The position numbers and the translations under genes were made by a program. From Halomarina pelagica (lineage in GTDB: Archaea > Halobacteriota > Halobacteria > Halobacteriales > Haloarculaceae): a stretch of 64,000 nucleotides of DNA. The notes beneath the pieces are model-generated. The model saw only the letters and a list, made by a program, of their open reading frames with translations. It ran no database searches and was not told the origin of the DNA. The stretch spans positions 372,001 through 436,000 of the forward strand of contig NZ_CP100454.1 of NCBI RefSeq assembly GCF_024228315.1, written 5' to 3'. The first letter of the stretch is position 1, and every line of letters starts with the position of its first letter. Below, in pieces: positions 1 through 64,000 of this stretch.

Positions 1-38
1 AGCACGAGGAAATCTACGACGAACTCGCGACTGAGTAG
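1..38 (+). CDS. 3' end of a CDS cut by the window edge
   Basis: Reading from base 3, the last codons give HEEIYDELATE followed by TAG. This resembles the C-terminus (REIYDALENE) of the 46-residue protein encoded at 34172-34312, so it may be the end of a similar small haloarchaeal protein. The rest lies outside the window. The similarity is only a few residues, so the assignment is tentative. Confidence 0.45.
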   Translation, partial: HEEIYDELATE

Positions 39-145
39 GACTACCTCTTAGCTGCGGGTTCTGCTAATTACGCCGGCCATGCGGGCAATACCGGTCTTCC
101 ATCTTTCCAGCGAATCGCCTCTATTGCCGACGAGAACTGCTATAG

Positions 146-673
146 TCAATTCGTCTGTTCGCGAGCAGCTTCGACATCCGAGTAGAGTTCCAACGCGTGC
201 TTGATGAGGCGGCGGTCTTCCTGGTTCTCCTCCCAGCGGGTAATCACGTCGCGGCGTTCACGAAGCTCGTCACTCGAGAGGTCGCCGTCGGCGAGCGACT
301 GTTCGAGGTCCTCCCACGTCTCGACATCGTAGGTCGCCTGCCACTCCTCGATCTCCTCGGTGATCGCGGCCAATTCGTTCCGCAACTCCTCGCGCGTGTT
401 CTCCTCGATGAGCGTGCGGATTTCCTCGAAGAGCAGTCGCGTGTAGTCCGGCTGGTAGCGCGTCGTCTCGCCGGCCTCGACGCGGCGCAGCTGGCCCCGG
501 TCGACGAGATCCTGGAGCTCCTCGTTGGTCGTGCTCCAGGCGGCGTCGGCCTGTTCGCTGATCCAGTTAACCGACCGGGGTTCACGAAGCGTCTCGGCCA
601 CCGAGCGAATACGGTCGCGGGCGCTCATCGATTCAGTCCACGACTGGACGCCATTCCGTGGAGATTCGGACAT
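146..673 (-). CDS. Winged-helix DNA-binding protein, haloarchaeal accessory type
   Basis: A 175-residue protein. The N-terminal half looks like a winged helix: a region around WISEQADAAW reads as a recognition helix and is followed by LVDRGQLRRVEAG, which fits a wing. The C-terminal half is a charged helical, probably coiled-coil region (EELRNELAAITEEIEEW). I believe this is the haloarchaeal DUF7342-type family, often found on plasmids and integrated elements, but the name is from memory. The start at 673 (MSESPRNG) is chosen over more upstream ATGs because family-like sequence begins there and an AT-rich TATA-like box (713-720) lies about 40 bp upstream. It diverges from the zinc-ribbon gene at 789. 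Function is probably transcriptional regulation of the element. Confidence 0.75.
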   Translation of the reverse strand: MSESPRNGVQSWTESMSARDRIRSVAETLREPRSVNWISEQADAAWSTTNEELQDLVDRGQLRRVEAGETTRYQPDYTRLLFEEIRTLIEENTREELRNELAAITEEIEEWQATYDVETWEDLEQSLADGDLSSDELRERRDVITRWEENQEDRRLIKHALELYSDVEAAREQTN

Positions 674-711
674 GCTTGGCACCACTTGTAACGGTGTTCG
701 TGCCCTACTCG

Positions 712-721
712 CATATATGTT
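712..721 (-). promoter_or_regulatory. TATA-like box for the winged-helix gene
   Basis: The minus strand reads acatatatgc here, in a locally AT-rich stretch about 40 bp before the chosen start codon at 673. Spacing is compatible with an archaeal promoter and a short leader. Confidence 0.4.
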
Positions 722-788
722 TGTATCCTCGCGCATAATCGAGAGTACGTTCAGAGCATAGACATCCGGAGATTGAAATGCGAAACGG

Positions 789-1694
789 ATGGAAGCTATG
801 AGCCAACTGATGCACAACAGATATTCTGACTTTGAGGAACTGCGGCCGACCGGCGAGGGGTCCCACATTCCAGACACAAGGCTGGACGACGGGTTTGAGG
901 GTGGCCCCAGGCGACAATGCGTCGCGACGACCACGGGTGGCTACCCCGCCGAACCGTCGGACATCGGCGCGGAGTGTCAGTCCTGTGGTGCGTCGATCCC
1001 GGCTGGCCAGACGAAGTGCCGGTTCTGCCTCACGAATCATCTCGGTGAATCCACCGACAACCAGCAGCCCGCAGACACCGAGTGGACACTGCTTCACGTC
1101 GTCCAGCTGCTCGTCGAGGCCTCGACGGGCTATCACGCCCTCGCGAAGGGCGCTGCGGCAGCAACCCTCCTCGCGAAGCCCGACAGGGATCCAGCCGTCG
1201 ACGACTGCCAACTGCTCTACGATTTCGACGACGCACCTGCCGCGCAGCTGACCGACCACTGGCCCGCGCTTCCTGACGCCGTACGGGCGACCTCTGAGCG
1301 TGGTGAACGGATACTTGCGGTGGCTCGTGAGCGGTCAGTGTGGACTGAGACGACCGAGTCGTCACGTGGAGAGGCGCACACGACGTTTCTGTACGACGAG
1401 GGTGGACAGGGCATTCGCGACGGAGGTCGGCTTACAGGCCTCCTTGAGTGCGCCGAGACCGACGTCTGGTTGGTGCCAGCGATTGCACTCCAGCGTTCCG
1501 TCGACGACAACCATTCCGAGAATCGGCAACCAAACGTTCCCTCGAAAACGCGGCTTGACTGTCGCAGCTGCGACCGAACGACTGTGCATCAGTTCCAGGA
1601 GTTCGAGTCTGTCCCAGCTGAGAACTGGACTGGGCAGTCGATGTGGGAGTGTCAGGTGTGTCAGTCACCTCGTCACGGGCCAGCCCCTGAATAG
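789..1694 (+). CDS. Zinc-ribbon protein of an accessory element
   Basis: A 301-residue protein of unknown function. It has one zinc-ribbon-like pair near residues 63-81 (CQSCGAS then CRFC) and another at the C-terminus (CRSC then CQVC). The middle part (WTLLHVVQLLVEASTGYHALAKGAAAATLL) is hydrophobic/helical and has no motif I recognise. The two Cys4 knuckles suggest DNA, RNA or protein binding. It diverges from the winged-helix gene and sits in the less GC-rich accessory block. The start could also be the ATG at 798 (MSQLMHN). I cannot assign a role. Confidence 0.65.
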   Translation: MEAMSQLMHNRYSDFEELRPTGEGSHIPDTRLDDGFEGGPRRQCVATTTGGYPAEPSDIGAECQSCGASIPAGQTKCRFCLTNHLGESTDNQQPADTEWTLLHVVQLLVEASTGYHALAKGAAAATLLAKPDRDPAVDDCQLLYDFDDAPAAQLTDHWPALPDAVRATSERGERILAVARERSVWTETTESSRGEAHTTFLYDEGGQGIRDGGRLTGLLECAETDVWLVPAIALQRSVDDNHSENRQPNVPSKTRLDCRSCDRTTVHQFQEFESVPAENWTGQSMWECQVCQSPRHGPAPE

Positions 1695-1713
1695 GAGGGT
1701 CGGTTGAATACGT

Positions 1714-1757
1714 CCTTAACCAACAAAGGATGCCTATACGAAGGTTGTTGGTTAAGG
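1714..1757. repeat. Perfect 13-bp inverted repeat, 18-bp spacer
   Basis: The arm at 1714-1726 (ccttaaccaacaa) is repeated in exact inverted form at 1745-1757, separated by 18 bp. It lies 20 bp after the zinc-ribbon stop codon. It could be an RNA hairpin, a protein-binding palindrome or a recombination site. The long spacer and absence of a T-tract argue against a simple terminator. Confidence 0.7.
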
Positions 1758-1842
1758 CTGATGCAGGGCTTCGGCGGGAGACATCGTCGTACCTGCGTTG
1801 TTTTTCTGCGTCTCCAAAACGCTCTGCGTTCTGATGTGCGAC

Positions 1843-1859
1843 GAGACGCGGCGCGTCTC
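1843..1859. repeat. Small perfect palindrome upstream of a short gene
   Basis: gagacgc, three bases, gcgtctc. It ends about 30 bp before the start codon at 1891 and borders a TATA-like cattaac at 1859-1865, so it is placed where an operator would be. No binding protein can be named. Confidence 0.4.
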
Positions 1860-1890
1860 ATTAACGCCGGGAGTCGGCGAGGCGCGCATT

Positions 1891-2079
1891 ATGGACCCAC
1901 GGGACACGCCCGGATATCGACTGCATCGCGCTCTGAGTAACCTCAACAGCACAGATATCGAGCAACTGGATGGCCCCGACCGAAAACGAATCGCTGAGGC
2001 GACGACGCTTCTGGAACAGGTGGAACTGCTCACCCGACCCAGTGCTTCGGAAGAGACTGACGCTACCGTCGACTCCTGA
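1891..2079 (+). CDS. Small hypothetical protein (62 aa)
   Basis: Begins MDPRDTPGYRL and is acidic and helical, with DGPDRKRIAEATTLLEQVELL as a probable helix. Acidic composition and haloarchaeal codon choice support it being real. The ATG at 1891 is preferred over an upstream in-frame ATG because a TATA-like cattaac lies about 28 bp before it, as expected for a leaderless transcript. No family recognised. Confidence 0.5.
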   Translation: MDPRDTPGYRLHRALSNLNSTDIEQLDGPDRKRIAEATTLLEQVELLTRPSASEETDATVDS

Positions 2080-2496
2080 GGAGATCCATAGCCGCGGGAC
2101 AGCAATCTCACTTCTCCCCCGGTCGGTTTGTTACCCCCCGAAGGGTGCGAGGGCACGAAAACGCCCTTGAGTACAACCAATGGCAACGCTACAAGCTGCG
2201 ACGACATCGACCGGGGCGATCGTAACGAATGCCCAGACAGTCGCCAGCTCTGCGAAGCACATTGATTCGATATCCTGAATTGGAAGTTGGACGAAGAAGG
2301 GGGAGCTCATCATCTGGGGATACGACGCCTTCGAAGTCTACGAACCCCGTGGGGATGGCCTTCATGACTACGAAATTGGTAACTCTTGCGAATCCGCTCA
2401 ACAACGAGAATACCTACTGTGACACTTCAACTGGCCACTGGCAGTTCAATTTTATATTTGTCAAGATCTTGTCCCCAAGAGTTCAGTTGAGGATAT
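2080..2496. other. Gene-poor AT-rich stretch with a possible decayed gene
   Basis: No intact gene is convincing here. The stretch becomes markedly AT-rich toward 2436-2520. One frame (2279-2422, plus strand) keeps a protein-like reading of about 48 codons without a start codon, described separately. The 98-codon open frame at 2229-2525 has atypical composition (many Ser, Arg, Asn) and is not supported. Confidence 0.4.
2279..2422 (+). pseudogene. Possible gene remnant
   Basis: This frame reads KKGELIIWGYDAFEV then YEPRGDGLHDYEIGN and ends at TGA. It looks like coding sequence, unlike the two other frames, but it is preceded by an in-frame stop at 2276 and has no start codon. It may be the tail of a decayed accessory gene. 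Too short to assign. Confidence 0.25.
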
Positions 2497-4959
2497 TTAT
2501 ATTTCTCTACTATTATCGTTGCTGAGCTCAGCCTCCTCGACTTGCTCTAAGGCGGCCCGGAGGAGGCTGGCCGCGGCCGGTCGGTGCAAAGGTTCGTTTT
2601 GGTTCCCGCACTGGCTGCTCATCAGACATGAGGGGCAGCCAACGTCACGGTCACAGTCACAACTATCAATCCGCTCCAGGGTTCGCTGCGCGACCGCTTC
2701 GAAGTGCTCGTAGACGCTGTGGGCGAACCCGACGCCGCCCTCGACCGTGTCGTGGATGAACCATACTGGCGACCCGACCTCTGGGTGCCGAAGCGTCGAC
2801 AGCCCACCCATGTCGCGATTCTCCAAGCGGAGTTCCAAAGGTGCCATCTTGATCATCCCATGCTCACCGCCGTGTAGCCCACCAGCGACAGTGTACTCTC
2901 GCTCACCCATCGAGACGAACTCCGACCCTTCACTCGGCTGGATGTAGGAATTCGCTGGAATCTCGGCGAGAACCTGATCAACGATGCCATTCGGGAACGC
3001 GATCCACATCAGCTGCGTCCGCAACGATATCGGGTCGAGGTCGATCGGCAGCAGTCCCTCGACGAGTTCACCGGAGTACATATCGAAGACGTTGTACGCA
3101 CTATAGTTGATGTGGACGGTCCCCATCCCGGCACAGAGTTGAAACCCATTATCGAGACCGTATGACCGCTCAACCGTGATGTCCGTAATCTGCTTGTCAT
3201 GGATGGACTGCGTGTAGCTCCTGGATTTTGACCGCTCGACGGCGACGTACGGGTTGATACGATCCTCAACGACCTCAGTGACCTCGTACTGATCGCCGTC
3301 GTACAGGACCAGAGCGCCGGGGTAGTACTCTCGGTAGACACGTTCCTTGTCCAGAGGCTCCATGTCGATGTCGCCGTCCGTCTGGCGTACCTCGTACTGC
3401 TGGTCGCTGGTCGCATAGAGCGAGATCCGGCTCTGTGGACGAGCGGTACCGTTGTACTGCGCTCCGCGGTCAAGGTCACCGACCAGTTGCCCGGCAGCCG
3501 ACCACATGTCGATGGCGCGCGCCAGTCGCTCGCGCGGACCGAACCATCGGACGTCATCTTCTGTGAGTGGTCGTTCAGCGGCCGCACAGAGCAGGTGTTT
3601 CCCGTACACCGGATTGTTCGAGAGGTCGATGACGGCGTCTTCAACGTTATCCTCGAGGACATATGCGGGATTGTTCAAGATGTACTGGTCGATTGCGTCA
3701 GACCTCGGGACGAACACCGAAAGCGAGTCCGTCGTACCGCGGCCAGCGCGGCCGATACGCTGCCAGAACGACTGCCGAGTCCCCGGATAGCCAGCGAGTA
3801 CGGTCGCATCCATCGACCCGATGTCGATACCCAATTCGAGCGCACTAGTCGAGATGACTCCATCGACCTGCCCGCCGTTCAACTTATTCTCGACCGCCCG
3901 GCGCTTGCGCTTGCTGAGGCCCGCGTGGTACGGTTCGAGTTCGACGTACGACTCTTCGGGATGGGTTCGTGCAGCTTCGATAGCCCGCTTCACGCCGATT
4001 TCGGTACCCTGCCGGGACCGCGTGAACATCAATGTCTGAACGTCGTTTTTCGCGAGGTGGACGAGGACTTTCGCGGCTTCATCGTCAGCATTCTTTCGCA
4101 GCGATGGTGGAATCTCATCCTCGTCAAGTTCGTTAACGACGTCATCGTCCGTCTCCGCGAGCGGTGGTTGCCAAAAACCTACATCCCGGCGACCGTGCGG
4201 GCTGCCATTCTCGTCAATGACGGTGAAGTCCGCTCCAGTCAACTCTTCGGCATGTTCTTGAGGGTTTCCTATCGTCGCTGTCGAACAGACTAGTTGCGGG
4301 TCCGCGCCATGATGGGCGAGCAGGCGGCGGAGCCGACGGATGACCCACGCGACATGCATCCCGTGAACGCCGGTGTAAGTGTGGCACTCGTCGATGACCA
4401 CTAACTCACAGTTCGCGAATACGTCGCGCCACTTCATGTGGTGATTGAGATACTGGTTGATACCCGCAAAGTTCGAAATAATCACGTCCTGGCGGTCCCT
4501 GATGAGCCGCCTTCGGTCCGACTTTGTGTCCCCATCATACGTTTCGGCGATGGCGTCGACCCCGAGCTGGTTGAAGAGGTCGTTGACCGCCTGTTCCTGG
4601 TCGGCACTCAGTGCCTTCGTCGGATACAGAAATAGCGCCCGTGCGTCTGGGTTCTCGAGTTTCTGCAAACAGTAGTAGAGCGCGTACACCCACGTCTTCC
4701 CGGACGACGTCGACGTTGCGACAGTCACGTTGTTCCCGGCTTTCAGCTCCCGAATCGCCTCAGCCTGATGGGTGTAGAGATCGACCCCGAGGGCGTCAGC
4801 TAGTGCCTCAGGTAAGATCTCCGCCGCTGACACGGTAGCTGCGGCCCGTGGTGGATCCGAGATCGTTTCAGTGAGTTGGCTCTCGTAGTCCGGGAATGTC
4901 GCTTCCAAGGTGTCCGCATTCAGTATCGCGTCGAGCGATGGCGTGGAGTTCTGGCTCAT
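2497..4959 (-). CDS. DUF1998-containing SF2 helicase, MrfA (YprA)-like
   Basis: An 820-residue ATP-dependent superfamily 2 helicase. Motif I is ATSTSSGKT (81-89), motif II is DECH (190-193), motif III is STAT (about 226-229) and motif VI is QRIGRAGR (400-407). The C-terminal part matches the DUF1998/MZB type, with a cysteine cluster between about 767 and 784 (C-x-C, CPSC, CGN) as in Bacillus MrfA/YprA, a 3'-5' helicase of mitomycin-lesion repair related to Hrq1. Length fits that family. The gene directly follows an exonuclease gene (3-bp gap) and a Cas4-like gene on the same strand, which resembles the bacterial mrfA-mrfB pair plus one more nuclease-like gene. The likely role is DNA repair; a defence role cannot be excluded. 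Confidence 0.88.
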   Translation of the reverse strand: MSQNSTPSLDAILNADTLEATFPDYESQLTETISDPPRAAATVSAAEILPEALADALGVDLYTHQAEAIRELKAGNNVTVATSTSSGKTWVYALYYCLQKLENPDARALFLYPTKALSADQEQAVNDLFNQLGVDAIAETYDGDTKSDRRRLIRDRQDVIISNFAGINQYLNHHMKWRDVFANCELVVIDECHTYTGVHGMHVAWVIRRLRRLLAHHGADPQLVCSTATIGNPQEHAEELTGADFTVIDENGSPHGRRDVGFWQPPLAETDDDVVNELDEDEIPPSLRKNADDEAAKVLVHLAKNDVQTLMFTRSRQGTEIGVKRAIEAARTHPEESYVELEPYHAGLSKRKRRAVENKLNGGQVDGVISTSALELGIDIGSMDATVLAGYPGTRQSFWQRIGRAGRGTTDSLSVFVPRSDAIDQYILNNPAYVLEDNVEDAVIDLSNNPVYGKHLLCAAAERPLTEDDVRWFGPRERLARAIDMWSAAGQLVGDLDRGAQYNGTARPQSRISLYATSDQQYEVRQTDGDIDMEPLDKERVYREYYPGALVLYDGDQYEVTEVVEDRINPYVAVERSKSRSYTQSIHDKQITDITVERSYGLDNGFQLCAGMGTVHINYSAYNVFDMYSGELVEGLLPIDLDPISLRTQLMWIAFPNGIVDQVLAEIPANSYIQPSEGSEFVSMGEREYTVAGGLHGGEHGMIKMAPLELRLENRDMGGLSTLRHPEVGSPVWFIHDTVEGGVGFAHSVYEHFEAVAQRTLERIDSCDCDRDVGCPSCLMSSQCGNQNEPLHRPAAASLLRAALEQVEEAELSNDNSREI

Positions 4960-4962
4960 GTG

Positions 4963-6471
4963 TTAGAAATCATGCAGGGTGCCCTGCGAGGTTGACTCGG
5001 CAATCGAAGACCCCCCGTTACCGCTGTTTGTCGTCATTCGGTTCGTCGAGTCCCTGATCCGGTTGTAGACATACGCGAGCGATCGGACATCGTCCTCGCA
5101 ATATGTCTCGTGGCGATTCCAGTCCAGTTCCGTCGCCGGGCACGGGTTCTCAGCATAGCGCTGGAACAAGCGGCCAACCTCGCCACCCGTCAAGCCAGTG
5201 TCGAGTGGCTCCCAGCCGAGTGCTTGCGCAACGTCCTCGAGTTTATTCGTCAGACCAGGCAGAATCGCGTTCTTCTTGTTGACTGCCCAGTCGTAGAGGT
5301 CGAACCGGTACGTGCTCTCCCAGAAGTCGAGATACTGTGCACAGTGGTCCGCGATGTGTTCGGTGATGACCGGGAAGTCGAAGTTCCAGCCGTTATAGGC
5401 CACGATTGGCCGACCTTCCCCGTTTGCGACTAGCCAGGAAAGAAAGGCATCCAGAGCTACGGCAGGCTGCGTCGGGTCCGTTTCGAGAAACGACATGTAA
5501 TGGTCATCCTCACCAGGCGCAAGGACGCCGATCAGCCAGATCATCGTCGGGTTGAGCCCGTCAGTTTCGATGTCGATGAAAATCGGCTGGGTTTCGGGGA
5601 GCTTCGCACCGGAGGATTTCCGAATCTCACCCTGTTCGATGACTTGAGCCGATTCAATCGCCGTTCGGGCAGTCTTCTGGCCGAAGCCATCCAGCGACGA
5701 TATTTCATAGACAGAGCCCGTCGCGAGGTCTGCACGTGATTGAACACCTGCCTGTCGGAGTGTTGTCGCCCGTCTGCGGCCGACTTGGTCGGCGGACGTC
5801 AATCCGAATCGTTTCAATTGTCGCGTTTTTGCACCTACGATGCCGTCAGGCTGTAGGTCGAAGTGGGCGATGCTAGCCTGCGCGATGCCCTGTTGCTCAG
5901 TCGCGCCAGGCATGACGCCTTGCACATCGACGCCCGCCCATATTGCACGGTACTCCGGATTCGCCTTGGTGGTGAGATGGGTGAACGCACCAACAATCCC
6001 GTGTTCGTCCAGCGGCGCACGATATTCCTTGAGGCCGTCAAGCCGAGCATCCAGATTGACGAGATCGACGGACAGCGAGAGACAGTCGGACAGGAGGAAC
6101 GAGTGCGTACTGCCATTCGGTGGTCCAACCCGTTTGTTTCGGGCGACTCGTTCGAGGTCTGCCGGTGAGGATATCCAGCTTAATCGCACGTCGTTTTGTC
6201 GGGCGAGTCCGCGCGGACTGCTACCACTGAGTGGCTGGGTCGCGATCGTCGCGGTATCCCCGACATGAGTTTCGAGGAATGGTTCGTGAACGCGGTCCGG
6301 GGTGAAGACAATGTCGGAATCGAAGTACTGGACGATGTCTCGCATCTGTTCGCCCTGGCAGCGGTCCATCGTAATCGACGGAAGGACTGTGAGCCCGATC
6401 ATGCGTGTCCACCGTGTTGGTACTGCCTGTCGGTCCCTGTTGGGAGCAGCGTCCATGACGGTGCGGTACAT
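4963..6471 (-). CDS. DEDD-type RNase H-fold exonuclease, MrfB (YprB)-like
   Basis: A 502-residue protein. Its C-terminal third is a ribonuclease H-like 3'-5' exonuclease: D300-x-E302 (FIDIETDG), N363-F-D365 (YNGWNFDFP) and Y457-x3-D461 (YCEDD), the DEDDy arrangement. Before it, residues about 215-280 look like helix-hairpin-helix DNA-binding motifs (LDGFGQKTA). The N-terminal 200 residues are not recognised. Pairing with the DUF1998 helicase matches MrfA/MrfB of Bacillus, where MrfB is a metal-dependent exonuclease. The start at 6471 leaves 15 bp after the upstream gene; an internal ATG at 6402 (MIGLTVLP) is an alternative and may be the true start. Confidence 0.8.
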   Translation of the reverse strand: MYRTVMDAAPNRDRQAVPTRWTRMIGLTVLPSITMDRCQGEQMRDIVQYFDSDIVFTPDRVHEPFLETHVGDTATIATQPLSGSSPRGLARQNDVRLSWISSPADLERVARNKRVGPPNGSTHSFLLSDCLSLSVDLVNLDARLDGLKEYRAPLDEHGIVGAFTHLTTKANPEYRAIWAGVDVQGVMPGATEQQGIAQASIAHFDLQPDGIVGAKTRQLKRFGLTSADQVGRRRATTLRQAGVQSRADLATGSVYEISSLDGFGQKTARTAIESAQVIEQGEIRKSSGAKLPETQPIFIDIETDGLNPTMIWLIGVLAPGEDDHYMSFLETDPTQPAVALDAFLSWLVANGEGRPIVAYNGWNFDFPVITEHIADHCAQYLDFWESTYRFDLYDWAVNKKNAILPGLTNKLEDVAQALGWEPLDTGLTGGEVGRLFQRYAENPCPATELDWNRHETYCEDDVRSLAYVYNRIRDSTNRMTTNSGNGGSSIAESTSQGTLHDF

Positions 6472-6486
6472 CCAGTCATCGCCATC

Positions 6487-7329
6487 TCATACCCGTTCCT
6501 CGCCCCTCGCCAGCGCGAGATTACAGGCCGGGCGGAAGCGACAGCTCGCACATTTCTTCCAGTGGTTCGCTCCCAGAGGGTCTCCACCGTCGCGCCAGAA
6601 GGCGACGAAGCCGCGGAGCTGTTTGCCTCGCTGTGAATCGCGTTCGTAGTCAAGCAGGTGTTGCCTGATGTTCGGATGGATCGTGGACTTCTTATTGAGT
6701 GTAACTGTGACATCGTCGCCGTCCTCTGTGGCAAGCAGTAGCTGGGCTCTGCTCACCTCAACCGGGTTGAATTCGTCCTGTGGATACTTTAGATAGCGAA
6801 TAGAGAGGTTCGAGACATCGAAACCGATGCGGTCCAGCAGGTTCGCGTGACACCACAGGAGAAACTGCTCGTTCGGGAAGAACTGATCGAGGTACCTGTC
6901 CTTTGTCACGCCACGGACGAGTGTCAGCTGTGTTGGCTGGCTCTCCACGAATCGAATGTACCACGGACGCCCCGCCACGAGCATGTTCACCAGTTCGTGC
7001 ACGAAGGGCGGATGGAGCAACGAGACATCACCGGCTTCGATATCCGTCCACACATCCTCAAGACCGTACTCCTCGTCAGTATCGCCAACAGTCGTTTGCG
7101 CCAATTCGATGTGCTGTTCCTGTGCCCGAACAAGCCGTTCTGGACGGGAATCTTCGTTCGATTCTACCGCCCGCTCGAATTGAGCCTTCTGCTCACAGTA
7201 GTGCTGGGTCTCCAGCGTACTGAGTGGGACGATGCGCTCGCTGTTGTCTTCGGTTATCGTATCAAGAATACCTAACTGGTGGCGTGCGATCTCGGAGATC
7301 GGTTTCGAGTGGGGTCGGTCGCCAGCCAT
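6487..7329 (-). CDS. Cas4-like PD-(D/E)XK/Fe-S protein
   Basis: A 280-residue protein with the cysteine layout of the Cas4/AddB Fe-S nuclease group: one N-terminal Cys (C45, in HYCEQKAQF) and a C-terminal C260-x2-C263-x5-C269 (CASCRFRPAC). His73 may match the conserved nuclease His. The expected active-site acids are not clear: GVTKDRY (140-146) may match the GxxD strand, while TLNKKS (210-215) stands where E-x-K is expected, so catalysis may be lost. It is the first gene of the operon with the helicase and exonuclease. No cas1/cas2 or CRISPR array is nearby, so a repair/defence accessory role is more likely than spacer acquisition. Confidence 0.65.
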   Translation of the reverse strand: MAGDRPHSKPISEIARHQLGILDTITEDNSERIVPLSTLETQHYCEQKAQFERAVESNEDSRPERLVRAQEQHIELAQTTVGDTDEEYGLEDVWTDIEAGDVSLLHPPFVHELVNMLVAGRPWYIRFVESQPTQLTLVRGVTKDRYLDQFFPNEQFLLWCHANLLDRIGFDVSNLSIRYLKYPQDEFNPVEVSRAQLLLATEDGDDVTVTLNKKSTIHPNIRQHLLDYERDSQRGKQLRGFVAFWRDGGDPLGANHWKKCASCRFRPACNLALARGEERV

Positions 7330-7362
7330 GCATTAGAGTACACTTGCATACCCCGTATGTGT

Positions 7363-8811
7363 TTACCCCGAGGGCTCGACAACCGGCACAGCTTGCGCCC
7401 GTGAAATCATCTCGTTGTCTCGGGCAACTCGCTTGAGTTCCTCGTAGGGGTTGCGTCCCTGCTGGCGCCACGTCGCCAGCAGGGACAGCAACGTCTCGTG
7501 GACGAACATTCCATGGTCGTTACGGAGCGTCCCGATGATTTTCCGGAGAACGACCGGCTCACGAAGCGCGTTCTCGGCAGCATTGTTCGTCGGTGAGACC
7601 GCTGGCTCACCGACGAAGGTGAGCCAGTGGTCGAGCCCACCTTCGATCTTCCCGAGCAGTGTTGCCACTGCTCCGTCGGTCTCTGACCGCTCAACGAGCG
7701 AGGTGAGTTCGGCCCGGGCAGACCGATGCATCTGTGCCCGTTCACGGACTGTTGGGTCGGTCTCCAGCCACGCCTGGAGACCGACGTACATCTGCCTGAG
7801 AGATCGGTGAATCCGCTCTCCCTTCTTGTGGTCGTCGGCGACGTCTTCGGCCTCACGGAGCAAGTGGGCCCAACACCGCTGGAGGTTGCTGGTGAAGGCC
7901 GGATACGCCGTCCAGCCGTCACAAACGACCGTTCCCGCGAAGTCCTCACCGAGGACTTCCGCGGGAACATCATGACCACGGCTCTCTCTGACGGCGTACA
8001 GCGTGTGCTCGGCCGTCCTGAACGTCCAGATCCACGCTTGGTCACCGTCACGTTTGACGCCGGTTTCGTCGACGTGGACGACATCAGCGTCCTGGATGTG
8101 GCGACGGATTTGTTCGTACTCGCAGCGACCGGCGCGCGCAGCGCGCTCGGTCGCGTGCCACGCGGACGCGCCCGAAAGCTCCAACCCACAGAGCTGCTCG
8201 AAGCGATCAGCGATCTTCCGGTAGGGAAGTCGCTGCTCGTACCGGGAGAGTGCGGCCTGTGCGATGACGTTCACCCCGAACTGCCCCTCATCGGGGCAGT
8301 CGGGGTGTGAGGCAACAGTTGCGGTTCCACAGGACTCACACTCGTAGCAGTGACGGTTGTACCGGGTGACGACAGGCGGCTGTGGATCGGGAATCTCTTC
8401 GACGAGTCGGGGGCTGACGCCCACCGACTCGTCGAGATCCTCACCACACTCTGGACAGCAGTCGCAGGTGACCTCAACTTCCTCATCGGGATCAGACACT
8501 GTTCGCCACTCTGGATCGTGTCCGTCGTTCCGACCCGGTGTTCCGCCGTCAGTACGGACGTTATCGTCGTCCTCGTCACTGTCCGAGGTCGGCGACCGAG
8601 GGGTCGCCGACCGTCGTTTGCTGGGCGGGGTGTGTGGATTTTCGTACTTGCGAAGCCGTGCTTCGAGTTCCTCGATCTGCTCGTTCTGTTCTTCGATCCG
8701 CTTGTTCTTCTGAGTGAGTTCCTGTTCGAGTTCTTCGACCCGCTGCTCAAGTTGAAGAAAGCGAGAAAGCAGTTCCTCCTTGGTGAGATCGTCCCCGTTC
8801 ACAGATCCCAC
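7363..8811 (-). CDS. IS66-family transposase
   Basis: A 482-residue transposase. Residues 14-56 form a leucine/glutamate coiled coil. A low-complexity Ser/Asp linker follows. Zinc-binding cysteines occur at about 116-122 (CDCCPEC) and 155-161 (CYECESC). The DDE catalytic residues are D248 (VVHVDETG), D298 (VVCDGW) and E413 (NNAAENALR). It appears full length, with no frameshift. It lies between the helicase operon and the MEDS gene and marks the boundary between the less GC-rich block and the GC-rich backbone. Confidence 0.93.
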   Translation of the reverse strand: MGSVNGDDLTKEELLSRFLQLEQRVEELEQELTQKNKRIEEQNEQIEELEARLRKYENPHTPPSKRRSATPRSPTSDSDEDDDNVRTDGGTPGRNDGHDPEWRTVSDPDEEVEVTCDCCPECGEDLDESVGVSPRLVEEIPDPQPPVVTRYNRHCYECESCGTATVASHPDCPDEGQFGVNVIAQAALSRYEQRLPYRKIADRFEQLCGLELSGASAWHATERAARAGRCEYEQIRRHIQDADVVHVDETGVKRDGDQAWIWTFRTAEHTLYAVRESRGHDVPAEVLGEDFAGTVVCDGWTAYPAFTSNLQRCWAHLLREAEDVADDHKKGERIHRSLRQMYVGLQAWLETDPTVRERAQMHRSARAELTSLVERSETDGAVATLLGKIEGGLDHWLTFVGEPAVSPTNNAAENALREPVVLRKIIGTLRNDHGMFVHETLLSLLATWRQQGRNPYEELKRVARDNEMISRAQAVPVVEPSG

Positions 8812-8837
8812 CTACCAGCGATGACAGCAGGGGTGAC

Positions 8838-8866
8838 GGGATGGGCTCCGCCGCGGAGCCCATCCC
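8838..8866. repeat. 13-bp perfect hairpin before the transposase gene
   Basis: gggatgggctccg and its exact inverse are separated by 3 bases. It lies 27 bp upstream of the transposase start, inside the predicted IS. In mRNA it would form a very stable stem. It may limit read-through or translation of the transposase, as hairpins near IS ends often do. Confidence 0.6.
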
Positions 8867-8940
8867 TGTGGATCACCACGAAACCCTGCCGCCAGTACAT
8901 ACAGCCCGGCTTGTGCGCTTCCTATGAGACAGTGGCGAAA

Positions 8941-9633
8941 TCAGTTCGGGCTAAACACATACTCGGACGGGATGTAGTAGAAGTCCCGACCGACCGTCCC
9001 GTCGTAGACGAGGTTCGGGTGCGACCGGACGATCTGGTTTATTATCTCGGGGGAGAAGCGGTCGACGTTGTACTGACAGATGCCGACACAGTCGAGTTCC
9101 GGAAACACGCCGTTGAGCGTCTCCTCGTACTCGATCAGCCGGTCGACGCTGTGTTCGCCGTCGAGCGCCCACGTCATCTCGCCGGCGATCCGGATCGCGT
9201 CGTACGACCCCTCCTCGGTCGCCGTTCGGGTCATCTCGTCCGCGAAGGCGATCACCTCCTCCGGCTCGAACGCCCCGTTCCGGAGGAAGGTACCCTCCTT
9301 CGAGTGAAACGAGAGATCGCCGGCCTCGACCGCGGCGTCGACGTCGATCCCGGCGGCCCGCATCGCCCGCTCGACGTCCTCCCGCGGGTTGTCGTCGCAG
9401 ATGTAGAGACAGCGCTCCCCCCGCTCGAGGCCGTCCCGGATCAGGGGAACGACGGCGGCGAACTGCTGGTCCTGGGTCGCATAGAGCAGGGCGACGTGGT
9501 GGTGGAGGTCGGGCGTCTCGGACTCTCGCTCCGGCCCGCGGACGGTCGGACCGGCGACGGTCTCCCCGGGATCGCGCGGCGGTGACGAGGTACCGGAGAC
9601 GGCGTCCCGACCGGTCAGTCGGTCGTGGTCCAT
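8941..9633 (-). CDS. MEDS-domain sensor protein, possibly truncated
   Basis: A 230-residue protein. After a disordered 45-residue N-terminus, the rest is a MEDS (DcmR-type sensory) domain: HVALLYATQDQQ, a GERCLYICDDN strand, and a closing YNVDRFSPEIINQIVRSHP region. In haloarchaea this domain usually precedes PAS and histidine kinase domains. Here it stops soon after the domain (SEYVFSPN), about 20 bp from the predicted IS66 end. The gene may have lost its kinase part to the insertion, or it may be a genuine stand-alone MEDS protein. The start at 9633 is the first ATG in frame. Confidence 0.75.
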   Translation of the reverse strand: MDHDRLTGRDAVSGTSSPPRDPGETVAGPTVRGPERESETPDLHHHVALLYATQDQQFAAVVPLIRDGLERGERCLYICDDNPREDVERAMRAAGIDVDAAVEAGDLSFHSKEGTFLRNGAFEPEEVIAFADEMTRTATEEGSYDAIRIAGEMTWALDGEHSVDRLIEYEETLNGVFPELDCVGICQYNVDRFSPEIINQIVRSHPNLVYDGTVGRDFYYIPSEYVFSPN

Positions 9634-9745
9634 TCCACGAGGCCGAAGGCGGCACGCGCCTAATAATGTAGCGCCGGGGGAACGCGACGGCGCACGTCCC
9701 CCCGGCGGTGTGTTCGCCAGCGGTCGCCGCGAGAGACAGGCGCAA

Positions 9746-9757
9746 CCGTTTAACGTC
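9746..9757 (+). promoter_or_regulatory. Promoter element before cofD
   Basis: CAACCGTTTAAC at about 20-31 bp before the cofD start. The same CAACCGTTT-type box precedes asd, hisD and (variant CAACCGATTT) the gene at 28509, always about 30 bp before the start, consistent with BRE+TATA of leaderless transcripts. Confidence 0.5.
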
Positions 9758-9776
9758 GCCGCGCGGAGTTGCGGAT

Positions 9777-10772
9777 ATGACGACCTTCCTCGCAGGCGGT
9801 ACGGGCACGCCGAAGTTGCTCGCGGGTGCCGACGCCGTCTTCCCGCCGGGGGAGACGACGGTGATCGGCAACACGGGCGACGACGTGGAGCTGGGCGGGA
9901 TGCTCGTCTCGCCGGACGTCGACACCGTGCTCTTTCTCGACGGTGGCGTCCTCGACCGCGAGACGTGGTGGGGCGTTGACGGCGACGAAGACACCACGCA
10001 CGCGGAACTGCGCCGCCTCGCGGAGCGGGCGGGCCTCGACGCCGGGCCGCGCTACCTCCCCGAGAAGCGGCAGACGGCGGGCCGCGACGTCGCCCGGTGG
10101 CGGCGGTTCTCCGGCGTCGCGGAGTTCATGTTCATCGGCGATCGGGACCGCGCGGTCCACCTCACGCGGACGGGCCTCGTAGACGAGGGGTACACGCTGA
10201 CGGAGGCGACGCGGACGCTCGCCGACGCGTTCGGCCTCGAACGCGACCTCCTCCCGATGAGCGACGACCCGGTCGCGACGATGGTCCACACGCCCGACGG
10301 CCCGATGCACTTCCAGGAGTGGTGGGTCGGGCGCGGTGGCGACCCCGAAGTGGTCGACGTGGAGTTCCGCGGCGCGGACGGGGCGCGGCCGACCGACGCG
10401 GTCCTCGACGCGCTCTCCGCGCCGGTGGTCGTCGGCCCGTCGAACCCGGTGACCAGCGTCGGCCCGATGCTGGCGATGGAGGCCTTCGAGCGCGCGCTGC
10501 ACGGGACGCCCGTCGTCGCCGTCTCGCCGTTCGTCGGGGATCGCGTCTTCTCCGGCCCGGCGGCGGAACTCATGGCGGCGGTCGGCTACGACCCCTCCAC
10601 CGCGGGGGTCGCGGAGGCGTACCCCTTCGCGGACGCGTTCGTCCTTGACGAGGCCGACCCGACGGACCTCGACCGGCCCGTCGTCCGGACGGACACGACG
10701 CTCTCGACGGATGCGGACGCGGCGCGCGTCGCCCGCGCCGCCCGCGAGGCGCTGGAGGCGGTCGGCGGATGA
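9777..10772 (+). CDS. cofD: 2-phospho-L-lactate transferase (coenzyme F420 biosynthesis)
   Basis: A 331-residue CofD-family protein. The N-terminus [15 protein letters not shown] is the family's nucleotide/phospho-lactate binding loop, and VIGNTGDD and [13 protein letters not shown] are further family signatures. CofD joins the lactyl-phospho-nucleotide to Fo to make F420-0. The ATG at 9777 is chosen because it begins the family N-terminus and lies about 30 bp after a promoter-like box. It heads a four-gene operon; its stop overlaps the next start (ATGA). Confidence 0.95.
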
Positions 10773-11572
10773 CGACCGTCGACCCCTTCGAGCCGCGCGT
10801 CGCGCTCGCCAGCCTGAGCGGGGCCTCCGACGCGGCGTGGGCGCGCCGCGCGGCCGACCACGCGGGCTGTGCGTTCCTCGGCGGCATCGCGCTCGATCGC
10901 GACACCCGCGCTGCCGCCCGCGCGCTCGTCGCGCGAGACCGCGAGGAGTTCCTCCCCCACGATCCGGTCGCGTTCGTCGACCGGGAACTCGCGGCGCTCG
11001 ACGGCGTCCCCCTCCGGGCGGGCGTGAACGTCCGCAGCGCGACGCTCGACCCCGTCCGCGCGGTCGCCCGCGTCTGCCGGGACCGCGACGCGATCCTGGA
11101 GGTGAACGCCCACTGCCGGCAGGACGAGATGTGCGCGGCGGGCGCGGGCGAGGCGCTCCTGCGCGACCCCGACCGGCTCTGCGAGCAGGTGGCGGCCGCG
11201 AGCGGCGAGGGGGCGACCGTGAGCGCGAAGGTCCGCGCCGAGGTGCCGGGCGTCGACCTCCCCGACCTCGCGCGTCGGATCGAGGCGGCGGGGGGCGAGG
11301 TCATCCACGTGGACGCGATGGACTCGGAGGCCGTCGTCGCCGACGTGGTCGACGCCTGCGACCTGTTCGTGATCGCCAACAACGGCGTGCGCGACCGGGC
11401 GACCGTCGAGGAGTACCTGAACCACGGCGCGGACGCGGTGAGCGTCGGCCGCCCGAGCGACGACCCCGCCGTCCTCGCGCGGGTGCGGCGGGCGGCCGAC
11501 GCGTGGTTCGCCGGGGGGCGGACGGGGCAGAACCGGAGGAACGTCGAACGAGAGGAGGGGGCCGACGCCTGA
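10769..11572 (+). CDS. Dihydrouridine synthase/dihydroorotate dehydrogenase-like TIM-barrel protein
   Basis: A 267-residue protein resembling archaeal Dus-like FMN barrels: [30 protein letters not shown] and [11 protein letters not shown] are barrel-strand motifs, and [11 protein letters not shown] is the phosphate-binding loop. It is shorter than true tRNA-dihydrouridine synthases and lacks their RNA-binding C-terminal domain, so tRNA modification is uncertain. Translational coupling to cofD (4-bp overlap) and to the CitG-like gene (1-bp overlap) suggests a shared cofactor role. Confidence 0.75.
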
Positions 11573-12405
11573 TGCGCGATCACGTGCAGAACGCCGAACT
11601 CGCCCTCCTGCTGGAGGTGGCGGGAACGCCCAAGCCGGGGAACGTGGACCGCCGCCGCGACCACCCCGACCTGCGCTTCGAGCACTTCCTGGCCGGGGCC
11701 GTCGGGAGCGTCCCGGGGCTTCGGATGGCGGCGGGCGACGCGCCGCTCGGCGACGCGTTCGAGCGGGCCGTCGCGGGGATGGGGGAGCAGTCCGGCGGCA
11801 ACACGCAGTTCGGCGCGCTCCTGTCGCTCGTCCCCCTCGTGCGGGCCGCGAGCGAGGGCGACCTCTCGCCCGCGGGCGCGGGGCGCGTCTGCGCGGCGAC
11901 GACGGTCGACGACGCCTGCGCCTTCTACCGCGCGTTCGAGGTCGTGGCCGTGGCCGTGGACGACCCGCCCGAGGGGATGGAGGCGCTCGACGTGCGCCGC
12001 GGGGGCGACGCCGAACCGGCGCTTCGCGAGCGCGGGCTCACCCTGGCGGACGTGCTGGCCGACAGCGCGGGGGTGGACGGCGTCGCCCGCGAGTGGACCG
12101 AGGGGTTCCCGCGCGCGTTCGAGGCGGCGGGGTGGCTCCTGGCCGACGACGGGCCGATCGCCGATCGCGCGTCGCGGGCGTTCCTGCGTCTGCTGGCGGA
12201 CGAGCCGGACACGTTCGTCGAGAAGCGCCTCGACGCCGCGACGGCGCGAGAGGCGACCGAACGCGCGCGGGCCGCGCTCGACGGCGGGGAGGACCCCGAG
12301 GCGCTGGCCGAGGAGTTCGTCGCCCGCGGCGTGAACCCCGGAACGACGGCCGACCTCACCGCGGCGGCGCTGTTCGTCGCGCTGGAGCGGGGGATGGAGG
12401 TGTGA
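11572..12405 (+). CDS. CitG-like (triphosphoribosyl-dephospho-CoA synthase family) protein
   Basis: A 277-residue protein of the CitG family. TPKPGNVDRRRDHPDLRFEH at the N-terminus is the family signature, GGNTQFGALLSLVPL is the central motif, and RGVNPGTTADLTAAALFV closes it. Bacterial CitG makes the citrate-lyase prosthetic group precursor from ATP and dephospho-CoA, but no citrate lyase is nearby. Archaeal members tend to sit in cofactor gene neighbourhoods, so an ATP-dependent ribosyl-transfer step in cofactor synthesis is inferred. The start overlaps the previous stop (TGATG). Confidence 0.85.
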   Translation: MRDHVQNAELALLLEVAGTPKPGNVDRRRDHPDLRFEHFLAGAVGSVPGLRMAAGDAPLGDAFERAVAGMGEQSGGNTQFGALLSLVPLVRAASEGDLSPAGAGRVCAATTVDDACAFYRAFEVVAVAVDDPPEGMEALDVRRGGDAEPALRERGLTLADVLADSAGVDGVAREWTEGFPRAFEAAGWLLADDGPIADRASRAFLRLLADEPDTFVEKRLDAATAREATERARAALDGGEDPEALAEEFVARGVNPGTTADLTAAALFVALERGMEV

Positions 12406-12995
12406 CCGACGTGCCGAACGCCGCCGACTGGCCGGTCGACCTCTCGGGCGTCACCGAGTCGGTCGTGACGACGCTCGGGCCGAACGACCGGTGGAACGTC
12501 GCCGCCCTCGGCCTGTTCGCGGCGGACGACGGCCGAGTGACGGCCCGGACGTGGGGGCGCACCCGGACGCGGCGCAACTTCGAGGAACGCGGCGAGGGGT
12601 ACGTCCAGTTCACCCGCGCCCCCGTCGACTTCGTCGAGGCGGCCTGCTCGATCCGCGAGGAGGACGCGCCGATACTCGACTCGGCGGACGCCTGGGCGCG
12701 CGTCGCGGCGGAGGCGTCGGACGCGGGGACGACCGACGGGACGCGGTGGATCGAGTGGACGCTCTCGCCGGTCGAGTCGAACGTCGAGCGGCGGGCCGTC
12801 CCGACGACGAACCGCGCCCGCTGCGCGGTCGTGGAGGCGACCGTGGCGGCCTCGCGCCTGGACACCCCCGGGTACGACGACGCGGCGCTCCGCGAGCGCA
12901 TCGCGTACTTCGAGTCGGTGGTGGACTCCTGCGCGGGCGAGCGCGAGCGCTCGGCGTGGGAACGCTTCGAGGAGTTAGTGGAGTGGCGACCCTGA
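12402..12995 (+). CDS. DUF447-family protein
   Basis: A 197-residue protein that probably has a split-barrel flavin-binding fold: ESVVTTLGPNDRWNVAALG at the N-terminus and RTRRNFEERGEGYVQFT after it are typical. The GTG at 12402 is taken as start because GTGA overlaps the stop of the CitG-like gene by 4 bp; a GTG at 12411 is possible. Fourth and last gene of the cofD operon. Its reaction is unknown. It ends 1 bp before the convergent gvpO stop. Confidence 0.8.
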   Translation: MTDVPNAADWPVDLSGVTESVVTTLGPNDRWNVAALGLFAADDGRVTARTWGRTRTRRNFEERGEGYVQFTRAPVDFVEAACSIREEDAPILDSADAWARVAAEASDAGTTDGTRWIEWTLSPVESNVERRAVPTTNRARCAVVEATVAASRLDTPGYDDAALRERIAYFESVVDSCAGERERSAWERFEELVEWRP

Positions 12996-12996
12996 C

Positions 12997-13590
<594 letters not shown>

Positions 13591-13619
13591 CGTTCAGCTG
13601 GTGGCTGTTCGTGTGGCGT

Positions 13620-13901
13620 TCATGACGGGGTCTGTTTCGGCTCGACGAGCGGCGAGGACCCGATCTCGAGTTCGTTCAGGTCCTCTAACTCGCCGGACTC
13701 GCTCGCCAGTTCGATACGTGATATCTCCTTCGCGTAGTGGAGGAACGTATCGACGGAGGCGACGACGATCCGCGCCTCGACGGTCAGGATCTCGATGCCG
13801 ATGATCGAGATTCGTGCCCAGATGTCGATGACGACACCCTTGTCGAGGATTCTGTCGAGCACGTCAGCGAGACTGGACGTCCCCGGTCGTTGGCTAGACA
13901 T
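13620..13901 (-). CDS. gvpA: Gas vesicle major structural protein GvpA
   Basis: A 93-residue protein. VLDRILDKGVVIDIWAR and EARIVVASVDTFLHYAKEI are the nearly invariant helix-strand-strand-helix core that packs into gas vesicle ribs. It is longer than the usual 75 or so residues because of an extended acidic C-terminus (ESGELEDLNELEIGSS). The ATG at 13901 is chosen as the start: it gives the canonical N-terminus and a TATA box (minus strand cctaaatag, 13927-13935) lies about 27 bp upstream. First gene of gvpA-gvpO. Confidence 0.97.
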   Translation of the reverse strand: MSSQRPGTSSLADVLDRILDKGVVIDIWARISIIGIEILTVEARIVVASVDTFLHYAKEISRIELASESGELEDLNELEIGSSPLVEPKQTPS

Positions 13902-13926
13902 CGCAAGTTGTCGGAACTCGACCGGA

Positions 13927-13935
13927 CTATTTAGG
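13927..13935 (-). promoter_or_regulatory. gvpA TATA box
   Basis: cctaaatag on the minus strand, centred about 30 bp before the gvpA ATG. Spacing predicts a nearly leaderless gvpA transcript. Confidence 0.6.
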
Positions 13936-13961
13936 CGTTCGCCCTGCTCACCCCGGGCGCA

Positions 13962-13970
13962 CACTTATAC
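13962..13970 (+). promoter_or_regulatory. TATA box for the gvpF-M operon
   Basis: cacttatac on the plus strand. A start about 26-30 bp downstream falls on the ATG of a 29-codon ORF (13996) that overlaps gvpF. It lies only about 30 bp from the divergent gvpA box, so both promoters share one regulatory region. No gvpE activator gene is present in the window. Confidence 0.55.
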
Positions 13971-13995
13971 GGTTCCGTCGTCTGATTTCAGCCCG

Positions 13996-14085
13996 ATGGA
14001 CGACCCGCGGATACAACCGAACTCGTCGCCCCTCGCCCGGCGATCGTCGCGGTCGATCCGATCGGACGGTGAGCGCGGCACATGA
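13996..14085 (+). CDS. Leaderless 29-residue micro-ORF coupled to gvpF
   Basis: Begins MDDPRIQPNSSPLARR and ends at a TGA that overlaps the gvpF ATG by 4 bp (ATGA). Its ATG lies where transcription should start from the TATA box at 13962-13970. It is basic and Ser/Arg-rich, with no known domain. It may be a leader peptide coupling translation into gvpF, a small protein, or chance. Placement, not composition, is the evidence. Confidence 0.4.
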   Translation: MDDPRIQPNSSPLARRSSRSIRSDGERGT

Positions 14086-14714
14086 GCGACCGACACCTGT
14101 ACGTCTACGGCGTCGTCGAGCGCGACGAGATCGAACTGGAGATGGAGGGCGTCGACGGAGCGACGGAGATCTACTCGGTCGACCACGGGCCGTTCTCGGC
14201 GGTCGTGAGCGACGTAGAGACGCTCGAGCCGGAGGAGACCGACGAGAACAGCCGAGCGCACGACGAGGTCATCCGGGCGGTCATGGAGGGCGGGGAGGGT
14301 CGGACGTTCGTCCCGATGCGCTTCGGGATGGTGTTCAAGAACGGCCGGACGCTCAAGAGCGTCCTCCGCGAGGCGCGGCCGGCGTTCTCCCGCGCGCTCC
14401 GCGACCTCGACGGGACGGTCGAACTCGGGGTGAAGCTGGTCGCGCCCGAGGAGACGTCGATCGACCGCGAGGCCGTCGCCGAGGACGTCTCGGAGCGGCT
14501 GTCGGCGGTGAGCGCCGGCGAGGCCGACAACGGACTGTTCAGCGACCGCCTCGTGTTCAACGCCTCCTACCTCGTCGAGCGCGACTCCCGGGAGGCGTTC
14601 GACGAGGCGGTCGAGGGGATCGAAGACGACTACGGCGACGAACTGACGGTGCAGTACACCGGCCCGTACGCGCCCTACAACTTCGTCGACATCGAGATCG
14701 GGGCACAGCACTGA
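14082..14714 (+). CDS. gvpF: Gas vesicle protein GvpF
   Basis: A 210-residue GvpF/GvpL-family protein: HLYVYGVV at the N-terminus, VPMRFGMVFKN in the middle and QYTGPYAPYNFVDIEIG at the C-terminus. GvpF is a minor essential protein that binds GvpA and other accessory proteins during nucleation. It heads the gvpF-M operon and its stop overlaps gvpG (TGATG). Confidence 0.95.
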   Translation: MSDRHLYVYGVVERDEIELEMEGVDGATEIYSVDHGPFSAVVSDVETLEPEETDENSRAHDEVIRAVMEGGEGRTFVPMRFGMVFKNGRTLKSVLREARPAFSRALRDLDGTVELGVKLVAPEETSIDREAVAEDVSERLSAVSAGEADNGLFSDRLVFNASYLVERDSREAFDEAVEGIEDDYGDELTVQYTGPYAPYNFVDIEIGAQH

Positions 14715-14965
14715 TGTTCCTCGTCGACGACCTGCTTCTCCGGCCGCTCGTCTCGCTGGGTAACGTCATCCACTCGATGGCGATCGAGGAGATGTACGAC
14801 GTCGACGCGCTGCGCGACGAGCGCAAGGAGAACCGCCTGCTGTACGAACTCGGCGAGCTGTCGCGGGAGGAGTACGAGCGCCGCCAGGAGGAGATCCGCG
14901 ACCAGATCGCCCTCGCAGAGGAGGCGCGCGAGCACCTCAGCGGCCGCGTCGAAGTGAAACGGTGA
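14714..14965 (+). CDS. gvpG: Gas vesicle protein GvpG
   Basis: An 83-residue protein. FLVDDLLLRPLVSLGNVIHSMA is followed by a charged helix (LLYELGELSREEYERRQEEI), the standard GvpG form. It is essential for vesicle formation in Halobacterium. ATG at 14714 overlaps the gvpF stop by one base. Confidence 0.92.
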   Translation: MFLVDDLLLRPLVSLGNVIHSMAIEEMYDVDALRDERKENRLLYELGELSREEYERRQEEIRDQIALAEEAREHLSGRVEVKR

Positions 14966-14972
14966 CAGAACC

Positions 14973-15800
14973 ATGCCCGACAACGACACGCAGAACGCAG
15001 ACGAATCGTCTCCGGACCTGGACGCGCTCGTCGAAGACGCCGAGACGGCCGCCCGGGACCTCGTAGAGGCCCTCGATTCCGAGGGCGGGGTCGAAGACGC
15101 CGCGGACGCCGTCGAGGCGTTCCTGCGCGTCGTCGAGGAGGCGGAGGAACTGCTCGAGACGGTCGACGTACCGGGCGTCGCGGCGTCGATCGACCCGTCC
15201 GAACTCCCCGAGGCCATCGACGTCGACGCGCTCGCGGAGGGCGACGTCGACGGGGCCGTTCGCCTCGAGCGACTCCACGAACTCGTCGAACTCGGCGAGA
15301 TCTGGAAGAACGTCGACGTCCGCGAGTTCTGGCGGAACAAGCGCGAACTCGACGAGGCGGTGACCGACCTCGTCGGCGAGGAGGCGGCCGAGGAGGGGGA
15401 CTCGATCGTCGGCGGAGTCGGCGGAGTCGGCGGGGACGGCGGGGACGGCGTCGACGTGAACATCGGTGACGGCGACGAGATCCCCGCCGAGGCGATCCAG
15501 ACGAGCGCCCAGCGACGGATCGCGGCGGCGCTCGAGGAGTTCCGCGAGACGGTCCTCGACGCGCGCGACCGCCTGGAGATCGCCGTCGAGACCGCACAGG
15601 AGCAGGTGCCCGAGCGCGACTCGGCGTCCTCGCGCAACCCGACCGCGGTCTCGCTCGCGCCCCGGACGCGGAAGCGACTCGACATGGGGGTCGTCGGGCG
15701 GAACTCGACGGTGCCGACCGAGACGCGCTACTCCACCGCGCCGAACTTCGACCGGATCGTGGGACGCCGACTCCGCCAGCGGGGGAAGCGCGATGAGTGA
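14973..15800 (+). CDS. Gas vesicle cluster protein in the gvpH/gvpI position
   Basis: A 275-residue protein located where gvpH and gvpI normally lie. Residues 1-130 are acidic and helical (AEELLETVDVPGVAASID, LVELGEIWKNVDVREFW). A Gly/Asp linker follows (about 148-165), then a helix and a basic C-terminal tail (RNPTAVSLAPRTRKR, STAPNFDRIVGRRLRQRG). I see no Hsp20-like core as in Halobacterium GvpH. The basic tail may correspond to GvpI, which is also basic, but this is a guess. It overlaps gvpJ by 8 bp. Confidence 0.7.
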   Translation: MPDNDTQNADESSPDLDALVEDAETAARDLVEALDSEGGVEDAADAVEAFLRVVEEAEELLETVDVPGVAASIDPSELPEAIDVDALAEGDVDGAVRLERLHELVELGEIWKNVDVREFWRNKRELDEAVTDLVGEEAAEEGDSIVGGVGGVGGDGGDGVDVNIGDGDEIPAEAIQTSAQRRIAAALEEFRETVLDARDRLEIAVETAQEQVPERDSASSRNPTAVSLAPRTRKRLDMGVVGRNSTVPTETRYSTAPNFDRIVGRRLRQRGKRDE

Positions 15801-16269
15801 CCAGCCCCAGCGCTCGGGGAGCGGCCCCTCGACCCGACCGCGGAGCGACAGCCTGGCCGACGTGGTCGAGATGGTCCTCGACAAGGGGATCGTCATCAAC
15901 GCCGACATCGTCGTGACCATCGGCGAGACGGAGCTGCTCGGGATCCGCCTGCGCGCGGCCCTCGCGTCGTTCGATACGGCCGCCAGGTACGGTCTCGAGT
16001 TCCCCGAGGGGACCGACATGCGCCGACTCGAGGAGGCCTCCGGCCGGGCCTCGATCGAGGACATCGGCGAGGCGCGACCCATCGACGTCATGGCCCCCGT
16101 CGGGGAGACGGGTTCGTCGGAGGACGACGGGGGAGACGCTGAGGGCGCTGACGCGGCCGGAGAGGCCGGAAACGAGGGATCGAACGAGCGCGACGAGGAC
16201 ACCGGGAACGACGAGAACGACGAGCGCGACGAGAACGACGAGCGCGACGAGGGGAGAGCCGAGCGATGA
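15793..16269 (+). CDS. gvpJ: Gas vesicle protein GvpJ
   Basis: A 158-residue GvpA-related protein. SLADVVEMVLDKGIVINADIV and LLGIRLRAALASFDTAARYG are the GvpA-like core of GvpJ. The C-terminus (about residues 110-158) is a long acidic tail with DENDERDEN repeats, longer than usual. The start at 15793 is the ATG overlapping the preceding stop (ATGAGTGA). Essential in Halobacterium. Confidence 0.93.
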   Translation: MSDQPQRSGSGPSTRPRSDSLADVVEMVLDKGIVINADIVVTIGETELLGIRLRAALASFDTAARYGLEFPEGTDMRRLEEASGRASIEDIGEARPIDVMAPVGETGSSEDDGGDAEGADAAGEAGNEGSNERDEDTGNDENDERDENDERDEGRAER

Positions 16270-16586
16270 CGACGATCGACGTCGACGGCGAGCGGGCGAG
16301 CGACGGACTGCTCACGCTCGTCATCGCCGTGGTGGAGGTGCTGGTCGAGGCGCTGGAGCGCGAGGCGGTCCGTCGCATGGAATCGGGGACGCTCACCGAC
16401 GAGGAGATCGAACGGGTCGGCGCGCAGCTGGCCGCGCTGGAGGAGGAACTCGAGGAGTTGAAGGCGAGCCAGGAACTCGAGGAACCGGTCGACGACCTGC
16501 GCGCCGACCTGGACGGACTCGTGGGGCAGTTCCTCGACCGCGTCGAGGCGACGCCGACCGGCTGGGAGGTGCGCGACGATGCGTGA
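16266..16586 (+). CDS. gvpK: Gas vesicle protein GvpK
   Basis: A 106-residue protein. GLLTLVIAVVEVLVEALEREAVRRMESG and LTDEEIERVGAQLAALEEE are the GvpK family core. ATG overlaps the gvpJ stop (ATGA), and its own end overlaps gvpL. Essential accessory protein in Halobacterium. Confidence 0.95.
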   Translation: MTTIDVDGERASDGLLTLVIAVVEVLVEALEREAVRRMESGTLTDEEIERVGAQLAALEEELEELKASQELEEPVDDLRADLDGLVGQFLDRVEATPTGWEVRDDA

Positions 16587-17511
16587 GGGGACCGCCGAGG
16601 AGGCCGCCCACGAATCGGGGGGCGGCTCCGACTCCGACTCCCACTCCCGCTCCCACCCTCTCGACGAGGGCCGATACCTCTACTGCGCGGTCCGGACCGG
16701 AGACGATGGCAGGGGTGAGGACGAGGGAAACGGCGGTGACGGCGCGGACGGGGGCGGCCGATCGCCCCTCGACGCGAGCGGGATCGACGACGAACCCGTC
16801 TTCCTGATCGAGACGGACGGCGTGGGGTTCGTCGTCCACGAGCGCGCGGAGCCGTACGACGCCGACGACCCGACGCTCGTCCGGCGGTGGCTGCTCGCCC
16901 ACCAGCGCGTCATCGACGCGGCGGGCGAGCGGTTCGGGACGCCGATCCCCTTCCGCTTCGACACGCTCGCACGCGGCGACGACGACGGCGTCAGGGAGTT
17001 GATCGACGAACGGCGCGAGGCGTTCGTCGACGCCCTGGACGACCTGCGGGGCCACTGGGAGTACCGGATCGAGGTCGTAAGCGACCCCGAGGCGGTCGAG
17101 GCGGCCGTCCTCGACGAGGACGACGACCTCGCGGCGCTGCGCGAGCGCGTCGAGGGGGCCGAGGGCGGAACGCGCCACCTCCTCGAGAAGCAGTACGAGC
17201 AGCGCCTCGCCCGCGCCAGACGGGCGCGCGGCGGCGACCGCACCGACGCGCTCGCCGCGCGCCTGGACGACCACGCCCGCGAGGTGCGAGCGCTCCCCCG
17301 GGACCGCCAGACCGCGGGCCTCGTCGAACGCGACGACGGCGACACGCTCGCCCGACTCGCCGTGCTGGCCTCCGAGGCGGGGGCCGACGCGATCGGCGGC
17401 GTGCTGGACGACGTGGCGGTCGAACCGGGCGTCGAGGTCCGCTACACCGGTCCGTGGCCGCCGTACACCTTCGCGCCGTCGCTGGAGGAGGACGACGATG
17501 GAGCCGCGTAG
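16579..17511 (+). CDS. gvpL: Gas vesicle protein GvpL
   Basis: A 310-residue GvpF/GvpL-family protein: RYLYCAVRT near residue 32, IPFRFDTLAR in the middle, LLEKQYEQRLARARR helix and RYTGPWPPYTFAPS at the end. It has an acidic Gly-rich insertion at about residues 42-62 (GEDEGNGGDGADGGG). In Halobacterium GvpL contacts most accessory Gvp proteins and is essential. It overlaps gvpK by 8 bp and gvpM by 14 bp. Confidence 0.94.
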   Translation: MREGTAEEAAHESGGGSDSDSHSRSHPLDEGRYLYCAVRTGDDGRGEDEGNGGDGADGGGRSPLDASGIDDEPVFLIETDGVGFVVHERAEPYDADDPTLVRRWLLAHQRVIDAAGERFGTPIPFRFDTLARGDDDGVRELIDERREAFVDALDDLRGHWEYRIEVVSDPEAVEAAVLDEDDDLAALRERVEGAEGGTRHLLEKQYEQRLARARRARGGDRTDALAARLDDHAREVRALPRDRQTAGLVERDDGDTLARLAVLASEAGADAIGGVLDDVAVEPGVEVRYTGPWPPYTFAPSLEEDDDGAA

Positions 17512-17794
17512 GGACGACGCGCTCGTCGACCTCCTCGACGTGCTGCTGCGCGACGGTGCCGTGCTGCAGGCGGACGTCATCATCTCGGTGGCCGACGTGC
17601 CGCTGGTCGGGCTGAAGCTCCGGGCGGCGCTCGCCGGGATGGAGACGATGGCCGAACACGGGATGTTCGTGGAGTGGGACGAACGGATCCGCGAGCGGGC
17701 GCTCGAGCGGGAGGAGGCGGAACGTTCGGAGACGAGGGAGTTGAACGCGGACGCGGACGTGACCGACGACCCCCGTCCCGAACTCGACGGTTGA
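17498..17794 (+). CDS. gvpM: Gas vesicle protein GvpM
   Basis: A 98-residue GvpA-related protein: LVDLLDVLLRDGAVLQADVI and VPLVGLKLRAALAGMETM. Last gene of the operon; its stop codon is directly adjacent to the stop codon of the convergent dehydrogenase gene. Essential in Halobacterium. Confidence 0.95.
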   Translation: MEPRRDDALVDLLDVLLRDGAVLQADVIISVADVPLVGLKLRAALAGMETMAEHGMFVEWDERIRERALEREEAERSETRELNADADVTDDPRPELDG

Positions 17795-18862
17795 CTACGG
17801 CTCGACCAGTATCTTGACCTCCTCGCTTCCGCCGAGGAGTCGCTCGAACCCCTCCTCGACGATGTCGTCGAGGTCGATCCGCGAGGTGACGAGGAGTTCG
17901 GGGTCGAGCCGTCCAGTCTCCATCATCCGTATCGTCCGCCCGAACGAGACGTTCGAGAGGGGACCGCCCTGATACGCGAGCGTCCCGCTGATCCGCCGCT
18001 CGCCGAGGACGACGTCGTTCGGGTGGACGCTCACCTCGTCCTCGAAGATGCTGACGATCGTGACCTGCCCGTTGCGCTTCGCGGCGTTGATGGACTGGTT
18101 GACCGTCGTCTCGATGCCCGCCACCTCGAAGGTAGCGTCGACCCCGCCGTCGCTCTCGGACGTTATCCGCTCGACGGGGTCGGACTCGGTCGGATCCACG
18201 ACGACGTCAGCGCCCGAGTCGACGGCCATCTCGGCGCGCGCCTCCTGCGGTTCGGAGACGTAGATCTCGCCCGCGCCCGCCGCCCACGACGCCTGGATCA
18301 CGGCCTGTCCGATGGGACCGCTTCCGAAGACGGCGACGGAGTCGCCGGCTCGCACGTTCGCGCGTCGGACCGCGTGCACCCCGACGGTGAACGGTTCGAC
18401 GAGCGCGCCGTGCTCCACGGGAACGCCGTCCGGGAGGGGAACGGCCGACACGGCGGGGACGACGGTCTCCTCCGCGAACCCGCCGCCCCCGCCGGAGAGA
18501 CCGACGAACCCGCCGTTCACGCAGAGGTGGTACTTCCCCTCGTCGCAGTAGCGACACGTCCCGTCCCAGATGACCGGGTTGACCGCGACGGGGTCGCCCT
18601 CGGTGAGCGTCTCGACCTCCGAACCGACCTCGGAGACGACGCCGGCGAACTCGTGGCCCATCGGTATCGGGGCCGTCTCGCCGGTCACCGGATGCGGCGT
18701 CTCGTCGGGGACGAAGATCGGGCCGGCGGCGTACTCGTGGAGGTCCGACCCGCAGATCCCGGCCGCGCGCAGATCGATCCTGACCTCGTCCGCCCCGACG
18801 TCGTCGCGCGCTATCTCCTCGACCCGGACGTCTTCGCGGTCGTGAAACACGGCGGCTCTCAT
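17795..18862 (-). CDS. Zinc-dependent alcohol dehydrogenase, 2,3-butanediol dehydrogenase-like
   Basis: A 355-residue medium-chain dehydrogenase. GICGSDLHEY carries the catalytic zinc Cys, GHEFAGVV the zinc-binding His-Glu, and CRYCDEGKYHLC the structural zinc lobe, with only three obvious cysteines instead of four. VFGSGPIGQAVIQ is the NAD(P)-binding loop. The order and HPVTGETAPIPMGHE spacing resemble butanediol/sorbitol dehydrogenases. The ATG at 18862 (MRAAVFHDRED) is taken as the start; the upstream open frame has unlikely composition. Substrate not determinable. Confidence 0.88.
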   Translation of the reverse strand: MRAAVFHDREDVRVEEIARDDVGADEVRIDLRAAGICGSDLHEYAAGPIFVPDETPHPVTGETAPIPMGHEFAGVVSEVGSEVETLTEGDPVAVNPVIWDGTCRYCDEGKYHLCVNGGFVGLSGGGGGFAEETVVPAVSAVPLPDGVPVEHGALVEPFTVGVHAVRRANVRAGDSVAVFGSGPIGQAVIQASWAAGAGEIYVSEPQEARAEMAVDSGADVVVDPTESDPVERITSESDGGVDATFEVAGIETTVNQSINAAKRNGQVTIVSIFEDEVSVHPNDVVLGERRISGTLAYQGGPLSNVSFGRTIRMMETGRLDPELLVTSRIDLDDIVEEGFERLLGGSEEVKILVEP

Positions 18863-19420
18863 ACGCCGTCCTCGACGACCGACGCGACAACCGTGGTGCA
18901 TGCGAATGCCAGCAGTTGACATATGGCGGGACGCCGTCGGAGCGACGACGACACTCGATCCCTCCCAGCGGTCGGGCGACGCTCGTTCGGGTCGGCCGTC
19001 AGGTATCGACTCCGCGAGCGGAGTGCCGCTACGGCCGCACCATCGGCGTTCGAGCGACGACCGACCCGCGAGGACCGTCCCGACGAGTATAGCCAACATA
19101 TTTATCCCTCGGGGTTATCGGATCGTGGTACAGCAACCGGCCGCCGGGGCGTGCCTCTGACAGCACGAGACGCAGGGCGGTTCGATGAGCTCCTGAGCGC
19201 CCTCTTCGGTCCCAGCGGCCGTTGCTGCCATTCGACGAATCCTCCGCGTCGTCCGAAACGCCTCCTCACCGTCGGTCGCCCCGTTCGACGATCGTCGACG
19301 CCCCGTCCACCGACCCGTCGGTACAGACGGACGGCCGACGGCGTGGGCGTCGCCCCCTCGATCCTCCGCGTTCCGGACCGAAGACGAATCCTTTTAGCCG
19401 CGCCGTCGGGAGGATAGGGT
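18863..19420. other. 558-bp intergenic region before rps17e
   Basis: Both strands have open frames, but their composition is poor and I do not support a gene. An isolated AT-rich catatttatccc (19095-19106) could be a promoter on either strand. Just before rps17e, ccttttagcc (19390-19399) is a TATA-like box about 25 bp from the start and gggaggat (19408-19415) is a ribosome-binding-like sequence. Confidence 0.5.
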
Positions 19421-19609
19421 ATGGCCATCAAACCCGCCTACATCAAGAACACGGCGAACGTGCTGCTGGAGAAGTACTCGGACGCGTTCAACGCGGACTT
19501 CGAGCGCAACAAGGAACTCGTCACGGAGTTCACGAACATCGAGTCGAAGGAGGTCCGAAACCGGATCGCGGGCTACATCACCCGGAAGAAGGGCGGCACG
19601 GTCGAATAA
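19421..19609 (+). CDS. rps17e: 30S ribosomal protein S17e
   Basis: A 62-residue protein matching archaeal S17e over its whole length: [27 protein letters not shown] and [19 protein letters not shown]-like box and a ribosome-binding-like GGAGG precede it. It is followed by asd, as in several haloarchaea. Confidence 0.97.
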
Positions 19610-19773
19610 CTCGCTTCTCGCGTCGACGCGCGCTCACGGGCCGACCAGCGCGGGCCAGCGGAGGCCGACGCGGCCGTCGGCGGGCGCGAGCGATCGCCGA
19701 CGGCCGCGTCGGTCGGGGGGCCGTGCTTGCAACTATCACAACCGTTTTGACGCGCTCGGACAGAGGCTCGGTA

Positions 19774-20811
19774 ATGGCTGTCAGCGTAGGCGTCCTCGGC
19801 GCGACCGGTGCCGTGGGCCAGCGACTCATCCAACTGCTCGATCCGCATCCGGACTTCGACCTCGTCGCGCTCACCGCGAGCGACGACAGCGCGGGGAAGT
19901 CCTACCGCGAGGCGGCGAAGTGGCGCGTCGATACGCCCATCCCCGCCGACGTCGCGGAGATGACCGTCACGGCCACCGAGGCGGACGCCGTCCCCGACCA
20001 CGTGGAACTCCTGTTCTCCTCGCTCCCCTCGAGCGTCGGCGAGCGCGTCGAACCCGAGTTCTGCGAGGCGGGCTACGTCGTCTCCTCGAACTCCTCGAAC
20101 GACCGCAACGCCGACGACGTTCCCCTCACCATCCCGGAGGTCAACGCCGATCACCTCGACCTGCTCGAGGTCCAGCGCGACACCCGCGGATGGGACGGCG
20201 CGCTCGTGAAGAACCCCAACTGCTCGACGATCACGATGGTTCCGACGCTCGCGGCGCTCGACCGCGCGTTCGGCCTCGAATCGGTCCGCGTCGCCACCCT
20301 CCAGGCCGTCTCCGGCGCGGGCTACGACGGCGTCGCCTCCATGGAGATCATCGACAACGCCATCCCCTACATCGGCGGCGAGGAGGAGAAGATGGAGAGC
20401 GAGGCGCGAAAGCTGCTCGGCTCGTTCGACGGCGCGGAGGTTCGCTGGCACGACGCCGACGTCGCGGCCTCCTGCAACCGCATTCCGACGCTCGACGGCC
20501 ACCTGGAGAACGTCTGGGCGGACACGCGCGAGGAGGTGACGGCGGAGGGGGCCGCCGACGCGATGCGCGAGTATCCGAGCCTCGACCTCCACTCCTCGCC
20601 GGACCCGCTCGTCCACGTCTTCGAGGAGCCCGACCGCCCCCAGCCCCGCCTCGACCGCATGCGCGGCGGCGGCATGGCCGTCACCGCCGGGGGCTTCCGA
20701 GAGACGGGGGGCGGCGTGCAGTACAACTGCCTCGCGCACAACACCATCCGCGGCGCGGCGGGTGCGTCCGTGCTCAACGGCGAACTGCTGCTGAACGACG
20801 GCTGGCTGTAA
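19774..20811 (+). CDS. asd: Aspartate-semialdehyde dehydrogenase
   Basis: A 345-residue NADP-dependent enzyme of the archaeal/fungal Asd type. VGVLGATGAVGQRLIQLL is the NADP-binding loop, NPNCSTITMVPTLAAL contains the catalytic Cys, and CNRIPTLDGHLENVW contains the substrate Arg/His region. It makes aspartate semialdehyde for threonine, methionine and lysine biosynthesis. The start at 19774 lies about 30 bp after a CAACCGTTTT box. Confidence 0.96.
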   Translation: MAVSVGVLGATGAVGQRLIQLLDPHPDFDLVALTASDDSAGKSYREAAKWRVDTPIPADVAEMTVTATEADAVPDHVELLFSSLPSSVGERVEPEFCEAGYVVSSNSSNDRNADDVPLTIPEVNADHLDLLEVQRDTRGWDGALVKNPNCSTITMVPTLAALDRAFGLESVRVATLQAVSGAGYDGVASMEIIDNAIPYIGGEEEKMESEARKLLGSFDGAEVRWHDADVAASCNRIPTLDGHLENVWADTREEVTAEGAADAMREYPSLDLHSSPDPLVHVFEEPDRPQPRLDRMRGGGMAVTAGGFRETGGGVQYNCLAHNTIRGAAGASVLNGELLLNDGWL

Positions 20812-20861
20812 GAACCGCCGCGACACGTTCCTTTATTCCGAATCGACGCCCGGGTGTGCGT

Positions 20862-21236
20862 ATGGATCTCATCCACGTCAGGCTGGCCGTGTCGGACGCA
20901 GACGAGAGCGCGGACTGGTACGTCGAGCAACTCGGCTTCGAGCGCTCGTGGGAGTTCACCGCCCCGGACGGGAGCGCGCGGCACGTCTACGTCGCCGACG
21001 GCAACGGCTTCGAACTCCAGCTCACGGACGCGGAGGGCGAGGACGCGATCGCCGAGGCCGACCGGTTCGACCACCTCGCGCTCGGCGTCGAGGACGTGGA
21101 CGCCGCGTTCGAGGCGATCGACCACCACGGCGTCGTGAAGGAGCCGGGCGACCAGCCCGAGGCGGGCGCGCGCACGGCGTTCGTGCGGGACCCCGACGGG
21201 CACGTGGTGGAGCTGGTACAGCCCCTCTCGGACTGA
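20862..21236 (+). CDS. VOC-family (glyoxalase I-like) protein
   Basis: A 124-residue protein with two beta-alpha-beta-beta-beta modules. HVRLAVSDADESADWYVEQL begins the first, RFDHLALGVEDVDAAFEAI the second, and VRDPDGHVVELVQ ends with the typical metal-binding Glu. Similar in size to lactoylglutathione lyase, but haloarchaea lack glutathione, so the substrate is unknown. A ccttta box lies about 32 bp upstream. Confidence 0.88.
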   Translation: MDLIHVRLAVSDADESADWYVEQLGFERSWEFTAPDGSARHVYVADGNGFELQLTDAEGEDAIAEADRFDHLALGVEDVDAAFEAIDHHGVVKEPGDQPEAGARTAFVRDPDGHVVELVQPLSD

Positions 21237-21239
21237 ACG

Positions 21240-21440
21240 TTACGGCTCCCCGACTCGCGCCTCCAACTCCTCGACCCGACCCTCGAGGTAGCGCACCCTG
21301 TCGGACTCCGCGGCCCACTTCGCGCCGATCCCCGCGCCGACGACGATGCCCGCGACGGCTCCGAGAGGACCGCCCGCGGCCGCCCCGACGTTGCCGATCA
21401 GGAACGCCAGCCCGACGACGACGAGGTCCTTGTAGTCCAT
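21240..21440 (-). CDS. Small membrane protein with glycine-rich helix
   Basis: A 66-residue protein. Residues about 5-40 form one or two hydrophobic Gly/Ala-rich segments (GNVGAAAGGPLGAVAG), resembling a glycine-zipper, followed by a short coiled coil (RYLEGRVEELEARV). The start at 21440 (MDYKDLVVV) fits a cttttttcg box about 25 bp upstream; an ATG at 21455 is possible. Function unknown. Confidence 0.65.
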   Translation of the reverse strand: MDYKDLVVVGLAFLIGNVGAAAGGPLGAVAGIVVGAGIGAKWAAESDRVRYLEGRVEELEARVGEP

Positions 21441-21480
21441 CGGGTAGGCGTTCACGGCCGACGAAAAAAGCCTTCGGACG

Positions 21481-24400
21481 TTACCGGAACCGCCCGATCA
21501 GCGCCGCCACCGCGTCGGTCGGCGATCGCCGCCGGTCGGCGTTCGCGTCGGCGCGGCGTTCCCACGGGCGATCGGCCATCGCGTCCGCGACCCGCTCGAT
21601 GGGGTGGGGGGGCATCGCCTCGCCCGGCCTGTCGCCGAGCTGGGAGCGACAGGAGGCACCCGGGGCGGTGACCTCCTCGCCGGGGCTGGTGTCGACCTGG
21701 CGGAAGAGGATGCGCCCGATGGCCTGCGAGAGGTCGTAGTGTTCGGCCTCGTAGCCGAAGCTTCCTGCCATCCCGCAGCAGCCGGAGTCGAGGGGGTCGA
21801 CCTCGTAGCCGGCCCGGCGGAGGACGCCGACCGCGTGGTGGTCCTTGTTCGTCGCCTTCTGGTTGCAGTGGCCGTGGTAAGTGAGCGACTCACCCGCCTC
21901 GCCGAACTCGACGTTCTCGTCGAGGCGGTAGGTGTCGAGGAACTCCAGGACGCCGTAGGCGCTGGCGGCGACCGCCGCCGCCTCCTCGCCGGTGAGGAGG
22001 TCGAGGTATTCGTCCTGGAACATGACGGCGTCGGAGGGTTCGACGAAGACGACCGACCAGCCGTCGCGCACCGACGGCGCGAGCGCGTCCACGTTGTGCC
22101 TCGCGCGCCGGCGCGCGAGGTCGAGCATGCCCTTCGAGTAGGCCGGGCGACCGCTGGAGGTGACCTCCCGGGCGAGTTCGACGTGACAGCCGGCGGCCTC
22201 GAGCACGCGCACCGCGGCCTTCCCCGGTTCGGGGTAGCTGTAGTTGGTGTACGTGTCCGGGAACAGCAACACTCGTTCCTCGGCCTCGCCCTGGGGGACC
22301 CGCGACCCGCCGCGGGCCTCGAACCAGTCCTCGAGCGTCTCGCGGGTGAAGTGCGGGAGTTCGCGCTCGGCGGCGATGCCGAGGGTACGCTCCATCGCCT
22401 CGCGGGCGTAGGGGAGCTTCGGCGCGACGTTCGAGAGCGGCGCGAGGGCGCTCCCGACCCGCGAGAGGCGGTCGATGTCGGCGAACAGCCGTTCGCGGAG
22501 GCCCACGCCCTCGCGCCGGTGGTACTGGTGTTTCACCTCCGTCTTGAGCTTCGCCATGTCCACGCCGGTCGGGCAGTCGCTCATGCAACCCTTGCAGCCG
22601 ACGCAGAGATCGAGCACCTCCGACTGGAAGCGCTCGGAGTAGAGTTCCTCCTCCGACAGCTCGCCGCTGATCGCGGCCCGGAGCATGTTCGCCCGGCCGC
22701 GCGTGGTCTGGATCTCCTCCTGGGAGGCGCGGTAGGTCGGGCACATCGTGTCGGAGGTGGTCTGGCGGCAGGTGCCACAGCCGTTACACAGCTCGACGAG
22801 GTGGGCGAACCCGCCGTCCTCGGAGAAGTCCATCGCGGTCTGGGGCGAGATGGACTGGTAGGTCGCGCCGTAGCGGAGGTGCTCGCGCATGTCCGCGCCG
22901 ACGCCGCGCTCGCCCGCCGGCCCGACGTCGTCCGGCCCGTCGCGGTAGACGACGTTGCCGGGGTGCATCCACCACTCGGGGTCGAACGCGGTCTTCAGCT
23001 CCTTGAACGCCGTCCAGAGTCGATCGCCGTACATCTTCGGGTTGAACTCCGTGCGGGCCATCCCGTCGCCGTGCTCGCCCGAGAACGCGCCGTGGTGCGC
23101 CAGCACGAGGTCGGTCACGTCCTCCGTGATGGAGTGCATCGTCTCGATGTCGTTCTCCGTCTTGAGGTTGAGGATGGGTCGGATGTGGAGCGTCCCGCTG
23201 CCGGCGTGGGCGAAGTAGGCCGCCGAGGTGCCGTGGTCGTCGAGGACCCGCTCGAACTCCGTGACGTACTCCGCGAGTTCCTCCGGCGGGACGGTCGCGT
23301 CCTCGATGAAGGGGTAGGGCTTGGGGTCGCCCTCCAGGCTCATGAGGAGCGGGATCGCCGCCTTGCGGAGCTTCCAGAGGTCGGCCTGCGCCTCGTCGGT
23401 GTACGCCTCGAGCACCTCGAAGGCCTTCCCGGCGTGGACGAAGTGGGCGTTCGTCTCGGCGATCGCGTCCTCGAAGTCGTCGTGGAGTTCGTCGTCGAAC
23501 TCCAGCATGAGCGCCGCCGCGGTCCCCTCGGGGATGGGCTCGGCGTACTGGGCGAACTCCGTCGAGTCGAGCGCGAGGCGGAACACCTCGTCGTCCATCA
23601 GCTCGACGGCGCTCACGTCGAAGTCGAGCGCCTCCGGAACCGCCTCCATCGCGTCGACGAGGTTCTCGAAGCAGTAGAGCGCGAGGGCCGTCTCCTCGGG
23701 TTTCGTGACGAGGCTCACCGTCGCCTCCACGACCACGCCGAGGGTGCCCTCCGCGCCGACGAACAGCTTCGAGAGGTTGATCACTTCCTCGCCCGCCTCT
23801 CGCGGCTCGCTTCGCTCGCCGCTCGACTGTTCCGAGGCGCTGTGCGCCTCGTCCTTTTCGTAGATCACCTTGTGCAGGTTGTACCCCGAGACGGAGCGCT
23901 TGAGCGTCGGGTAGCGCTCGTCGATCTCCTCGCGGTTCTCCTCGACCAGCCGGCGCGTCTCGCGGTAGACGTGCGCCTCCAGGTCGTCCTTCGCGACGAT
24001 CTCGTCCCACTCCTCGCTGTCGAGGACGACCTCGCGCGTGTGGATGAGCGATCCGTCCGCGAGGACGACCTTCAGTTCCTCCGTGTAGGCGTCGGTGATG
24101 CCGTAGCGCACCGAGTGTGCGCCCGTCGAGTTGTTCCCGATGCCGCCGCCGACGGTGGCGCGGTTCGAGGACGCCGGGTCGGGGGCGAACTTCAACCCGT
24201 GGGGCGCGAGGGCGTCGTCGAGGTGGTCCTGCACGACCCCGGGCTGGACCCGGGCGCGGCGGGCGTCGGGGTCGATCTCGAGGACGTCGTTCATGTGCCG
24301 CGAGCAGTCGAGGACGACGCAGCCCGGTCCGACGGCCTGCCCGGCGAGCGAGGAGCCGGCCCCGCGCGGGAGGACGGGGACGCCGTGGTCGGCGGCGACG

Positions 24401-24648
24401 CGCACGGCCGCCCGCACGTCGTCCGCGTGCTTCGGGTAGACGACGCCCGCCGGTCGAGCCCGGTAGATGCTCCCGTCGGTCGCGTACAGGAGCTGTGCGT
24501 ACTCGTCGAAGGCGACGCCTCCGTCGAGCGCCTCGCGGAGGTCCCGCGCGAGCGCCCGGTATTCGGCGACGTCGCTGTGCTCGAAGCCGAGTGACGCGAC
24601 GGACGTCTCGAGATCGCTCGGATCGTAATACCTGTCCTCGACGGCCAT
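21481..24648 (-). CDS. FAD-linked oxidase / Fe-S oxidoreductase (D-lactate or glycolate dehydrogenase-like)
   Basis: A 1055-residue fusion. The N-terminal PCMH-type FAD domain has VLPRGAGSSLAGQAVGP and GGGIGNNSTGAHSVRYG. An FAD-oxidase C-terminal domain contains HAGSGTLHIRP and GEHGDG. Two ferredoxin-like 4Fe-4S motifs follow at about 620 (CNGCGTC) and 681 (CVGCKGCMSDCP). CCG-type Fe-S domains end with SGCCGMAGSFG near 953. It matches membrane-associated quinone-linked 2-hydroxyacid dehydrogenases of the GlcD-GlcF or Dld type. A Ser/Glu/Arg-rich insert lies near residues 268-288. It diverges from a FilR1-like regulator that may control it. Confidence 0.9.
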   Translation of the reverse strand: MAVEDRYYDPSDLETSVASLGFEHSDVAEYRALARDLREALDGGVAFDEYAQLLYATDGSIYRARPAGVVYPKHADDVRAAVRVAADHGVPVLPRGAGSSLAGQAVGPGCVVLDCSRHMNDVLEIDPDARRARVQPGVVQDHLDDALAPHGLKFAPDPASSNRATVGGGIGNNSTGAHSVRYGITDAYTEELKVVLADGSLIHTREVVLDSEEWDEIVAKDDLEAHVYRETRRLVEENREEIDERYPTLKRSVSGYNLHKVIYEKDEAHSASEQSSGERSEPREAGEEVINLSKLFVGAEGTLGVVVEATVSLVTKPEETALALYCFENLVDAMEAVPEALDFDVSAVELMDDEVFRLALDSTEFAQYAEPIPEGTAAALMLEFDDELHDDFEDAIAETNAHFVHAGKAFEVLEAYTDEAQADLWKLRKAAIPLLMSLEGDPKPYPFIEDATVPPEELAEYVTEFERVLDDHGTSAAYFAHAGSGTLHIRPILNLKTENDIETMHSITEDVTDLVLAHHGAFSGEHGDGMARTEFNPKMYGDRLWTAFKELKTAFDPEWWMHPGNVVYRDGPDDVGPAGERGVGADMREHLRYGATYQSISPQTAMDFSEDGGFAHLVELCNGCGTCRQTTSDTMCPTYRASQEEIQTTRGRANMLRAAISGELSEEELYSERFQSEVLDLCVGCKGCMSDCPTGVDMAKLKTEVKHQYHRREGVGLRERLFADIDRLSRVGSALAPLSNVAPKLPYAREAMERTLGIAAERELPHFTRETLEDWFEARGGSRVPQGEAEERVLLFPDTYTNYSYPEPGKAAVRVLEAAGCHVELAREVTSSGRPAYSKGMLDLARRRARHNVDALAPSVRDGWSVVFVEPSDAVMFQDEYLDLLTGEEAAAVAASAYGVLEFLDTYRLDENVEFGEAGESLTYHGHCNQKATNKDHHAVGVLRRAGYEVDPLDSGCCGMAGSFGYEAEHYDLSQAIGRILFRQVDTSPGEEVTAPGASCRSQLGDRPGEAMPPHPIERVADAMADRPWERRADANADRRRSPTDAVAALIGRFR

Positions 24649-24788
24649 GTCTGTCAGTACGGCGCACGGATGTTAAGCTTGTGGTGCACGGTAACTATCC
24701 GGACGATCACGGGTCCCGATACCGCCGGCCGAGTGCTCGGCACGATGTCACAACGGTAATGTATCGGTACTCCTGACGGTGCTGATAT
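24649..24788. promoter_or_regulatory. Divergent promoter region
   Basis: Contains a TATA-like aagcttaac on the minus strand (about 24672-24680), 25-30 bp before the oxidoreductase start, and gtaatgtatc (24756-24765) on the plus strand before the regulator start. The shared region suggests the regulator may act on both genes. Confidence 0.4.
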
Positions 24789-25565
24789 ATGAGTGCGCGA
24801 GAGCAGGTGGCGTTCCTCGTCGGGTCCGAACACCGGGTGGGGGTACTCGAAACGCTCGCGGAGCGCCCGTCACGCCCGTGCGAACTGGAGGAGTCGCTTT
24901 CGGCCTCGCGGGCGACGATCCAGCGGGTCCTCGCCGGACTCGCCGATCGGGGCTGGATCCGCAAGGAGGGCCGCGAGTACCGTCTGACCGCGGCGGGCGA
25001 CCTCGTCCTCCGGGCGTACGACGACCTGACGGCGCTCGTCGAGGCCGTCGACGGGATGGACGAGACGCTCGCGCTGTTCGACGCCGCGGACGTGGCCGTG
25101 CCGCCGGCCGTCGTCCGGGGCGCGACGGTGACGGCGGCGACGCCGCAGACGCCACACGCGCCGATCGAGCGCTACGCGACGGCGCTCGACGAGGCCGACG
25201 TCGAGTCGTTTCGCGGCGTCTGCCCGATCCACAGTTCGGTGTTCAACGACGTCCACCGCCCGCTCGTCGAGGCTGGCTGTCCCACCGAACTCGTCATCGA
25301 CGAGGCGACGTTCAGGACCGCGCGCGACCTCGCACCCGAGGCGCTGTCGGAGGCGGAGGAGTCCGGTGCGTTCACGCTGTACGTCCACCCCGACCCCGTC
25401 GACGTCGGGGTGTCGCTGTTCGACGGTCGGGCGTTCGTCGGGGCGTACGACGACCAGGGGCGGTTCCGGGCCTGCCTCCACGGCGCGGACGAGAGCGTCG
25501 TCGAGTGGGCGCGCGACCTCTACGAGCGACACCGCGACGCGGCACGGCTCGTCGAGATCGCGTGA
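24789..25565 (+). CDS. HTH transcriptional regulator, FilR1-like
   Basis: A 258-residue protein. Residues 1-75 are a winged helix: VAFLVGSEHRVGVLETLAE, SLSASRATIQRVLAGLADRG as recognition helix, and GREYRLTAAGD as wing. The C-terminal two thirds (CPIHSSVFNDVHRPLVE, GAFTLYVHPDPVDVGVSLF) resemble the FilR1/DUF1724 sensor domain. The same architecture occurs at 41791. Divergent position suggests control of the FAD/Fe-S oxidoreductase. The ligand is unknown. Confidence 0.85.
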   Translation: MSAREQVAFLVGSEHRVGVLETLAERPSRPCELEESLSASRATIQRVLAGLADRGWIRKEGREYRLTAAGDLVLRAYDDLTALVEAVDGMDETLALFDAADVAVPPAVVRGATVTAATPQTPHAPIERYATALDEADVESFRGVCPIHSSVFNDVHRPLVEAGCPTELVIDEATFRTARDLAPEALSEAEESGAFTLYVHPDPVDVGVSLFDGRAFVGAYDDQGRFRACLHGADESVVEWARDLYERHRDAARLVEIA

Positions 25566-25745
25566 CGGATCGCGACCGTCTCAGCGGGTGAGACACCGTT
25601 CGGGGAGTGCGTATAAGATCCCTGACCCCCCACGTTCACCCGCGTCCACGCACTTGGTCCCCCGCTTTTGCATCGGTCCTCCGTGACGCGGCGAGAGAGT
25701 CACCAGGGCACCTGCGTGGGCCGCACCCGTCCGTTTCCGCGCCGA

Positions 25746-27269
25746 CTACGCCGTCGAGACCGATCGCTCGAACGCGTCGCCAGCACGGAGCACGTCGGCG
25801 TCCTCGAAGCGTCCGCCGACGAACATGAGTCCGACGGGAAGCCCGTCGCTCGTCCCCGCGGGCACCGAGATCGCGGGGTGGCCGGTCACGTCGAACGGGG
25901 CCGTGTTCGCGAGCATGTTCAGCGCCCGCTCGATGGCCTCGACGCGCGTGAGGTCCTCGCGGACCTCGTGGGCGGTCTGGGGCGTCGTCGGCATGGCGAG
26001 GACGTCCACGCCCGAGAGCGCGTCGTCGTAGCGCGCCGCGAGTTCGCGCCGGAGGTTCTGGGCCTTCGCGTAGTAGCGCCCGCGGTAGCGATCCGAGAGG
26101 TACTCCCCGAGGATCAGCGTGAGTTTGAGCGTCGTCAGGTAGTCGTCGGCCTGCGCCCGCCGCGCCCGACCGAACGCCTCCGCGAACTGCACGTCGTAGT
26201 AGCCCGTCCCGTACCGCCCCACGCCCTCGTCGCGCACGAGCGCGGTCGTCTCCTCCATCACGACGGCGTTCCAGATCGGCAGGCCGTCCGCGTGCATCGG
26301 GACCGACACCTCCTCGACGGTCGCCCCCTCGCTCTCGAAGGCGTCGAGTGCCTCCTGGACCGTCTCGTCGACGCCCGCCTCGCTCTCCTCGTGGCCGAAC
26401 CCTTCCGCGACGACGCCGACGGTCACCTCCCCCGGGTCGCCGTCGAGCGCGTCCTCGTACTCGTCGGTCTCGACGCGGCCCTGCCGGGGATCGAGCGGAT
26501 CGTGGCCGGCGATCACGTCGAGCACGCGCGCGCAGTCCTCGACGGTCCGCGCCATCGGCCCGACGTGGTCGAACGAGTGGCCGAGCCCGACGACGCCCGT
26601 GTAGGGGACGAGGCCGTGGGTCGGCTTGTGGCCGACGCCGCCGCTCCACGACGCCGGGATCCTGATGGAGCCGCCCTGGTCGCCGCCGATGGCGACGTCC
26701 ACCTCGCCTGCGACGACGGCGGCGATCGACCCGCTCGACGATCCGCCCGCGACGTGCTCGTCGCTCTGCGGGTTGAGCACCGGGCCGGTCGCGGAGAGTT
26801 CGCCGCTGCCGGAGAACGCCATGTCCTCCATGTTCAGCTTCCCGGTGATCGTCGCGCCCGCCCCGAGCAGGCGCGTCACGATCGTCGCGTCCGTCCGGGG
26901 GACGTACCCCTCGAACAGCTTCGAGCCGCAGGTCATCTCGACGCCCGCGAGCGCGACGTTGTCCTTCAGCCCGATCTCGTAGCCGACGAGCGGCCCGTCG
27001 TCCGCCCCCTCGACGGTGCACTTCGTCACGAAGGCGTTGAGGGGATCCTCGGCCGCGTCCGGGCGGTACCCGGGATCGCGGTCGGTGAACTCCACCTGCG
27101 GCGTCGGCGCTGACAGTTCGTCGAGCCGCTCGTACCCAGAGAGCGTCTCCTCGATGACCGCGGCGAAGTCGGCAACCTCCTCGTCGGAGAGGTGCATGTG
27201 GTGGCGGGCGGCCATCGTACGGATCTCCCCGGGGGTCGGGGGGCGGACGTTCGGCGGTGTGTGGGACAT
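25746..27269 (-). CDS. Amidase (amidase-signature family)
   Basis: A 507-residue hydrolase. The catalytic Lys is in IGLKDNVAL, the cis-Ser in GGSSSGSIAAVV, and the nucleophile Ser in GGDQGGSIRIPASW. PAISVPAGTSDGLPVGLMFVG is the usual C-terminal motif. It hydrolyses an amide of unknown type; it is not recognisable as GatA because no gatB/C is near. The ATG at 27269 (MSHTPPNVRPP) is preferred to one ten codons upstream. Confidence 0.9.
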   Translation of the reverse strand: MSHTPPNVRPPTPGEIRTMAARHHMHLSDEEVADFAAVIEETLSGYERLDELSAPTPQVEFTDRDPGYRPDAAEDPLNAFVTKCTVEGADDGPLVGYEIGLKDNVALAGVEMTCGSKLFEGYVPRTDATIVTRLLGAGATITGKLNMEDMAFSGSGELSATGPVLNPQSDEHVAGGSSSGSIAAVVAGEVDVAIGGDQGGSIRIPASWSGGVGHKPTHGLVPYTGVVGLGHSFDHVGPMARTVEDCARVLDVIAGHDPLDPRQGRVETDEYEDALDGDPGEVTVGVVAEGFGHEESEAGVDETVQEALDAFESEGATVEEVSVPMHADGLPIWNAVVMEETTALVRDEGVGRYGTGYYDVQFAEAFGRARRAQADDYLTTLKLTLILGEYLSDRYRGRYYAKAQNLRRELAARYDDALSGVDVLAMPTTPQTAHEVREDLTRVEAIERALNMLANTAPFDVTGHPAISVPAGTSDGLPVGLMFVGGRFEDADVLRAGDAFERSVSTA

Positions 27270-27386
27270 GCCATTGCGTAACACGGTAGAGGCCGACAAA
27301 ACAGTATCCCCGCGGGGACGGAGGCTCTGGCGTCGGAGACGGTTCCGACGGACGGTCGGACGATCCTCAGAACAGGTCGGAGACCC

Positions 27387-28334
27387 TCAGAGGTGGACCC
27401 GGTTCACGAACTCGGGGGACGCGGCGTCGAGTTGCTCCACGTTCTCGGCGACGATGTCCGCGAGGCGCTCGTAGTACTTCGGCGTGTGACCGCTGTTGTG
27501 GGGGGTGACGAACGCGTTCTCGAGCGTCCAGAGGACGTGGTCCGGGGGGAGGGGTTCGGGGTCGGTCACGTCGAGCGCCGCACCCCGAATGTGGTTGCTC
27601 CGCAGGGCGTCGACGAGGTCGTCGGTGTCCACGACCGGCCCGCGCGCGACGTTCACGAGCACGGCGCTCGGCGGGAGCGTGTCGAACGCCTTGGCGTCGA
27701 TCAGTCCCTCCGTCTCGTCGGTGAGCGGGACGGCGAGCACGAGGTAGTCCGTCCGCGCGAGCGCCCGGTGGAGGTCGTCGGTGCCGAGCACCTCGTCGGT
27801 CGGGCCGCCCTTCTCGGGGGAGTGGCGCACGCCGATCGTGTGGACGCCGAACCCCGAGAGGCGCTCCACGACCGCCGACCCGATCGCGCCGAGGCCGACG
27901 ACGGTGACGGTGCTCCCCGCCAGTTCGTGCGCCCGGTAGTGACGCCACTCGCGGCGCTGCTGTCGACGCCAGCCCTCGGGGAAGCGCCGGACGAACGCGA
28001 GGATGGCCCCCACGACGTGCTCGGCGATGTTCGGGCCGTGGACGCCGGAGGCGGTCGTCACCGCGACGTCGCGCTCGGCGAGCGCGTCGAGCGGGAGGTG
28101 GCCGTACCCGGCGTAGGAGCAGGCGAACAGTCGGAGCGCCTCGGCCCGATCGAGGAGGTCCTCGTCGATCAGCTTCCCGGTGACGACCTCGGCGTCTGCG
28201 ACGAGTTCGCGCTCCTCGGCCGGCGTCTCCGCGACGCGGATCCGAGCGTCCGGGAGGCGCGCTCGCAGTTCGTCGGCGTACGCCGAGACGGGCATTCCGT
28301 GGACGCCGTCGCGCAGGACGAGAACGGTAGTCAT
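27387..28334 (-). CDS. D-2-hydroxyacid dehydrogenase
   Basis: A 315-residue NAD(P)-dependent dehydrogenase. VVGLGAIGSAVVERL is the dinucleotide loop, VNVARGPVVD holds the catalytic Arg, DVTDPEPLPPDHVLW the Glu, and TPHNSGHTP the His. The D-3-phosphoglycerate dehydrogenase regulatory domain is absent. The start at 28334 (MTTVLVLRDGVHG) gives a normal-length N-terminal domain. Physiological substrate is unknown; it could pair with the 2-hydroxyacid oxidoreductase at 21481. Confidence 0.9.
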   Translation of the reverse strand: MTTVLVLRDGVHGMPVSAYADELRARLPDARIRVAETPAEERELVADAEVVTGKLIDEDLLDRAEALRLFACSYAGYGHLPLDALAERDVAVTTASGVHGPNIAEHVVGAILAFVRRFPEGWRRQQRREWRHYRAHELAGSTVTVVGLGAIGSAVVERLSGFGVHTIGVRHSPEKGGPTDEVLGTDDLHRALARTDYLVLAVPLTDETEGLIDAKAFDTLPPSAVLVNVARGPVVDTDDLVDALRSNHIRGAALDVTDPEPLPPDHVLWTLENAFVTPHNSGHTPKYYERLADIVAENVEQLDAASPEFVNRVHL

Positions 28335-28508
28335 CGTGTTCGACCGTTCTGTCCACCCCGTATTCAATGTAGGCGGTGACGACGGCGGCGAGAGGGGCGA
28401 CGGGCGTTCGGCCCGCGCCGGCGAGGTCGTCCCGTCGCGGACCGACCGACGCGCGACGCGTCCGCGCGGGGCAACCGATTTACCGGCGCGGGCGAAAGCG
28501 CCGCACGC

Positions 28509-29132
28509 ATGAGCGACGAGGACGGGAGCGCCGCGGACGGGTTCGTCGGCGACGGACGCAGGAAGCACGTCACGGTCGACACGGCGGGCGGCGAGCGCCA
28601 CGAGCACGGCGACGTCTACCTCCGTCACTCGGTGGACGCGTTCGAGGTGTCGCCCGACTTCGAGTTCCCGGCGGCCGAGACGACGCGCTACGAGAAGGCA
28701 GACCTCGCCCACGTCGCGGTGACCCAGCACCACTCGGCCTGCTTCGTCACCACGGCCGCCGCGGGCGAGGGCGAGACGCTCGACGCGCTCCGGTCGTTCC
28801 GCGACGGGACGATGCGTCGAACCCCGGTCGGTCGAGCGCTCGTCGGCGTCTACGAGGCCGTCAGCCCGCCGGTCGCCGCGACGCTCGCCGACCACCCCGA
28901 CGCGCGGACGACGCGCGTCGTCCGCTGGCTGGTCGACCGCTGTGCGACGCTCGTCCGGGTGCGCGAGGCCCGGACGACGCCGCTCGCGCGGGACGCGCTC
29001 GCCGTCGCGCTGACGCTCTGCTACGTCGTCGGCGTCTGCGTCGCGCTGGCCGGGCACGCGGCGATCCGCGGGCGAGCGCGGCTCGGTCGAATCAGTCGAG
29101 GAAGAACCGCTCGACGCTCTCGCGGGGGCTGA
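28509..29132 (+). CDS. CFI-box-CTERM domain protein
   Basis: A 207-residue protein. Residues about 78-122 contain a CFI-box: CFVTTAAAGEG, LRSFRDGTMRRTPVGRALV and YEAVSPPVAATLADHP. Cys78 is the invariant residue. A hydrophobic segment (about 161-187, LAVALTLCYVVGVCVALAG) and an Arg-rich end follow, as in C-terminal sorting/anchoring signals. The N-terminus is hydrophilic. A CAACCGATTTACC promoter-like box lies about 32 bp upstream. Its 3' end overlaps the convergent gene by 41 bp. Function unknown. Confidence 0.75.
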   Translation: MSDEDGSAADGFVGDGRRKHVTVDTAGGERHEHGDVYLRHSVDAFEVSPDFEFPAAETTRYEKADLAHVAVTQHHSACFVTTAAAGEGETLDALRSFRDGTMRRTPVGRALVGVYEAVSPPVAATLADHPDARTTRVVRWLVDRCATLVRVREARTTPLARDALAVALTLCYVVGVCVALAGHAAIRGRARLGRISRGRTARRSRGG

Positions 29133-29628
29133 ACCCGATGCCCCGGCCGCGCTCGACGGCGAACCCGTGGCGCTCGCCGCACGCCGCCACCGCGTCCGCG
29201 AGCGCGTCGAGGTCGTCCACCTCGTGGAGCCGGTAGGCGCGGCTCGCCCCCGCGACGGGGTGGACGGCGATCCGGGGGCGGCCGAACCGCCCGCCGTCGT
29301 GGAGCGTGACCCGATCGAGCGCGTCGTAGGCGTACCAGCGGACGGCGTCCGCCTGCAGGAGCACCTCGTCGATCCCGTGGATCTCGTAGATGCGCGCCAT
29401 CGCGCCCGCCTCTCGGCGGTGCTTTCGCGTGCCGAGACCGAACATCGGCGTGAGGTAGGCGTACTCGGCGACGTGGAGGCCGTCGTTCGCGAAGAACACC
29501 TCGGCGAGGCGCAGGGGGAACGACCCCGTCATCCCGAAGTGGACGTGGCACTCGACCTCGACGTCCGAGGTCGGGAGGTCCTCGAACTCGTTCGGGTCGA
29601 TCTCCGCGGGATCCGAGGCGTCGGTCAC
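29092..29628 (-). CDS. Conserved haloarchaeal protein of unknown function
   Basis: A 178-residue acidic protein: ECHVHFGMTGSFPLRLAEVFF near the start, MFGLGTRKHRREAGAMARIYE in the middle, and ESVERFFLD at the C-terminus. No catalytic motif recognised. Its ATG overlaps the stop of the upstream membrane-protein gene (ATGA), so the two are co-translated. It overlaps the convergent CFI-box gene at its 3' end. Confidence 0.75.
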   Translation of the reverse strand: MTDASDPAEIDPNEFEDLPTSDVEVECHVHFGMTGSFPLRLAEVFFANDGLHVAEYAYLTPMFGLGTRKHRREAGAMARIYEIHGIDEVLLQADAVRWYAYDALDRVTLHDGGRFGRPRIAVHPVAGASRAYRLHEVDDLDALADAVAACGERHGFAVERGRGIGFSPRESVERFFLD

Positions 29629-30020
29629 GCCTCCGCCCTCCGGTCGCCGTCCTCGCCGTCGCGGAACGCGATCCGGCCGAACAGCAGCGCCCCGCCGACG
29701 AATAGCAGGCCGAGGATCGGGTTCACTTCGAGGGCGGCGTAGAGGCCGGCGGCGACGCCCGCGAGCGCCAGGACCGCCGCGAGGCGGGTCCGGAGGGGAT
29801 ACGACGGCTCGGCCGTCTCGCCCCGTCGCGCCGCCCGCCGGGCGCGTCGTTCGCCGAGGTACGTCACGATCATCACCGCGAGCGTCACGGCCACGAGGGC
29901 GGTCCTGACCGCTCGCGGGACGGTGATCCCGGCCGCCGCCTCCAGGGCGATCGGAAGGGCGATGACGGCCAGACCGCCGAGGTAGACGACGGTGCGGTGG
30001 GCGACGAGGAGTCCTAACAT
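29625..30020 (-). CDS. Small multi-pass membrane protein
   Basis: A 131-residue protein with four likely transmembrane segments (VVYLGGLAVIALPIALEAAAG, VRTALVAVTLAVMIVTYLG, LAAVLALAGVAAGLYAAL, LGLLFVGGALLFGRIAF) and Arg-rich loops. The start at 30020 (MLGLLVAH) begins immediately with the first segment. Coupled to the downstream 178-residue gene by a 4-bp overlap. No known family. Confidence 0.7.
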   Translation of the reverse strand: MLGLLVAHRTVVYLGGLAVIALPIALEAAAGITVPRAVRTALVAVTLAVMIVTYLGERRARRAARRGETAEPSYPLRTRLAAVLALAGVAAGLYAALEVNPILGLLFVGGALLFGRIAFRDGEDGDRRAEA

Positions 30021-30109
30021 CTGTGCTGGCAGTCCGAGTTGGCGCGTCGCGCGATAAAAAGCGTGTCCCTCCCTGACGCGCCCGTCGAAAAACGTGCCGC
30101 TCGATCCGT

Positions 30110-31858
30110 TCAGGAGAGGAAGCCGCTCGCTTCCTCGGCGTCGGTGACGGTACCGCTCGCGTTCAGCTTCGCCCGCGCGGAGACGTACATGGTGTACACC
30201 TGCACGACGAGCGCGAACAGCCAGAGGAGGTAGCCGCCGAGACCGCTGTCGACGACGTTGATCGACGTGCTGAACGCCGACAGACCGACCGGCCCGCTCA
30301 GCTGTGCGCCGATGAGGAGCACGCTGAAGAAGCCGAAGAAGCCCGTCGCCCACCACATCGCGACGACGCGCGCCCACCCGGGCTGGGTGTGCTCCGGCAG
30401 GTGGGTCGTGTTGAGGATGACCGTGAGCGCGTTGTACGGCCACATCATCACGCCCGCGATGGCCGCGCCGATGACCAGCAGGATCCACGGCTGGCCGAGG
30501 CCCATCGTCCCGGTGGCGAAGATGATGGCGATGCCCCAGAGCGTGAACAGCGTCAGTAATCCGAGGAACACCCGCGAGAGGTCCCAGCCGTGGGTGCGGC
30601 CGTAGCCCTGGTAGAGGATGTCCACGCTGTTTCTGACGAACGACTCGACGATGGCGTACTGGGTGCTGAACAGCGCGATGAAGATGACGGCGTACAGGAG
30701 CGTCGCCGTGAGGCCGTCGAGCTGCGGGATGATGACGTTCACCCACATCCCGATGGCGTCGTCGACGACGTTCGTCCCCGGCGGGACGTACTGTGCCGTG
30801 ATCGTCATCGCCACGGTGGCGACGACGAGCAGCCCGATGACGAACGTCAGGAAGTGCTCGCGCTGGGTGACCTTCCACCACCCGCGCCAGCGCCGGAGGT
30901 TCGTCTCGGTCGGCTCGAACGCGAACCCGTCGTAGATCCGCTCGGGGGTCGCCCCCCGGAGGGGGTTCTTCACGCGGCCCTGGTAGGTGCCCATGCCGTA
31001 GCCCTTCTCCCTCGACCAGACGCCCTGAGAGAGGTTGATGTAGCCGCCCGCGCCGGCGTAGGCCAGCCCGCCGAGGAACGTCGCGATGTCGAGTTCGTTC
31101 TGCGGCGGGAGCGCGCCGAAGCTGACGGCCCCCGACGGGACGTTGACCAGTTCGCCGGCCGAACCGACGACGAAGATGAGGACGACCGCGAAGACGATGG
31201 CGAGCGCCATCAGCACGATCTGGATCTTCTCGATGACGTTGTACAGGACGGGGCCGGCCATGTACGACAGCCAGATGACGACCATCGAGGCGACGCCGAT
31301 GATCCACCACTGCTCGCTCGGGTTCGCCAGCCCGGCCCAGTTGGCGAGCACCTGCGCGCCGCCGGCGGCCCACCCGGGCCAGCCCAGGTGGAAGAACCCG
31401 GCGGCGAGGAAGAACCACGGCCAGACGCCGTTGATGCGGTCGTACCCCCGGAAGATGCTCTCGCCGGTGGCCATGGTCCAGCGTTGCAGTTCCGTGTTGA
31501 TGAAGAACTGCGTGAGGACGCCGACCCAGAACGCCCAGTAGAGCGTCCACCCGTACTGGGCGATGAGCGTCGGCCAGAACATCGTCTCGCCGCTGCCCAG
31601 CGACGCGCCGAGCATGATGGCGCTCGGCCCGACGATGTGACTCACCTTCGGCACCTTCGGCAGGTCGGCCTCCTTGAACGGTTCCAGACGACCCCGTTTC
31701 GGGTACTCCGCCGTCTGCGGAGCCGTCTCGAGGTCGTCGTAGTCGAGTTCTCGGTACACCGTGTCGCGGTACTGTTCTCCGACCTCCTCGCTCGCGTAGA
31801 CGTCGTCGGAGACGACCCCTCCGTCGCTCCTCGTCGGTTCGTCGGGTGATTCAGTCAT
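30110..31858 (-). CDS. Nramp-family-like transporter lacking the canonical metal motifs
   Basis: A 582-residue membrane protein. After a hydrophilic 70-residue N-terminus it has about 11-12 transmembrane helices. The first helix reads HIVGPSAIMLGASLGSGE where Nramp proteins have GP...DPGN, and the TM6 region reads GGYINLSQGVWS where MPHN is expected. So it belongs to a divergent Nramp-like branch and may not carry Mn2+/Fe2+. ATG at 31858 (MTESPDEPTR) follows a TATA-like ctttattac (minus strand, 31943-31951) and a palindrome at 31901-31913. Confidence 0.8.
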   Translation of the reverse strand: MTESPDEPTRSDGGVVSDDVYASEEVGEQYRDTVYRELDYDDLETAPQTAEYPKRGRLEPFKEADLPKVPKVSHIVGPSAIMLGASLGSGETMFWPTLIAQYGWTLYWAFWVGVLTQFFINTELQRWTMATGESIFRGYDRINGVWPWFFLAAGFFHLGWPGWAAGGAQVLANWAGLANPSEQWWIIGVASMVVIWLSYMAGPVLYNVIEKIQIVLMALAIVFAVVLIFVVGSAGELVNVPSGAVSFGALPPQNELDIATFLGGLAYAGAGGYINLSQGVWSREKGYGMGTYQGRVKNPLRGATPERIYDGFAFEPTETNLRRWRGWWKVTQREHFLTFVIGLLVVATVAMTITAQYVPPGTNVVDDAIGMWVNVIIPQLDGLTATLLYAVIFIALFSTQYAIVESFVRNSVDILYQGYGRTHGWDLSRVFLGLLTLFTLWGIAIIFATGTMGLGQPWILLVIGAAIAGVMMWPYNALTVILNTTHLPEHTQPGWARVVAMWWATGFFGFFSVLLIGAQLSGPVGLSAFSTSINVVDSGLGGYLLWLFALVVQVYTMYVSARAKLNASGTVTDAEEASGFLS

Positions 31859-31900
31859 GGTTCCTCTCGTGTGGGTGGGTCGGAATCGGACACGATCATT

Positions 31901-31913
31901 GGTGTCCAACACC
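31901..31913 (-). promoter_or_regulatory. Palindrome in the leader of the Nramp-like gene
   Basis: ggtgt-cca-acacc, a perfect 5-bp dyad with 3-bp centre. It lies between a TATA-like box (31943-31951) and the start codon (31858), near the expected transcription start, which is a typical repressor position. No regulator can be named. Confidence 0.45.
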
Positions 31914-32089
31914 GTGGCATATGACTGCATGCAACGTGTAATAAAGACACGGGGTACCTCCCGGAATATTTGGATCACGCGAGCGGAACGTCGGAGGATC
32001 GTCGCTCGGTTCGTCCCGTCCCCTCGATCGTCCACGTCCGTCCGCACGGTCGGACTGCCATCGCTATCGGGACACGTAGCCGATAGTAT

Positions 32090-32293
32090 ATGCGCCCCGG
32101 CCCCCTATGTGCCCCAGTGTCACTGCTCGGGTTCGTGCTTACCCGCGCGATCATCGTCGCCGCCGCGATGCTCGCCTTCCTCTTTCTCGTCAGCGGCGCA
32201 TACGTCCTCTCGGCGATGTTCGCCTCCCTCCTGGTCGTCTACGGCTACCTGCTGTACTACGGCGACGCCCCGATCGAGCATCGAATCCCGTAA
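32090..32293 (+). CDS. Small membrane protein (67 aa)
   Basis: Residues about 17-58 hold two hydrophobic segments (TRAIIVAAAMLAFLFLVSG, VLSAMFASLLVVYGYLLYYG) and a short polar end (GDAPIEHRIP). A TATA-like agtata (32084-32089) lies right at the start, so translation may begin further downstream. No family known. Confidence 0.5.
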   Translation: MRPGPLCAPVSLLGFVLTRAIIVAAAMLAFLFLVSGAYVLSAMFASLLVVYGYLLYYGDAPIEHRIP

Positions 32294-32349
32294 TTCACGA
32301 AACACGAACGAGTCACGTCGTTTAAGTCACTACGCGCGGGCGTAGGCGT

Positions 32350-33711
32350 ATGCACGAGGTAGACGTGGCCATCGTCGGTGGTGGCCCCGCCGGGTCCTCG
32401 GCGGCGCGGGCGGCCGCCGAGGAGGGGGCCGACGCCGTCGTCCTGGAGAAGGGCGTCCCCCGCGCCGACCGTGACGGCCTCGGGCCGGACTCGACGGACG
32501 CCGCAGGCATTCTCGACTACTGGGTCGACATCATGGAGTTCGCCCCCGACGAGATCCCCGAGTGGGTGAAGTGCCGCGAACTCTCCGGTGCGGCGTTCGT
32601 CGGGCCGAACGAGTCGATGACGCTCAGGTCGACGGGCATCGACTCCTCCTACCCGAACTTCGGGTTCACGATGCACCGCGCGCGCTTCGACGACTGGCTC
32701 CGGGAACGCGCAGAGGACGCGGGCGCGGAGTACCGCGTCGGCGCGGCCGTCCGCGAGGTCGAGACGGACCACCGATCGTACGTCCACACGCTGACGCTGC
32801 GCGACGGCGAGCAGGTCAGGGCCGACTACCTCGTCCTCGCCGACGGCCCGCAGCGCACCGTCACGAGTCGGGTGCTCGACCCGCTGCTCCCGGACGGCTC
32901 GGTCGATCGCCTCGCTTCGCCCCGCGCCAACCACATCGCCTACCAGGAGCACCGCCGATTCCCCGAGGAGGTGTTCGAGGACGACCTCCTCAAGTTCTGG
33001 TGGGGCGTGATGCCCGGCCACACCGCCTACCCGTGGGTCTTCCCCAACGACGGCACCGTGGCCCGCGTCGGACTCACGATGCCCATCGGGATGGACCTCG
33101 CCGCGGTCGAGGACCGCGACTCGTACAGGCTCCTGCGCCCCGACGACGAGCGCATCCCGCAGGGGAAGGTGTACGTCCGCCGCCTGCTCGAACAGGAGTA
33201 CGGCGATCGCTACGACATAGAGGAGCACTTCCCGCTCGTCGAGGACCGCGGCAAGCGGGGCGGCACCGAGACCTATCCGATCTCCTCGACCCGGCCGATC
33301 GACTCGCCCACGCCCGCGAACGTCGCCGTCGTCGGCGGGGCGATGGGCGCGACGAGCGCCTTCCACGAGGGGGGCGACCACGTCGCCGTCCGAACGGGGA
33401 AGATCGCGGGCCGTCTCGCCGCCCTCGGCGCGCTCCGCGCGTACAACAGCGAGTGGAAGCGGGCCATCGGCGAGGAGGTGCTCCGGAACGTCGCCCTCGC
33501 GGAACTCGTCCGGGGGTACCGTCCCGCCGACTGGGACCGGACGCTCCGCACCGCGGGCAGCATCGTCGAGCGCGGGGAGGGGTTCGGCCTTCGCAACTCG
33601 GTCGCCGCGGGCGCGGCGGGAGCGAAGCTGTTCGCCCGCTACCAGCGCGTCAAGCGCCGCTACCGCGACGGCCGGTACGTCCAGATCCGCGAGGGCGACT
33701 ACGCCGTCTGA
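32350..33711 (+). CDS. Geranylgeranyl reductase-family FAD protein
   Basis: A 453-residue FAD-dependent oxidoreductase: VDVAIVGGGPAGSSAARAA is the Rossmann FAD motif, YLVLADGPQRTV the second FAD motif and NVAVVGGAMGATSAFHEGG the third. Members reduce isoprenoid double bonds in archaeal lipid and respiratory quinone side chains. A cgtcgtttaag box (32317-32327) lies about 28 bp upstream. Whether it acts on lipids or another polyprenyl is not visible. Confidence 0.87.
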   Translation: MHEVDVAIVGGGPAGSSAARAAAEEGADAVVLEKGVPRADRDGLGPDSTDAAGILDYWVDIMEFAPDEIPEWVKCRELSGAAFVGPNESMTLRSTGIDSSYPNFGFTMHRARFDDWLRERAEDAGAEYRVGAAVREVETDHRSYVHTLTLRDGEQVRADYLVLADGPQRTVTSRVLDPLLPDGSVDRLASPRANHIAYQEHRRFPEEVFEDDLLKFWWGVMPGHTAYPWVFPNDGTVARVGLTMPIGMDLAAVEDRDSYRLLRPDDERIPQGKVYVRRLLEQEYGDRYDIEEHFPLVEDRGKRGGTETYPISSTRPIDSPTPANVAVVGGAMGATSAFHEGGDHVAVRTGKIAGRLAALGALRAYNSEWKRAIGEEVLRNVALAELVRGYRPADWDRTLRTAGSIVERGEGFGLRNSVAAGAAGAKLFARYQRVKRRYRDGRYVQIREGDYAV

Positions 33712-33743
33712 GCGGAAGGAAGGGCTTATCTCGCCGCGTCGAC

Positions 33744-33750
33744 TATATAA
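33744..33750 (+). promoter_or_regulatory. Strong TATA box before the multi-hairpin RNA candidate
   Basis: tatataa, one of the clearest TATA boxes in the window, 33 bp after the upstream stop codon. No protein-coding start follows at leaderless distance, but the hairpin array begins about 65 bp downstream. Predicted transcription start is near 33773-33780. Confidence 0.6.
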
Positions 33751-33774
33751 AGTGCGCGCCTCTAGTCCCCGCCC

Positions 33775-33965
33775 GAGTTCATCCCCCGCGGATGCGATGA
33801 CAGCGCGGAGAACCCGGGCGCGCGACATGCGGGCGCGGTCCCTCGGGACCGCGCGTTCGGCGGTTGACGCCGCCTCACTGAAACGCGGTGCCTCTGGCAC
33901 CGTGGACTCGACGGCTAACGCCGTCTCGTCGTTCCGCGGCCCTGACGGGCCGCGCGCGCCCGGCA
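33775..33965 (+). ncRNA. Candidate structured RNA: five hairpins inside an 11-bp closing stem
   Basis: The closing stem is 33814-33824 (ccgggcgcgcg) with its exact inverse at 33953-33963. Inside are five perfect hairpins: 33833-33854 (10 bp), 33858-33872 (5 bp), 33886-33902 (7 bp), 33910-33925 (6 bp) and 33935-33954 (8 bp). The last overlaps the closing stem by two bases. Loops are 2-5 bases, three of them T-rich/A-containing (gttga, taac, tgac). A strong TATA box lies upstream. No RNase P, SRP or 5S signature is visible. Strand is inferred from the promoter. The start at 33775 is approximate and the 3' end is not defined. Confidence 0.55.
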
Positions 33966-34171
33966 CGAGGGTTTCCCGACCGACGCGGCACGCAGCCACG
34001 GGATGAGGTCGGACGTTAGTGTTCCGGGCGACATTCCAAAACTACCGCCAGCGCTACGCACGTCGCCTGCTACGGGGTGTCCATATGACGAAGCCGTGAG
34101 TCGGACGTGGGTCGATCGTAACTCGTAGTCGGACCTGAACGATTAACCAGGCCCGCGGACCAAGAACGGGT
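33966..34171. other. Spacer between RNA candidate and small ORF
   Basis: No gene supported. acgattaacca (34138-34148) is a TATA-like box about 28 bp before the ATG at 34172. Confidence 0.4.
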
Positions 34172-34312
34172 ATGGCGACCGAAGAACAAGCGGGTGAACG
34201 TACGCCGCTCGACGACGTGATGGAGGACATCCGGCGTGAACTCGTGTCGCGAGTCGCCGAGGCAGATCGGGACGAACGCCGCGAGATCTACGATGCACTC
34301 GAAAACGAGTAG
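34172..34312 (+). CDS. Small acidic protein (46 aa)
   Basis: MATEEQAGERTPLDDVMEDI is followed by a highly charged helix (RRELVSRVAEADRDERR) and ends EIYDALENE. Acidic haloarchaeal composition and a TATA-like box 28 bp upstream support it. Its C-terminus resembles the partial protein ending at base 38. It could be an antitoxin-like or regulatory small protein, but it points toward the toxin gene from the opposite strand and is not in its operon. Confidence 0.6.
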   Translation: MATEEQAGERTPLDDVMEDIRRELVSRVAEADRDERREIYDALENE

Positions 34313-34418
34313 GTCACCGACGCTCTCCGGTTCTCGCCCCGAAAACTACGCTCACTGCGCTTCCACCGAGCCTACTAGTAGATTCTCGCCCAGTCGCATT
34401 CCGGGCGAATATTTCGAT

Positions 34419-34748
34419 TCACCGAAGATACGTCTCCAGCTCGGAGACGACGCGATCGACGAACTCGTCGCTGACCCGACCTTGCCACGCCACTATATCC
34501 TCGATACGTGGAGAGTGGACCGCCCACGGAGAAACGAACGAGTCACGAGGTACGCCACCGATCTTCCAGACTCCGGATTCGAGCGTGAGCGAGTCGTCGT
34601 ACTCCTTCGTCGAGATGGCGACCGCGACGTACTGTTCGTCAGCGAACGGATGGGACTCGTTGTTCACGATGAGCCAGGGACGCTGCCGGTCGTTCCCCAC
34701 TTTGAACGGATCAATACTCCGAACGACGTCACCGCGTTCCGGCTGCAT
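34419..34748 (-). CDS. PemK/MazF-like toxin-family protein
   Basis: A 109-residue protein: ERGDVVRSIDPFKVGNDRQRP is the PemK/MazF opening (RGDVV... then RPWLIV), RPWLIVNNESHPFADEQY and VAISTKE follow as beta strands, and SFVSPWAVHSP and VDRVVSELETYL close the fold. Bacterial members are sequence-specific endoribonucleases. It starts directly after the stop codon of the winged-helix gene, so the two form an operon resembling a toxin-antitoxin module. Toxin activity is unproven. Confidence 0.75.
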   Translation of the reverse strand: MQPERGDVVRSIDPFKVGNDRQRPWLIVNNESHPFADEQYVAVAISTKEYDDSLTLESGVWKIGGVPRDSFVSPWAVHSPRIEDIVAWQGRVSDEFVDRVVSELETYLR

Positions 34749-35114
34749 CTATCGATCGTCTCGCTCGCTCGGGTGGGGCGTTTCCGGGGCAGTAGACTCC
34801 CATTCGTCGGCGTCGATGCCGCCGTCTTCCTCGTCGAGCCTCTCGGTAACGGTGTGAAGATCGTATGCAGCAGCTACGCGGTCCAAGTCGTCCGTTATCG
34901 CCCAGTACTCCCTCTTGTGCCGAACGAGATCGCGGTCCTTCAGCCGGGAGAGGGCGGTTCCCACCGTGTTCGGGTCCTCGTCGATCCCGGCTGCGATCTC
35001 CGACCGGGTGAACGCCTGCTCTCGATGGCTGTAGAGATAGGCGAGTACCTGCTTCGGGACGCTCGATCCACGCGGAAGCTCTCCCGACTCGAAGTCGTCG
35101 ATACTTACGGGCAT
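34749..35114 (-). CDS. Winged-helix (MarR-like) protein upstream of PemK-like gene
   Basis: A 121-residue protein. PVSIDDFESGELPRGSSVPK precedes a winged helix: VLAYLYSHREQAFTRSEIAA, GIDEDPNTVGTALSRLKDRD as recognition helix, and HKREYWAITD as wing. An acidic tail ends ERDDR. The start at 35114 gives this typical N-terminus; the longer frame adds 26 unlikely residues. It abuts the PemK-like gene with no spacing and may act as antitoxin and autorepressor. Confidence 0.75.
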   Translation of the reverse strand: MPVSIDDFESGELPRGSSVPKQVLAYLYSHREQAFTRSEIAAGIDEDPNTVGTALSRLKDRDLVRHKREYWAITDDLDRVAAAYDLHTVTERLDEEDGGIDADEWESTAPETPHPSERDDR

Positions 35115-35213
35115 ACTGTGTAATAGGCGTGCCGATGTAATGAGCGTACTGCTGTGCTGACCTGCTACCAGTAGTTCGGTTAACGCTAGCATGCCTCGCG
35201 ACGCCCCCGCCCG

Positions 35214-35873
35214 TCACTCCACGAGCGCGACGACGTCGTGAAGCGAGTCCACCTCGAACGTCGGCGCGACCGAGAGGTCGACGTCGCGGCGGTGAGAACG
35301 GCGGAGAAACACGGAGTCCAGTCCCGCCCTGTGAGCCGCGACGACGTCGCTCTCGCTGTCGCCGACGTAGAGCGCCGACTCCGCGCTCAGGTCCGCGAGG
35401 GCCCGCTCGAGGTAGTGCGCGTTCGGTTTCTTCAGCGAGAGGCTCTCGATGGTCATCTCGCGTCCGTAGAAGGTGTCGAACAGCGGACGCAGGTCGAAGA
35501 AGTCCAGTTTGAACTCGACGGTGCTGTGGTGGTTGTTACTCACGACGCCACGGTTTTCCGGGAGTTCGGCGATTGCCGTCACGTCGTCGTAGCGGGTTCG
35601 GAGATTCGCCCTGAACGCCTCGAACTGCGACCGCTCGTCGTGGCGTTCGCGCGCGTCCCAGAACGTCTCCGCGTCGAGGTCGTACGCGGCGCAGATCTCG
35701 CGAAGTCCGTCGACGGTCACCCCGCTCGTGAGGTCGAGCAGGTGTCGGCGCTCTGGATCGTCGACGCCAACCTCGCGGAACGCCGCTCGCGTGGCCTCGA
35801 TCTGCGTCTCGCTTGCCGGCGGCTCCACGAGGACTCCGTCGCTGTCGAACAGGACCGCGTCGTACTCCGTCAC
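35214..35873 (-). CDS. HAD-superfamily hydrolase
   Basis: A 219-residue phosphatase-like protein. Motif I is LFDSDGVLVEP (nucleophile and acid Asp), motif II is VVSNNH, the Lys is in SLKKPNAHY and motif III is YVGDSESDVVAAHRAG. The cap is helical, as in phosphoglycolate phosphatase-like enzymes. It is 63 bp downstream of the PEP-synthase-like gene on the same strand, so it may be in one transcript. Substrate unknown. Confidence 0.88.
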   Translation of the reverse strand: MTEYDAVLFDSDGVLVEPPASETQIEATRAAFREVGVDDPERRHLLDLTSGVTVDGLREICAAYDLDAETFWDARERHDERSQFEAFRANLRTRYDDVTAIAELPENRGVVSNNHHSTVEFKLDFFDLRPLFDTFYGREMTIESLSLKKPNAHYLERALADLSAESALYVGDSESDVVAAHRAGLDSVFLRRSHRRDVDLSVAPTFEVDSLHDVVALVE

Positions 35874-35936
35874 GTTCGCTACGTCACCGCGACGGACCGT
35901 TAGCCCTTTCGACCGGTCGGTCCCTCCGGGCCCGTC

Positions 35937-38624
35937 TCAATCGCGGTCGAGGGGTTCGACGGTCCCGCGCGTGCCGTCGATCCGGACGCGCTCGCCGGTC
36001 CGAATCGTCGCCGTGGCCCCGGCGACCGCGGCGACGGCCGGGAGGCCGTACTCGCGCGCGACCAGCGCCCCGTGGGTCATCCGTCCGCCGGCCTCCATCA
36101 CGAGCCCCGCCGCGTTCAGAAAGAGCGGCGTCCACCCGGGATCCGTCGAGGGGGCGACGAGGATCTCCCCGCGCTCGAGCGTCTCCCGGGCGGGGTCACG
36201 GATCACGCGGGCCGGCCCCTCGACGACGCCCGCGGAGACCGGCGTCCCGGTGAGCGTCCCCTCCGAACCCTCGACGTCCCCCGTCACCGTCGGAGCCTCG
36301 CCCTCGCTCGTGAGTAGCGGCGGGGCGTTCATCGAGGCGTAGCGATCGTGAGTCCGCCGACGGGCGTCGAGGTCGGCGTCGATCGGCGCGTTCCGCTCGA
36401 GCGCGTCGAGCAACTCGTCCCGGCGGAGATACCACACGTCGTCCGGCCGATCGAGGCGACCGTCGGCGGCCAGCGCCTCCCCCGCGTCGGAGACCTCCTC
36501 GTGGACGGCCGCGAAGAGGTGGGCAACTCCCTGTTTGGGGTACTCTCGAAGCTGAATCCCGCCGCGGTACGCCCGAATCGATCGCCGGACGACCCGCCTC
36601 CGTATCGGTCCGAGGACGCCGCGATCGGCGCGCGCTTCGAGGCGGGCGGCCGCCTCCTCGGCGTCGCGTTCCAACCGCCGCAGGTGCTCCCTGTGCGCTC
36701 CGCGGTCGCTCCGGGCGAGGTTCCCCCGGATCGTCCGTAGCAACGTGGCGGGGTCGTCCCTCCAGCGCGGCCGGCTGAGGTCGATCTCGCCGCTCGTCCG
36801 GTGGCCGAACTCGTCGAGGTACTCGTCCAGGGCGACCGCGAATGCCTCCCCGCCCTCCACCTCCTCGATCTCCGGGAGCGACGCCCCCCGCCGTAGCGCG
36901 TCACGGACGTCGGGGCGCTCGCGAGCGAGGTCGGCGAGGTCCCCCAGTCGCTGGTTCATCCGCGTGACGAGTTCCGCCTCGAACCCCTTGCCGATCGCGT
37001 CCACCTCGGCGCGGGCGTCGGGGACCAGACGTACGAGGCCCCGCTCGGCGACGAGGCTCGTCACCAGATGGGGTCCGATCCGGGGGAGGGCCCCGGTGAG
37101 TACCGTCGACAGGTCGGTCCCCTCGAAGGCCGCCCGGACGCGCCCGGCGGGGGTATCGGGATCGCGGACGCGCGCCGCCAGTCTCTCGCCCCACGCCTCG
37201 ATCCAGGCCCGTTCCCGCTCGGGGTCCGGGGGGCCGATCGCGAGGTCCCTGACGGACCGGGCGAGTATTCGTGAGACGACGGCCCCGAGAACCGGGAGAC
37301 CGCGGCGGACCGCGCCGGCCACCGCGAGCGCGTCCGTCGATCGCCCCCGGTCGGGGAACGCGTCCCGGCGTCGGGCGAGCAGGTCCCGGAGGGCGTCCGA
37401 CGCCGGTTCGTTGACCGCCGCGATCCGACCCGGGAGCGCTCGGCGGAGGGGACCGACGCGTAGCGGCGGCGTCAGATCGAGGTAGATGCGGTCGCCGGCT
37501 TCGACCACCCATCGCCAGCGAGCGTCGTCGGCCCGAAGCGCGTCCGCGCCGCCCTCCATGAACCCGCGCCAGAAGTCCACGACCAGCGGCGGCAACGCCT
37601 CGGGCATCGCCTGGGCGTGACCGAAGCTCAGGTAGACGCGGAGGCGGTCGTCCGCCGGCGGCGGCGAGGGGAGCGGGAACAGCGACGTAATCGGACGGGA
37701 CTGGAGGAGCACGAACTCCCCGTCTGCGAGCGCCCACTCGACGTCCTGCGGATCCCCGAGCAGGTCCTCGACCCGCCCGCCGAGGTCGACGAGCGCGCGC
37801 AGCTGCGCGTCCGATAGCACGCGCGACTCCCGCCTCCCGGAGGGGAGTTCCACCGTCTCCGTCCCCCCGCGTTCGCCCGCGCCCGACCGGAGGGCGTGGC
37901 TCTTCTCGCCGATCTCGTACGCGAGTACCTCCCCGGTTCTCCGATCGACGCGGGCGTTGTCGGGCGAGACGGTGCCGGCGACCACCGTGTCGCCGAGGCC
38001 GAAGTTGGCGTCGATCGACGCGACGCACCGATTGCCGGACGCGGGGTCGGCGGTGAAGAGCACGCCGGCGGCCTCGGGGTCGACCATCGCCTGGACGACC
38101 ACCGCCATGGCGACCTCGGAGTGCGGGACGCCGTTGCGCAGACGATACGCCACGGCGCGCTCCGTGAACAGGCTCGACAGGCACTCGCGGATCCGGTCGA
38201 GGACCTCTCGACCGCCGACGCCGAGGAACGTCTCGTGCTGACCCGCGAACGACGCGGTCGGCAGGTCCTCCGCCGTCGCGCTCGATCGGACGGCGTACGT
38301 CCCCGCGTCGAGTGCGTCGAGCGCGTCCGCGACGTCCCGTCGGACCGCCGCCGGGAGGCCCCGCCGCTCGATCCTCGACCGTACCGCCGCGCTGCGCTCG
38401 GCGATCGCCTCGGCGTCCCCCGGGTCCAGTCCCTCCAGCGATTCGATCGCCGTCCTGATCGCCGGCGTGTCGGCGACGGCTCGGTACGCGGCGGTCGTCA
38501 CGCAGACCCCGGGCGGGACGGCAAAGCCCGCCGCGACGAGGCGCGCGAGGGCCGCGCCCTTCCCGCCGGTCGACGCGAGGTCCGTCGCGGCCTCGTCCTC
38601 CAGAGGGAGTGCAAACTGGTTCAT
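35937..38624 (-). CDS. PEP-synthase/rifampin phosphotransferase-like enzyme
   Basis: An 895-residue three-domain protein. The N-terminal ATP-grasp part begins FALPLEDEAATDLASTGGKG and includes TYAVRSSATAEDLPTASFAG and VEWALADGEFVLLQSRP. A long central region (about 330-750) is unlike PEP synthase but similar in position to the rifampin-binding domain of RPH. The C-terminal swivelling domain has GGRMTHGALVAREYGLP with catalytic His851. A PEP-binding TIM barrel is missing. It would therefore move phosphate from ATP to an unknown acceptor; rifampin itself is only a family precedent. Confidence 0.82.
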   Translation of the reverse strand: MNQFALPLEDEAATDLASTGGKGAALARLVAAGFAVPPGVCVTTAAYRAVADTPAIRTAIESLEGLDPGDAEAIAERSAAVRSRIERRGLPAAVRRDVADALDALDAGTYAVRSSATAEDLPTASFAGQHETFLGVGGREVLDRIRECLSSLFTERAVAYRLRNGVPHSEVAMAVVVQAMVDPEAAGVLFTADPASGNRCVASIDANFGLGDTVVAGTVSPDNARVDRRTGEVLAYEIGEKSHALRSGAGERGGTETVELPSGRRESRVLSDAQLRALVDLGGRVEDLLGDPQDVEWALADGEFVLLQSRPITSLFPLPSPPPADDRLRVYLSFGHAQAMPEALPPLVVDFWRGFMEGGADALRADDARWRWVVEAGDRIYLDLTPPLRVGPLRRALPGRIAAVNEPASDALRDLLARRRDAFPDRGRSTDALAVAGAVRRGLPVLGAVVSRILARSVRDLAIGPPDPERERAWIEAWGERLAARVRDPDTPAGRVRAAFEGTDLSTVLTGALPRIGPHLVTSLVAERGLVRLVPDARAEVDAIGKGFEAELVTRMNQRLGDLADLARERPDVRDALRRGASLPEIEEVEGGEAFAVALDEYLDEFGHRTSGEIDLSRPRWRDDPATLLRTIRGNLARSDRGAHREHLRRLERDAEEAAARLEARADRGVLGPIRRRVVRRSIRAYRGGIQLREYPKQGVAHLFAAVHEEVSDAGEALAADGRLDRPDDVWYLRRDELLDALERNAPIDADLDARRRTHDRYASMNAPPLLTSEGEAPTVTGDVEGSEGTLTGTPVSAGVVEGPARVIRDPARETLERGEILVAPSTDPGWTPLFLNAAGLVMEAGGRMTHGALVAREYGLPAVAAVAGATATIRTGERVRIDGTRGTVEPLDRD

Positions 38625-38827
38625 TTCAACTGTCGACGGGGCTGTGGCGTCGCGTCCCTAGCCGGTGGCGGTAGATTCATCCGACCTACGTCCAGGGTAG
38701 GACGGGTTTCGTCAACTACCTGGCGGTGTTCGCGGCCCGTACCAGTGCCTCGGCGGCCGGATATGTCCCAATCCCACTCCACGGAAGCGGGCACACGAAC
38801 GGACCTGACGTGGGAGCGACTGAGCCC

Positions 38828-40180
38828 TCAGCCGGCCGGCCTGAGCACGCGCCACGCGACCGAGGGGTGCAGCAGTGAGGTAGGGGGCTGCTGCATCGAG
38901 AGGACACGATTGAAGGCGTCGGTCAGTTCGGCGTCGGTGTGGGCGTTGCGGAAGAGCCGAGATAGATACCAGTTGAAGAAGGCAGTCCCACGCGGCCTGT
39001 GGCCTTCTGTCTCTGGAAAGCTGAAGTCGGCACCGGTCGCCATCGTCCACGCGACGTCTATCACCGCTGCGACGCGATCGAAGAAACGGAGTGCGAGCTC
39101 CTCGCGGCCACCGTTCGCGAGCGCCCGGTGGAGCACCAGGGCTTCGAGCGCGGCCACCGACATGCCCTGTCCGTAGATCGGGTTGAAACTCGCGATCGCG
39201 TCGCCGATCACGACCAGGCCGTCCGGGAATCGGTCGAGGTCCTCGTATCGATACCGGCGATTGGCCGGAAAGGGGTAGCGATGAATGTCCCCGCTGACCT
39301 GCGGGTACTCAACGAGGAGTCGCTTCAGCTCGGGGGTCGGAAGGCTCGCAGCGAAGTCCACGAAGCCCTCGGTGTCCGTCGGGGGATGGTCGCCGTGTAC
39401 GCCGTGCAGGTTCACCAGCCAGCGATCGCCTTCGACGGGAGCCGCCAGACCACCGCGGGTACGAGGTGTCTCCGCCAGTACGGTGAATGTCCGGCAGTCG
39501 TCGGCGGGTCGCTCGATGAGGGTCGTACTGTAGGCTACGTCGATGCAAACCTCGTTGAGCGGGGGCGGTGTGTACCCGTGTCGCTCCAGCCAGGCCGGAG
39601 TCCGGCTCGTTCGTCCGGTAGCATCGACGACCAACTCCGCAGAAATTTCCTCCCGCTCGGCGTCTCGATTCCGGATCACCACGCCCTCCACGACGGTCGC
39701 TTCGTCGGTGACGAGGTACTCCGTGAACTGACAACCGGCTCGCATCTGGACCCCATCAAGCGTGAAGACATGCCGTCGGACCAGTTGCTCGTACAACGGT
39801 CTAGTTGCTGAGTACAGCACGAATGGATCTGTTCCAGCAGTGAGGAAGCCACCCCGACTGTAGTTGTAGAGATCACTCCGACCATCGATCAACACCCCAC
39901 CAGTCGCTAGCAACGCCTCGCTGTATCCGGGCAATAAGTCTTCAAGCGTAATCCGGCCGGCCTCCCACAGGATATGGGGTTGCCGTGCCTGGGGTACCCC
40001 ACGACGGGCGACAGGCTCGTCGGGGAGGGAGTCCCGTTCGATGACCGTGACGGTGTCGAATCCATCCGCGAGGACGCGAGCGGCGCATAGACCGGCCATG
40101 CTCGCTCCGACCACTACCGCGTGGTCACCAACCTCTGGAATCCGAGTGCTGTCGTACCGCGAAACGGTTGCCAGGGTCAT
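38828..40180 (-). CDS. FAD-dependent oxidoreductase (monooxygenase-like)
   Basis: A 450-residue flavoprotein: HAVVVGASMAGLCAARVLAD is the FAD-binding loop, ELVVDATGRTSRTPAWL the second motif, and DGLVVIGDAIASFNPIYGQGMS the GD motif. Similar to aromatic-ring/polyketide monooxygenases and tetracycline-type hydroxylases. The ATG overlaps the stop of a poorly supported 105-codon ORF. The substrate is unknown. Confidence 0.85.
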   Translation of the reverse strand: MTLATVSRYDSTRIPEVGDHAVVVGASMAGLCAARVLADGFDTVTVIERDSLPDEPVARRGVPQARQPHILWEAGRITLEDLLPGYSEALLATGGVLIDGRSDLYNYSRGGFLTAGTDPFVLYSATRPLYEQLVRRHVFTLDGVQMRAGCQFTEYLVTDEATVVEGVVIRNRDAEREEISAELVVDATGRTSRTPAWLERHGYTPPPLNEVCIDVAYSTTLIERPADDCRTFTVLAETPRTRGGLAAPVEGDRWLVNLHGVHGDHPPTDTEGFVDFAASLPTPELKRLLVEYPQVSGDIHRYPFPANRRYRYEDLDRFPDGLVVIGDAIASFNPIYGQGMSVAALEALVLHRALANGGREELALRFFDRVAAVIDVAWTMATGADFSFPETEGHRPRGTAFFNWYLSRLFRNAHTDAELTDAFNRVLSMQQPPTSLLHPSVAWRVLRPAG

Positions 40181-40494
40181 GACGGCAGCCCTCTCAACCG
40201 GTGACGTTCCAGTTTTCTCGTCGTGTACTCAGAGATTCCACCGATCCCGCCGACCGTATCTGTGCTGTCACTGCGGCAGCGGCCAGTTGCGCTACTCGCT
40301 GCGGACTCTCGGTGCAAGCACTGACAGGTGTCGTCAAGTACTTCGGTTAGCTGCAGCGCGAAGCAAGTACCAGCTCGGGACCGGACATACTCCCCCCTTC
40401 GTTCGCCGATGTCAGTCGTCTCTCCAAGTCCCCTCTCCGGTTGTATTAGACACGTCGGGTTCACGACCGATGTAGGCTGATTCTGTGTCGTCAT
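40177..40494 (-). CDS. Weakly supported ORF preceding the flavoprotein gene
   Basis: A 105-codon frame starting MTTQNQPTSVVNP whose stop overlaps the flavoprotein ATG (ATGA). A TATA-like gattatacc (minus strand, 40532-40540) is placed to start transcription close to its ATG. Against it, the composition is Arg/Cys/Ser-rich rather than acidic and no domain is visible. It could be a real small protein, a decayed gene, or an untranslated leader. Confidence 0.3.
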   Translation of the reverse strand: MTTQNQPTSVVNPTCLIQPERGLGETTDIGERRGEYVRSRAGTCFALQLTEVLDDTCQCLHRESAASSATGRCRSDSTDTVGGIGGISEYTTRKLERHRLRGLPS

Positions 40495-40531
40495 CGCCCC
40501 TCGAAGGTAACAGATCCCGCGCAGGGGGATA

Positions 40532-40540
40532 GGTATAATC
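40532..40540 (-). promoter_or_regulatory. TATA-like box upstream of the flavoprotein gene
   Basis: gattatacc on the minus strand. It predicts a transcript beginning near 40505-40510, giving a leader of over 300 bases before the flavoprotein unless the ORF at 40177-40494 is translated. Apart from that ORF, the rest of 40181-40653 shows nothing recognisable. Confidence 0.45.
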
Positions 40541-40653
40541 AGTACGACATTTCTGTAAACTCGCTTTCCGTACTCCGTTACTGTAGGTGCTCCGACAATC
40601 GATGCTGGCGGCAGGTGGAGACCGTACGCTCTCCCGGCTACGGGCGAACGGAG

Positions 40654-41589
40654 TCACCTATCGACTTCTACGACGGTGCCCGTCTCGTCGAGGACGACGC
40701 GGAGTTCGTCTCCCCTGTGCGGCACGGTGATTCGAAGGCGCGTCGGATCCGTCGCCAGGAGTTCCTCTCGCCACTCGAAACTCCGGCAGATCGCCTCCCA
40801 CGATACCGATGCGTGTTCGATGCCGCGCTCGTAGTAGAACGAAACGACGGCGGGATGGCGGTGAACCGGTGCCCAACTGGGACTCCGCCAGGCGAACTTG
40901 CAGGACTCGCAGACGAACGTGAGTATCCCCAGAAAGTAGAACCCACACGCATCGCAGAGGTCGTACCCGACTTCGTGATCTTCACACGCCGCGAGCGACG
41001 CGTCCACGGTGCCACCGCACGCCGGACAGACGCCGTCGCTCATCGTCTCGAACCGGCGGATCGAATACGCGATGGTGGCGTCGAAGATCTCGTCGGATTC
41101 GCGGTTCCGGAGTCCCTCGGGCGGCAGGCCGAACCCGAAGATCCGCCCGTCTCTCTGCGGCCAGTATCCCTCGCACTCGGTACACCGCGCCCAGACGGTC
41201 CCGTCCTCGTAGGTGATCTCGACCGGGCTATCACAGCGCCCGCAGGTCGCATCGACGACGGCGGGGTCCAGAATCGGATTCTCGGTAGCCGTCCCCGCGA
41301 TGACGGCCCGTACGATCGCGAACCCGGGGGTAGCGAGTTCGTAGCCGCCGTCGGTCCGGCGAACGAAGTGGTCGATCAACCTCCCCAGGTGGTAATTGAA
41401 GTTCCCGGTGTCGTCGATCCCGACGCGGTCGTAGAGTTCCGAAAACGGGACAGCGTTGTCCGCCGCGTACGGATCGTAGGCCTCCCACAGCGCACGCAGG
41501 ATGCCCATGCGCGTCGCGTTGCCCAGGAGCGTGAACGCGCCGTCGGGAGACAACGCGGACGTCCCGTCGTCGTTCGGCTGCGTCGTCAT
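40654..41589 (-). CDS. ArsR-like HTH protein with multiple zinc ribbons
   Basis: A 311-residue protein. Residues about 20-95 are a winged helix (FTLLGNATRMGILRALWEA, FNYHLGRLIDHFVRRTDGG). The rest holds four or five Cys pairs: CGRC, CTEC, CPACGG, CDAC and CESC, forming several zinc ribbons. This layout recurs in haloarchaeal regulators. The start at 41589 (MTTQPNDDG) is preferred over one seven codons upstream. It diverges from the FilR1-like gene at 41791. Target genes are unknown; the neighbouring flavoenzymes are candidates. Confidence 0.82.
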   Translation of the reverse strand: MTTQPNDDGTSALSPDGAFTLLGNATRMGILRALWEAYDPYAADNAVPFSELYDRVGIDDTGNFNYHLGRLIDHFVRRTDGGYELATPGFAIVRAVIAGTATENPILDPAVVDATCGRCDSPVEITYEDGTVWARCTECEGYWPQRDGRIFGFGLPPEGLRNRESDEIFDATIAYSIRRFETMSDGVCPACGGTVDASLAACEDHEVGYDLCDACGFYFLGILTFVCESCKFAWRSPSWAPVHRHPAVVSFYYERGIEHASVSWEAICRSFEWREELLATDPTRLRITVPHRGDELRVVLDETGTVVEVDR

Positions 41590-41762
41590 GCGTACACGTA
41601 CCACTGACACCTACGTAAACCCCGTCTCGGACGATCCGCCCTCCGCACACGGGGTATCGAAGTACACTGTTGTCGGACGGCAGCCCGAGGAACGTCGACG
41701 ACGCCGGCACCGCAACTGACGATTGCCGTCGAACCGCCAAACGTTCACACCGCACCGTACAC

Positions 41763-41769
41763 GTTATAT
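41763..41769 (+). promoter_or_regulatory. TATA box for the FilR1-like gene
   Basis: gttatat centred about 25 bp before the ATG at 41791. This decides that start over an ATG five codons upstream and predicts a leaderless mRNA. Confidence 0.55.
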
Positions 41770-41790
41770 CGTGGCATGCGTACCCACACC

Positions 41791-42615
41791 ATGAGTTCGG
41801 CTATCGAGGACATCGAGTTCCTCGCGCGTTCGGCCCACCGGGTCGGTGTGCTCGACTCGCTCGCGGAGCGTCCGCGCGACCGGAACGATTTACGAGCGGC
41901 GACGGGGGCTTCTTCGCCGACCATGGGAAGGATCCTCGACGATTTCGAGACACGGCGGTGGATCGTCCGGGAGGGGCGGGCATACCGACTGACGCCCCTC
42001 GGTCGGTTCGTCGTGGAGCGGTTCGCGGACCTCCGGGAAGCGATGGAGATCGAGCGAAAGCTACGCGATGTCTGGCGGTGGCTCCCGCGAGAGATGGAGG
42101 GTTTCTCGGTCGACCTGTTCGCCGACGCGGTGGTGTCGTATCCCGGTCCCGGCTATCCCTACCAGCCCGTCGAACGCGTCACGCAGTTGATCGAGGGGAC
42201 CAGCGCGATGCGCGGGTTCGGCACGACGGTGTTCAAGTCGATCAACAACGAGACCGTCTGCCGGGCCGTCGTGGACGGCATGGACTACGAGTACATCTAC
42301 GCCCCGGAGACCCTCGAAGCGACCGTCGCGTGGGATCCAGAGGCAGTCGCGAGGGCGGCCGCGTGCGAGAACTGCACCATCCTCGTGCACGACGACCTCC
42401 CCGACGAGCATCGGTGCGGTCTCGGCATCTTCGACGACCGTGTCGGCATCTGCTGTCACGACGCAGAGACGGGGATGCTCGAGGCCGTGATCGACACCGA
42501 CTCGCCGGAGGCTCGCGAGTGGGCCGTCTCGGTCTTCGAACGGCACCGGGTCGACGCGCGGTCGGTCGACGGCGGTGAGAAGGCAGCGCTCTTTCCGTCG
42601 GAACTCATCACGTGA
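41791..42615 (+). CDS. HTH transcriptional regulator, FilR1-like
   Basis: A 274-residue protein with the same architecture as the one at 24789: winged helix (IEFLARSAHRVGVLDSLAER, GASSPTMGRILDDFETRRW, GRAYRLTPLGRF) and a C-terminal sensor-like domain (NNETVCRAVVDGMDYEYIYA, CENCTILVHDDLPDEHRCG). It is 107 bp upstream of a flavin oxidase gene, with a triple half-site palindrome between them, so it probably controls that gene. Confidence 0.87.
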   Translation: MSSAIEDIEFLARSAHRVGVLDSLAERPRDRNDLRAATGASSPTMGRILDDFETRRWIVREGRAYRLTPLGRFVVERFADLREAMEIERKLRDVWRWLPREMEGFSVDLFADAVVSYPGPGYPYQPVERVTQLIEGTSAMRGFGTTVFKSINNETVCRAVVDGMDYEYIYAPETLEATVAWDPEAVARAAACENCTILVHDDLPDEHRCGLGIFDDRVGICCHDAETGMLEAVIDTDSPEAREWAVSVFERHRVDARSVDGGEKAALFPSELIT

Positions 42616-42648
42616 ACGGTCACGACGGGCTCGTGTCGACCAGAGTCC

Positions 42649-42671
42649 TTTCACGTCGTGAAATATTTCAC
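42649..42671 (+). promoter_or_regulatory. Operator-like triple half-site TTTCAC/GTGAAA/TTTCAC
   Basis: TTTCAC-gtc-GTGAAA-ta-TTTCAC: three half-sites alternating in orientation, making two overlapping palindromes (42649-42663 and 42658-42671). The AT-rich centre (aaatattt) could double as the TATA box of the oxidase gene starting at 42722. A repressor bound here would block the promoter. The adjacent FilR1-like protein is the obvious candidate. Confidence 0.6.
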
Positions 42672-42721
42672 TAGAAATCTACAATTCAGTCCCGGGTGTC
42701 AAAGAGCGTGGGTACGAAGCC

Positions 42722-44140
42722 ATGACGACATCCCGAGTCCAACAACCACTTCCCGAAGAGGCGGTGACCGAACTCCGAGAGGAGATCCGCGGTGACGCGA
42801 TCCTTCCCGGGGAGGAACGTTACGACGAAGCCCGCGCGGTCTGGAACGCGATGATCGATCGATCGCCGGCCATCGTCGTCCGAGCACTGGGCGCGGCCGA
42901 CGTGATGACCGCCGTCGACTTCGCCCGGACTCACGGACTCGAAATCGCGATCAAGGGCGGCGGTCACAACGTCGCGGGGAACGCGGTCTGCGATCACGGC
43001 CTCGTGCTCGACCTCTCGCGCATGAAGTCGGTACACGTCGATCCCCACCGACGAACTGCCCGGGTCGAACCGGGGGCCGTACTCCACGATCTCGACCGGG
43101 AGGCGCAGGCCCACGGCCTCGTGACGCCTGCGGGGTTCGTCTCCACGACCGGCGTGGCCGGTTTGACCCTCGGGGGAGGTATCGGATACCTCTCGCGGAC
43201 GTTCGGCCTGACCGTCGACAACCTCCGATCGGCCGACCTCGTGACGGCCGACGGGGCGTTCGTCCGGGCGGGCGAGGACGAACACCCTGATCTGTTCTGG
43301 GCGCTGCGGGGCGGTGGCGGTAACTTCGGCGTCGTGACGTCGTTCGAGTTCGAACTGCACGATCTCGATCCGACGGTGTTGGCCGGGCCCGTGGTGTGGT
43401 CGTTCGAGGACGCGCCGGCCGTCCTGCGCGAGGTGTCCGCCGCCGTCCGCGACGTACCCGACGAAGTATCGTGTCTCCCGGTGATTCGGCATGCACCGCC
43501 GGCACCGTTCCTCCCGGAGGAGGTACACGGCGAGATGGTACTGGTGATCGCGATGATCTACGCGGGCGATCCCGCCGATGGGGAGAGCGCGCTGGCGGCC
43601 CTGCGCGACGTCGGCGAACCGATCGCCGACGCGGTCAAACCGATGCCGTACGTCGACTTCCAGTCGATGTTCGACGCGGCTTCCGGGCCGGGTGCGCGCA
43701 ACTACTGGAAGTCCCATTACCTCGCCGAACTCGACGGCGAGGGGATCGCCGTCCTCTGTGAACACGCGGCGCGGATGACCTCGTCCGAGTCAGCGATCGG
43801 GATGCTCTCGCTCGGTGGCGCGGTGGCGCGGGAACCCGACGAGTCGACCGCCTACCCGCACCGCGACGCGGCGTGGGTGCTGAATATCCAGTCGCGGTGG
43901 CGCGAGACTGAGAATGAGGAACGACACGTGGACTGGACCCGGGCGCTGTTCGACGCCATGGTCCCATTCTCGACCGGGGGCGTCTACGTCAACTTCATCA
44001 GCGGGGACGAGGGCGACGAACGCGTGCGAGCCGCCTACGGCGACCGAACCTACGATCGGCTGGCGGAGGTCAAGGCCCAGTGGGATCCCGAGAACGTCTT
44101 CCACCTGAACCAGAACGTCACGCCCGGAGCAGGAGGGTAG
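42722..44140 (+). CDS. FAD-binding oxidoreductase, berberine-bridge-enzyme type
   Basis: A 472-residue flavin oxidase. IAIKGGGHNVAGNAV carries His82, the probable 8-alpha-histidyl FAD attachment site. GFVSTTGVAGLTLGGGIGYL follows; the Cys of bicovalent members is absent, so mono-covalent FAD is expected. The C-terminal BBE segment has NFISGDEG, YGDRTYDRLAEVKAQWDPEN and FHLNQN. Such enzymes oxidise sugars, alkaloids or similar alcohols with oxygen. Probably controlled by the upstream HTH protein. Confidence 0.9.
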   Translation: MTTSRVQQPLPEEAVTELREEIRGDAILPGEERYDEARAVWNAMIDRSPAIVVRALGAADVMTAVDFARTHGLEIAIKGGGHNVAGNAVCDHGLVLDLSRMKSVHVDPHRRTARVEPGAVLHDLDREAQAHGLVTPAGFVSTTGVAGLTLGGGIGYLSRTFGLTVDNLRSADLVTADGAFVRAGEDEHPDLFWALRGGGGNFGVVTSFEFELHDLDPTVLAGPVVWSFEDAPAVLREVSAAVRDVPDEVSCLPVIRHAPPAPFLPEEVHGEMVLVIAMIYAGDPADGESALAALRDVGEPIADAVKPMPYVDFQSMFDAASGPGARNYWKSHYLAELDGEGIAVLCEHAARMTSSESAIGMLSLGGAVAREPDESTAYPHRDAAWVLNIQSRWRETENEERHVDWTRALFDAMVPFSTGGVYVNFISGDEGDERVRAAYGDRTYDRLAEVKAQWDPENVFHLNQNVTPGAGG

Positions 44141-44202
44141 GTCGCCGTCCGCGACGGCCCGAGCGACAGATTCGATATTCGAGAGCGCCACCCGACGTTC
44201 GG

Positions 44203-44412
44203 ATGCGACACCAGACGTACGGGAAACTCGCCGCCCTCGCCTTCGCGCTGATACTGGTCAGCTTCGTCGTCCTCGGGTTCTCGCGGGGGTTCGTCGGCTA
44301 CCGCACGGCGCGGCTGCTCGCGGCCCCGACGACTCTCCTCGCGGCCGCGCTGGTCTGCTTCCTGTTCGTCCGGGGGATCCTCTCGTACCTGGGAATCGCC
44401 AGACTGGAGTGA
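44203..44412 (+). CDS. Small membrane protein (69 aa)
   Basis: Begins MRHQTYGKLAALAFALILV. Two hydrophobic segments (LAALAFALILVSFVVLGF and LLAAPTTLLAAALVCFLFV) flank a short basic loop, with a short end (ILSYLGIARLE). It follows the oxidase gene by 62 bp and may belong to its transcript. No family known. Confidence 0.6.
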   Translation: MRHQTYGKLAALAFALILVSFVVLGFSRGFVGYRTARLLAAPTTLLAAALVCFLFVRGILSYLGIARLE

Positions 44413-44472
44413 ATCAAATCCCGGTTTGAGGTACCAGAAGAGCCTTACCGTCGTCATCGAGAGAGTGAGTCG

Positions 44473-45243
44473 ATGAGCCTGCTGCCGCTCCGCGGCACCC
44501 CGACGAGCGAGCCGGGCGAGCCGCGGGTGGTCGGTCTCGACGGGGAGCGCGCGGACGAGATCTTCGACACCCTCTCGGCCGGGACGACGCGCGAGGTGCT
44601 CGCGCGGCTGTACGACCAGCCGGCCACGCCCGCCGAACTCCGGGACGCCATCGGCACCTCGCTCCAGAACGTCCACTACCACCTCGGGAAGCTGGAGGAC
44701 GCGAACCTCATCGAGGCCGCCGGGGTGGGCTACTCCGAGAAGGGGACCGAGATGACCGTCTACGCCCCGACGAGCGAGGCGGTCGTGCTGTTCGCCGGAC
44801 GGAGCGACGACCGCTCGCGCCTCCGATCGCTCCTCTCGCGGCTGTTCGGCGTCGCGCTCGCGCTCGTGGTCGCCACGCTCCTCCTGCGACGGTACCTCTA
44901 CGGATCGCTCCTCCCGCAGTTCGGCGGAGGCAGTCCGGCGGGCGGCGGTGGCGACGCCGGGAGTGCGGGGGGCGCGGGCGGCGACTCGGGGTCCGGCGCG
45001 AGCAACGTCACCGCCGGGTCCTCCGGCGCGTCGGGCGCGAACGACACCGCCGCGCCGACGTCGACGCCGGGCGACGTCTCCGCGCTCTCCGGGGACTCGA
45101 CCGCCACGCCGACCGAGGCGGCGGCGGAGGCCACGCGCGCGTCGGCCGAGGCCGCGGCGAGCCTCGATCCCGTCCTGGCGTTCTTCCTCGGCGGCCTGTT
45201 CGTCCTCCTCGCCGTCGGCGTCGTCTGGTACGTCACGCGCTGA
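44473..45243 (+). CDS. Membrane-anchored ArsR-like HTH regulator
   Basis: A 256-residue protein. Residues about 25-100 are a winged helix (EIFDTLSAGTTREVLARLYD, IGTSLQNVHYHLGKLEDANL). A transmembrane helix follows (LFGVALALVVATLLLRRYLY). Then comes a Gly/Ser/Ala/Thr-rich linker of about 80 residues, probably outside the cell, and a second transmembrane helix at the C-terminus (PVLAFFLGGLFVLLAVGVVW). The layout suggests sensing of an envelope or surface signal coupled to DNA binding. Confidence 0.85.
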   Translation: MSLLPLRGTPTSEPGEPRVVGLDGERADEIFDTLSAGTTREVLARLYDQPATPAELRDAIGTSLQNVHYHLGKLEDANLIEAAGVGYSEKGTEMTVYAPTSEAVVLFAGRSDDRSRLRSLLSRLFGVALALVVATLLLRRYLYGSLLPQFGGGSPAGGGGDAGSAGGAGGDSGSGASNVTAGSSGASGANDTAAPTSTPGDVSALSGDSTATPTEAAAEATRASAEAAASLDPVLAFFLGGLFVLLAVGVVWYVTR

Positions 45244-45288
45244 CCCGGGTCAGCAACCGTTTTCCGCGCCCCCTTCGAATCCGCGGGC

Positions 45289-46656
45289 ATGGACGTCAAA
45301 CGCGTCGCGGACCTCGGCCCGGCAGACCGGCGCGCGCTCTTCGAGCGCGACGCCGGCGTCGAGGCCGTCCGCGGCACCGCCCGCGACATCGTCGATCGGG
45401 TGCGCGAGGAGGGCGACGTCGCCCTCCGGGAGTACGCCAGCGAGTTCGACGGCGTGGCGGTCGGCAACCTCGACGTGACCGACGACGCCGCCCGTGCCGC
45501 GGAGGCGATCGACGACGACCTGCGCGAACACATCGAGCGGGCCGCCGCGAACGTCCGCGAGTTCCACGAGCGGCAGGTGCCCGAGGACTGGCGGCGGGAG
45601 TTCTCCCCCGGGCGGGAACTCGGTCGTCGCTTCCGGCCGATCGAGCGCGTCGGGGTGTACGTCCCCGGCGGGGCCGCCGCCTACCCGTCGAGCGCGCTGA
45701 TGGGCGTCGTTCCGGCGACGGTGGCGGGCGTCGAACACGTCGCGGTGGCGACGCCCCCCGCGGAGACGATCAACCCCGTCACGCTCGCGGCGATCCACCT
45801 CGCGGGCGCGGACGCGGTCTACCAGGTCGGCGGCGCGCAGGCGATCGCCGCGCTCGCGTACGGGACGGAGACGGTGACGGCCGTCCAGAAGGTGGTCGGC
45901 CCGGGCAACAAGTGGGTGACGGCGGCGAAGGCCGAAGTGCGAGACGAAGTCGAGATCGACTTCCTCGCCGGCCCGAGCGAGGTGCTCGTCCTCGCCGACG
46001 GAACTGCGACGCCGGAGTTCGTCGCCGCGGATCTGCTCGCGCAGGCCGAGCACGACCCCGAGAGCGCCGTCGTCGCGGTCACGGACGACGACGCGACGGG
46101 CGAGGCGATCGCCGAGGCGGTCGAGGCCGGAATCGACGAACGCGAGCGGGGCGACGTGATTCGCGAGTCGCTCGCCAACGACGCCAGCGGCGTCTTCCTC
46201 GCCCGGTCGATGTCCGAGGCGGTGCTGTTCGCGGAGGAGTACGCCGCCGAGCACCTGTCGATCCAGGCGGAGGACGACGAGGCGCTCCTGGAGCGGATCA
46301 CGAACGCCGGGAGCGTCTTCCTCGGCCCCTATACCCCGGTCGCGGCGGGCGACTACGCCAGCGGGACGAACCACGTCCTCCCGACGGACGGCGGCGCGCG
46401 CGTCTTCGGCGGCCTCTCGGTCGAGACGTTCCTCCGATCGACCACGGTCCAGCGCCTCTCGCGCGAGGGGCTGGCGGATCTCCGGGGAACGGTGACCACC
46501 CTCGCCCGGACCGAGGGACTCGAGGCCCACGCGGCCAGTATCGAGGCGCGGTTCGCCGATGACAGTGACGAAGCGCGGTTCACGGACGACGGTACCGAGG
46601 ACGAGCACGACGAACACGACGAGTGCGGGGAGGACGAGAACGCGGACGCCGAGTGA
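45289..46656 (+). CDS. hisD: Histidinol dehydrogenase
   Basis: A 455-residue enzyme. RPIERVGVYVPGGAAAYPSS, VGGAQAIAALAYGTET and VVGPGNKWVTAAKAEV are family signatures, and the C-terminal GTNHVLPT contains the zinc-binding His. It catalyses the last two steps of histidine biosynthesis (histidinol to histidine). The final 25 residues are an acidic extension (EDEHDEHDECGEDEN) beyond the usual length. A CAACCGTTTT box lies about 35 bp upstream. Its stop is directly adjacent to the convergent GNAT gene stop. Confidence 0.96.
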   Translation: MDVKRVADLGPADRRALFERDAGVEAVRGTARDIVDRVREEGDVALREYASEFDGVAVGNLDVTDDAARAAEAIDDDLREHIERAAANVREFHERQVPEDWRREFSPGRELGRRFRPIERVGVYVPGGAAAYPSSALMGVVPATVAGVEHVAVATPPAETINPVTLAAIHLAGADAVYQVGGAQAIAALAYGTETVTAVQKVVGPGNKWVTAAKAEVRDEVEIDFLAGPSEVLVLADGTATPEFVAADLLAQAEHDPESAVVAVTDDDATGEAIAEAVEAGIDERERGDVIRESLANDASGVFLARSMSEAVLFAEEYAAEHLSIQAEDDEALLERITNAGSVFLGPYTPVAAGDYASGTNHVLPTDGGARVFGGLSVETFLRSTTVQRLSREGLADLRGTVTTLARTEGLEAHAASIEARFADDSDEARFTDDGTEDEHDEHDECGEDENADAE

Positions 46657-47094
46657 TCACCGGTCGCCCGTCCCCTCCGACAGCCGTCGCTCGTAGACCG
46701 TCCCCCAGGGTTCGTAGCCGCTGCGCTCGTAGAACCGCCGCGCGCCGTCGTTGCCCTTCCGCGCGGCGAGCGCCGCGAGGTCGCACCCCCGTTCGCGCGC
46801 CCAGTCCTCGACGAAGGCCAGCAGGCGCGCGCCGCGTCCCTCCCCCCGGCGGGACTCCTCCACGACGAGGTCGTGCAGCCAGACGTGACGCTCGTGGTGC
46901 AGGACGGGACGGACGGAGACGCCGGCGACGGCGACGGGCGCGTCGCCCTCGTAGAGGCAGAACGCGCGGTAGGCGTCGTCGTCGAAGAACGCCCGCACCT
47001 CCCCGTCGTCGAGGTCGCCGAATAACTGTTTCAGGAGCGCGACGGCGTCCCGCTCCTCCCGTTCCGTCGTCGCCTCGCGGATCGCGTCGGTCAT
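46657..47094 (-). CDS. GNAT-family N-acetyltransferase
   Basis: A 145-residue protein: EREERDAVALLKQLFGDLDD at the N-terminus, VWLHDLVVEESRRGEGRGARL as the acetyl-CoA loop (RRGEGRGARLL), and GCDLAALAARKGNDGARRFY as the C-terminal strand-helix. The start at 47094 (MTDAIREATTE) gives a normal length. Acceptor substrate unknown. Confidence 0.88.
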   Translation of the reverse strand: MTDAIREATTEREERDAVALLKQLFGDLDDGEVRAFFDDDAYRAFCLYEGDAPVAVAGVSVRPVLHHERHVWLHDLVVEESRRGEGRGARLLAFVEDWARERGCDLAALAARKGNDGARRFYERSGYEPWGTVYERRLSEGTGDR

Positions 47095-47218
47095 CGGGGG
47101 GACCTCGCTCTGCGCTGGGATGCCGCTTGCGCTACCTCGTGAGGGCGTGTCACGGGCGGTCGACCGGAGCGGTCGATCCGGCGTCAAGATTAACACCCTC
47201 GGGGGATCATGTTCGGGT

Positions 47219-47584
47219 ATGAGTAGCACGACTGCGAACGCCGACGCCGACGCGGCGGTCGAGGTGACCGAGGAGGCCGCAGAGCAGGCCCTCTCGCTGC
47301 TCGACGGCGAGGGACTGGACACGTCCGAGGCGGGACTGCGCCTGTTCGTCCAGCAGGGGGGCTGTGCGGGCCTCTCCTACGGGATGCGGTTCGATCACGA
47401 ACCGGAGCCGGACGACACCGTCACCGAGCACGACGGCCTGCGCATATTCGTCGATCCCGCGAGCATGCGCTACATCGAGGGGAGCGTCCTCGACTTCGAG
47501 GGGGGGCTGCAAGGGGCGGGCTTCCACGTCGAGAACCCCAACGTCGTGAGCGAGTGCGGGTGCGGCGAGTCGTTCCGCACCTGA
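47219..47584 (+). CDS. Iron-sulfur cluster assembly protein, IscA/ErpA/HesB family
   Basis: A 121-residue A-type carrier. VEVTEEAAEQALSLLD begins the domain, LFVQQGGCAGLSYGMRF has the first conserved Cys and ENPNVVSECGCGESF the C-terminal C-G-C pair. It receives Fe-S clusters and delivers them to apoproteins. A gattaac box lies about 30 bp upstream (near 47187). The first 12 residues are a short acidic extension. Confidence 0.92.
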   Translation: MSSTTANADADAAVEVTEEAAEQALSLLDGEGLDTSEAGLRLFVQQGGCAGLSYGMRFDHEPEPDDTVTEHDGLRIFVDPASMRYIEGSVLDFEGGLQGAGFHVENPNVVSECGCGESFRT

Positions 47585-47624
47585 GGGGTCGAAAAGCGGT
47601 CGCGAGCGGACGCCGTCGGTCGCG

Positions 47625-47822
47625 CTACTCGATCTTGAACGCGACTTCGACCTCCGCCTGGTACTCGCGATTCTCCGCGGTCGCGATCTCGACGCCCTGG
47701 TGGGTCACCTCGACCCACTGGACGTGTTCGAGCGTCTGCTCGGCGCGGTCGATGGCGTCGTCCACCGCGGCTTCGAAGCTCTCGTCGCTGGTCCCGATGA
47801 GGGTGATCTTCTTGAACACCAT
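47625..47822 (-). CDS. Dodecin (flavin-binding)
   Basis: A 65-residue protein matching the Halobacterium dodecin fold: [39 protein letters not shown] with the stacking Trp, and [19 protein letters not shown]. Twelve copies form a hollow sphere that binds riboflavin or lumichrome. The start at 47822 is chosen because it gives the conserved N-terminus and has a TATA-like acttattg (minus strand, 47849-47856) about 28 bp upstream. Confidence 0.95.
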
Positions 47823-47895
47823 CGCCCGTTGCACTACGCTCCGGTGTGCAATAAGTGTACACGCGGCGGCGGTCCGCGGCGTCGCCGGGGCCCGC

Positions 47896-48123
47896 CTATC
47901 CGCCGCGGGCGCAGGCGCAGGCGCGCCGTCCGGGGCATCCCCCGATCCGGCGGAGGGCGAGGAGGACGAAGACGAGGCCCTCCAGTCGGGTCGCGGTCGC
48001 GACCCAGGGTTTCCACTCGCAGTCGTCCGGGGATTCGACCGTCAGCCGCTTCGAGACCTCGAGCACTCGCTCCGGAAACAGGAGTTCGAGCAGTCCCAAC
48101 GTGCCGAGCAGGAGGGTCAGCAT
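47896..48123 (-). CDS. Small membrane protein (75 aa)
   Basis: Begins [20 protein letters not shown], continues with [20 protein letters not shown], then a second hydrophobic segment ([12 protein letters not shown]) and a Cys/Gly/Arg-rich tail. Resembles haloarchaeal two-helix membrane proteins found singly. The start at 48123 is the ATG at the first hydrophobic helix. Function unknown. Confidence 0.65.
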
Positions 48124-48237
48124 ACACGTCCTAGGACGGCCGCGGAGATGTCCCTTGCGTCGAGCGGTCAGCGGCAGGCGTCGGACGCGCCGACCGTCGG
48201 GAACGTCCCGTCGGTCGCTCACCGAAGGCGCGTCGGC

Positions 48238-48900
48238 TCACTCCGCCCGGCGCAGCGCCAGCCTGGTGCTCAGCGCGTGGGCCACGTCCGTGAGGTGGGC
48301 GGTGCCCCAGACGGCGACGATGACCGCGCCGATGATGTCGAACACGAGGTCGAGCATCGTGTCGCCCACGCCGTACTGCGTGAGCACGGTCCCGCCGCCG
48401 AGCAGGCGGGAGAGTTCGCTGATGAGGAACTCGACGACCTCCCAGAGGACGCCGAAGGCGATCACGAACAGCAGGATGTAGACGAACATGAACGGTCCCG
48501 GGAAGCGGTTGCTGTCGGAGTGGAGTTCGAGCGCCCGCGCGCTCGCGTAGCCGACGGCGGCCACCACGGTCGCCGAGAGGGTGTGCGTGAGGTGGTCCCA
48601 CCACCACACGGATCGGTAGGGCGTCGACGCCGCCCCCGGGAGGCCCACGGTCCCGAACGCGTGGAGGAAGACCGCCGTCGTGATCCAGAGCGTCAGGCCG
48701 GGGTCCATCGGGATGCTGAAGTCGCGTTCGAGGAGCGACGGCAGGCGCGTCACGCCGAGCGCGACGGCGGTGTTGACGATGACGCCCGTGTTGCCGCGTT
48801 CGAGGCCGATGAAGAACATCCCGACGAGGCCGAGTTCCATCGCCCACACGAGCTGTCGCTGTCGGCGGTCGCTCAGACCGAGGTACTCGCGGACCCTCAC
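48238..48900 (-). CDS. Membrane protein, YjdF/DUF2238-like
   Basis: A 220-residue protein with about six transmembrane helices. WWWDHLTHTLSATVVAAVGY and FGVLWEVVEFL fit the DUF2238 family core. The GTG start at 48900 overlaps the stop of the upstream membrane-protein gene by GTGA, which makes the two translationally coupled. Function unknown. Confidence 0.78.
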   Translation of the reverse strand: MRVREYLGLSDRRQRQLVWAMELGLVGMFFIGLERGNTGVIVNTAVALGVTRLPSLLERDFSIPMDPGLTLWITTAVFLHAFGTVGLPGAASTPYRSVWWWDHLTHTLSATVVAAVGYASARALELHSDSNRFPGPFMFVYILLFVIAFGVLWEVVEFLISELSRLLGGGTVLTQYGVGDTMLDLVFDIIGAVIVAVWGTAHLTDVAHALSTRLALRRAE

Positions 48901-49484
48901 GGCTCCACCTCCAGGCGTTCGACGACGTTCGCGTACCGCCGGAAGTAGAACTCGAAGAGGACGCCGGCGACCACGCCCGCGGCCGTCGAGGCGACGAACT
49001 CCAGCATGAGGGCGCGCTGGTCGAGCTGAAAGCCCGTCCCGAGGTAGACGTCGGCGACCCAGCGGACGACCGCCCAGATGCCCGCGGCGGCCATCGTCGT
49101 CACGACGACGAAGAAGATGGCGAACCCGTAGCTCATCTCGACGGGCGTGAACACGTGCAGTTCGACGGCGACGATGAGCGCGATAGCGGCGACCGCGAGG
49201 TACGTGGCGACGTCGCTCACGCCGGGGGGCCCGAACGGACGGGCGAGCAGGGGGAGCGCCGCGAGCAGCACGACCTCCCACGGCAGCATCGAGCGCGCAG
49301 AGCGAAGCAACACCGCGGGGACGATCGACACGACCGCGACGACGGCGGCGAAGCCGGCCCACAGCGGGTCGTCGGTGAGGACGTTCCGGATCGCGACGAG
49401 GGCGACGACGCCGACAAGCGTCCACGACAGCCCGGCGTTCAGCCGGGCGTTCCGCAGGACGCGTCCGATGTCCCTCGTTTCCAT
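48897..49484 (-). CDS. Multi-pass membrane protein
   Basis: A 195-residue protein with five or six hydrophobic helices (LSWTLVGVVALVAIRNVL, ATYLAVAAIALIVAVELHVF, YGFAIFFVVVTTMAAAGIW). METRDIGRVLRNARLNAG is a basic cytoplasmic start. It resembles the downstream gene product in general form and may form a complex with it. No family recognised with confidence. Confidence 0.72.
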   Translation of the reverse strand: METRDIGRVLRNARLNAGLSWTLVGVVALVAIRNVLTDDPLWAGFAAVVAVVSIVPAVLLRSARSMLPWEVVLLAALPLLARPFGPPGVSDVATYLAVAAIALIVAVELHVFTPVEMSYGFAIFFVVVTTMAAAGIWAVVRWVADVYLGTGFQLDQRALMLEFVASTAAGVVAGVLFEFYFRRYANVVERLEVEP

Positions 49485-49544
49485 GGGCCCAATAACGGGC
49501 GGCGCGAATAAAATAGTCCCCGATGCGGCGAGCGCGCTCGCCGC

Positions 49545-50477
49545 TCACCCGGCGACGAGGTAGCCCGCGGTGTACGCGAGCGCGCCGATCGTGACCGTCG
49601 CGAGCGCCGTCACCGCCGCGGCGACGACCGTCTCGGGGCGGTCGCGGCGGACGACGTGCGGCGCGCTCCCGACCGCGCCGACGCCGAGGATGCCGAAGAC
49701 GAACGGGTAGGAGAGGTCGAGCGTCGGCGCGGGGAGCGCGAGGACGGCCCCCGCGTAGGCGAGGCCGAACGCCGCCCACGGGTGGACGACGTCGCGCACG
49801 CGGCGGTCGCGCAGTCGCAGGAAGACGACCGCGCCCGCCCACAGCGCGAGGAGTTCGAACAGCATGGCTCCGAGGAGGTGGAGCGTCGGATCGGGCGCGA
49901 GCGTCACGCGGTGGACGACGAGCGCGGCGTCGAGCGGGTAGAGCAGTCGCGGCGGTTCGCCGGTGAACAGGTCGCCGAAGGGGTGGCTCAGCAGGCCGAT
50001 CAGGGCCGCGCCGAGGACCGCCGGCGGCGAGAGGTCGGCGCGCCGGGCCGCGCCGACGAGCGCGAGCCCCCCGAGGACGAACGTCGCCATGACGAATGCG
50101 CCGAGCGCGCCGCTCTCGAGCGCGGCGACGAGGACGAGGCCGGCGAGGAGCGCACCCCCGACGAGGCGCGCCCGCACCGTCTCACCCCGCCACGCGGCGA
50201 GTCCGGCGGCCGCGACCGCCCCGACGACGAGCGAGTGAGTCACCGCCCGGTGGACGACGGTGCTCGCGGCCCAGAAGTCCTCGGCGAGACCGAGCGCGGA
50301 ATTCGCTCCGGAAGCGAGACCGACGAGCGCGTAGACCATGTCCACGTCGGGGAGGAGGCCGAACGCGCCCGCGAGGAGACCGACGGCGAACGCTCGCTCG
50401 CGCGACCAGCCGATCCGTCGAGCGGCGAGGGCGGCGAGGGCGAAGGCGACGAGACCGTGCCCCACGAACATACCCAT
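49545..50477 (-). CDS. YdjM-like membrane-bound metal-dependent hydrolase
   Basis: A 310-residue membrane protein. GHGLVAFALAALAARRI, LLPDVDMVYAL, VVHRAVTHSLVVGA and GLLSHPFGDLFTGEPPRLLY carry the His/Asp residues of the YdjM/DUF457 family (H in GHG, D in PDVD, HR...THS, SHP..D). About eight transmembrane segments. Putative zinc-dependent hydrolase; substrate unknown. Confidence 0.85.
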   Translation of the reverse strand: MGMFVGHGLVAFALAALAARRIGWSRERAFAVGLLAGAFGLLPDVDMVYALVGLASGANSALGLAEDFWAASTVVHRAVTHSLVVGAVAAAGLAAWRGETVRARLVGGALLAGLVLVAALESGALGAFVMATFVLGGLALVGAARRADLSPPAVLGAALIGLLSHPFGDLFTGEPPRLLYPLDAALVVHRVTLAPDPTLHLLGAMLFELLALWAGAVVFLRLRDRRVRDVVHPWAAFGLAYAGAVLALPAPTLDLSYPFVFGILGVGAVGSAPHVVRRDRPETVVAAAVTALATVTIGALAYTAGYLVAG

Positions 50478-50555
50478 CCGTATCTGTTCGACGCGTAAAA
50501 GGCGTTCGTGCCACCCGGTCGCGCACCGGCGGTCCCCCGTTTCCGAGTCCGCGTC

Positions 50556-50873
50556 TCAGGTGGGGAGCGCCTGGCTCGCCTGCGGGTGGAGGACGTCGTA
50601 GTCGCCGTCGTCGCCGACGCTCATGACGGCCCAGTCGTAGTCCGGGGCGCGAGAGAGGAGCTTCTCGCGGAGGCGATCCGCGCGCTCCCGGCTGGCGACG
50701 AAGCAGCGAAGGTCCACGTCCTCCGCGACTTCGTCCGGGTCGCTGGCCGTGACGTAGACGATTCGCCACCGCCGTTCGGCCCGTAGCTCGGACCCGAGAT
50801 CGGTCACCGTGTAGCCGAGGTCGGTGAAGATCGTGCGCGCTTCGTCGAGTAGCGGCTTGTTAACAACCCCCAT
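50556..50873 (-). CDS. Conserved haloarchaeal protein, DUF7116-like
   Basis: A 105-residue protein: PLLDEARTIFTDLGYTVTDL, ELRAERRWRIVYVTA, DLRCFVASRERADRLREKL and DYDWAVMSVGDDGDYDVL. The alternating pattern suggests a small alpha/beta domain. I recall this as DUF7116 of Halobacteria, but the number is from memory. Function unknown. Confidence 0.75.
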   Translation of the reverse strand: MGVVNKPLLDEARTIFTDLGYTVTDLGSELRAERRWRIVYVTASDPDEVAEDVDLRCFVASRERADRLREKLLSRAPDYDWAVMSVGDDGDYDVLHPQASQALPT

Positions 50874-50952
50874 TCACGTACCGATTGTGTGCGACGGGGC
50901 TTAGTCTTTACCACGGTCCCCGTCGACGGCCGCGGGGGAGGAGGTTACCCGG

Positions 50953-51192
50953 TCACTCGTGGGCGGCGTCCCACTCCTCGGCCTTGTGGAGGTTGCTGCA
51001 CACGTTGCACTGGATGCGCCCCATCGAGTCGACGGCGGTGTCGAACGTCTCGCAGTTCGAGCAGAAGAAGCCCCAGCGCCGCTCGCCGTCGTCGGTGCGG
51101 TAGACCACGTAGAACGGCCCCTTCGACCCGCGCTCGGGTTCGCCCCGGTCCACGAAGAGCCTCGTCCCGTCGGGATGCGTTCGCGCTTCCAT
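50953..51192 (-). CDS. Small zinc-ribbon protein, DUF5816-like
   Basis: A 79-residue protein. GERRWGFFCSNCETFDTAVD carries the first Cys pair and GRIQCNVCSNLHKAEEWDAA the second, forming a Cys4 zinc ribbon. RGSKGPFYVVYRTDD precedes it. The start at 51192 gives the compact family form. Matches haloarchaeal DUF5816 as I recall it. Probably a nucleic-acid- or protein-binding small protein. Confidence 0.82.
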   Translation of the reverse strand: MEARTHPDGTRLFVDRGEPERGSKGPFYVVYRTDDGERRWGFFCSNCETFDTAVDSMGRIQCNVCSNLHKAEEWDAAHE

Positions 51193-51370
51193 GACGACTA
51201 CTCGTCGTTCCGCCCGTAAATATACTGGCCGGATGCACGTCGCTGCGAACGCCCGCCGGCGTCGGCCGTGAGGCCTCGTGCAACCCACGGCGGACGGTGG
51301 CGTCCACCGATGCGGCATGCCCACCGATCGGACGATGGGTCTTTGTTGCGCCGCCCCTCCGTAGCGGGTA

Positions 51371-52714
51371 ATGTCTCCCCGACTCCTCCACTACTCGGAC
51401 ATCGAGGGGGTCTACGACGTTCCCGAACGCCTCGCGCGCCTCGCCGGTGCCGTCCGCGAGCGCCGCGGCGACGATTCGCTCGTCGTCGGCACCGGCGACG
51501 ACACCGCGCCGGGCGTCCTCCCGCTCGTCAGGAAGGGCAGGCAGGCCGTCGAGTTCTTCGAGGCCGTCCGCCCCGACGCGGAGACCTTCGGCAACCACGA
51601 CTTCGACTACGGACTCGACGCGATCCGCGGCATCGTCCGCGACACGCCCCAGACGTGGGTGAGCGCCAACGTCCGCGACGACGGGACGGTCTTCGGCGAG
51701 GCGGCGGGCGTGGTCCCCTCCGCGACGTTCGCGGTCGACGGCGCGACCGTGGGCGTCGTCGGCGTGACCGACCCGACGACGAAGGAGATGAGCCCCCGAG
51801 CGAACGGTCTCGACTTCGCCGATCCGACGGCGGCCGTCGGTCGAGAACTCGACTCGCTTCGCGACGACGGCGCGGACTACCTCGTCGTCCTCTCGCACCT
51901 CGGCGGCGCGGACGACGACCTCGCGCGCCGGTTCGACGTCGACGCGATCCTCGGCGGGCACGTCCACGTGCCCCGCGTAGAGCGCGTCGCGGGGACCCTC
52001 TGCACCCGGCCGGGGCCGAACGGCGAGCGCCTCGTGGAGGTCGACCTCGACGCCGGAACCGCGACGAGCCACCCCGTCGACGACGCGACGCCCGACGCCG
52101 ACCTCCGCGAGCGGTTCGAGCGCCACCGCGCCGAGACGGGCCTCTCCGAGGTCGTCGCCCGCGTCGACGAGCCGATCCGGCGAACGCGCGACCTCCGGCG
52201 GGGCGGGGAGTGCCGGATCGGGAACTTCGTCGCCGACGCCTACCGCTGGGCGACCGACGCCGACTGCGCGCTCCACAACAGCGGCGGCATCCGCGACGGC
52301 CCGTCGCTCGACGGGGCGGTGACGGTGGCGGATCTCGTGAGCGTCGTCCCGTTCGACGAGCCGGTCGCGACGGCGGCGGTGACGGGCGAGGACCTGCGCG
52401 CGCTGTTCGGCGAGGCCTACCGCGCCCCCCACGGCGACCCGAACTGGAACGCCCACGTCAGCGGCGCGGAGGTGGTCTACGACACCGACGCCTGCGAGGT
52501 GGTCGAGCTGACCGTCGGCGGCCTCCCGGTGGACGACGGGGCGACCTACCGGCTGGCGACGAACGCCTACCTCCTCCAGGCAGGTCACGAGTTCCCGACG
52601 CTCCGCCCCGCCCACCGCGTCGAGACCCACGGCGTCCAGTACGAGGTGCTCGCAGACTACGCCCGCGCGGTCGGCGTCGCCCCCGAGTGCGAGGGACGCG
52701 TCGTGCTCCGATGA
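51371..52714 (+). CDS. 5'-nucleotidase/cyclic phosphodiesterase-like metallophosphatase
   Basis: A 447-residue two-domain enzyme. The calcineurin-like domain has HYSDIEGVYD, VVGTGDDTAPG, FGNHDFDYGLD, LVVLSHLGGADDD and ILGGHVHVPR (metal ligands). The C-terminal nucleotidase domain has GNFVADAYRWATDADCALHN and the substrate motif NSGGIRDG. No signal peptide, unlike bacterial UshA, so it acts in the cytoplasm. Likely removes phosphate from nucleotides or related esters. Confidence 0.92.
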   Translation: MSPRLLHYSDIEGVYDVPERLARLAGAVRERRGDDSLVVGTGDDTAPGVLPLVRKGRQAVEFFEAVRPDAETFGNHDFDYGLDAIRGIVRDTPQTWVSANVRDDGTVFGEAAGVVPSATFAVDGATVGVVGVTDPTTKEMSPRANGLDFADPTAAVGRELDSLRDDGADYLVVLSHLGGADDDLARRFDVDAILGGHVHVPRVERVAGTLCTRPGPNGERLVEVDLDAGTATSHPVDDATPDADLRERFERHRAETGLSEVVARVDEPIRRTRDLRRGGECRIGNFVADAYRWATDADCALHNSGGIRDGPSLDGAVTVADLVSVVPFDEPVATAAVTGEDLRALFGEAYRAPHGDPNWNAHVSGAEVVYDTDACEVVELTVGGLPVDDGATYRLATNAYLLQAGHEFPTLRPAHRVETHGVQYEVLADYARAVGVAPECEGRVVLR

Positions 52715-52749
52715 AAAGGTTGAGAGCACCCCACCGATAATCGGGGGCA

Positions 52750-53148
52750 ATGACGCTGGTCGTGGTTCCCGTCCGGTACCCTCTCTCTGCGCACTCCCGA
52801 GCGACGCTCCGCGAGGGCGTCCGCATCGCCCGCGAGCGGGACGCGGACCTCACCGTCCTGCACGTCAACCTCTACCAGAACGGTCGGGAGGTCGGCCGGA
52901 GCGACCTCAAGCGGGCCGTCGAGGCCGAGGTCGGTCCCCTGTCGCGCGCTCGCTACCTCGTCCGCTCGGGCTTCCTCGTGGAGGAGACGATCCTCGACGA
53001 GGTCGCCGCCGAGGGGGCGGACGTGGTCGTCATCGGTCGCAAGCAGGCGAGTCGCTGGCAGCGGATGATCCGACAGCTCATGGACGACCCGGACGTCGAG
53101 CGGTACCTCAGGCGGAGCCTCGACTGCGAACTCGTGACCGTCGGCTGA
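52750..53148 (+). CDS. Universal stress protein (UspA-like)
   Basis: A 132-residue protein: VVVPVRYPLSAHSRATLREG, DADLTVLHVNLYQNG, LVEETILDEVAAEGADVVVI and SLDCELVTV as the closing strand. The ATP-binding G-x2-G-x9-G-S/T loop of ATP-binding Usp members is not present (IGRKQASRWQRMI instead), so it is likely a non-ATP-binding type. It follows the nucleotidase by 35 bp. Confidence 0.82.
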   Translation: MTLVVVPVRYPLSAHSRATLREGVRIARERDADLTVLHVNLYQNGREVGRSDLKRAVEAEVGPLSRARYLVRSGFLVEETILDEVAAEGADVVVIGRKQASRWQRMIRQLMDDPDVERYLRRSLDCELVTVG

Positions 53149-53162
53149 CCTCCGCCGGTCGG

Positions 53163-54344
53163 CTACCCGCGGTCGTTCCGGCCGGCGTCGGGGTCGGTCG
53201 CCCCGGTCGAGTCGCCGGTGAGTCGCGTTCGGCCGTCGCTCGCCCGCTCCTTCGCGCGGTCCGTCTCCTCCCCGTCGCCCACCTCCTCCACGTCGCCCGC
53301 TCCCGCTCCGTGGTCCACCCCCGTCCCGCCGTCCGCCTCCGTCCCGTCGAGCGCCACGTCCAGGTGCCCGCTCGTGTCGTCGAAGACGACGTGCGAGTGG
53401 GGATAGGGGATCGCCACGTCGGCGTCCGCCAGCCGCTCCCAGACGCGGGTCTGCACCTTCGAGCGGACGGTGAGCAGCTTGTACGGCTCCTTCACCCAGT
53501 AGCGGAGCGTCAGGAGCACGCCGTGGTCGGCGAACTGGTTGATGTAGCACGTCGGCGCGGCGGGGTAGCGCGCGCTCCCGATCCGGATGTCGGGGCCGCC
53601 GTCGATCACCACGTCCACGCCGCGGGCGGCGTCCTCGATGAGCTGTCGGGCCTCGTCCAGGTCGCCTTCGTACGTGACCGTGACGTCGAGGCTCAGGCGC
53701 GTCCGGGGGTCCTCGGCGGAGTAGTTGACCACGTCGCGGTCGCGGATGGTCCCGTTCGGGATCGTGAGGAAGGTATTGTTTAGCGTGAATATCTTCGTGT
53801 ACCGGAGGTTGACGTCCTCGACGAACCCGCGCACCCCGGTGCCGCCCACGTCGGGGATCTCGATCATGTCGCCCACCTCGTAGGGCTGGTCGGCCAGCAC
53901 GAACAGCCCGCTGATGTAGCTGCCGACGATGGGGGCGAGAATGACACCGACCACTGCCGTGAACACCGTGACCGAGAGGACGATGTCGCCGAGCCGAGTG
54001 CCGTAGATGGTCAGGACGATCGAGAACGCGAAGAGCATCACGATCAGCCGGATCAGCCGGAGGACCGTCCGCGAGACGCTGGGCCGGCGGAATCGCCGCG
54101 CGATGCGCCGTCCGAGGAGGCGGTTGATGAGCTTCGAGGCGTACCACGCGAGGGCGAGGATAAATATCGCGGCGATGAACTTTCCGATCGGCTCCGCCAG
54201 GTCGGTCGGGATCCAGTCCGGGAAGAGTTCGACGATCTCGCGGGCGAACTTGCTCCCGGTGGTGTTGTTCGTCCCGTTGCTCGGCCCGCCGAGAATTGTA
54301 CTCTCGTTCCCGCCCGACCCGTTCGTCCCGTTCTGTGCCACCAT
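53163..54344 (-). CDS. MscS-family mechanosensitive channel
   Basis: A 393-residue protein. Residues about 1-40 are Asn/Gly/Thr-rich. Three transmembrane helices follow (IGKFIAAIFILALAWYASKL, LRLIRLIVMLFAFSIVLTI, VFTAVVGVILAPIVGSYISG). The MscS beta domain reads PYEVGDMIEI, VRGFVEDVNLRYTKI and LTIPNGTIRDRDVVN. The last 60 residues are an acidic low-complexity tail. It relieves turgor during osmotic downshift. Confidence 0.92.
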   Translation of the reverse strand: MVAQNGTNGSGGNESTILGGPSNGTNNTTGSKFAREIVELFPDWIPTDLAEPIGKFIAAIFILALAWYASKLINRLLGRRIARRFRRPSVSRTVLRLIRLIVMLFAFSIVLTIYGTRLGDIVLSVTVFTAVVGVILAPIVGSYISGLFVLADQPYEVGDMIEIPDVGGTGVRGFVEDVNLRYTKIFTLNNTFLTIPNGTIRDRDVVNYSAEDPRTRLSLDVTVTYEGDLDEARQLIEDAARGVDVVIDGGPDIRIGSARYPAAPTCYINQFADHGVLLTLRYWVKEPYKLLTVRSKVQTRVWERLADADVAIPYPHSHVVFDDTSGHLDVALDGTEADGGTGVDHGAGAGDVEEVGDGEETDRAKERASDGRTRLTGDSTGATDPDAGRNDRG

Positions 54345-54420
54345 TACCCGTCACTTTCGCGACACGGGAAAAAGAATTGCGACCCGCGATTCTAAGTCGC
54401 GAGGCGTCGCACACCGACGC

Positions 54421-55161
54421 ATGTCCATCCGCTCGACTGAGCGCACCCGCTTCGACGTCACGCACGACAGCGCCCCGACCGAGACGCTGCTCTGTGGCTT
54501 CTCTGAGTTCGGGCTGGCGGGACTCACCGCGGCCGACTACCTCGTGAAGCAACTCGACCTCGAACAGACCGGGCACGTGGCCGCCGAGGGGCTCCCGGCC
54601 ATCACGCCCTTCAGCGAGGGAGCGCCGCGCAACCACACCCGGCTGTTCTCGCGCGACGGCCTCGACCTGACCGTCCTCGTGGGCGAACTGTTCATCCCCG
54701 TCGGGATGGCCAAGCCGTTCGCGGACGCCGTGCTCGACTGGGCCGAGGAGGAGATCGCCGAGGTAGCCGTCCTCTCGGGCGTCCCCGTCGCCCACGGGCC
54801 GGACGAGCACCGCGCGTTCTACATCGCCACCGAGGACTACCGCGAGCACCGCCTCGACGACGGCGAGGTGCCGCCGATGGGCGGGGGGTTCCTCGACGGC
54901 GTCAACGGCGCGCTGATGCAGCGGGGGCTCGACTCCGATCTCCGCGTGGCCGTCTTCGCGACCCCCGCCCACGCCCAGACGCCGGACGTGGAGGCGGCGC
55001 TCCGACTCCTCGACGCCCTCGAACGGGTCTACGACCTCGACGTCGACACCGAACCGCTGGAGTCGTTCGCCGAGGAGGTGAGACAGCACTACGCCGAACT
55101 CGCCGCGCGGATGCAGGCCGTCGAGGCGGGTCGCCAGCCGGAGGACCGGATGTACATGTAA
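54421..55161 (+). CDS. PAC2-family protein (proteasome assembly chaperone-like)
   Basis: A 246-residue protein: LLCGFSEFGLAGLTAADYLVKQ, LTVLVGELFIPVGMAKPFAD, VAVLSGVPVAHGPDEHRAFY and VPPMGGGFLDGVNGALMQRG are PAC2 signatures. Archaeal members may assist proteasome assembly or have another ATP-dependent role. The first hairpin-repeat copy begins at its stop codon. Confidence 0.9.
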   Translation: MSIRSTERTRFDVTHDSAPTETLLCGFSEFGLAGLTAADYLVKQLDLEQTGHVAAEGLPAITPFSEGAPRNHTRLFSRDGLDLTVLVGELFIPVGMAKPFADAVLDWAEEEIAEVAVLSGVPVAHGPDEHRAFYIATEDYREHRLDDGEVPPMGGGFLDGVNGALMQRGLDSDLRVAVFATPAHAQTPDVEAALRLLDALERVYDLDVDTEPLESFAEEVRQHYAELAARMQAVEAGRQPEDRMYM

Positions 55162-55224
55162 ACCCACCTTTTGCCGCGGGAGCGGCCTCCGGCCGCTCCC
55201 TGACAAAATCTGGACCAAAACCCT
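55159..55224 (+). repeat. Dispersed hairpin repeat, copy 1
   Basis: Core 55169-55208: ttttgccgcgggagcggcc, a short loop, ggccgctccctgacaaaa. This forms a long stem with matched ttttg/caaaa ends. It is followed by tctggaccaaaacc. The same element with few changes occurs at 58315-58379, also directly after a plus-strand stop codon. It may serve as a transcription terminator or mRNA 3' end, or be a mobile palindromic element. Confidence 0.75.
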
Positions 55225-55702
55225 CGTCGCTCCCGCCGCCGGACTCGCGGTGCTCGTCCGGCGTGCCCCCGCTCGCCTCCGGCTCGCGGGCACGCCGGCG
55301 CGCTCGCTTCGCTCGCGCCCCGTTGGTCGCTCCTCGGTCCGCTCGCTCACTACGCTCGCTCGCGGGTGCTACGCTGGCAGTGATCGCGGTGATAGCGATT
55401 ATCGCGGTGATGGTGATGGCGGTGATTGCGGTGGTAGTGGTGGTGGGGACAGTGGTAGTGGTGGTGGGGGCAGTGGTGGTGGGGACAGTGGTGGTATTTG
55501 CAGTCGGGCGACCTCGGCGCCCCACGTCGATGACGGCTCGCCCCTCTTCAGTCGTTCGCGGAGTGTGTCCCGACGAACGGTATCTCCTGCTGTCAGATCG
55601 ACCCGTGATACCGCGATTCACGGCCCGAAACGGTCGTAAACGACCGTTACGGATGGGTTCGGTTCACCAAGCATTTACCCGTCCGGATCCTACGGTATCC
55701 CG
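55225..55702. other. Low-complexity intergenic region with tandem repeats
   Basis: Contains GCTCGCTTCGCTCGC-type stretches (55280-55370) with a long imperfect palindrome around ccggcgtgccc (55257-55303). Then come gtgat/ggtgatagcg runs and a ggtggtggggacagtggtagt minisatellite (about 55430-55497). Open frames through it encode only Val/Ala, Thr or Gly/Ser repeats and are not convincing as genes. Confidence 0.6.
55430..55497. repeat. GT/GGT-rich minisatellite
   Basis: Units close to gtggtggtggggacagtggta repeat about three times, with shorter gtggtg units between. Such tracts are slippage-prone. All three frames on each strand give low-complexity peptides. Confidence 0.6.
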
Positions 55703-55912
55703 ATGAGTCACGTGGATCTGCGTCGTCGTTCCCCGGGCCGCCGCAGCCGGCCCAAGACGACGCTGTTCTGTCCGACCTGCGGTCACGAGAGCACCGCGAC
55801 GGCGGACGGCGACTGGGTGCTCGTCGAGCGCACGCGCGACGGCGAGCGACAGCTCGCCTACGAGTGCCCCGTCTGCGGGACCGCCCTGAGCGTCCACCGC
55901 GTCCTCCAGTAG
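55703..55912 (+). CDS. Small zinc-ribbon protein
   Basis: A 69-residue protein with a basic start (LRRRSPGRRSRPKTT) and a single zinc ribbon: FCPTCGHESTA and YECPVCGTALSVHRVL. DWVLVERTRDGERQLAYE lies between the knuckles. A conserved-looking haloarchaeal form; exact family not recalled with certainty. Confidence 0.75.
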   Translation: MSHVDLRRRSPGRRSRPKTTLFCPTCGHESTATADGDWVLVERTRDGERQLAYECPVCGTALSVHRVLQ

Positions 55913-56003
55913 GGCCCGCGGCCGTATCGAAGCGGGTCGCACCACGCCGTCTCCCGCTCCTGCTCCTCCGCCACTCCCGTCATCGTCCACCGCGAGCGGT
56001 CGA

Positions 56004-56837
56004 TCAGTCGGTGACGACGCCGTCGACGAGTCGGACGGGCGTCTCGTCGTACGCGGGGTTCTCGATCGCGAACCCCTCGGCGGGTTCGCGCATCACCTCG
56101 CTCGGCGAGCGGTACTCGTTCTCGAAGGCGAAACCGCTCTCGATGATCTTGGCGCGCGACCCGACGACGGTGACGGGCACGTCGAGTTCGTTCGCCGTCG
56201 CGGCGATGGGGAACGTCCCCACGCGGTTGTAGAGCGTCTCCCCGACGATGCAGTCCATCCCGACGACGACCCGGTCGCACTCGGGGAGGACGCACCCGGA
56301 GGCGCTGTCGACGAGCAGGTGGGCGTCGACGCGGTCCATCGCGGCGAGCACGCGCGTGGTCTTCCGACCGAGGTACCGCGGGCGCGCCTCCGTCACGTAG
56401 ACGGTGAGGTGCGCGCCGCCCTGGACCGCGATCTCGATCGCTTCGAGGACCGTCGAAGAGTAGTCGTGCGTGAGGATCGTCGTCCCGTCGTCGAGCAGCG
56501 TCGCGCCCTCCTCGGCGGCGCGGTGTTTCGCCGTCTCGACCTGCTCGACGGCGCGCTCGACCGCCCGGACGGTGAGTTCCTTCGCCCGCTCGAGCGTCTC
56601 GGGGTCGGCCTCGGTGACGCTCTCGACGATGTCGCGCTGCGTGGTGTACAGCGAGGCGTGGGACGGGTTCGCCCGCCGGAGCGCGCTGCTGTTGCGTTCG
56701 AGATCGCGGAGGTACTCCTCGACGGTCGCGACGTCACGCTCCGTGAGCGTCGCGAGCGCGCGGGCGGCCTTCACCGCCACCACCGACGAACTGTGCGTCT
56801 GCATCTCCCGGATCTCCTCGACCGTCTCGTCGATCAT
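56004..56837 (-). CDS. eIF2B alpha-like / ribose-1,5-bisphosphate isomerase-family protein
   Basis: A 277-residue protein. The N-terminal helical domain (DETVEEIREMQTHSSS) is followed by the Rossmann-like domain with ILTHDYSSTVLEAI (about 121-134), TEARPRYLGRK and RVVVGMDCIVGETLYNRVGT. Asp195 matches the family's catalytic Asp, but the Cys of isomerases (THCNS in archaeal ribose-1,5-bisphosphate isomerase) is Asp125 here. Isomerase activity is therefore doubtful; a nucleotide- or factor-binding role like eIF2B subunits is possible. Start at 56837 (MIDETV). Confidence 0.83.
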   Translation of the reverse strand: MIDETVEEIREMQTHSSSVVAVKAARALATLTERDVATVEEYLRDLERNSSALRRANPSHASLYTTQRDIVESVTEADPETLERAKELTVRAVERAVEQVETAKHRAAEEGATLLDDGTTILTHDYSSTVLEAIEIAVQGGAHLTVYVTEARPRYLGRKTTRVLAAMDRVDAHLLVDSASGCVLPECDRVVVGMDCIVGETLYNRVGTFPIAATANELDVPVTVVGSRAKIIESGFAFENEYRSPSEVMREPAEGFAIENPAYDETPVRLVDGVVTD

Positions 56838-56910
56838 AGGTAGGAAGTCGCCGCATTCGAGCAAAGAACTTCTGGGTGCCACGATCGACGAAGGAGCGAC
56901 GCCTCCGCGG

Positions 56911-57696
56911 TCATCCGCGCTTCGGGGACTCCTCGGCGGCGTCTTCCTCGGCGACCGGCTTGCCGGCGGGATCGCCCATCCCGAGCGCCCTGAGGCGTTC
57001 GGGGGGGATCGCCCGAGAGCCCCCCTCCCCGTTCACCGTGACGCCGCTGGTGACGATGGACTGGACTGCCTCCTCGATGGTCATGTCGACGTCGATGACC
57101 CGATCGCGCGAGGTGTGCAGGACGTAACCGCCCATCACGGGGTTCGGGGCCATCGGCATGAACAGCGTCACCATGTCCTCGTGGCCCGTACTCTCCTCGA
57201 CGTGGGTCGGGGTCTCCGCGGTGACGAACGCCACCGTGTACGATCCCGGCGTGGGGAACTCGACGAGCTTCACGTCGCGAAAGCTCTCGACGTCGCCCTC
57301 GACGACGACCTCGCTCATCTGTCGGAAGCCGGTGTAGAGCGAGCCGATCCCGGGAATACGTTCGATGGTCCGGTCGACGACACCGGTGAGGCGACCGCCG
57401 GTCGGGCGCGTCTCCGCGACGATGCCGATCACGAGGACGACCGCGAGGAACGCGACGACCGTCGCGGCCTTGAGCACCGTCGGATCGACCGTCTTCGTGT
57501 CGGCCTCGACGTAGAAGAGCGTCATCACCACCGGATCGAGCAGTCCCGAGAGGAAGTCGAGCGCGAAGGCTAGCACGAGCAGAGTCGCGAACAGCGGGAT
57601 CGTGAGCGCCGCTCCCGTGATGAACCACTGCCGCACCCGCTCGCGAAGCGTCCGATTCGTTCTCCGCCGACCGACGTTCCGGTCCCCCAGCGTCAT
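56911..57696 (-). CDS. DUF502-family membrane protein
   Basis: A 261-residue protein with two transmembrane helices (FITGAALTIPLFATLLVLAF and LKAATVVAFLAVVLVIGIV). Then come IPGIGSLYTGFRQMSEVVV, the DUF502 signature, and a soluble beta-rich domain (VAFVTAETPTH, LFMPMAPNPVMGGYVLH). An acidic tail ends the protein. Start at 57696 (MTLGDRN). Function unknown; related proteins are widespread in bacteria and plants. Confidence 0.88.
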   Translation of the reverse strand: MTLGDRNVGRRRTNRTLRERVRQWFITGAALTIPLFATLLVLAFALDFLSGLLDPVVMTLFYVEADTKTVDPTVLKAATVVAFLAVVLVIGIVAETRPTGGRLTGVVDRTIERIPGIGSLYTGFRQMSEVVVEGDVESFRDVKLVEFPTPGSYTVAFVTAETPTHVEESTGHEDMVTLFMPMAPNPVMGGYVLHTSRDRVIDVDMTIEEAVQSIVTSGVTVNGEGGSRAIPPERLRALGMGDPAGKPVAEEDAAEESPKRG

Positions 57697-57796
57697 TGGT
57701 CCGGCCAACACGGTCGGCCGTCAAGAACAGTGGGGTTTACAGGTAGTCGAGGCGGCCGCCGCGGGCTTGCCACCGGGCCGATCCACCCCCCGGTGG

Positions 57797-57806
57797 AATT
57801 ATATCC
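57797..57806 (+). promoter_or_regulatory. TATA box for the GNAT gene
   Basis: aattatatcc, about 27 bp before the GTG at 57830. It supports that GTG as a leaderless start. Confidence 0.55.
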
Positions 57807-57829
57807 GAGAGCACGCATATGGTGTGGTA

Positions 57830-58315
57830 GTGAGCGTCAACGTCGAGTCCCGTATCGTCTCGCCGGGGAGTGACGACTACGTCGAGGACGCCTGGAAGCT
57901 GAAAGAGCGTATCCGCCGGGAGGAGGGGGTCCTCAAGCAACGTCGGGGCTTCTTCGTCGACGCGTACCGACGCTCGACCGTCTACTGCTACATCACGGCG
58001 GGCGTCACCGAGGAACTGATCGCGTTCGCCTCGACGCGCCGCGACGGTTACATCCTCTTTCTCGCCGTCTCCCCCGACTTCCGCGGCGACGGCTTCGGCG
58101 AGCGCCTCGTCGCGACCGTCGCGGAGCACCACCCCTCGGTCACCTGCCACGCCCGGACGACGAACCACAACGCCCTCGACTTCTACGAACACCTCGGCTT
58201 CGAGGTGCAGCGCCGCGTCACCGGCTACTACGAGGACGGCGGCGACGCCTACTACCTCCGCCTCGGCGATCACGCGGGACTGAAGGAGAAGCTCTCGCGG
58301 TTCATGGGGTTCTGA
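57830..58315 (+). CDS. GNAT-family N-acetyltransferase (RimI-like)
   Basis: A 161-residue protein starting with GTG (VSVNVESRIVSPG). ILFLAVSPDFRGDGFGERLV is the acetyl-CoA binding loop and NALDFYEHLGFEVQRRVTGY the C-terminal motif. EEGVLKQRRGFFVDAYRRST is a conserved haloarchaeal segment. Substrate unknown. The second hairpin repeat begins at its stop codon. Confidence 0.88.
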   Translation: MSVNVESRIVSPGSDDYVEDAWKLKERIRREEGVLKQRRGFFVDAYRRSTVYCYITAGVTEELIAFASTRRDGYILFLAVSPDFRGDGFGERLVATVAEHHPSVTCHARTTNHNALDFYEHLGFEVQRRVTGYYEDGGDAYYLRLGDHAGLKEKLSRFMGF

Positions 58316-58379
58316 AACCCCACGTTTTGCTGCGGGAGCGGCCGAAGGCCGCTCCCTGGCAAAACCTGGACTAAAACCC
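58315..58379 (+). repeat. Dispersed hairpin repeat, copy 2
   Basis: Core 58325-58364: ttttgctgcgggagcggcc, gaa, ggccgctccctggcaaaa, followed by cctggactaaaacc. Forty core positions align to copy 1 with a changed loop and two other substitutions. Same orientation and the same position relative to the upstream stop codon as copy 1. Confidence 0.75.
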
Positions 58380-58651
58380 CGCCTCACCCCCTCAGTCGCT
58401 TCGCTCCTTCGGGGGTTCGGCGGGTCGCGGCCTCGCTCTGCTCGGCCGCGCGGGCGTCACGGGCTGGTCGCCGGGGTCAAGTCAGATTCGTACTGGTAGC
58501 GCGTGCAACCACGGGGTCTGCGGCTATACGCGACACTCGTACGCCGCCACTCCGAGATCGTCCCGAACGAGAGTCGATTATATTGATATTCTTCATACAT
58601 AAATTTATCCTCAAAAAGTAATATTTGTAGCCTCTCCGTCTCTCGAACGTC
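58380..58651. promoter_or_regulatory. Promoter region of the gamma-glutamyltransferase gene
   Basis: The stretch 58570-58630 is the most AT-rich part of this half of the window and contains gattatattg (58576-58585) and cataaatttatcc (58598-58610), either of which could be the TATA box. The rest is GC-rich and shows no gene. Confidence 0.5.
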
Positions 58652-60493
58652 ATGCCAGTTCGCGGCGGAGACGAGAGCGGTACCGAGGACGAACCGACCG
58701 AGGCCGAGGGAACGGGGACCGGCCGACGGACGTTCCTGAAGGGATCGGCGGCGACGCTCGGGGCGGGCGCGCTCCCGGTCGGTGCTGCGGCGGCGCAGGA
58801 GTCGGACGCCGAGAGAGTCACCGCGGGCGACGTCCCCGTCGCGCGCAGTTCCGAAGGGATGGTCTCCTCGGTCCACCCGCAGGCGACGGTCATCGGCGCG
58901 GACGTTCTGCGCAGCGGCGGGAACGCCATCGACGCCGCCGTCGCCGTCCAGTTCGCGCTGAACGTCGTCCAGCCGCACTCCTCGGGGATCGGCGGCGGCG
59001 GATTCATGGTCGTCTACGTCGCCGAGGAGAACGAACTCTACGCGATCGACAACCGCGAGCGTGCCCCCTTTGGGGCGGACCCCGAGATGTTCCTCGACGA
59101 CGACGGCGAACCGATCCCGTTCCAGGAGCGGCGCGCCAGCGGCGACGCGGTCGGCGTCCCGGGCACCCTCCGCGCGGCCGACGTCGCGCTCAAGCGGTTC
59201 GGGACGATGGAACTCGCGGACCTCGTCGATCCCGCGGTCGGGCTGGCGGGGGAGGACGGCCCGGAAGTCACCGTGGACGCGGCGCTCGCCGAGGCCATCG
59301 CCGGAAACTCCCAGGTGTTCAACGAGGCCGCGAGCGAGGTATTCACGCCCGGCGGTGACCCGCTCGAGGAGGGCGAGACGCTCGTCCAACCCGACCTGGC
59401 CGAGACCCTCAGAACCATTCGCGACGCGGGCATCGGCCCATTTTACAAGGGCGAGATCGGCGAGGCGCTCGCCGAAACCGTGCGGGACGCCGGCGGGAGC
59501 ATGCGCCCCGCCGACCTCGCTCGCTACAACGTCACCGTCGACCACCCCGAGTACGCCGAGTACCGGGACGTGACCGTCCGCACGCAGTCGCTGCCGAGTT
59601 CCGGCGGCCTCACGATCGGGCAGATCCTGAAGCTCGTCGAACCGTTCGAACTGCGACGGCGCGGCCGCTACTCGCCCGAGACGTACGAGGTGCTCCTCGA
59701 GGCGTTCGGCCTCGCCTACGCCGATCGCGGGGAGTACATGGGCGACAAGGCGTTCGTCGACGCGCCGTGGCAGGGTCTGTTCGACGAGGAGTACCTCGCG
59801 ACCCGCCGCGACCTGATCCGTCCCGACAGCGATGCGTTGTCGCCGCTCGAACCGGGGAACCCGTGGGACTACCAGCCCGGCGAGCCGTACCGTGTCACGC
59901 CGGTCGGTCGCGGCGACCTCGCGGGGGGACCAGTCCGCGACCGCGGGCAGACGACGCACTTCACCACCGCCGACGGCGAGGGGAACCTCGTCTCCTGGAC
60001 CAGCACCATCGAGCAGTTCTTCGGCTCCGGGCTGATGGTCCCCGATTACGGCTTCATGCTGAACAACGAACTCACCGACTTCGACGCTGTCCCCGGCGGG
60101 CCGAACGAGGTCCAGCCGTGGAAGCGCCCGCTCAGCAGCACGAGCCCGACGATCGTCTTCAAGGACGGGGAGCCGTTCATGACCGTCGGCTCGCCAGGCG
60201 GCAAGACCATCATCACGACGGTCGCGCAGATCATCCTCAACGTCGTCGAGTTCGGGATGGGCGTTCGGCAGGCCGTCGCCGCGCCGCGCGTCTACAAGGA
60301 CACCGACCCGGAGATCCTCTGGGAGGCCGGCGTCCCGCGCGGGGTCCGGAAGGTGCTCGGGCGAGCGGGCTTCTCCTTCGAGTCGGAGGCGGCGCAGCTC
60401 GGCAACGCGCAGCTCGTCCTCGTCGACCCCGACTCCGGGGAGTACGTCGGCGCGGCCGACCCCCGGCGACAGGGTGCGGTCGAGGGGATCTGA
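58652..60493 (+). CDS. Gamma-glutamyltransferase, Tat-exported
   Basis: A 613-residue precursor. RRTFLKGSAATLGAGAL (from residue 25) is a Tat signal with twin Arg, ending near AAAAQE. The large subunit begins after it and includes SSGIGGGGFMVVYV. Autocleavage is predicted before Thr434 (GQTTHFTTADGEGN), giving the small subunit with its N-terminal nucleophile Thr. MTVGSPGGKTIITTVAQIIL is another signature. It transfers or hydrolyses gamma-glutamyl groups outside the cell, perhaps for poly-glutamate or gamma-Glu-Cys use. Confidence 0.93.
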   Translation: MPVRGGDESGTEDEPTEAEGTGTGRRTFLKGSAATLGAGALPVGAAAAQESDAERVTAGDVPVARSSEGMVSSVHPQATVIGADVLRSGGNAIDAAVAVQFALNVVQPHSSGIGGGGFMVVYVAEENELYAIDNRERAPFGADPEMFLDDDGEPIPFQERRASGDAVGVPGTLRAADVALKRFGTMELADLVDPAVGLAGEDGPEVTVDAALAEAIAGNSQVFNEAASEVFTPGGDPLEEGETLVQPDLAETLRTIRDAGIGPFYKGEIGEALAETVRDAGGSMRPADLARYNVTVDHPEYAEYRDVTVRTQSLPSSGGLTIGQILKLVEPFELRRRGRYSPETYEVLLEAFGLAYADRGEYMGDKAFVDAPWQGLFDEEYLATRRDLIRPDSDALSPLEPGNPWDYQPGEPYRVTPVGRGDLAGGPVRDRGQTTHFTTADGEGNLVSWTSTIEQFFGSGLMVPDYGFMLNNELTDFDAVPGGPNEVQPWKRPLSSTSPTIVFKDGEPFMTVGSPGGKTIITTVAQIILNVVEFGMGVRQAVAAPRVYKDTDPEILWEAGVPRGVRKVLGRAGFSFESEAAQLGNAQLVLVDPDSGEYVGAADPRRQGAVEGI

Positions 60494-60570
60494 CACGAAC
60501 TCGACACACTCTCCCCGGCGGGATTCAACCCGACGCCTTCTTGTCCCCGCGACCTGATTTACCGTGACGC

Positions 60571-61752
60571 ATGAACGATCGGACGCGCGAGTACCTCCGG
60601 GGGCGGTTCGGCGACCACTACCGACGGACGGAGCTGACGCCGCCCCCCGCGTTCGAGGAGCGCGAGTGGGGGTACATCCCCTTCACGTCGGGGTCGGGGA
60701 CGACGATGGTCCGGCACAACTCGCACCTCGATCTCGGCGACCTCGGGACGTTCCTCTCGCGCGAGCGCCCCCGCCACGTCTACTTCTCCGCGGGGCGCTA
60801 CGCCGACCCCGGCGCGCGCTCGATGGACGAGAAGGGGTGGCAGGAGTCGGATCTCGTCTTCGACCTCGACGCGGACCACCTCCCCGGCGTGGATCCCGAC
60901 GGCGACGCCTACGCGGACATGCTCGCGACCTGCAAGGAGGCGCTGTTCAGGCTCCTCTCGTTTCTCGAGGACGACTTCGGCTTCGAGGACCTCACCGTCG
61001 TCTTCTCCGGCGGGCGCGGGTACCACGTTCACGTCCGCGACGAGAACGTTCGCCGTCTCGGCCGCGAGCAGCGCCGCGAGATCGTCGACTACGTCCGCGG
61101 CCTCGGCATCGACCACGTGGACGACCTCACGCGCGTCGAGACCGTCTCCGGCCTCGGCCTGAAGAACCCCGTCGAGAAGCGGATCCTCCGCGCCGACGGC
61201 GGATGGGGGCGACGCGTTCACGCCCGAATCGTCGCGCTCGCCGACGAGGTCCGCGCGCTCGACGAGGAGGAGGGCGTCGCCCGCCTCCGGGAGTTCGACG
61301 GTATCGGCGAGAAGGGAGCGGCGACGCTCTACGCGGCGATGACGGACAACTACGACGAGATCGCGGCGGGCAACCTCGAGGCGGCCGGGCAGTACACCCG
61401 GACCCTCGCGGACCTGCTCGCGGAGCGGGCCATCGAGGCCGAGAACGCGCCCATCGACGAGCCGGTGACGACGGACATCAACCGGCTCATCCGCCTGCCG
61501 GGGAGCCTCCACGGCGGGAGCGGCCTCGCCGTCACGCGCATCGCTCGCGACGAACTGCGGGACTTCGACCCGCTCGTCGACGCCGTCCCGGAGACGTTCC
61601 GCGATCACGAGATCCGGATCGACGCCGACGGATCGCGGACGGTTCGGCTGAACGGGGAAACGCATAATATTACGGACGGAAACAATACGGTTCGAGAGTG
61701 CGTCGGCGTGTTCCTGATGGCGCGCGGCGACGCGGAGAAGGCGGCAGAATGA
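60571..61752 (+). CDS. priS: DNA primase catalytic subunit
   Basis: A 393-residue archaeal-eukaryotic primase. REWGYIPFTSGSGTTMVRH precedes the catalytic DLVFDLDADH (metal-binding Asp pair), and VVFSGGRGYHVHV is the second catalytic motif. IDEPVTTDINRLIRLPGSLH is the third, with RLPGSLHGGSG. It makes RNA/DNA primers with PriL. Coupled to the GINS gene by a 4-bp overlap. Confidence 0.97.
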   Translation: MNDRTREYLRGRFGDHYRRTELTPPPAFEEREWGYIPFTSGSGTTMVRHNSHLDLGDLGTFLSRERPRHVYFSAGRYADPGARSMDEKGWQESDLVFDLDADHLPGVDPDGDAYADMLATCKEALFRLLSFLEDDFGFEDLTVVFSGGRGYHVHVRDENVRRLGREQRREIVDYVRGLGIDHVDDLTRVETVSGLGLKNPVEKRILRADGGWGRRVHARIVALADEVRALDEEEGVARLREFDGIGEKGAATLYAAMTDNYDEIAAGNLEAAGQYTRTLADLLAERAIEAENAPIDEPVTTDINRLIRLPGSLHGGSGLAVTRIARDELRDFDPLVDAVPETFRDHEIRIDADGSRTVRLNGETHNITDGNNTVRECVGVFLMARGDAEKAAE

Positions 61753-62660
61753 ACCTCGACGAACTCCAGTCGGCACAGAGCCGAGAGCGGCAGACCGACA
61801 GCCTCCAACAGCTCCGGGAGTCGTTCTACGAGGAGGCCGGTCGGTTCATCCGTCAACTGCGCGAGGAGCGCGAGCGCGCCGCCGAGCGCGCCGACGACCC
61901 CTTCGACGCGCCGGAAGTGCGGCGGCTCACCGACGACATCAAGACCGCCGAGCGCACCGTCGAGGCCATCTACGAGCGGCGCATCGGGAAGCTGGTCAAG
62001 CAGGCCAGCCTCGAAGCGGCGGGGATGGCCGCGGACGCCTCTGGCCTCACGCGCGAGGAGCAGGACGTGTTCGGGCGGCTCGTCGGTGCCATCGAGGAGA
62101 ACCGGGTGCGGGTGCTCGACGACGTCCTCGGCGACGGGCAGCCGGCCGACGGCGCGGCCGACGACGCGGCGCGGATCCAGGAGTCGGCGTCACCGTCACC
62201 GCCACCCGAAGGGGATGCACCGCGGGACGAACCTCACGGCGAGGACGGTGCCGGTCCCGAAGACGGTACCGGCCGGTCGTTGGGGGTGAGCGCGGCCGAC
62301 GTGATGGGTTCCGGAGCCGAGAGTCGGTCGCCCGACGCGGTGCCGAGCGACGACGCCGAGTCGCCCCTCCCCCCGGACGATCCTCCCGAGGAAAGCGCCC
62401 GCTCTCCGGTCGAACAGGGGGGCGAGGACCCGACGCCCCCCGAGGCGTCCTCGGCGGCCGACGAGACGGCCACCGATGGCTCTCCCGACGATACCTCCCC
62501 CCCGACGGAGCGGACGACCGTCCGCATCACCGCCGACGTCGGCGAGATCCTCGGCGTGGACGAGCGCGCCTACGACCTCCGCACCGAGGACGTGGTGACG
62601 CTCCCGACGCCGAACGCCCGGCCGCTCCTCCAGCGCGACGCGGCCGAGAAGCTGGACTGA
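61749..62660 (+). CDS. GINS complex subunit
   Basis: A 303-residue protein. The helical N-terminal domain (LQQLRESFYEEAGRFIRQLR, YERRIGKLVKQASLEAAG) and a C-terminal B domain (VRITADVGEILGVDERAYDL, EDVVTLPTPNARPLLQRDAA) match archaeal Gins51. Between them is an acidic, Pro/Ser-rich linker of about 110 residues. It joins CMG-like helicase complexes at the replication fork. Its ATG overlaps the priS stop. Confidence 0.9.
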   Translation: MNLDELQSAQSRERQTDSLQQLRESFYEEAGRFIRQLREERERAAERADDPFDAPEVRRLTDDIKTAERTVEAIYERRIGKLVKQASLEAAGMAADASGLTREEQDVFGRLVGAIEENRVRVLDDVLGDGQPADGAADDAARIQESASPSPPPEGDAPRDEPHGEDGAGPEDGTGRSLGVSAADVMGSGAESRSPDAVPSDDAESPLPPDDPPEESARSPVEQGGEDPTPPEASSAADETATDGSPDDTSPPTERTTVRITADVGEILGVDERAYDLRTEDVVTLPTPNARPLLQRDAAEKLD

Positions 62661-62893
62661 GTTGGGCTGACAGGCGACACGTACCCCTCGCCGACGGCTG
62701 TGTCGCGCTCCCGCGGGACCGTCGGCGGCGATTCGTCAACGCACGCCCGTCGCTGGTCCCGTGATCGCATATAAAATCGAGGGCTCGATCGCCGAACGTC
62801 GGCGAACGGTGTCGTCCCGCGTCGTACTGGGGGCGGACGAGCCTTCGAGAAGGTGGCAATCGAGCGTCCGCGCGAACGAAGTGAGCGCGGTTC

Positions 62894-62929
62894 GCCGACG
62901 GCGAGGCGTGCCGAGCCGTCGGCCTTTTT
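62894..62929 (+). terminator. Terminator-like hairpin with T-tract after priS-GINS
   Basis: gccgacggc (62894-62902) and gccgtcggc (62915-62923) form a 9-bp perfect stem, followed by cttttta. Located 234 bp after the GINS stop, in the gap between convergent operons. Confidence 0.55.
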
Positions 62930-62960
62930 AGCGTAGCTTTTTCGAGGAGCGGTGCCCGCA

Positions 62961-62981
62961 GCGGACGCCTTCGGCGTCCGC
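62961..62981. repeat. Perfect 9-bp hairpin between convergent genes
   Basis: gcggacgcc-ttc-ggcgtccgc. It lies 30 bp downstream of the cdc48 stop (minus strand) and may help end or protect that transcript. The remaining bases of 62661-63010 hold no supported gene. Confidence 0.5.
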
Positions 62982-63010
62982 GAGGACACCCGACGACGAA
63001 AAAGGTACTG

Positions 63011-64000
63011 CTATTGGAACGTTCGGGAGACCTGTTCCTGGTCGGCGGCGGTCTCGCCGCTCGAGAAGTTCTCCTCGATCTCCTCGTAGCGTTCCCGGAC
63101 CTCCTCGGTGACGCTTGCGTTGACCTCGTCGAGCGCCTGCTCGAAGTGGTCCATCGTGATGCGGACGTTGCCGACGGAGCCGCCGATGTCCTCGGGGTCG
63201 ACGTTCTTGATGAAGTCCCGGGAGGCGATCATGGCCGCCTCGCGGCAGACGGCCTCGATGTCCGCGCCGACGTAGCCCTCCGTCCGCCGGGCGAGGCGGT
63301 CGAGGTCTACGTCGTCCGCGAGCGGCTTCCTGCGGGTGTGGACCTCGAAGATGGCCCGCCGGGCCTCCTCGTCGGGGACGGGCACGTGGACGTGCCGGTC
63401 GAGCCGACCCGGGCGCATGAGCGCCGTGTCGATGAGGTCGGGGCGGTTGGTCGCGGCGACGACGACCACGTCCTCCAGTTCCTCCAGCCCGTCGAGTTCG
63501 GTCAGGAGTTGCGAGACGACGCGCTCGCCGACGCCCGAGTCGCTCATGTTGCGACCGCGCTGGCCCGCGATGGAGTCGATCTCGTCGAAGAACACCACGG
63601 TCGGGGCGTTCGACCGGGCCTTCTCGAAGACGTCGCGGACGCCCTTCTCCGACTCGCCGACGTACTTGTTGAGCAGCTCCGGTCCCTTGATGGAGATGAA
63701 GTTGCTCTGGGACTCGTTGGCGACCGCCTTGGCGAGGAGGGTCTTGCCGGTCCCCGGCGGACCGTACAGCAGCACGCCCTTCGCGGCCTCCATGTCCATG
63801 GCCTCGAACACCTCGGGGTAGTCGAGCGGCCACTGGATGGTCTCGCGGAGGCGCTCCTTGGTGCCCTCGAGCCCGCCGACGTCGTTCCAGGTGACGTCCG
63901 GCACCTCGACGAACACCTCCCGCAGCGCGGAGGGCGTGATGCCCTTCAGCGCCTCGCGGAAGTCGTTCTCGGTGACGCGGAGCGACTCGAGCACCTCGGC
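63011..64000 (-). CDS. cdc48: CDC48/VAT-type AAA+ ATPase, 5' part beyond window
   Basis: The last 329 residues of a CDC48-family unfoldase, covering the D2 module. Walker A is [14 protein letters not shown], Walker B is [12 protein letters not shown], and the second region of homology is ATNRPDLID...[31 protein letters not shown] precedes it. The frame stays open to base 64000, so the D1 and N domains are outside. It extracts and unfolds proteins, often for the proteasome. Confidence 0.95.

Follow-up and report, generated by a model that had tools for sequence, protein, structure and literature searches.

The intergenic locus described here in Halomarina pelagica is almost certainly the gene for a ~280-nt box H/ACA pseudouridylation guide RNA, orthologous in haloarchaea to HgcG/Pab40/Pf7. 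In the window, that is the whole stretch of 64,000 nt that was analysed and to which all coordinates refer, the gene extends from ~33752 to 34033 on the plus strand, as do all of its features given below. It comprises a 5' hairpin (HP1), a spacer of 129 nt, and a 3' hairpin (HP2), and both conserved hairpins carry a guide pocket, a k-turn-like GAUGA/CYGA motif, and an ACA end. The sequence-only reading had suspected a structured RNA at this site and was right to do so; the feature that it described, five consecutive hairpins closed by an outer stem and proposed as a new family, is the spacer, the variable middle of a known haloarchaeal guide RNA. The known halobacterial RNA is the one called sR-h45 in work from the Gupta laboratory.

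Of 59 relatives, 51 matched in a DNA search with positions 33720-34010, and of the 40 good genomes among them, 38 did. The matches form two blocks, 33752-33827 and 33957 onward, with a variable middle between them. The pattern of the 3' block occurs in at least 119 stretches of public genomes, and to judge by their record titles, the matches listed come from haloarchaea or halophilic archaea, among them Halobacterium salinarum and several Haloferax. Presence in nearly all good relative genomes, together with the covariation of the conserved helices, bears out the view of the locus as a structured non-coding RNA. In line with this, the region folds at -125.2 kcal/mol, compared with -104.0 kcal/mol for shuffled sequences (z -4.4; 0 of 200 shuffles). 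The end first assigned to the RNA, 33965, proved too short, as it falls inside the 3' conserved domain, which extends to ~34033.

Upstream of 33752, the column composition of 49 homologs reveals a conserved archaeal promoter (33719-33729), in which a purine-rich BRE-like stretch immediately precedes a TATA-like, AT-rich box, TTAT, 26-23 nt upstream of 33752 (33726-33729). Numbered from 33752, the columns are A/G at -33 to -30 and 84-100% T/A at -26 to -24. The TATA box noted earlier is a different element: the sequence TATATAA is indeed present at 33743-33750, but it occurs only in H. pelagica and its nearest relative and is therefore not a conserved promoter element.

Alignments of the two blocks yield the same H/ACA fold, namely a lower stem, an internal loop, an upper stem in which CYGA/GAUGA forms a k-turn-like motif, and a terminal ACA. 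HP1 occupies 33752-33827, with its ACA at 33825-33827. In the alignment of HP1 from 40 species (A2), 96.5% of cells are paired and 10 of 15 pairs have changed on both sides, a degree of covariation reached in 0 of 500 shuffles and lying above every slid control. The HP1 covariance model, the training of which included the H. pelagica sequence, matches 33751-33834 with 89.4 bits. HP2 occupies 33957-34033 and ends in the ACA at 34031-34033. Its alignment from 39 species (A1) has 99.4% of cells paired and 7 of 17 pairs doubly changed, again with 0 of 500 shuffles reaching this level and above every slid control; the HP2 model, likewise trained with the H. pelagica sequence included, matches 33954-34037 with 100.1 bits. 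Across the aligned species, ACA (rarely AUA) follows both hairpins.

The upper stems of both hairpins contain candidate protein-binding turns. In HP1, a box-C-like GAUGA (33796-33800) faces CGAG, and by inspection CGA at 33774-33776 would form the other half of a k-turn; in A2, UGA is invariant and GAUGA near-invariant. In HP2, GAUGA at 34002-34006 would partner with CCGA at 33980-33983 in the same manner. The conserved pairs, CYGA/GAUGA in HP2 and CGAG/GAUGA in HP1, thus have the sequence signature of a putative k-turn or K-loop. Genes for the H/ACA core proteins Cbf5, Nop10, and Gar1 were found in the same genome, and by homology and published work these three proteins and L7Ae would assemble on each hairpin. 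The Cbf5 match (G000:C1:669605-670468, L197) contains one TAG within its range and an open frame of 291 amino acids; the TAG is probably the gene's own end.

To find candidate targets, we scored all uridines of the 16S and 23S rRNA from the same genome with a simple score that restricted the guide positions to the pockets. The best site for HP1 is 23S U2634, in GCUGGGUU[UA]GACC, the equivalent of E. coli U2586. Its right guide, AACCCGG (33811-33817), is the complement of CUGGGUU before this uridine, and its left guide, GUC (33765-33767; UC invariant and G near-invariant in A2), pairs 3' of the target UA over only 3 bp. The best site for HP2 is 23S U1971, in GGUAACUA[UG]ACCCUC, the equivalent of E. 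coli U1917. Here, the left guide GAGGGU (33967-33972; AGGGU invariant and the first G near-invariant in A1) pairs with ACCCUC after the target, and the right guide GUUAGU (34015-34020, in invariant columns) provides the UAGU register for U1971. By inspection, U1969, the equivalent of E. coli 1915, fits HP2 in a shifted register, in which GUUA pairs with UAAC and GAGGGUU with GACCCUC. HP2 would serve both U1915 and U1917 through a register shift. The E. coli numbers are those that we assigned in this analysis from conserved sequence context and take to be equivalent. When the guide positions were left unrestricted and the flanks untrimmed, the scan yielded only noise.

The leads of these sites over the runners-up are modest (25 versus 22 for HP1 and 25 versus 24 for HP2), so the assignment leans heavily on its agreement with published targets. 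The relevant passages of Grosjean et al. 2008 (PMC2584109) predict, for halobacteria including H. volcanii, two H/ACA hairpins 'separated by a long spacer': HP1 would guide Psi2621, and HP2 both Psi1956 and Psi1958 (E. coli 2586, 1915, and 1917, respectively). The H. volcanii guides (Hvo1/Hvo2) are listed as experimentally validated in a section of a later paper (PMC4652768) that cites Blaby et al. 2011, so that for H. volcanii pseudouridine at the predicted sites is on record in the literature. As far as these passages describe it, the halobacterial RNA has the same hairpin order, the same targets, and, like the RNA in H. pelagica, a long spacer. The two accounts differ in that ours concerns a different species, and the main text of PMC2584109, in the portions on this RNA, has a long spacer and no mention of a hairpin array. 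Most likely, the RNA guides pseudouridylation of 23S rRNA at the peptidyl transferase centre and in helix 69. By homology and the published work, each guide pocket would pair with 23S rRNA and Cbf5 would turn the target U into pseudouridine.

An open frame of 84 amino acids is present at 33752-34006, so that the same DNA could in principle encode a small protein. Yet the length of the spacer varies regardless of codons, and the conserved letters track guide and helix constraints. Given both, we rejected the frame as a protein gene; that it is one has next to no probability.

The relation to the known family emerged from the covariance models. Of 148 genomes of the phylum, 59 contain a match to the HP2 model. 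We fetched 14 such loci; 8 were recognised as RF00064 (HgcG) at E<=0.01, and two of these 8 exceeded the gathering score. In those RF00064 loci, the HP2 model sits on the 3'-terminal hairpin. Directly upstream of the HP2 match, in 11 of the 14 loci, lies a match to the HP1 model (E<=1), with the two hairpins abutting. HP2 is thus homologous to the 3'-terminal hairpin of HgcG/Pab40/Pf7 (RF00064; Thermococcales and other archaea) and HP1 to the preceding one. Pf7 has three adjacent hairpins (stems I-III); by contrast, the first of these is missing from the haloarchaeal RNA, and a spacer with hairpins parts the remaining two. It is therefore an HgcG-type ortholog of changed architecture, two hairpins split by a spacer rather than three adjacent ones, and not a standard member of RF00064. 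Rfam yielded no hit above chance, with no match to RF00064 in the 64-kb window at the gathering score, nor one at the locus at E<=5, and Rfam 15 gave no match in five other haloarchaeal loci (L060, L061, L094, L101, and L082).

These homologies bear directly on the proposal of a new structured RNA family with an outer stem and the five hairpins within it as its functional core. The better folding of the region than of its shuffles would agree with such a core, and an 11-bp complement between 33814-33824 and 33953-33963 does exist in H. pelagica. Its strands, however, belong to the lower stems of HP1 and HP2, which covary separately, and the complement joins the 3' strand of HP1 to the 5' strand of HP2. 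Nor is the outer stem conserved: among 134 loci, just 2 have all 11 pairs, the majority retain 7-8, and one position pairs in 7%. Partial complementarity persists because the lower stems of HP1 and HP2 are similar and GC-rich. Moreover, the hairpin number varies from 0 to 10 between loci, whereas HP1 and HP2 are constant. We therefore consider a new family with this core highly improbable; the five hairpins form the spacer in an already known H/ACA guide RNA with two conserved hairpins, which is homologous to RF00064 HgcG.

The spacer (33828-33956) contains five hairpins, identified by sequence and fold: hairpin 1 (33833-33854, 9 bp), hairpin 2 (33859-33874, 6 bp), hairpin 3 (33884-33904, 9 bp), hairpin 4 (33910-33925, 6 bp, UAAC loop), and hairpin 5 (33936-33953, 7 bp, UGAC loop). 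All five are present as first described, and they are near-perfect rather than perfect, with one G-U pair each in hairpins 2 and 3. Several of the loops in H. pelagica are UNAC (UGAC, UAAC). Across 136 loci, the spacer measures 2-253 nt and holds 0-10 hairpins, and in four loci it is at most 9 nt long. Elsewhere, the HP1 and HP2 models match abutting hairpins, and the best reading of the array is hence that it was inserted between modules that are both ancient. On this comparison, the five hairpins would be part of a spacer that was inserted between HP1 and HP2 in haloarchaea. In one locus (L194, G044:C16) from a genome of the same order as H. pelagica, HP1 and HP2 abut without a spacer, which may help to date the insertion.

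Upon closer examination of the spacers, we found that those of at least 60 nt fold with a median z of -4.3 relative to base-shuffled sequence. We then compared 31 non-overlapping pairs of related spacers, folding the structure from one member and using pairwise alignments of at least 70% identity. Among the doubly changed pairs, 60 of 74 were still paired, compared with a shuffled mean of 27 and a maximum of 36. In the closest relative of H. pelagica, most spacer changes lie in loops, where 7 of 40 positions differ, and 3 of 44 pairs are affected. Pair-preserving changes in the spacer stems are suggestive, and they could result either from template-switch mutation or from selection on RNA pairing. 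Put at just short of an even chance is that the haloarchaeal linker is a fast-evolving array of 0-10 near-perfect hairpins kept by selection on RNA pairing, possibly with a role of its own. Somewhat below this, yet still a substantial possibility, we place an origin of the hairpins as by-products of template-switch (quasi-palindrome) mutation in a tolerant linker, without selection as RNA. Limited to the spacer, this explanation does not conflict with the guide-RNA assignment of the whole. The wide variation of the spacer in sequence, length, and hairpin number, down to the four loci of at most 9 nt, is what a tolerant linker would show, and template switching would likewise give pair-preserving changes. 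Both the retention of pairing in 60 of 74 doubly changed pairs and the concentration of changes in loops, however, fit selection at least as well.

As to what the spacer does, we favour a passive but structured linker. Most likely, it would serve as a compact, nuclease-resistant link that holds the two RNPs apart. If the array is kept by selection on pairing, spacing of the two RNPs, protein binding, or protection at high salt might be among its roles. The expansion and shrinkage of the spacer between species appear to be little described, and we found no description of them in the portions of the literature that treat this RNA.

With these assignments, a false new family is removed, and an intergenic locus that has no Rfam annotation in the haloarchaea tested gains a function. 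Since the two covariance models built from haloarchaeal HP1 and HP2 recognise the locus, it could be covered by a new family or by an extended RF00064. The spacers, at 2-253 nt, also provide a natural series in which to study what keeps two H/ACA modules apart and by what route hairpin arrays expand. On the minus strand downstream of the RNA lie two adjacent ORFs (34419-34748 and 34749-35192), which by eye encode a putative PemK-like protein and a putative DNA-binding partner.
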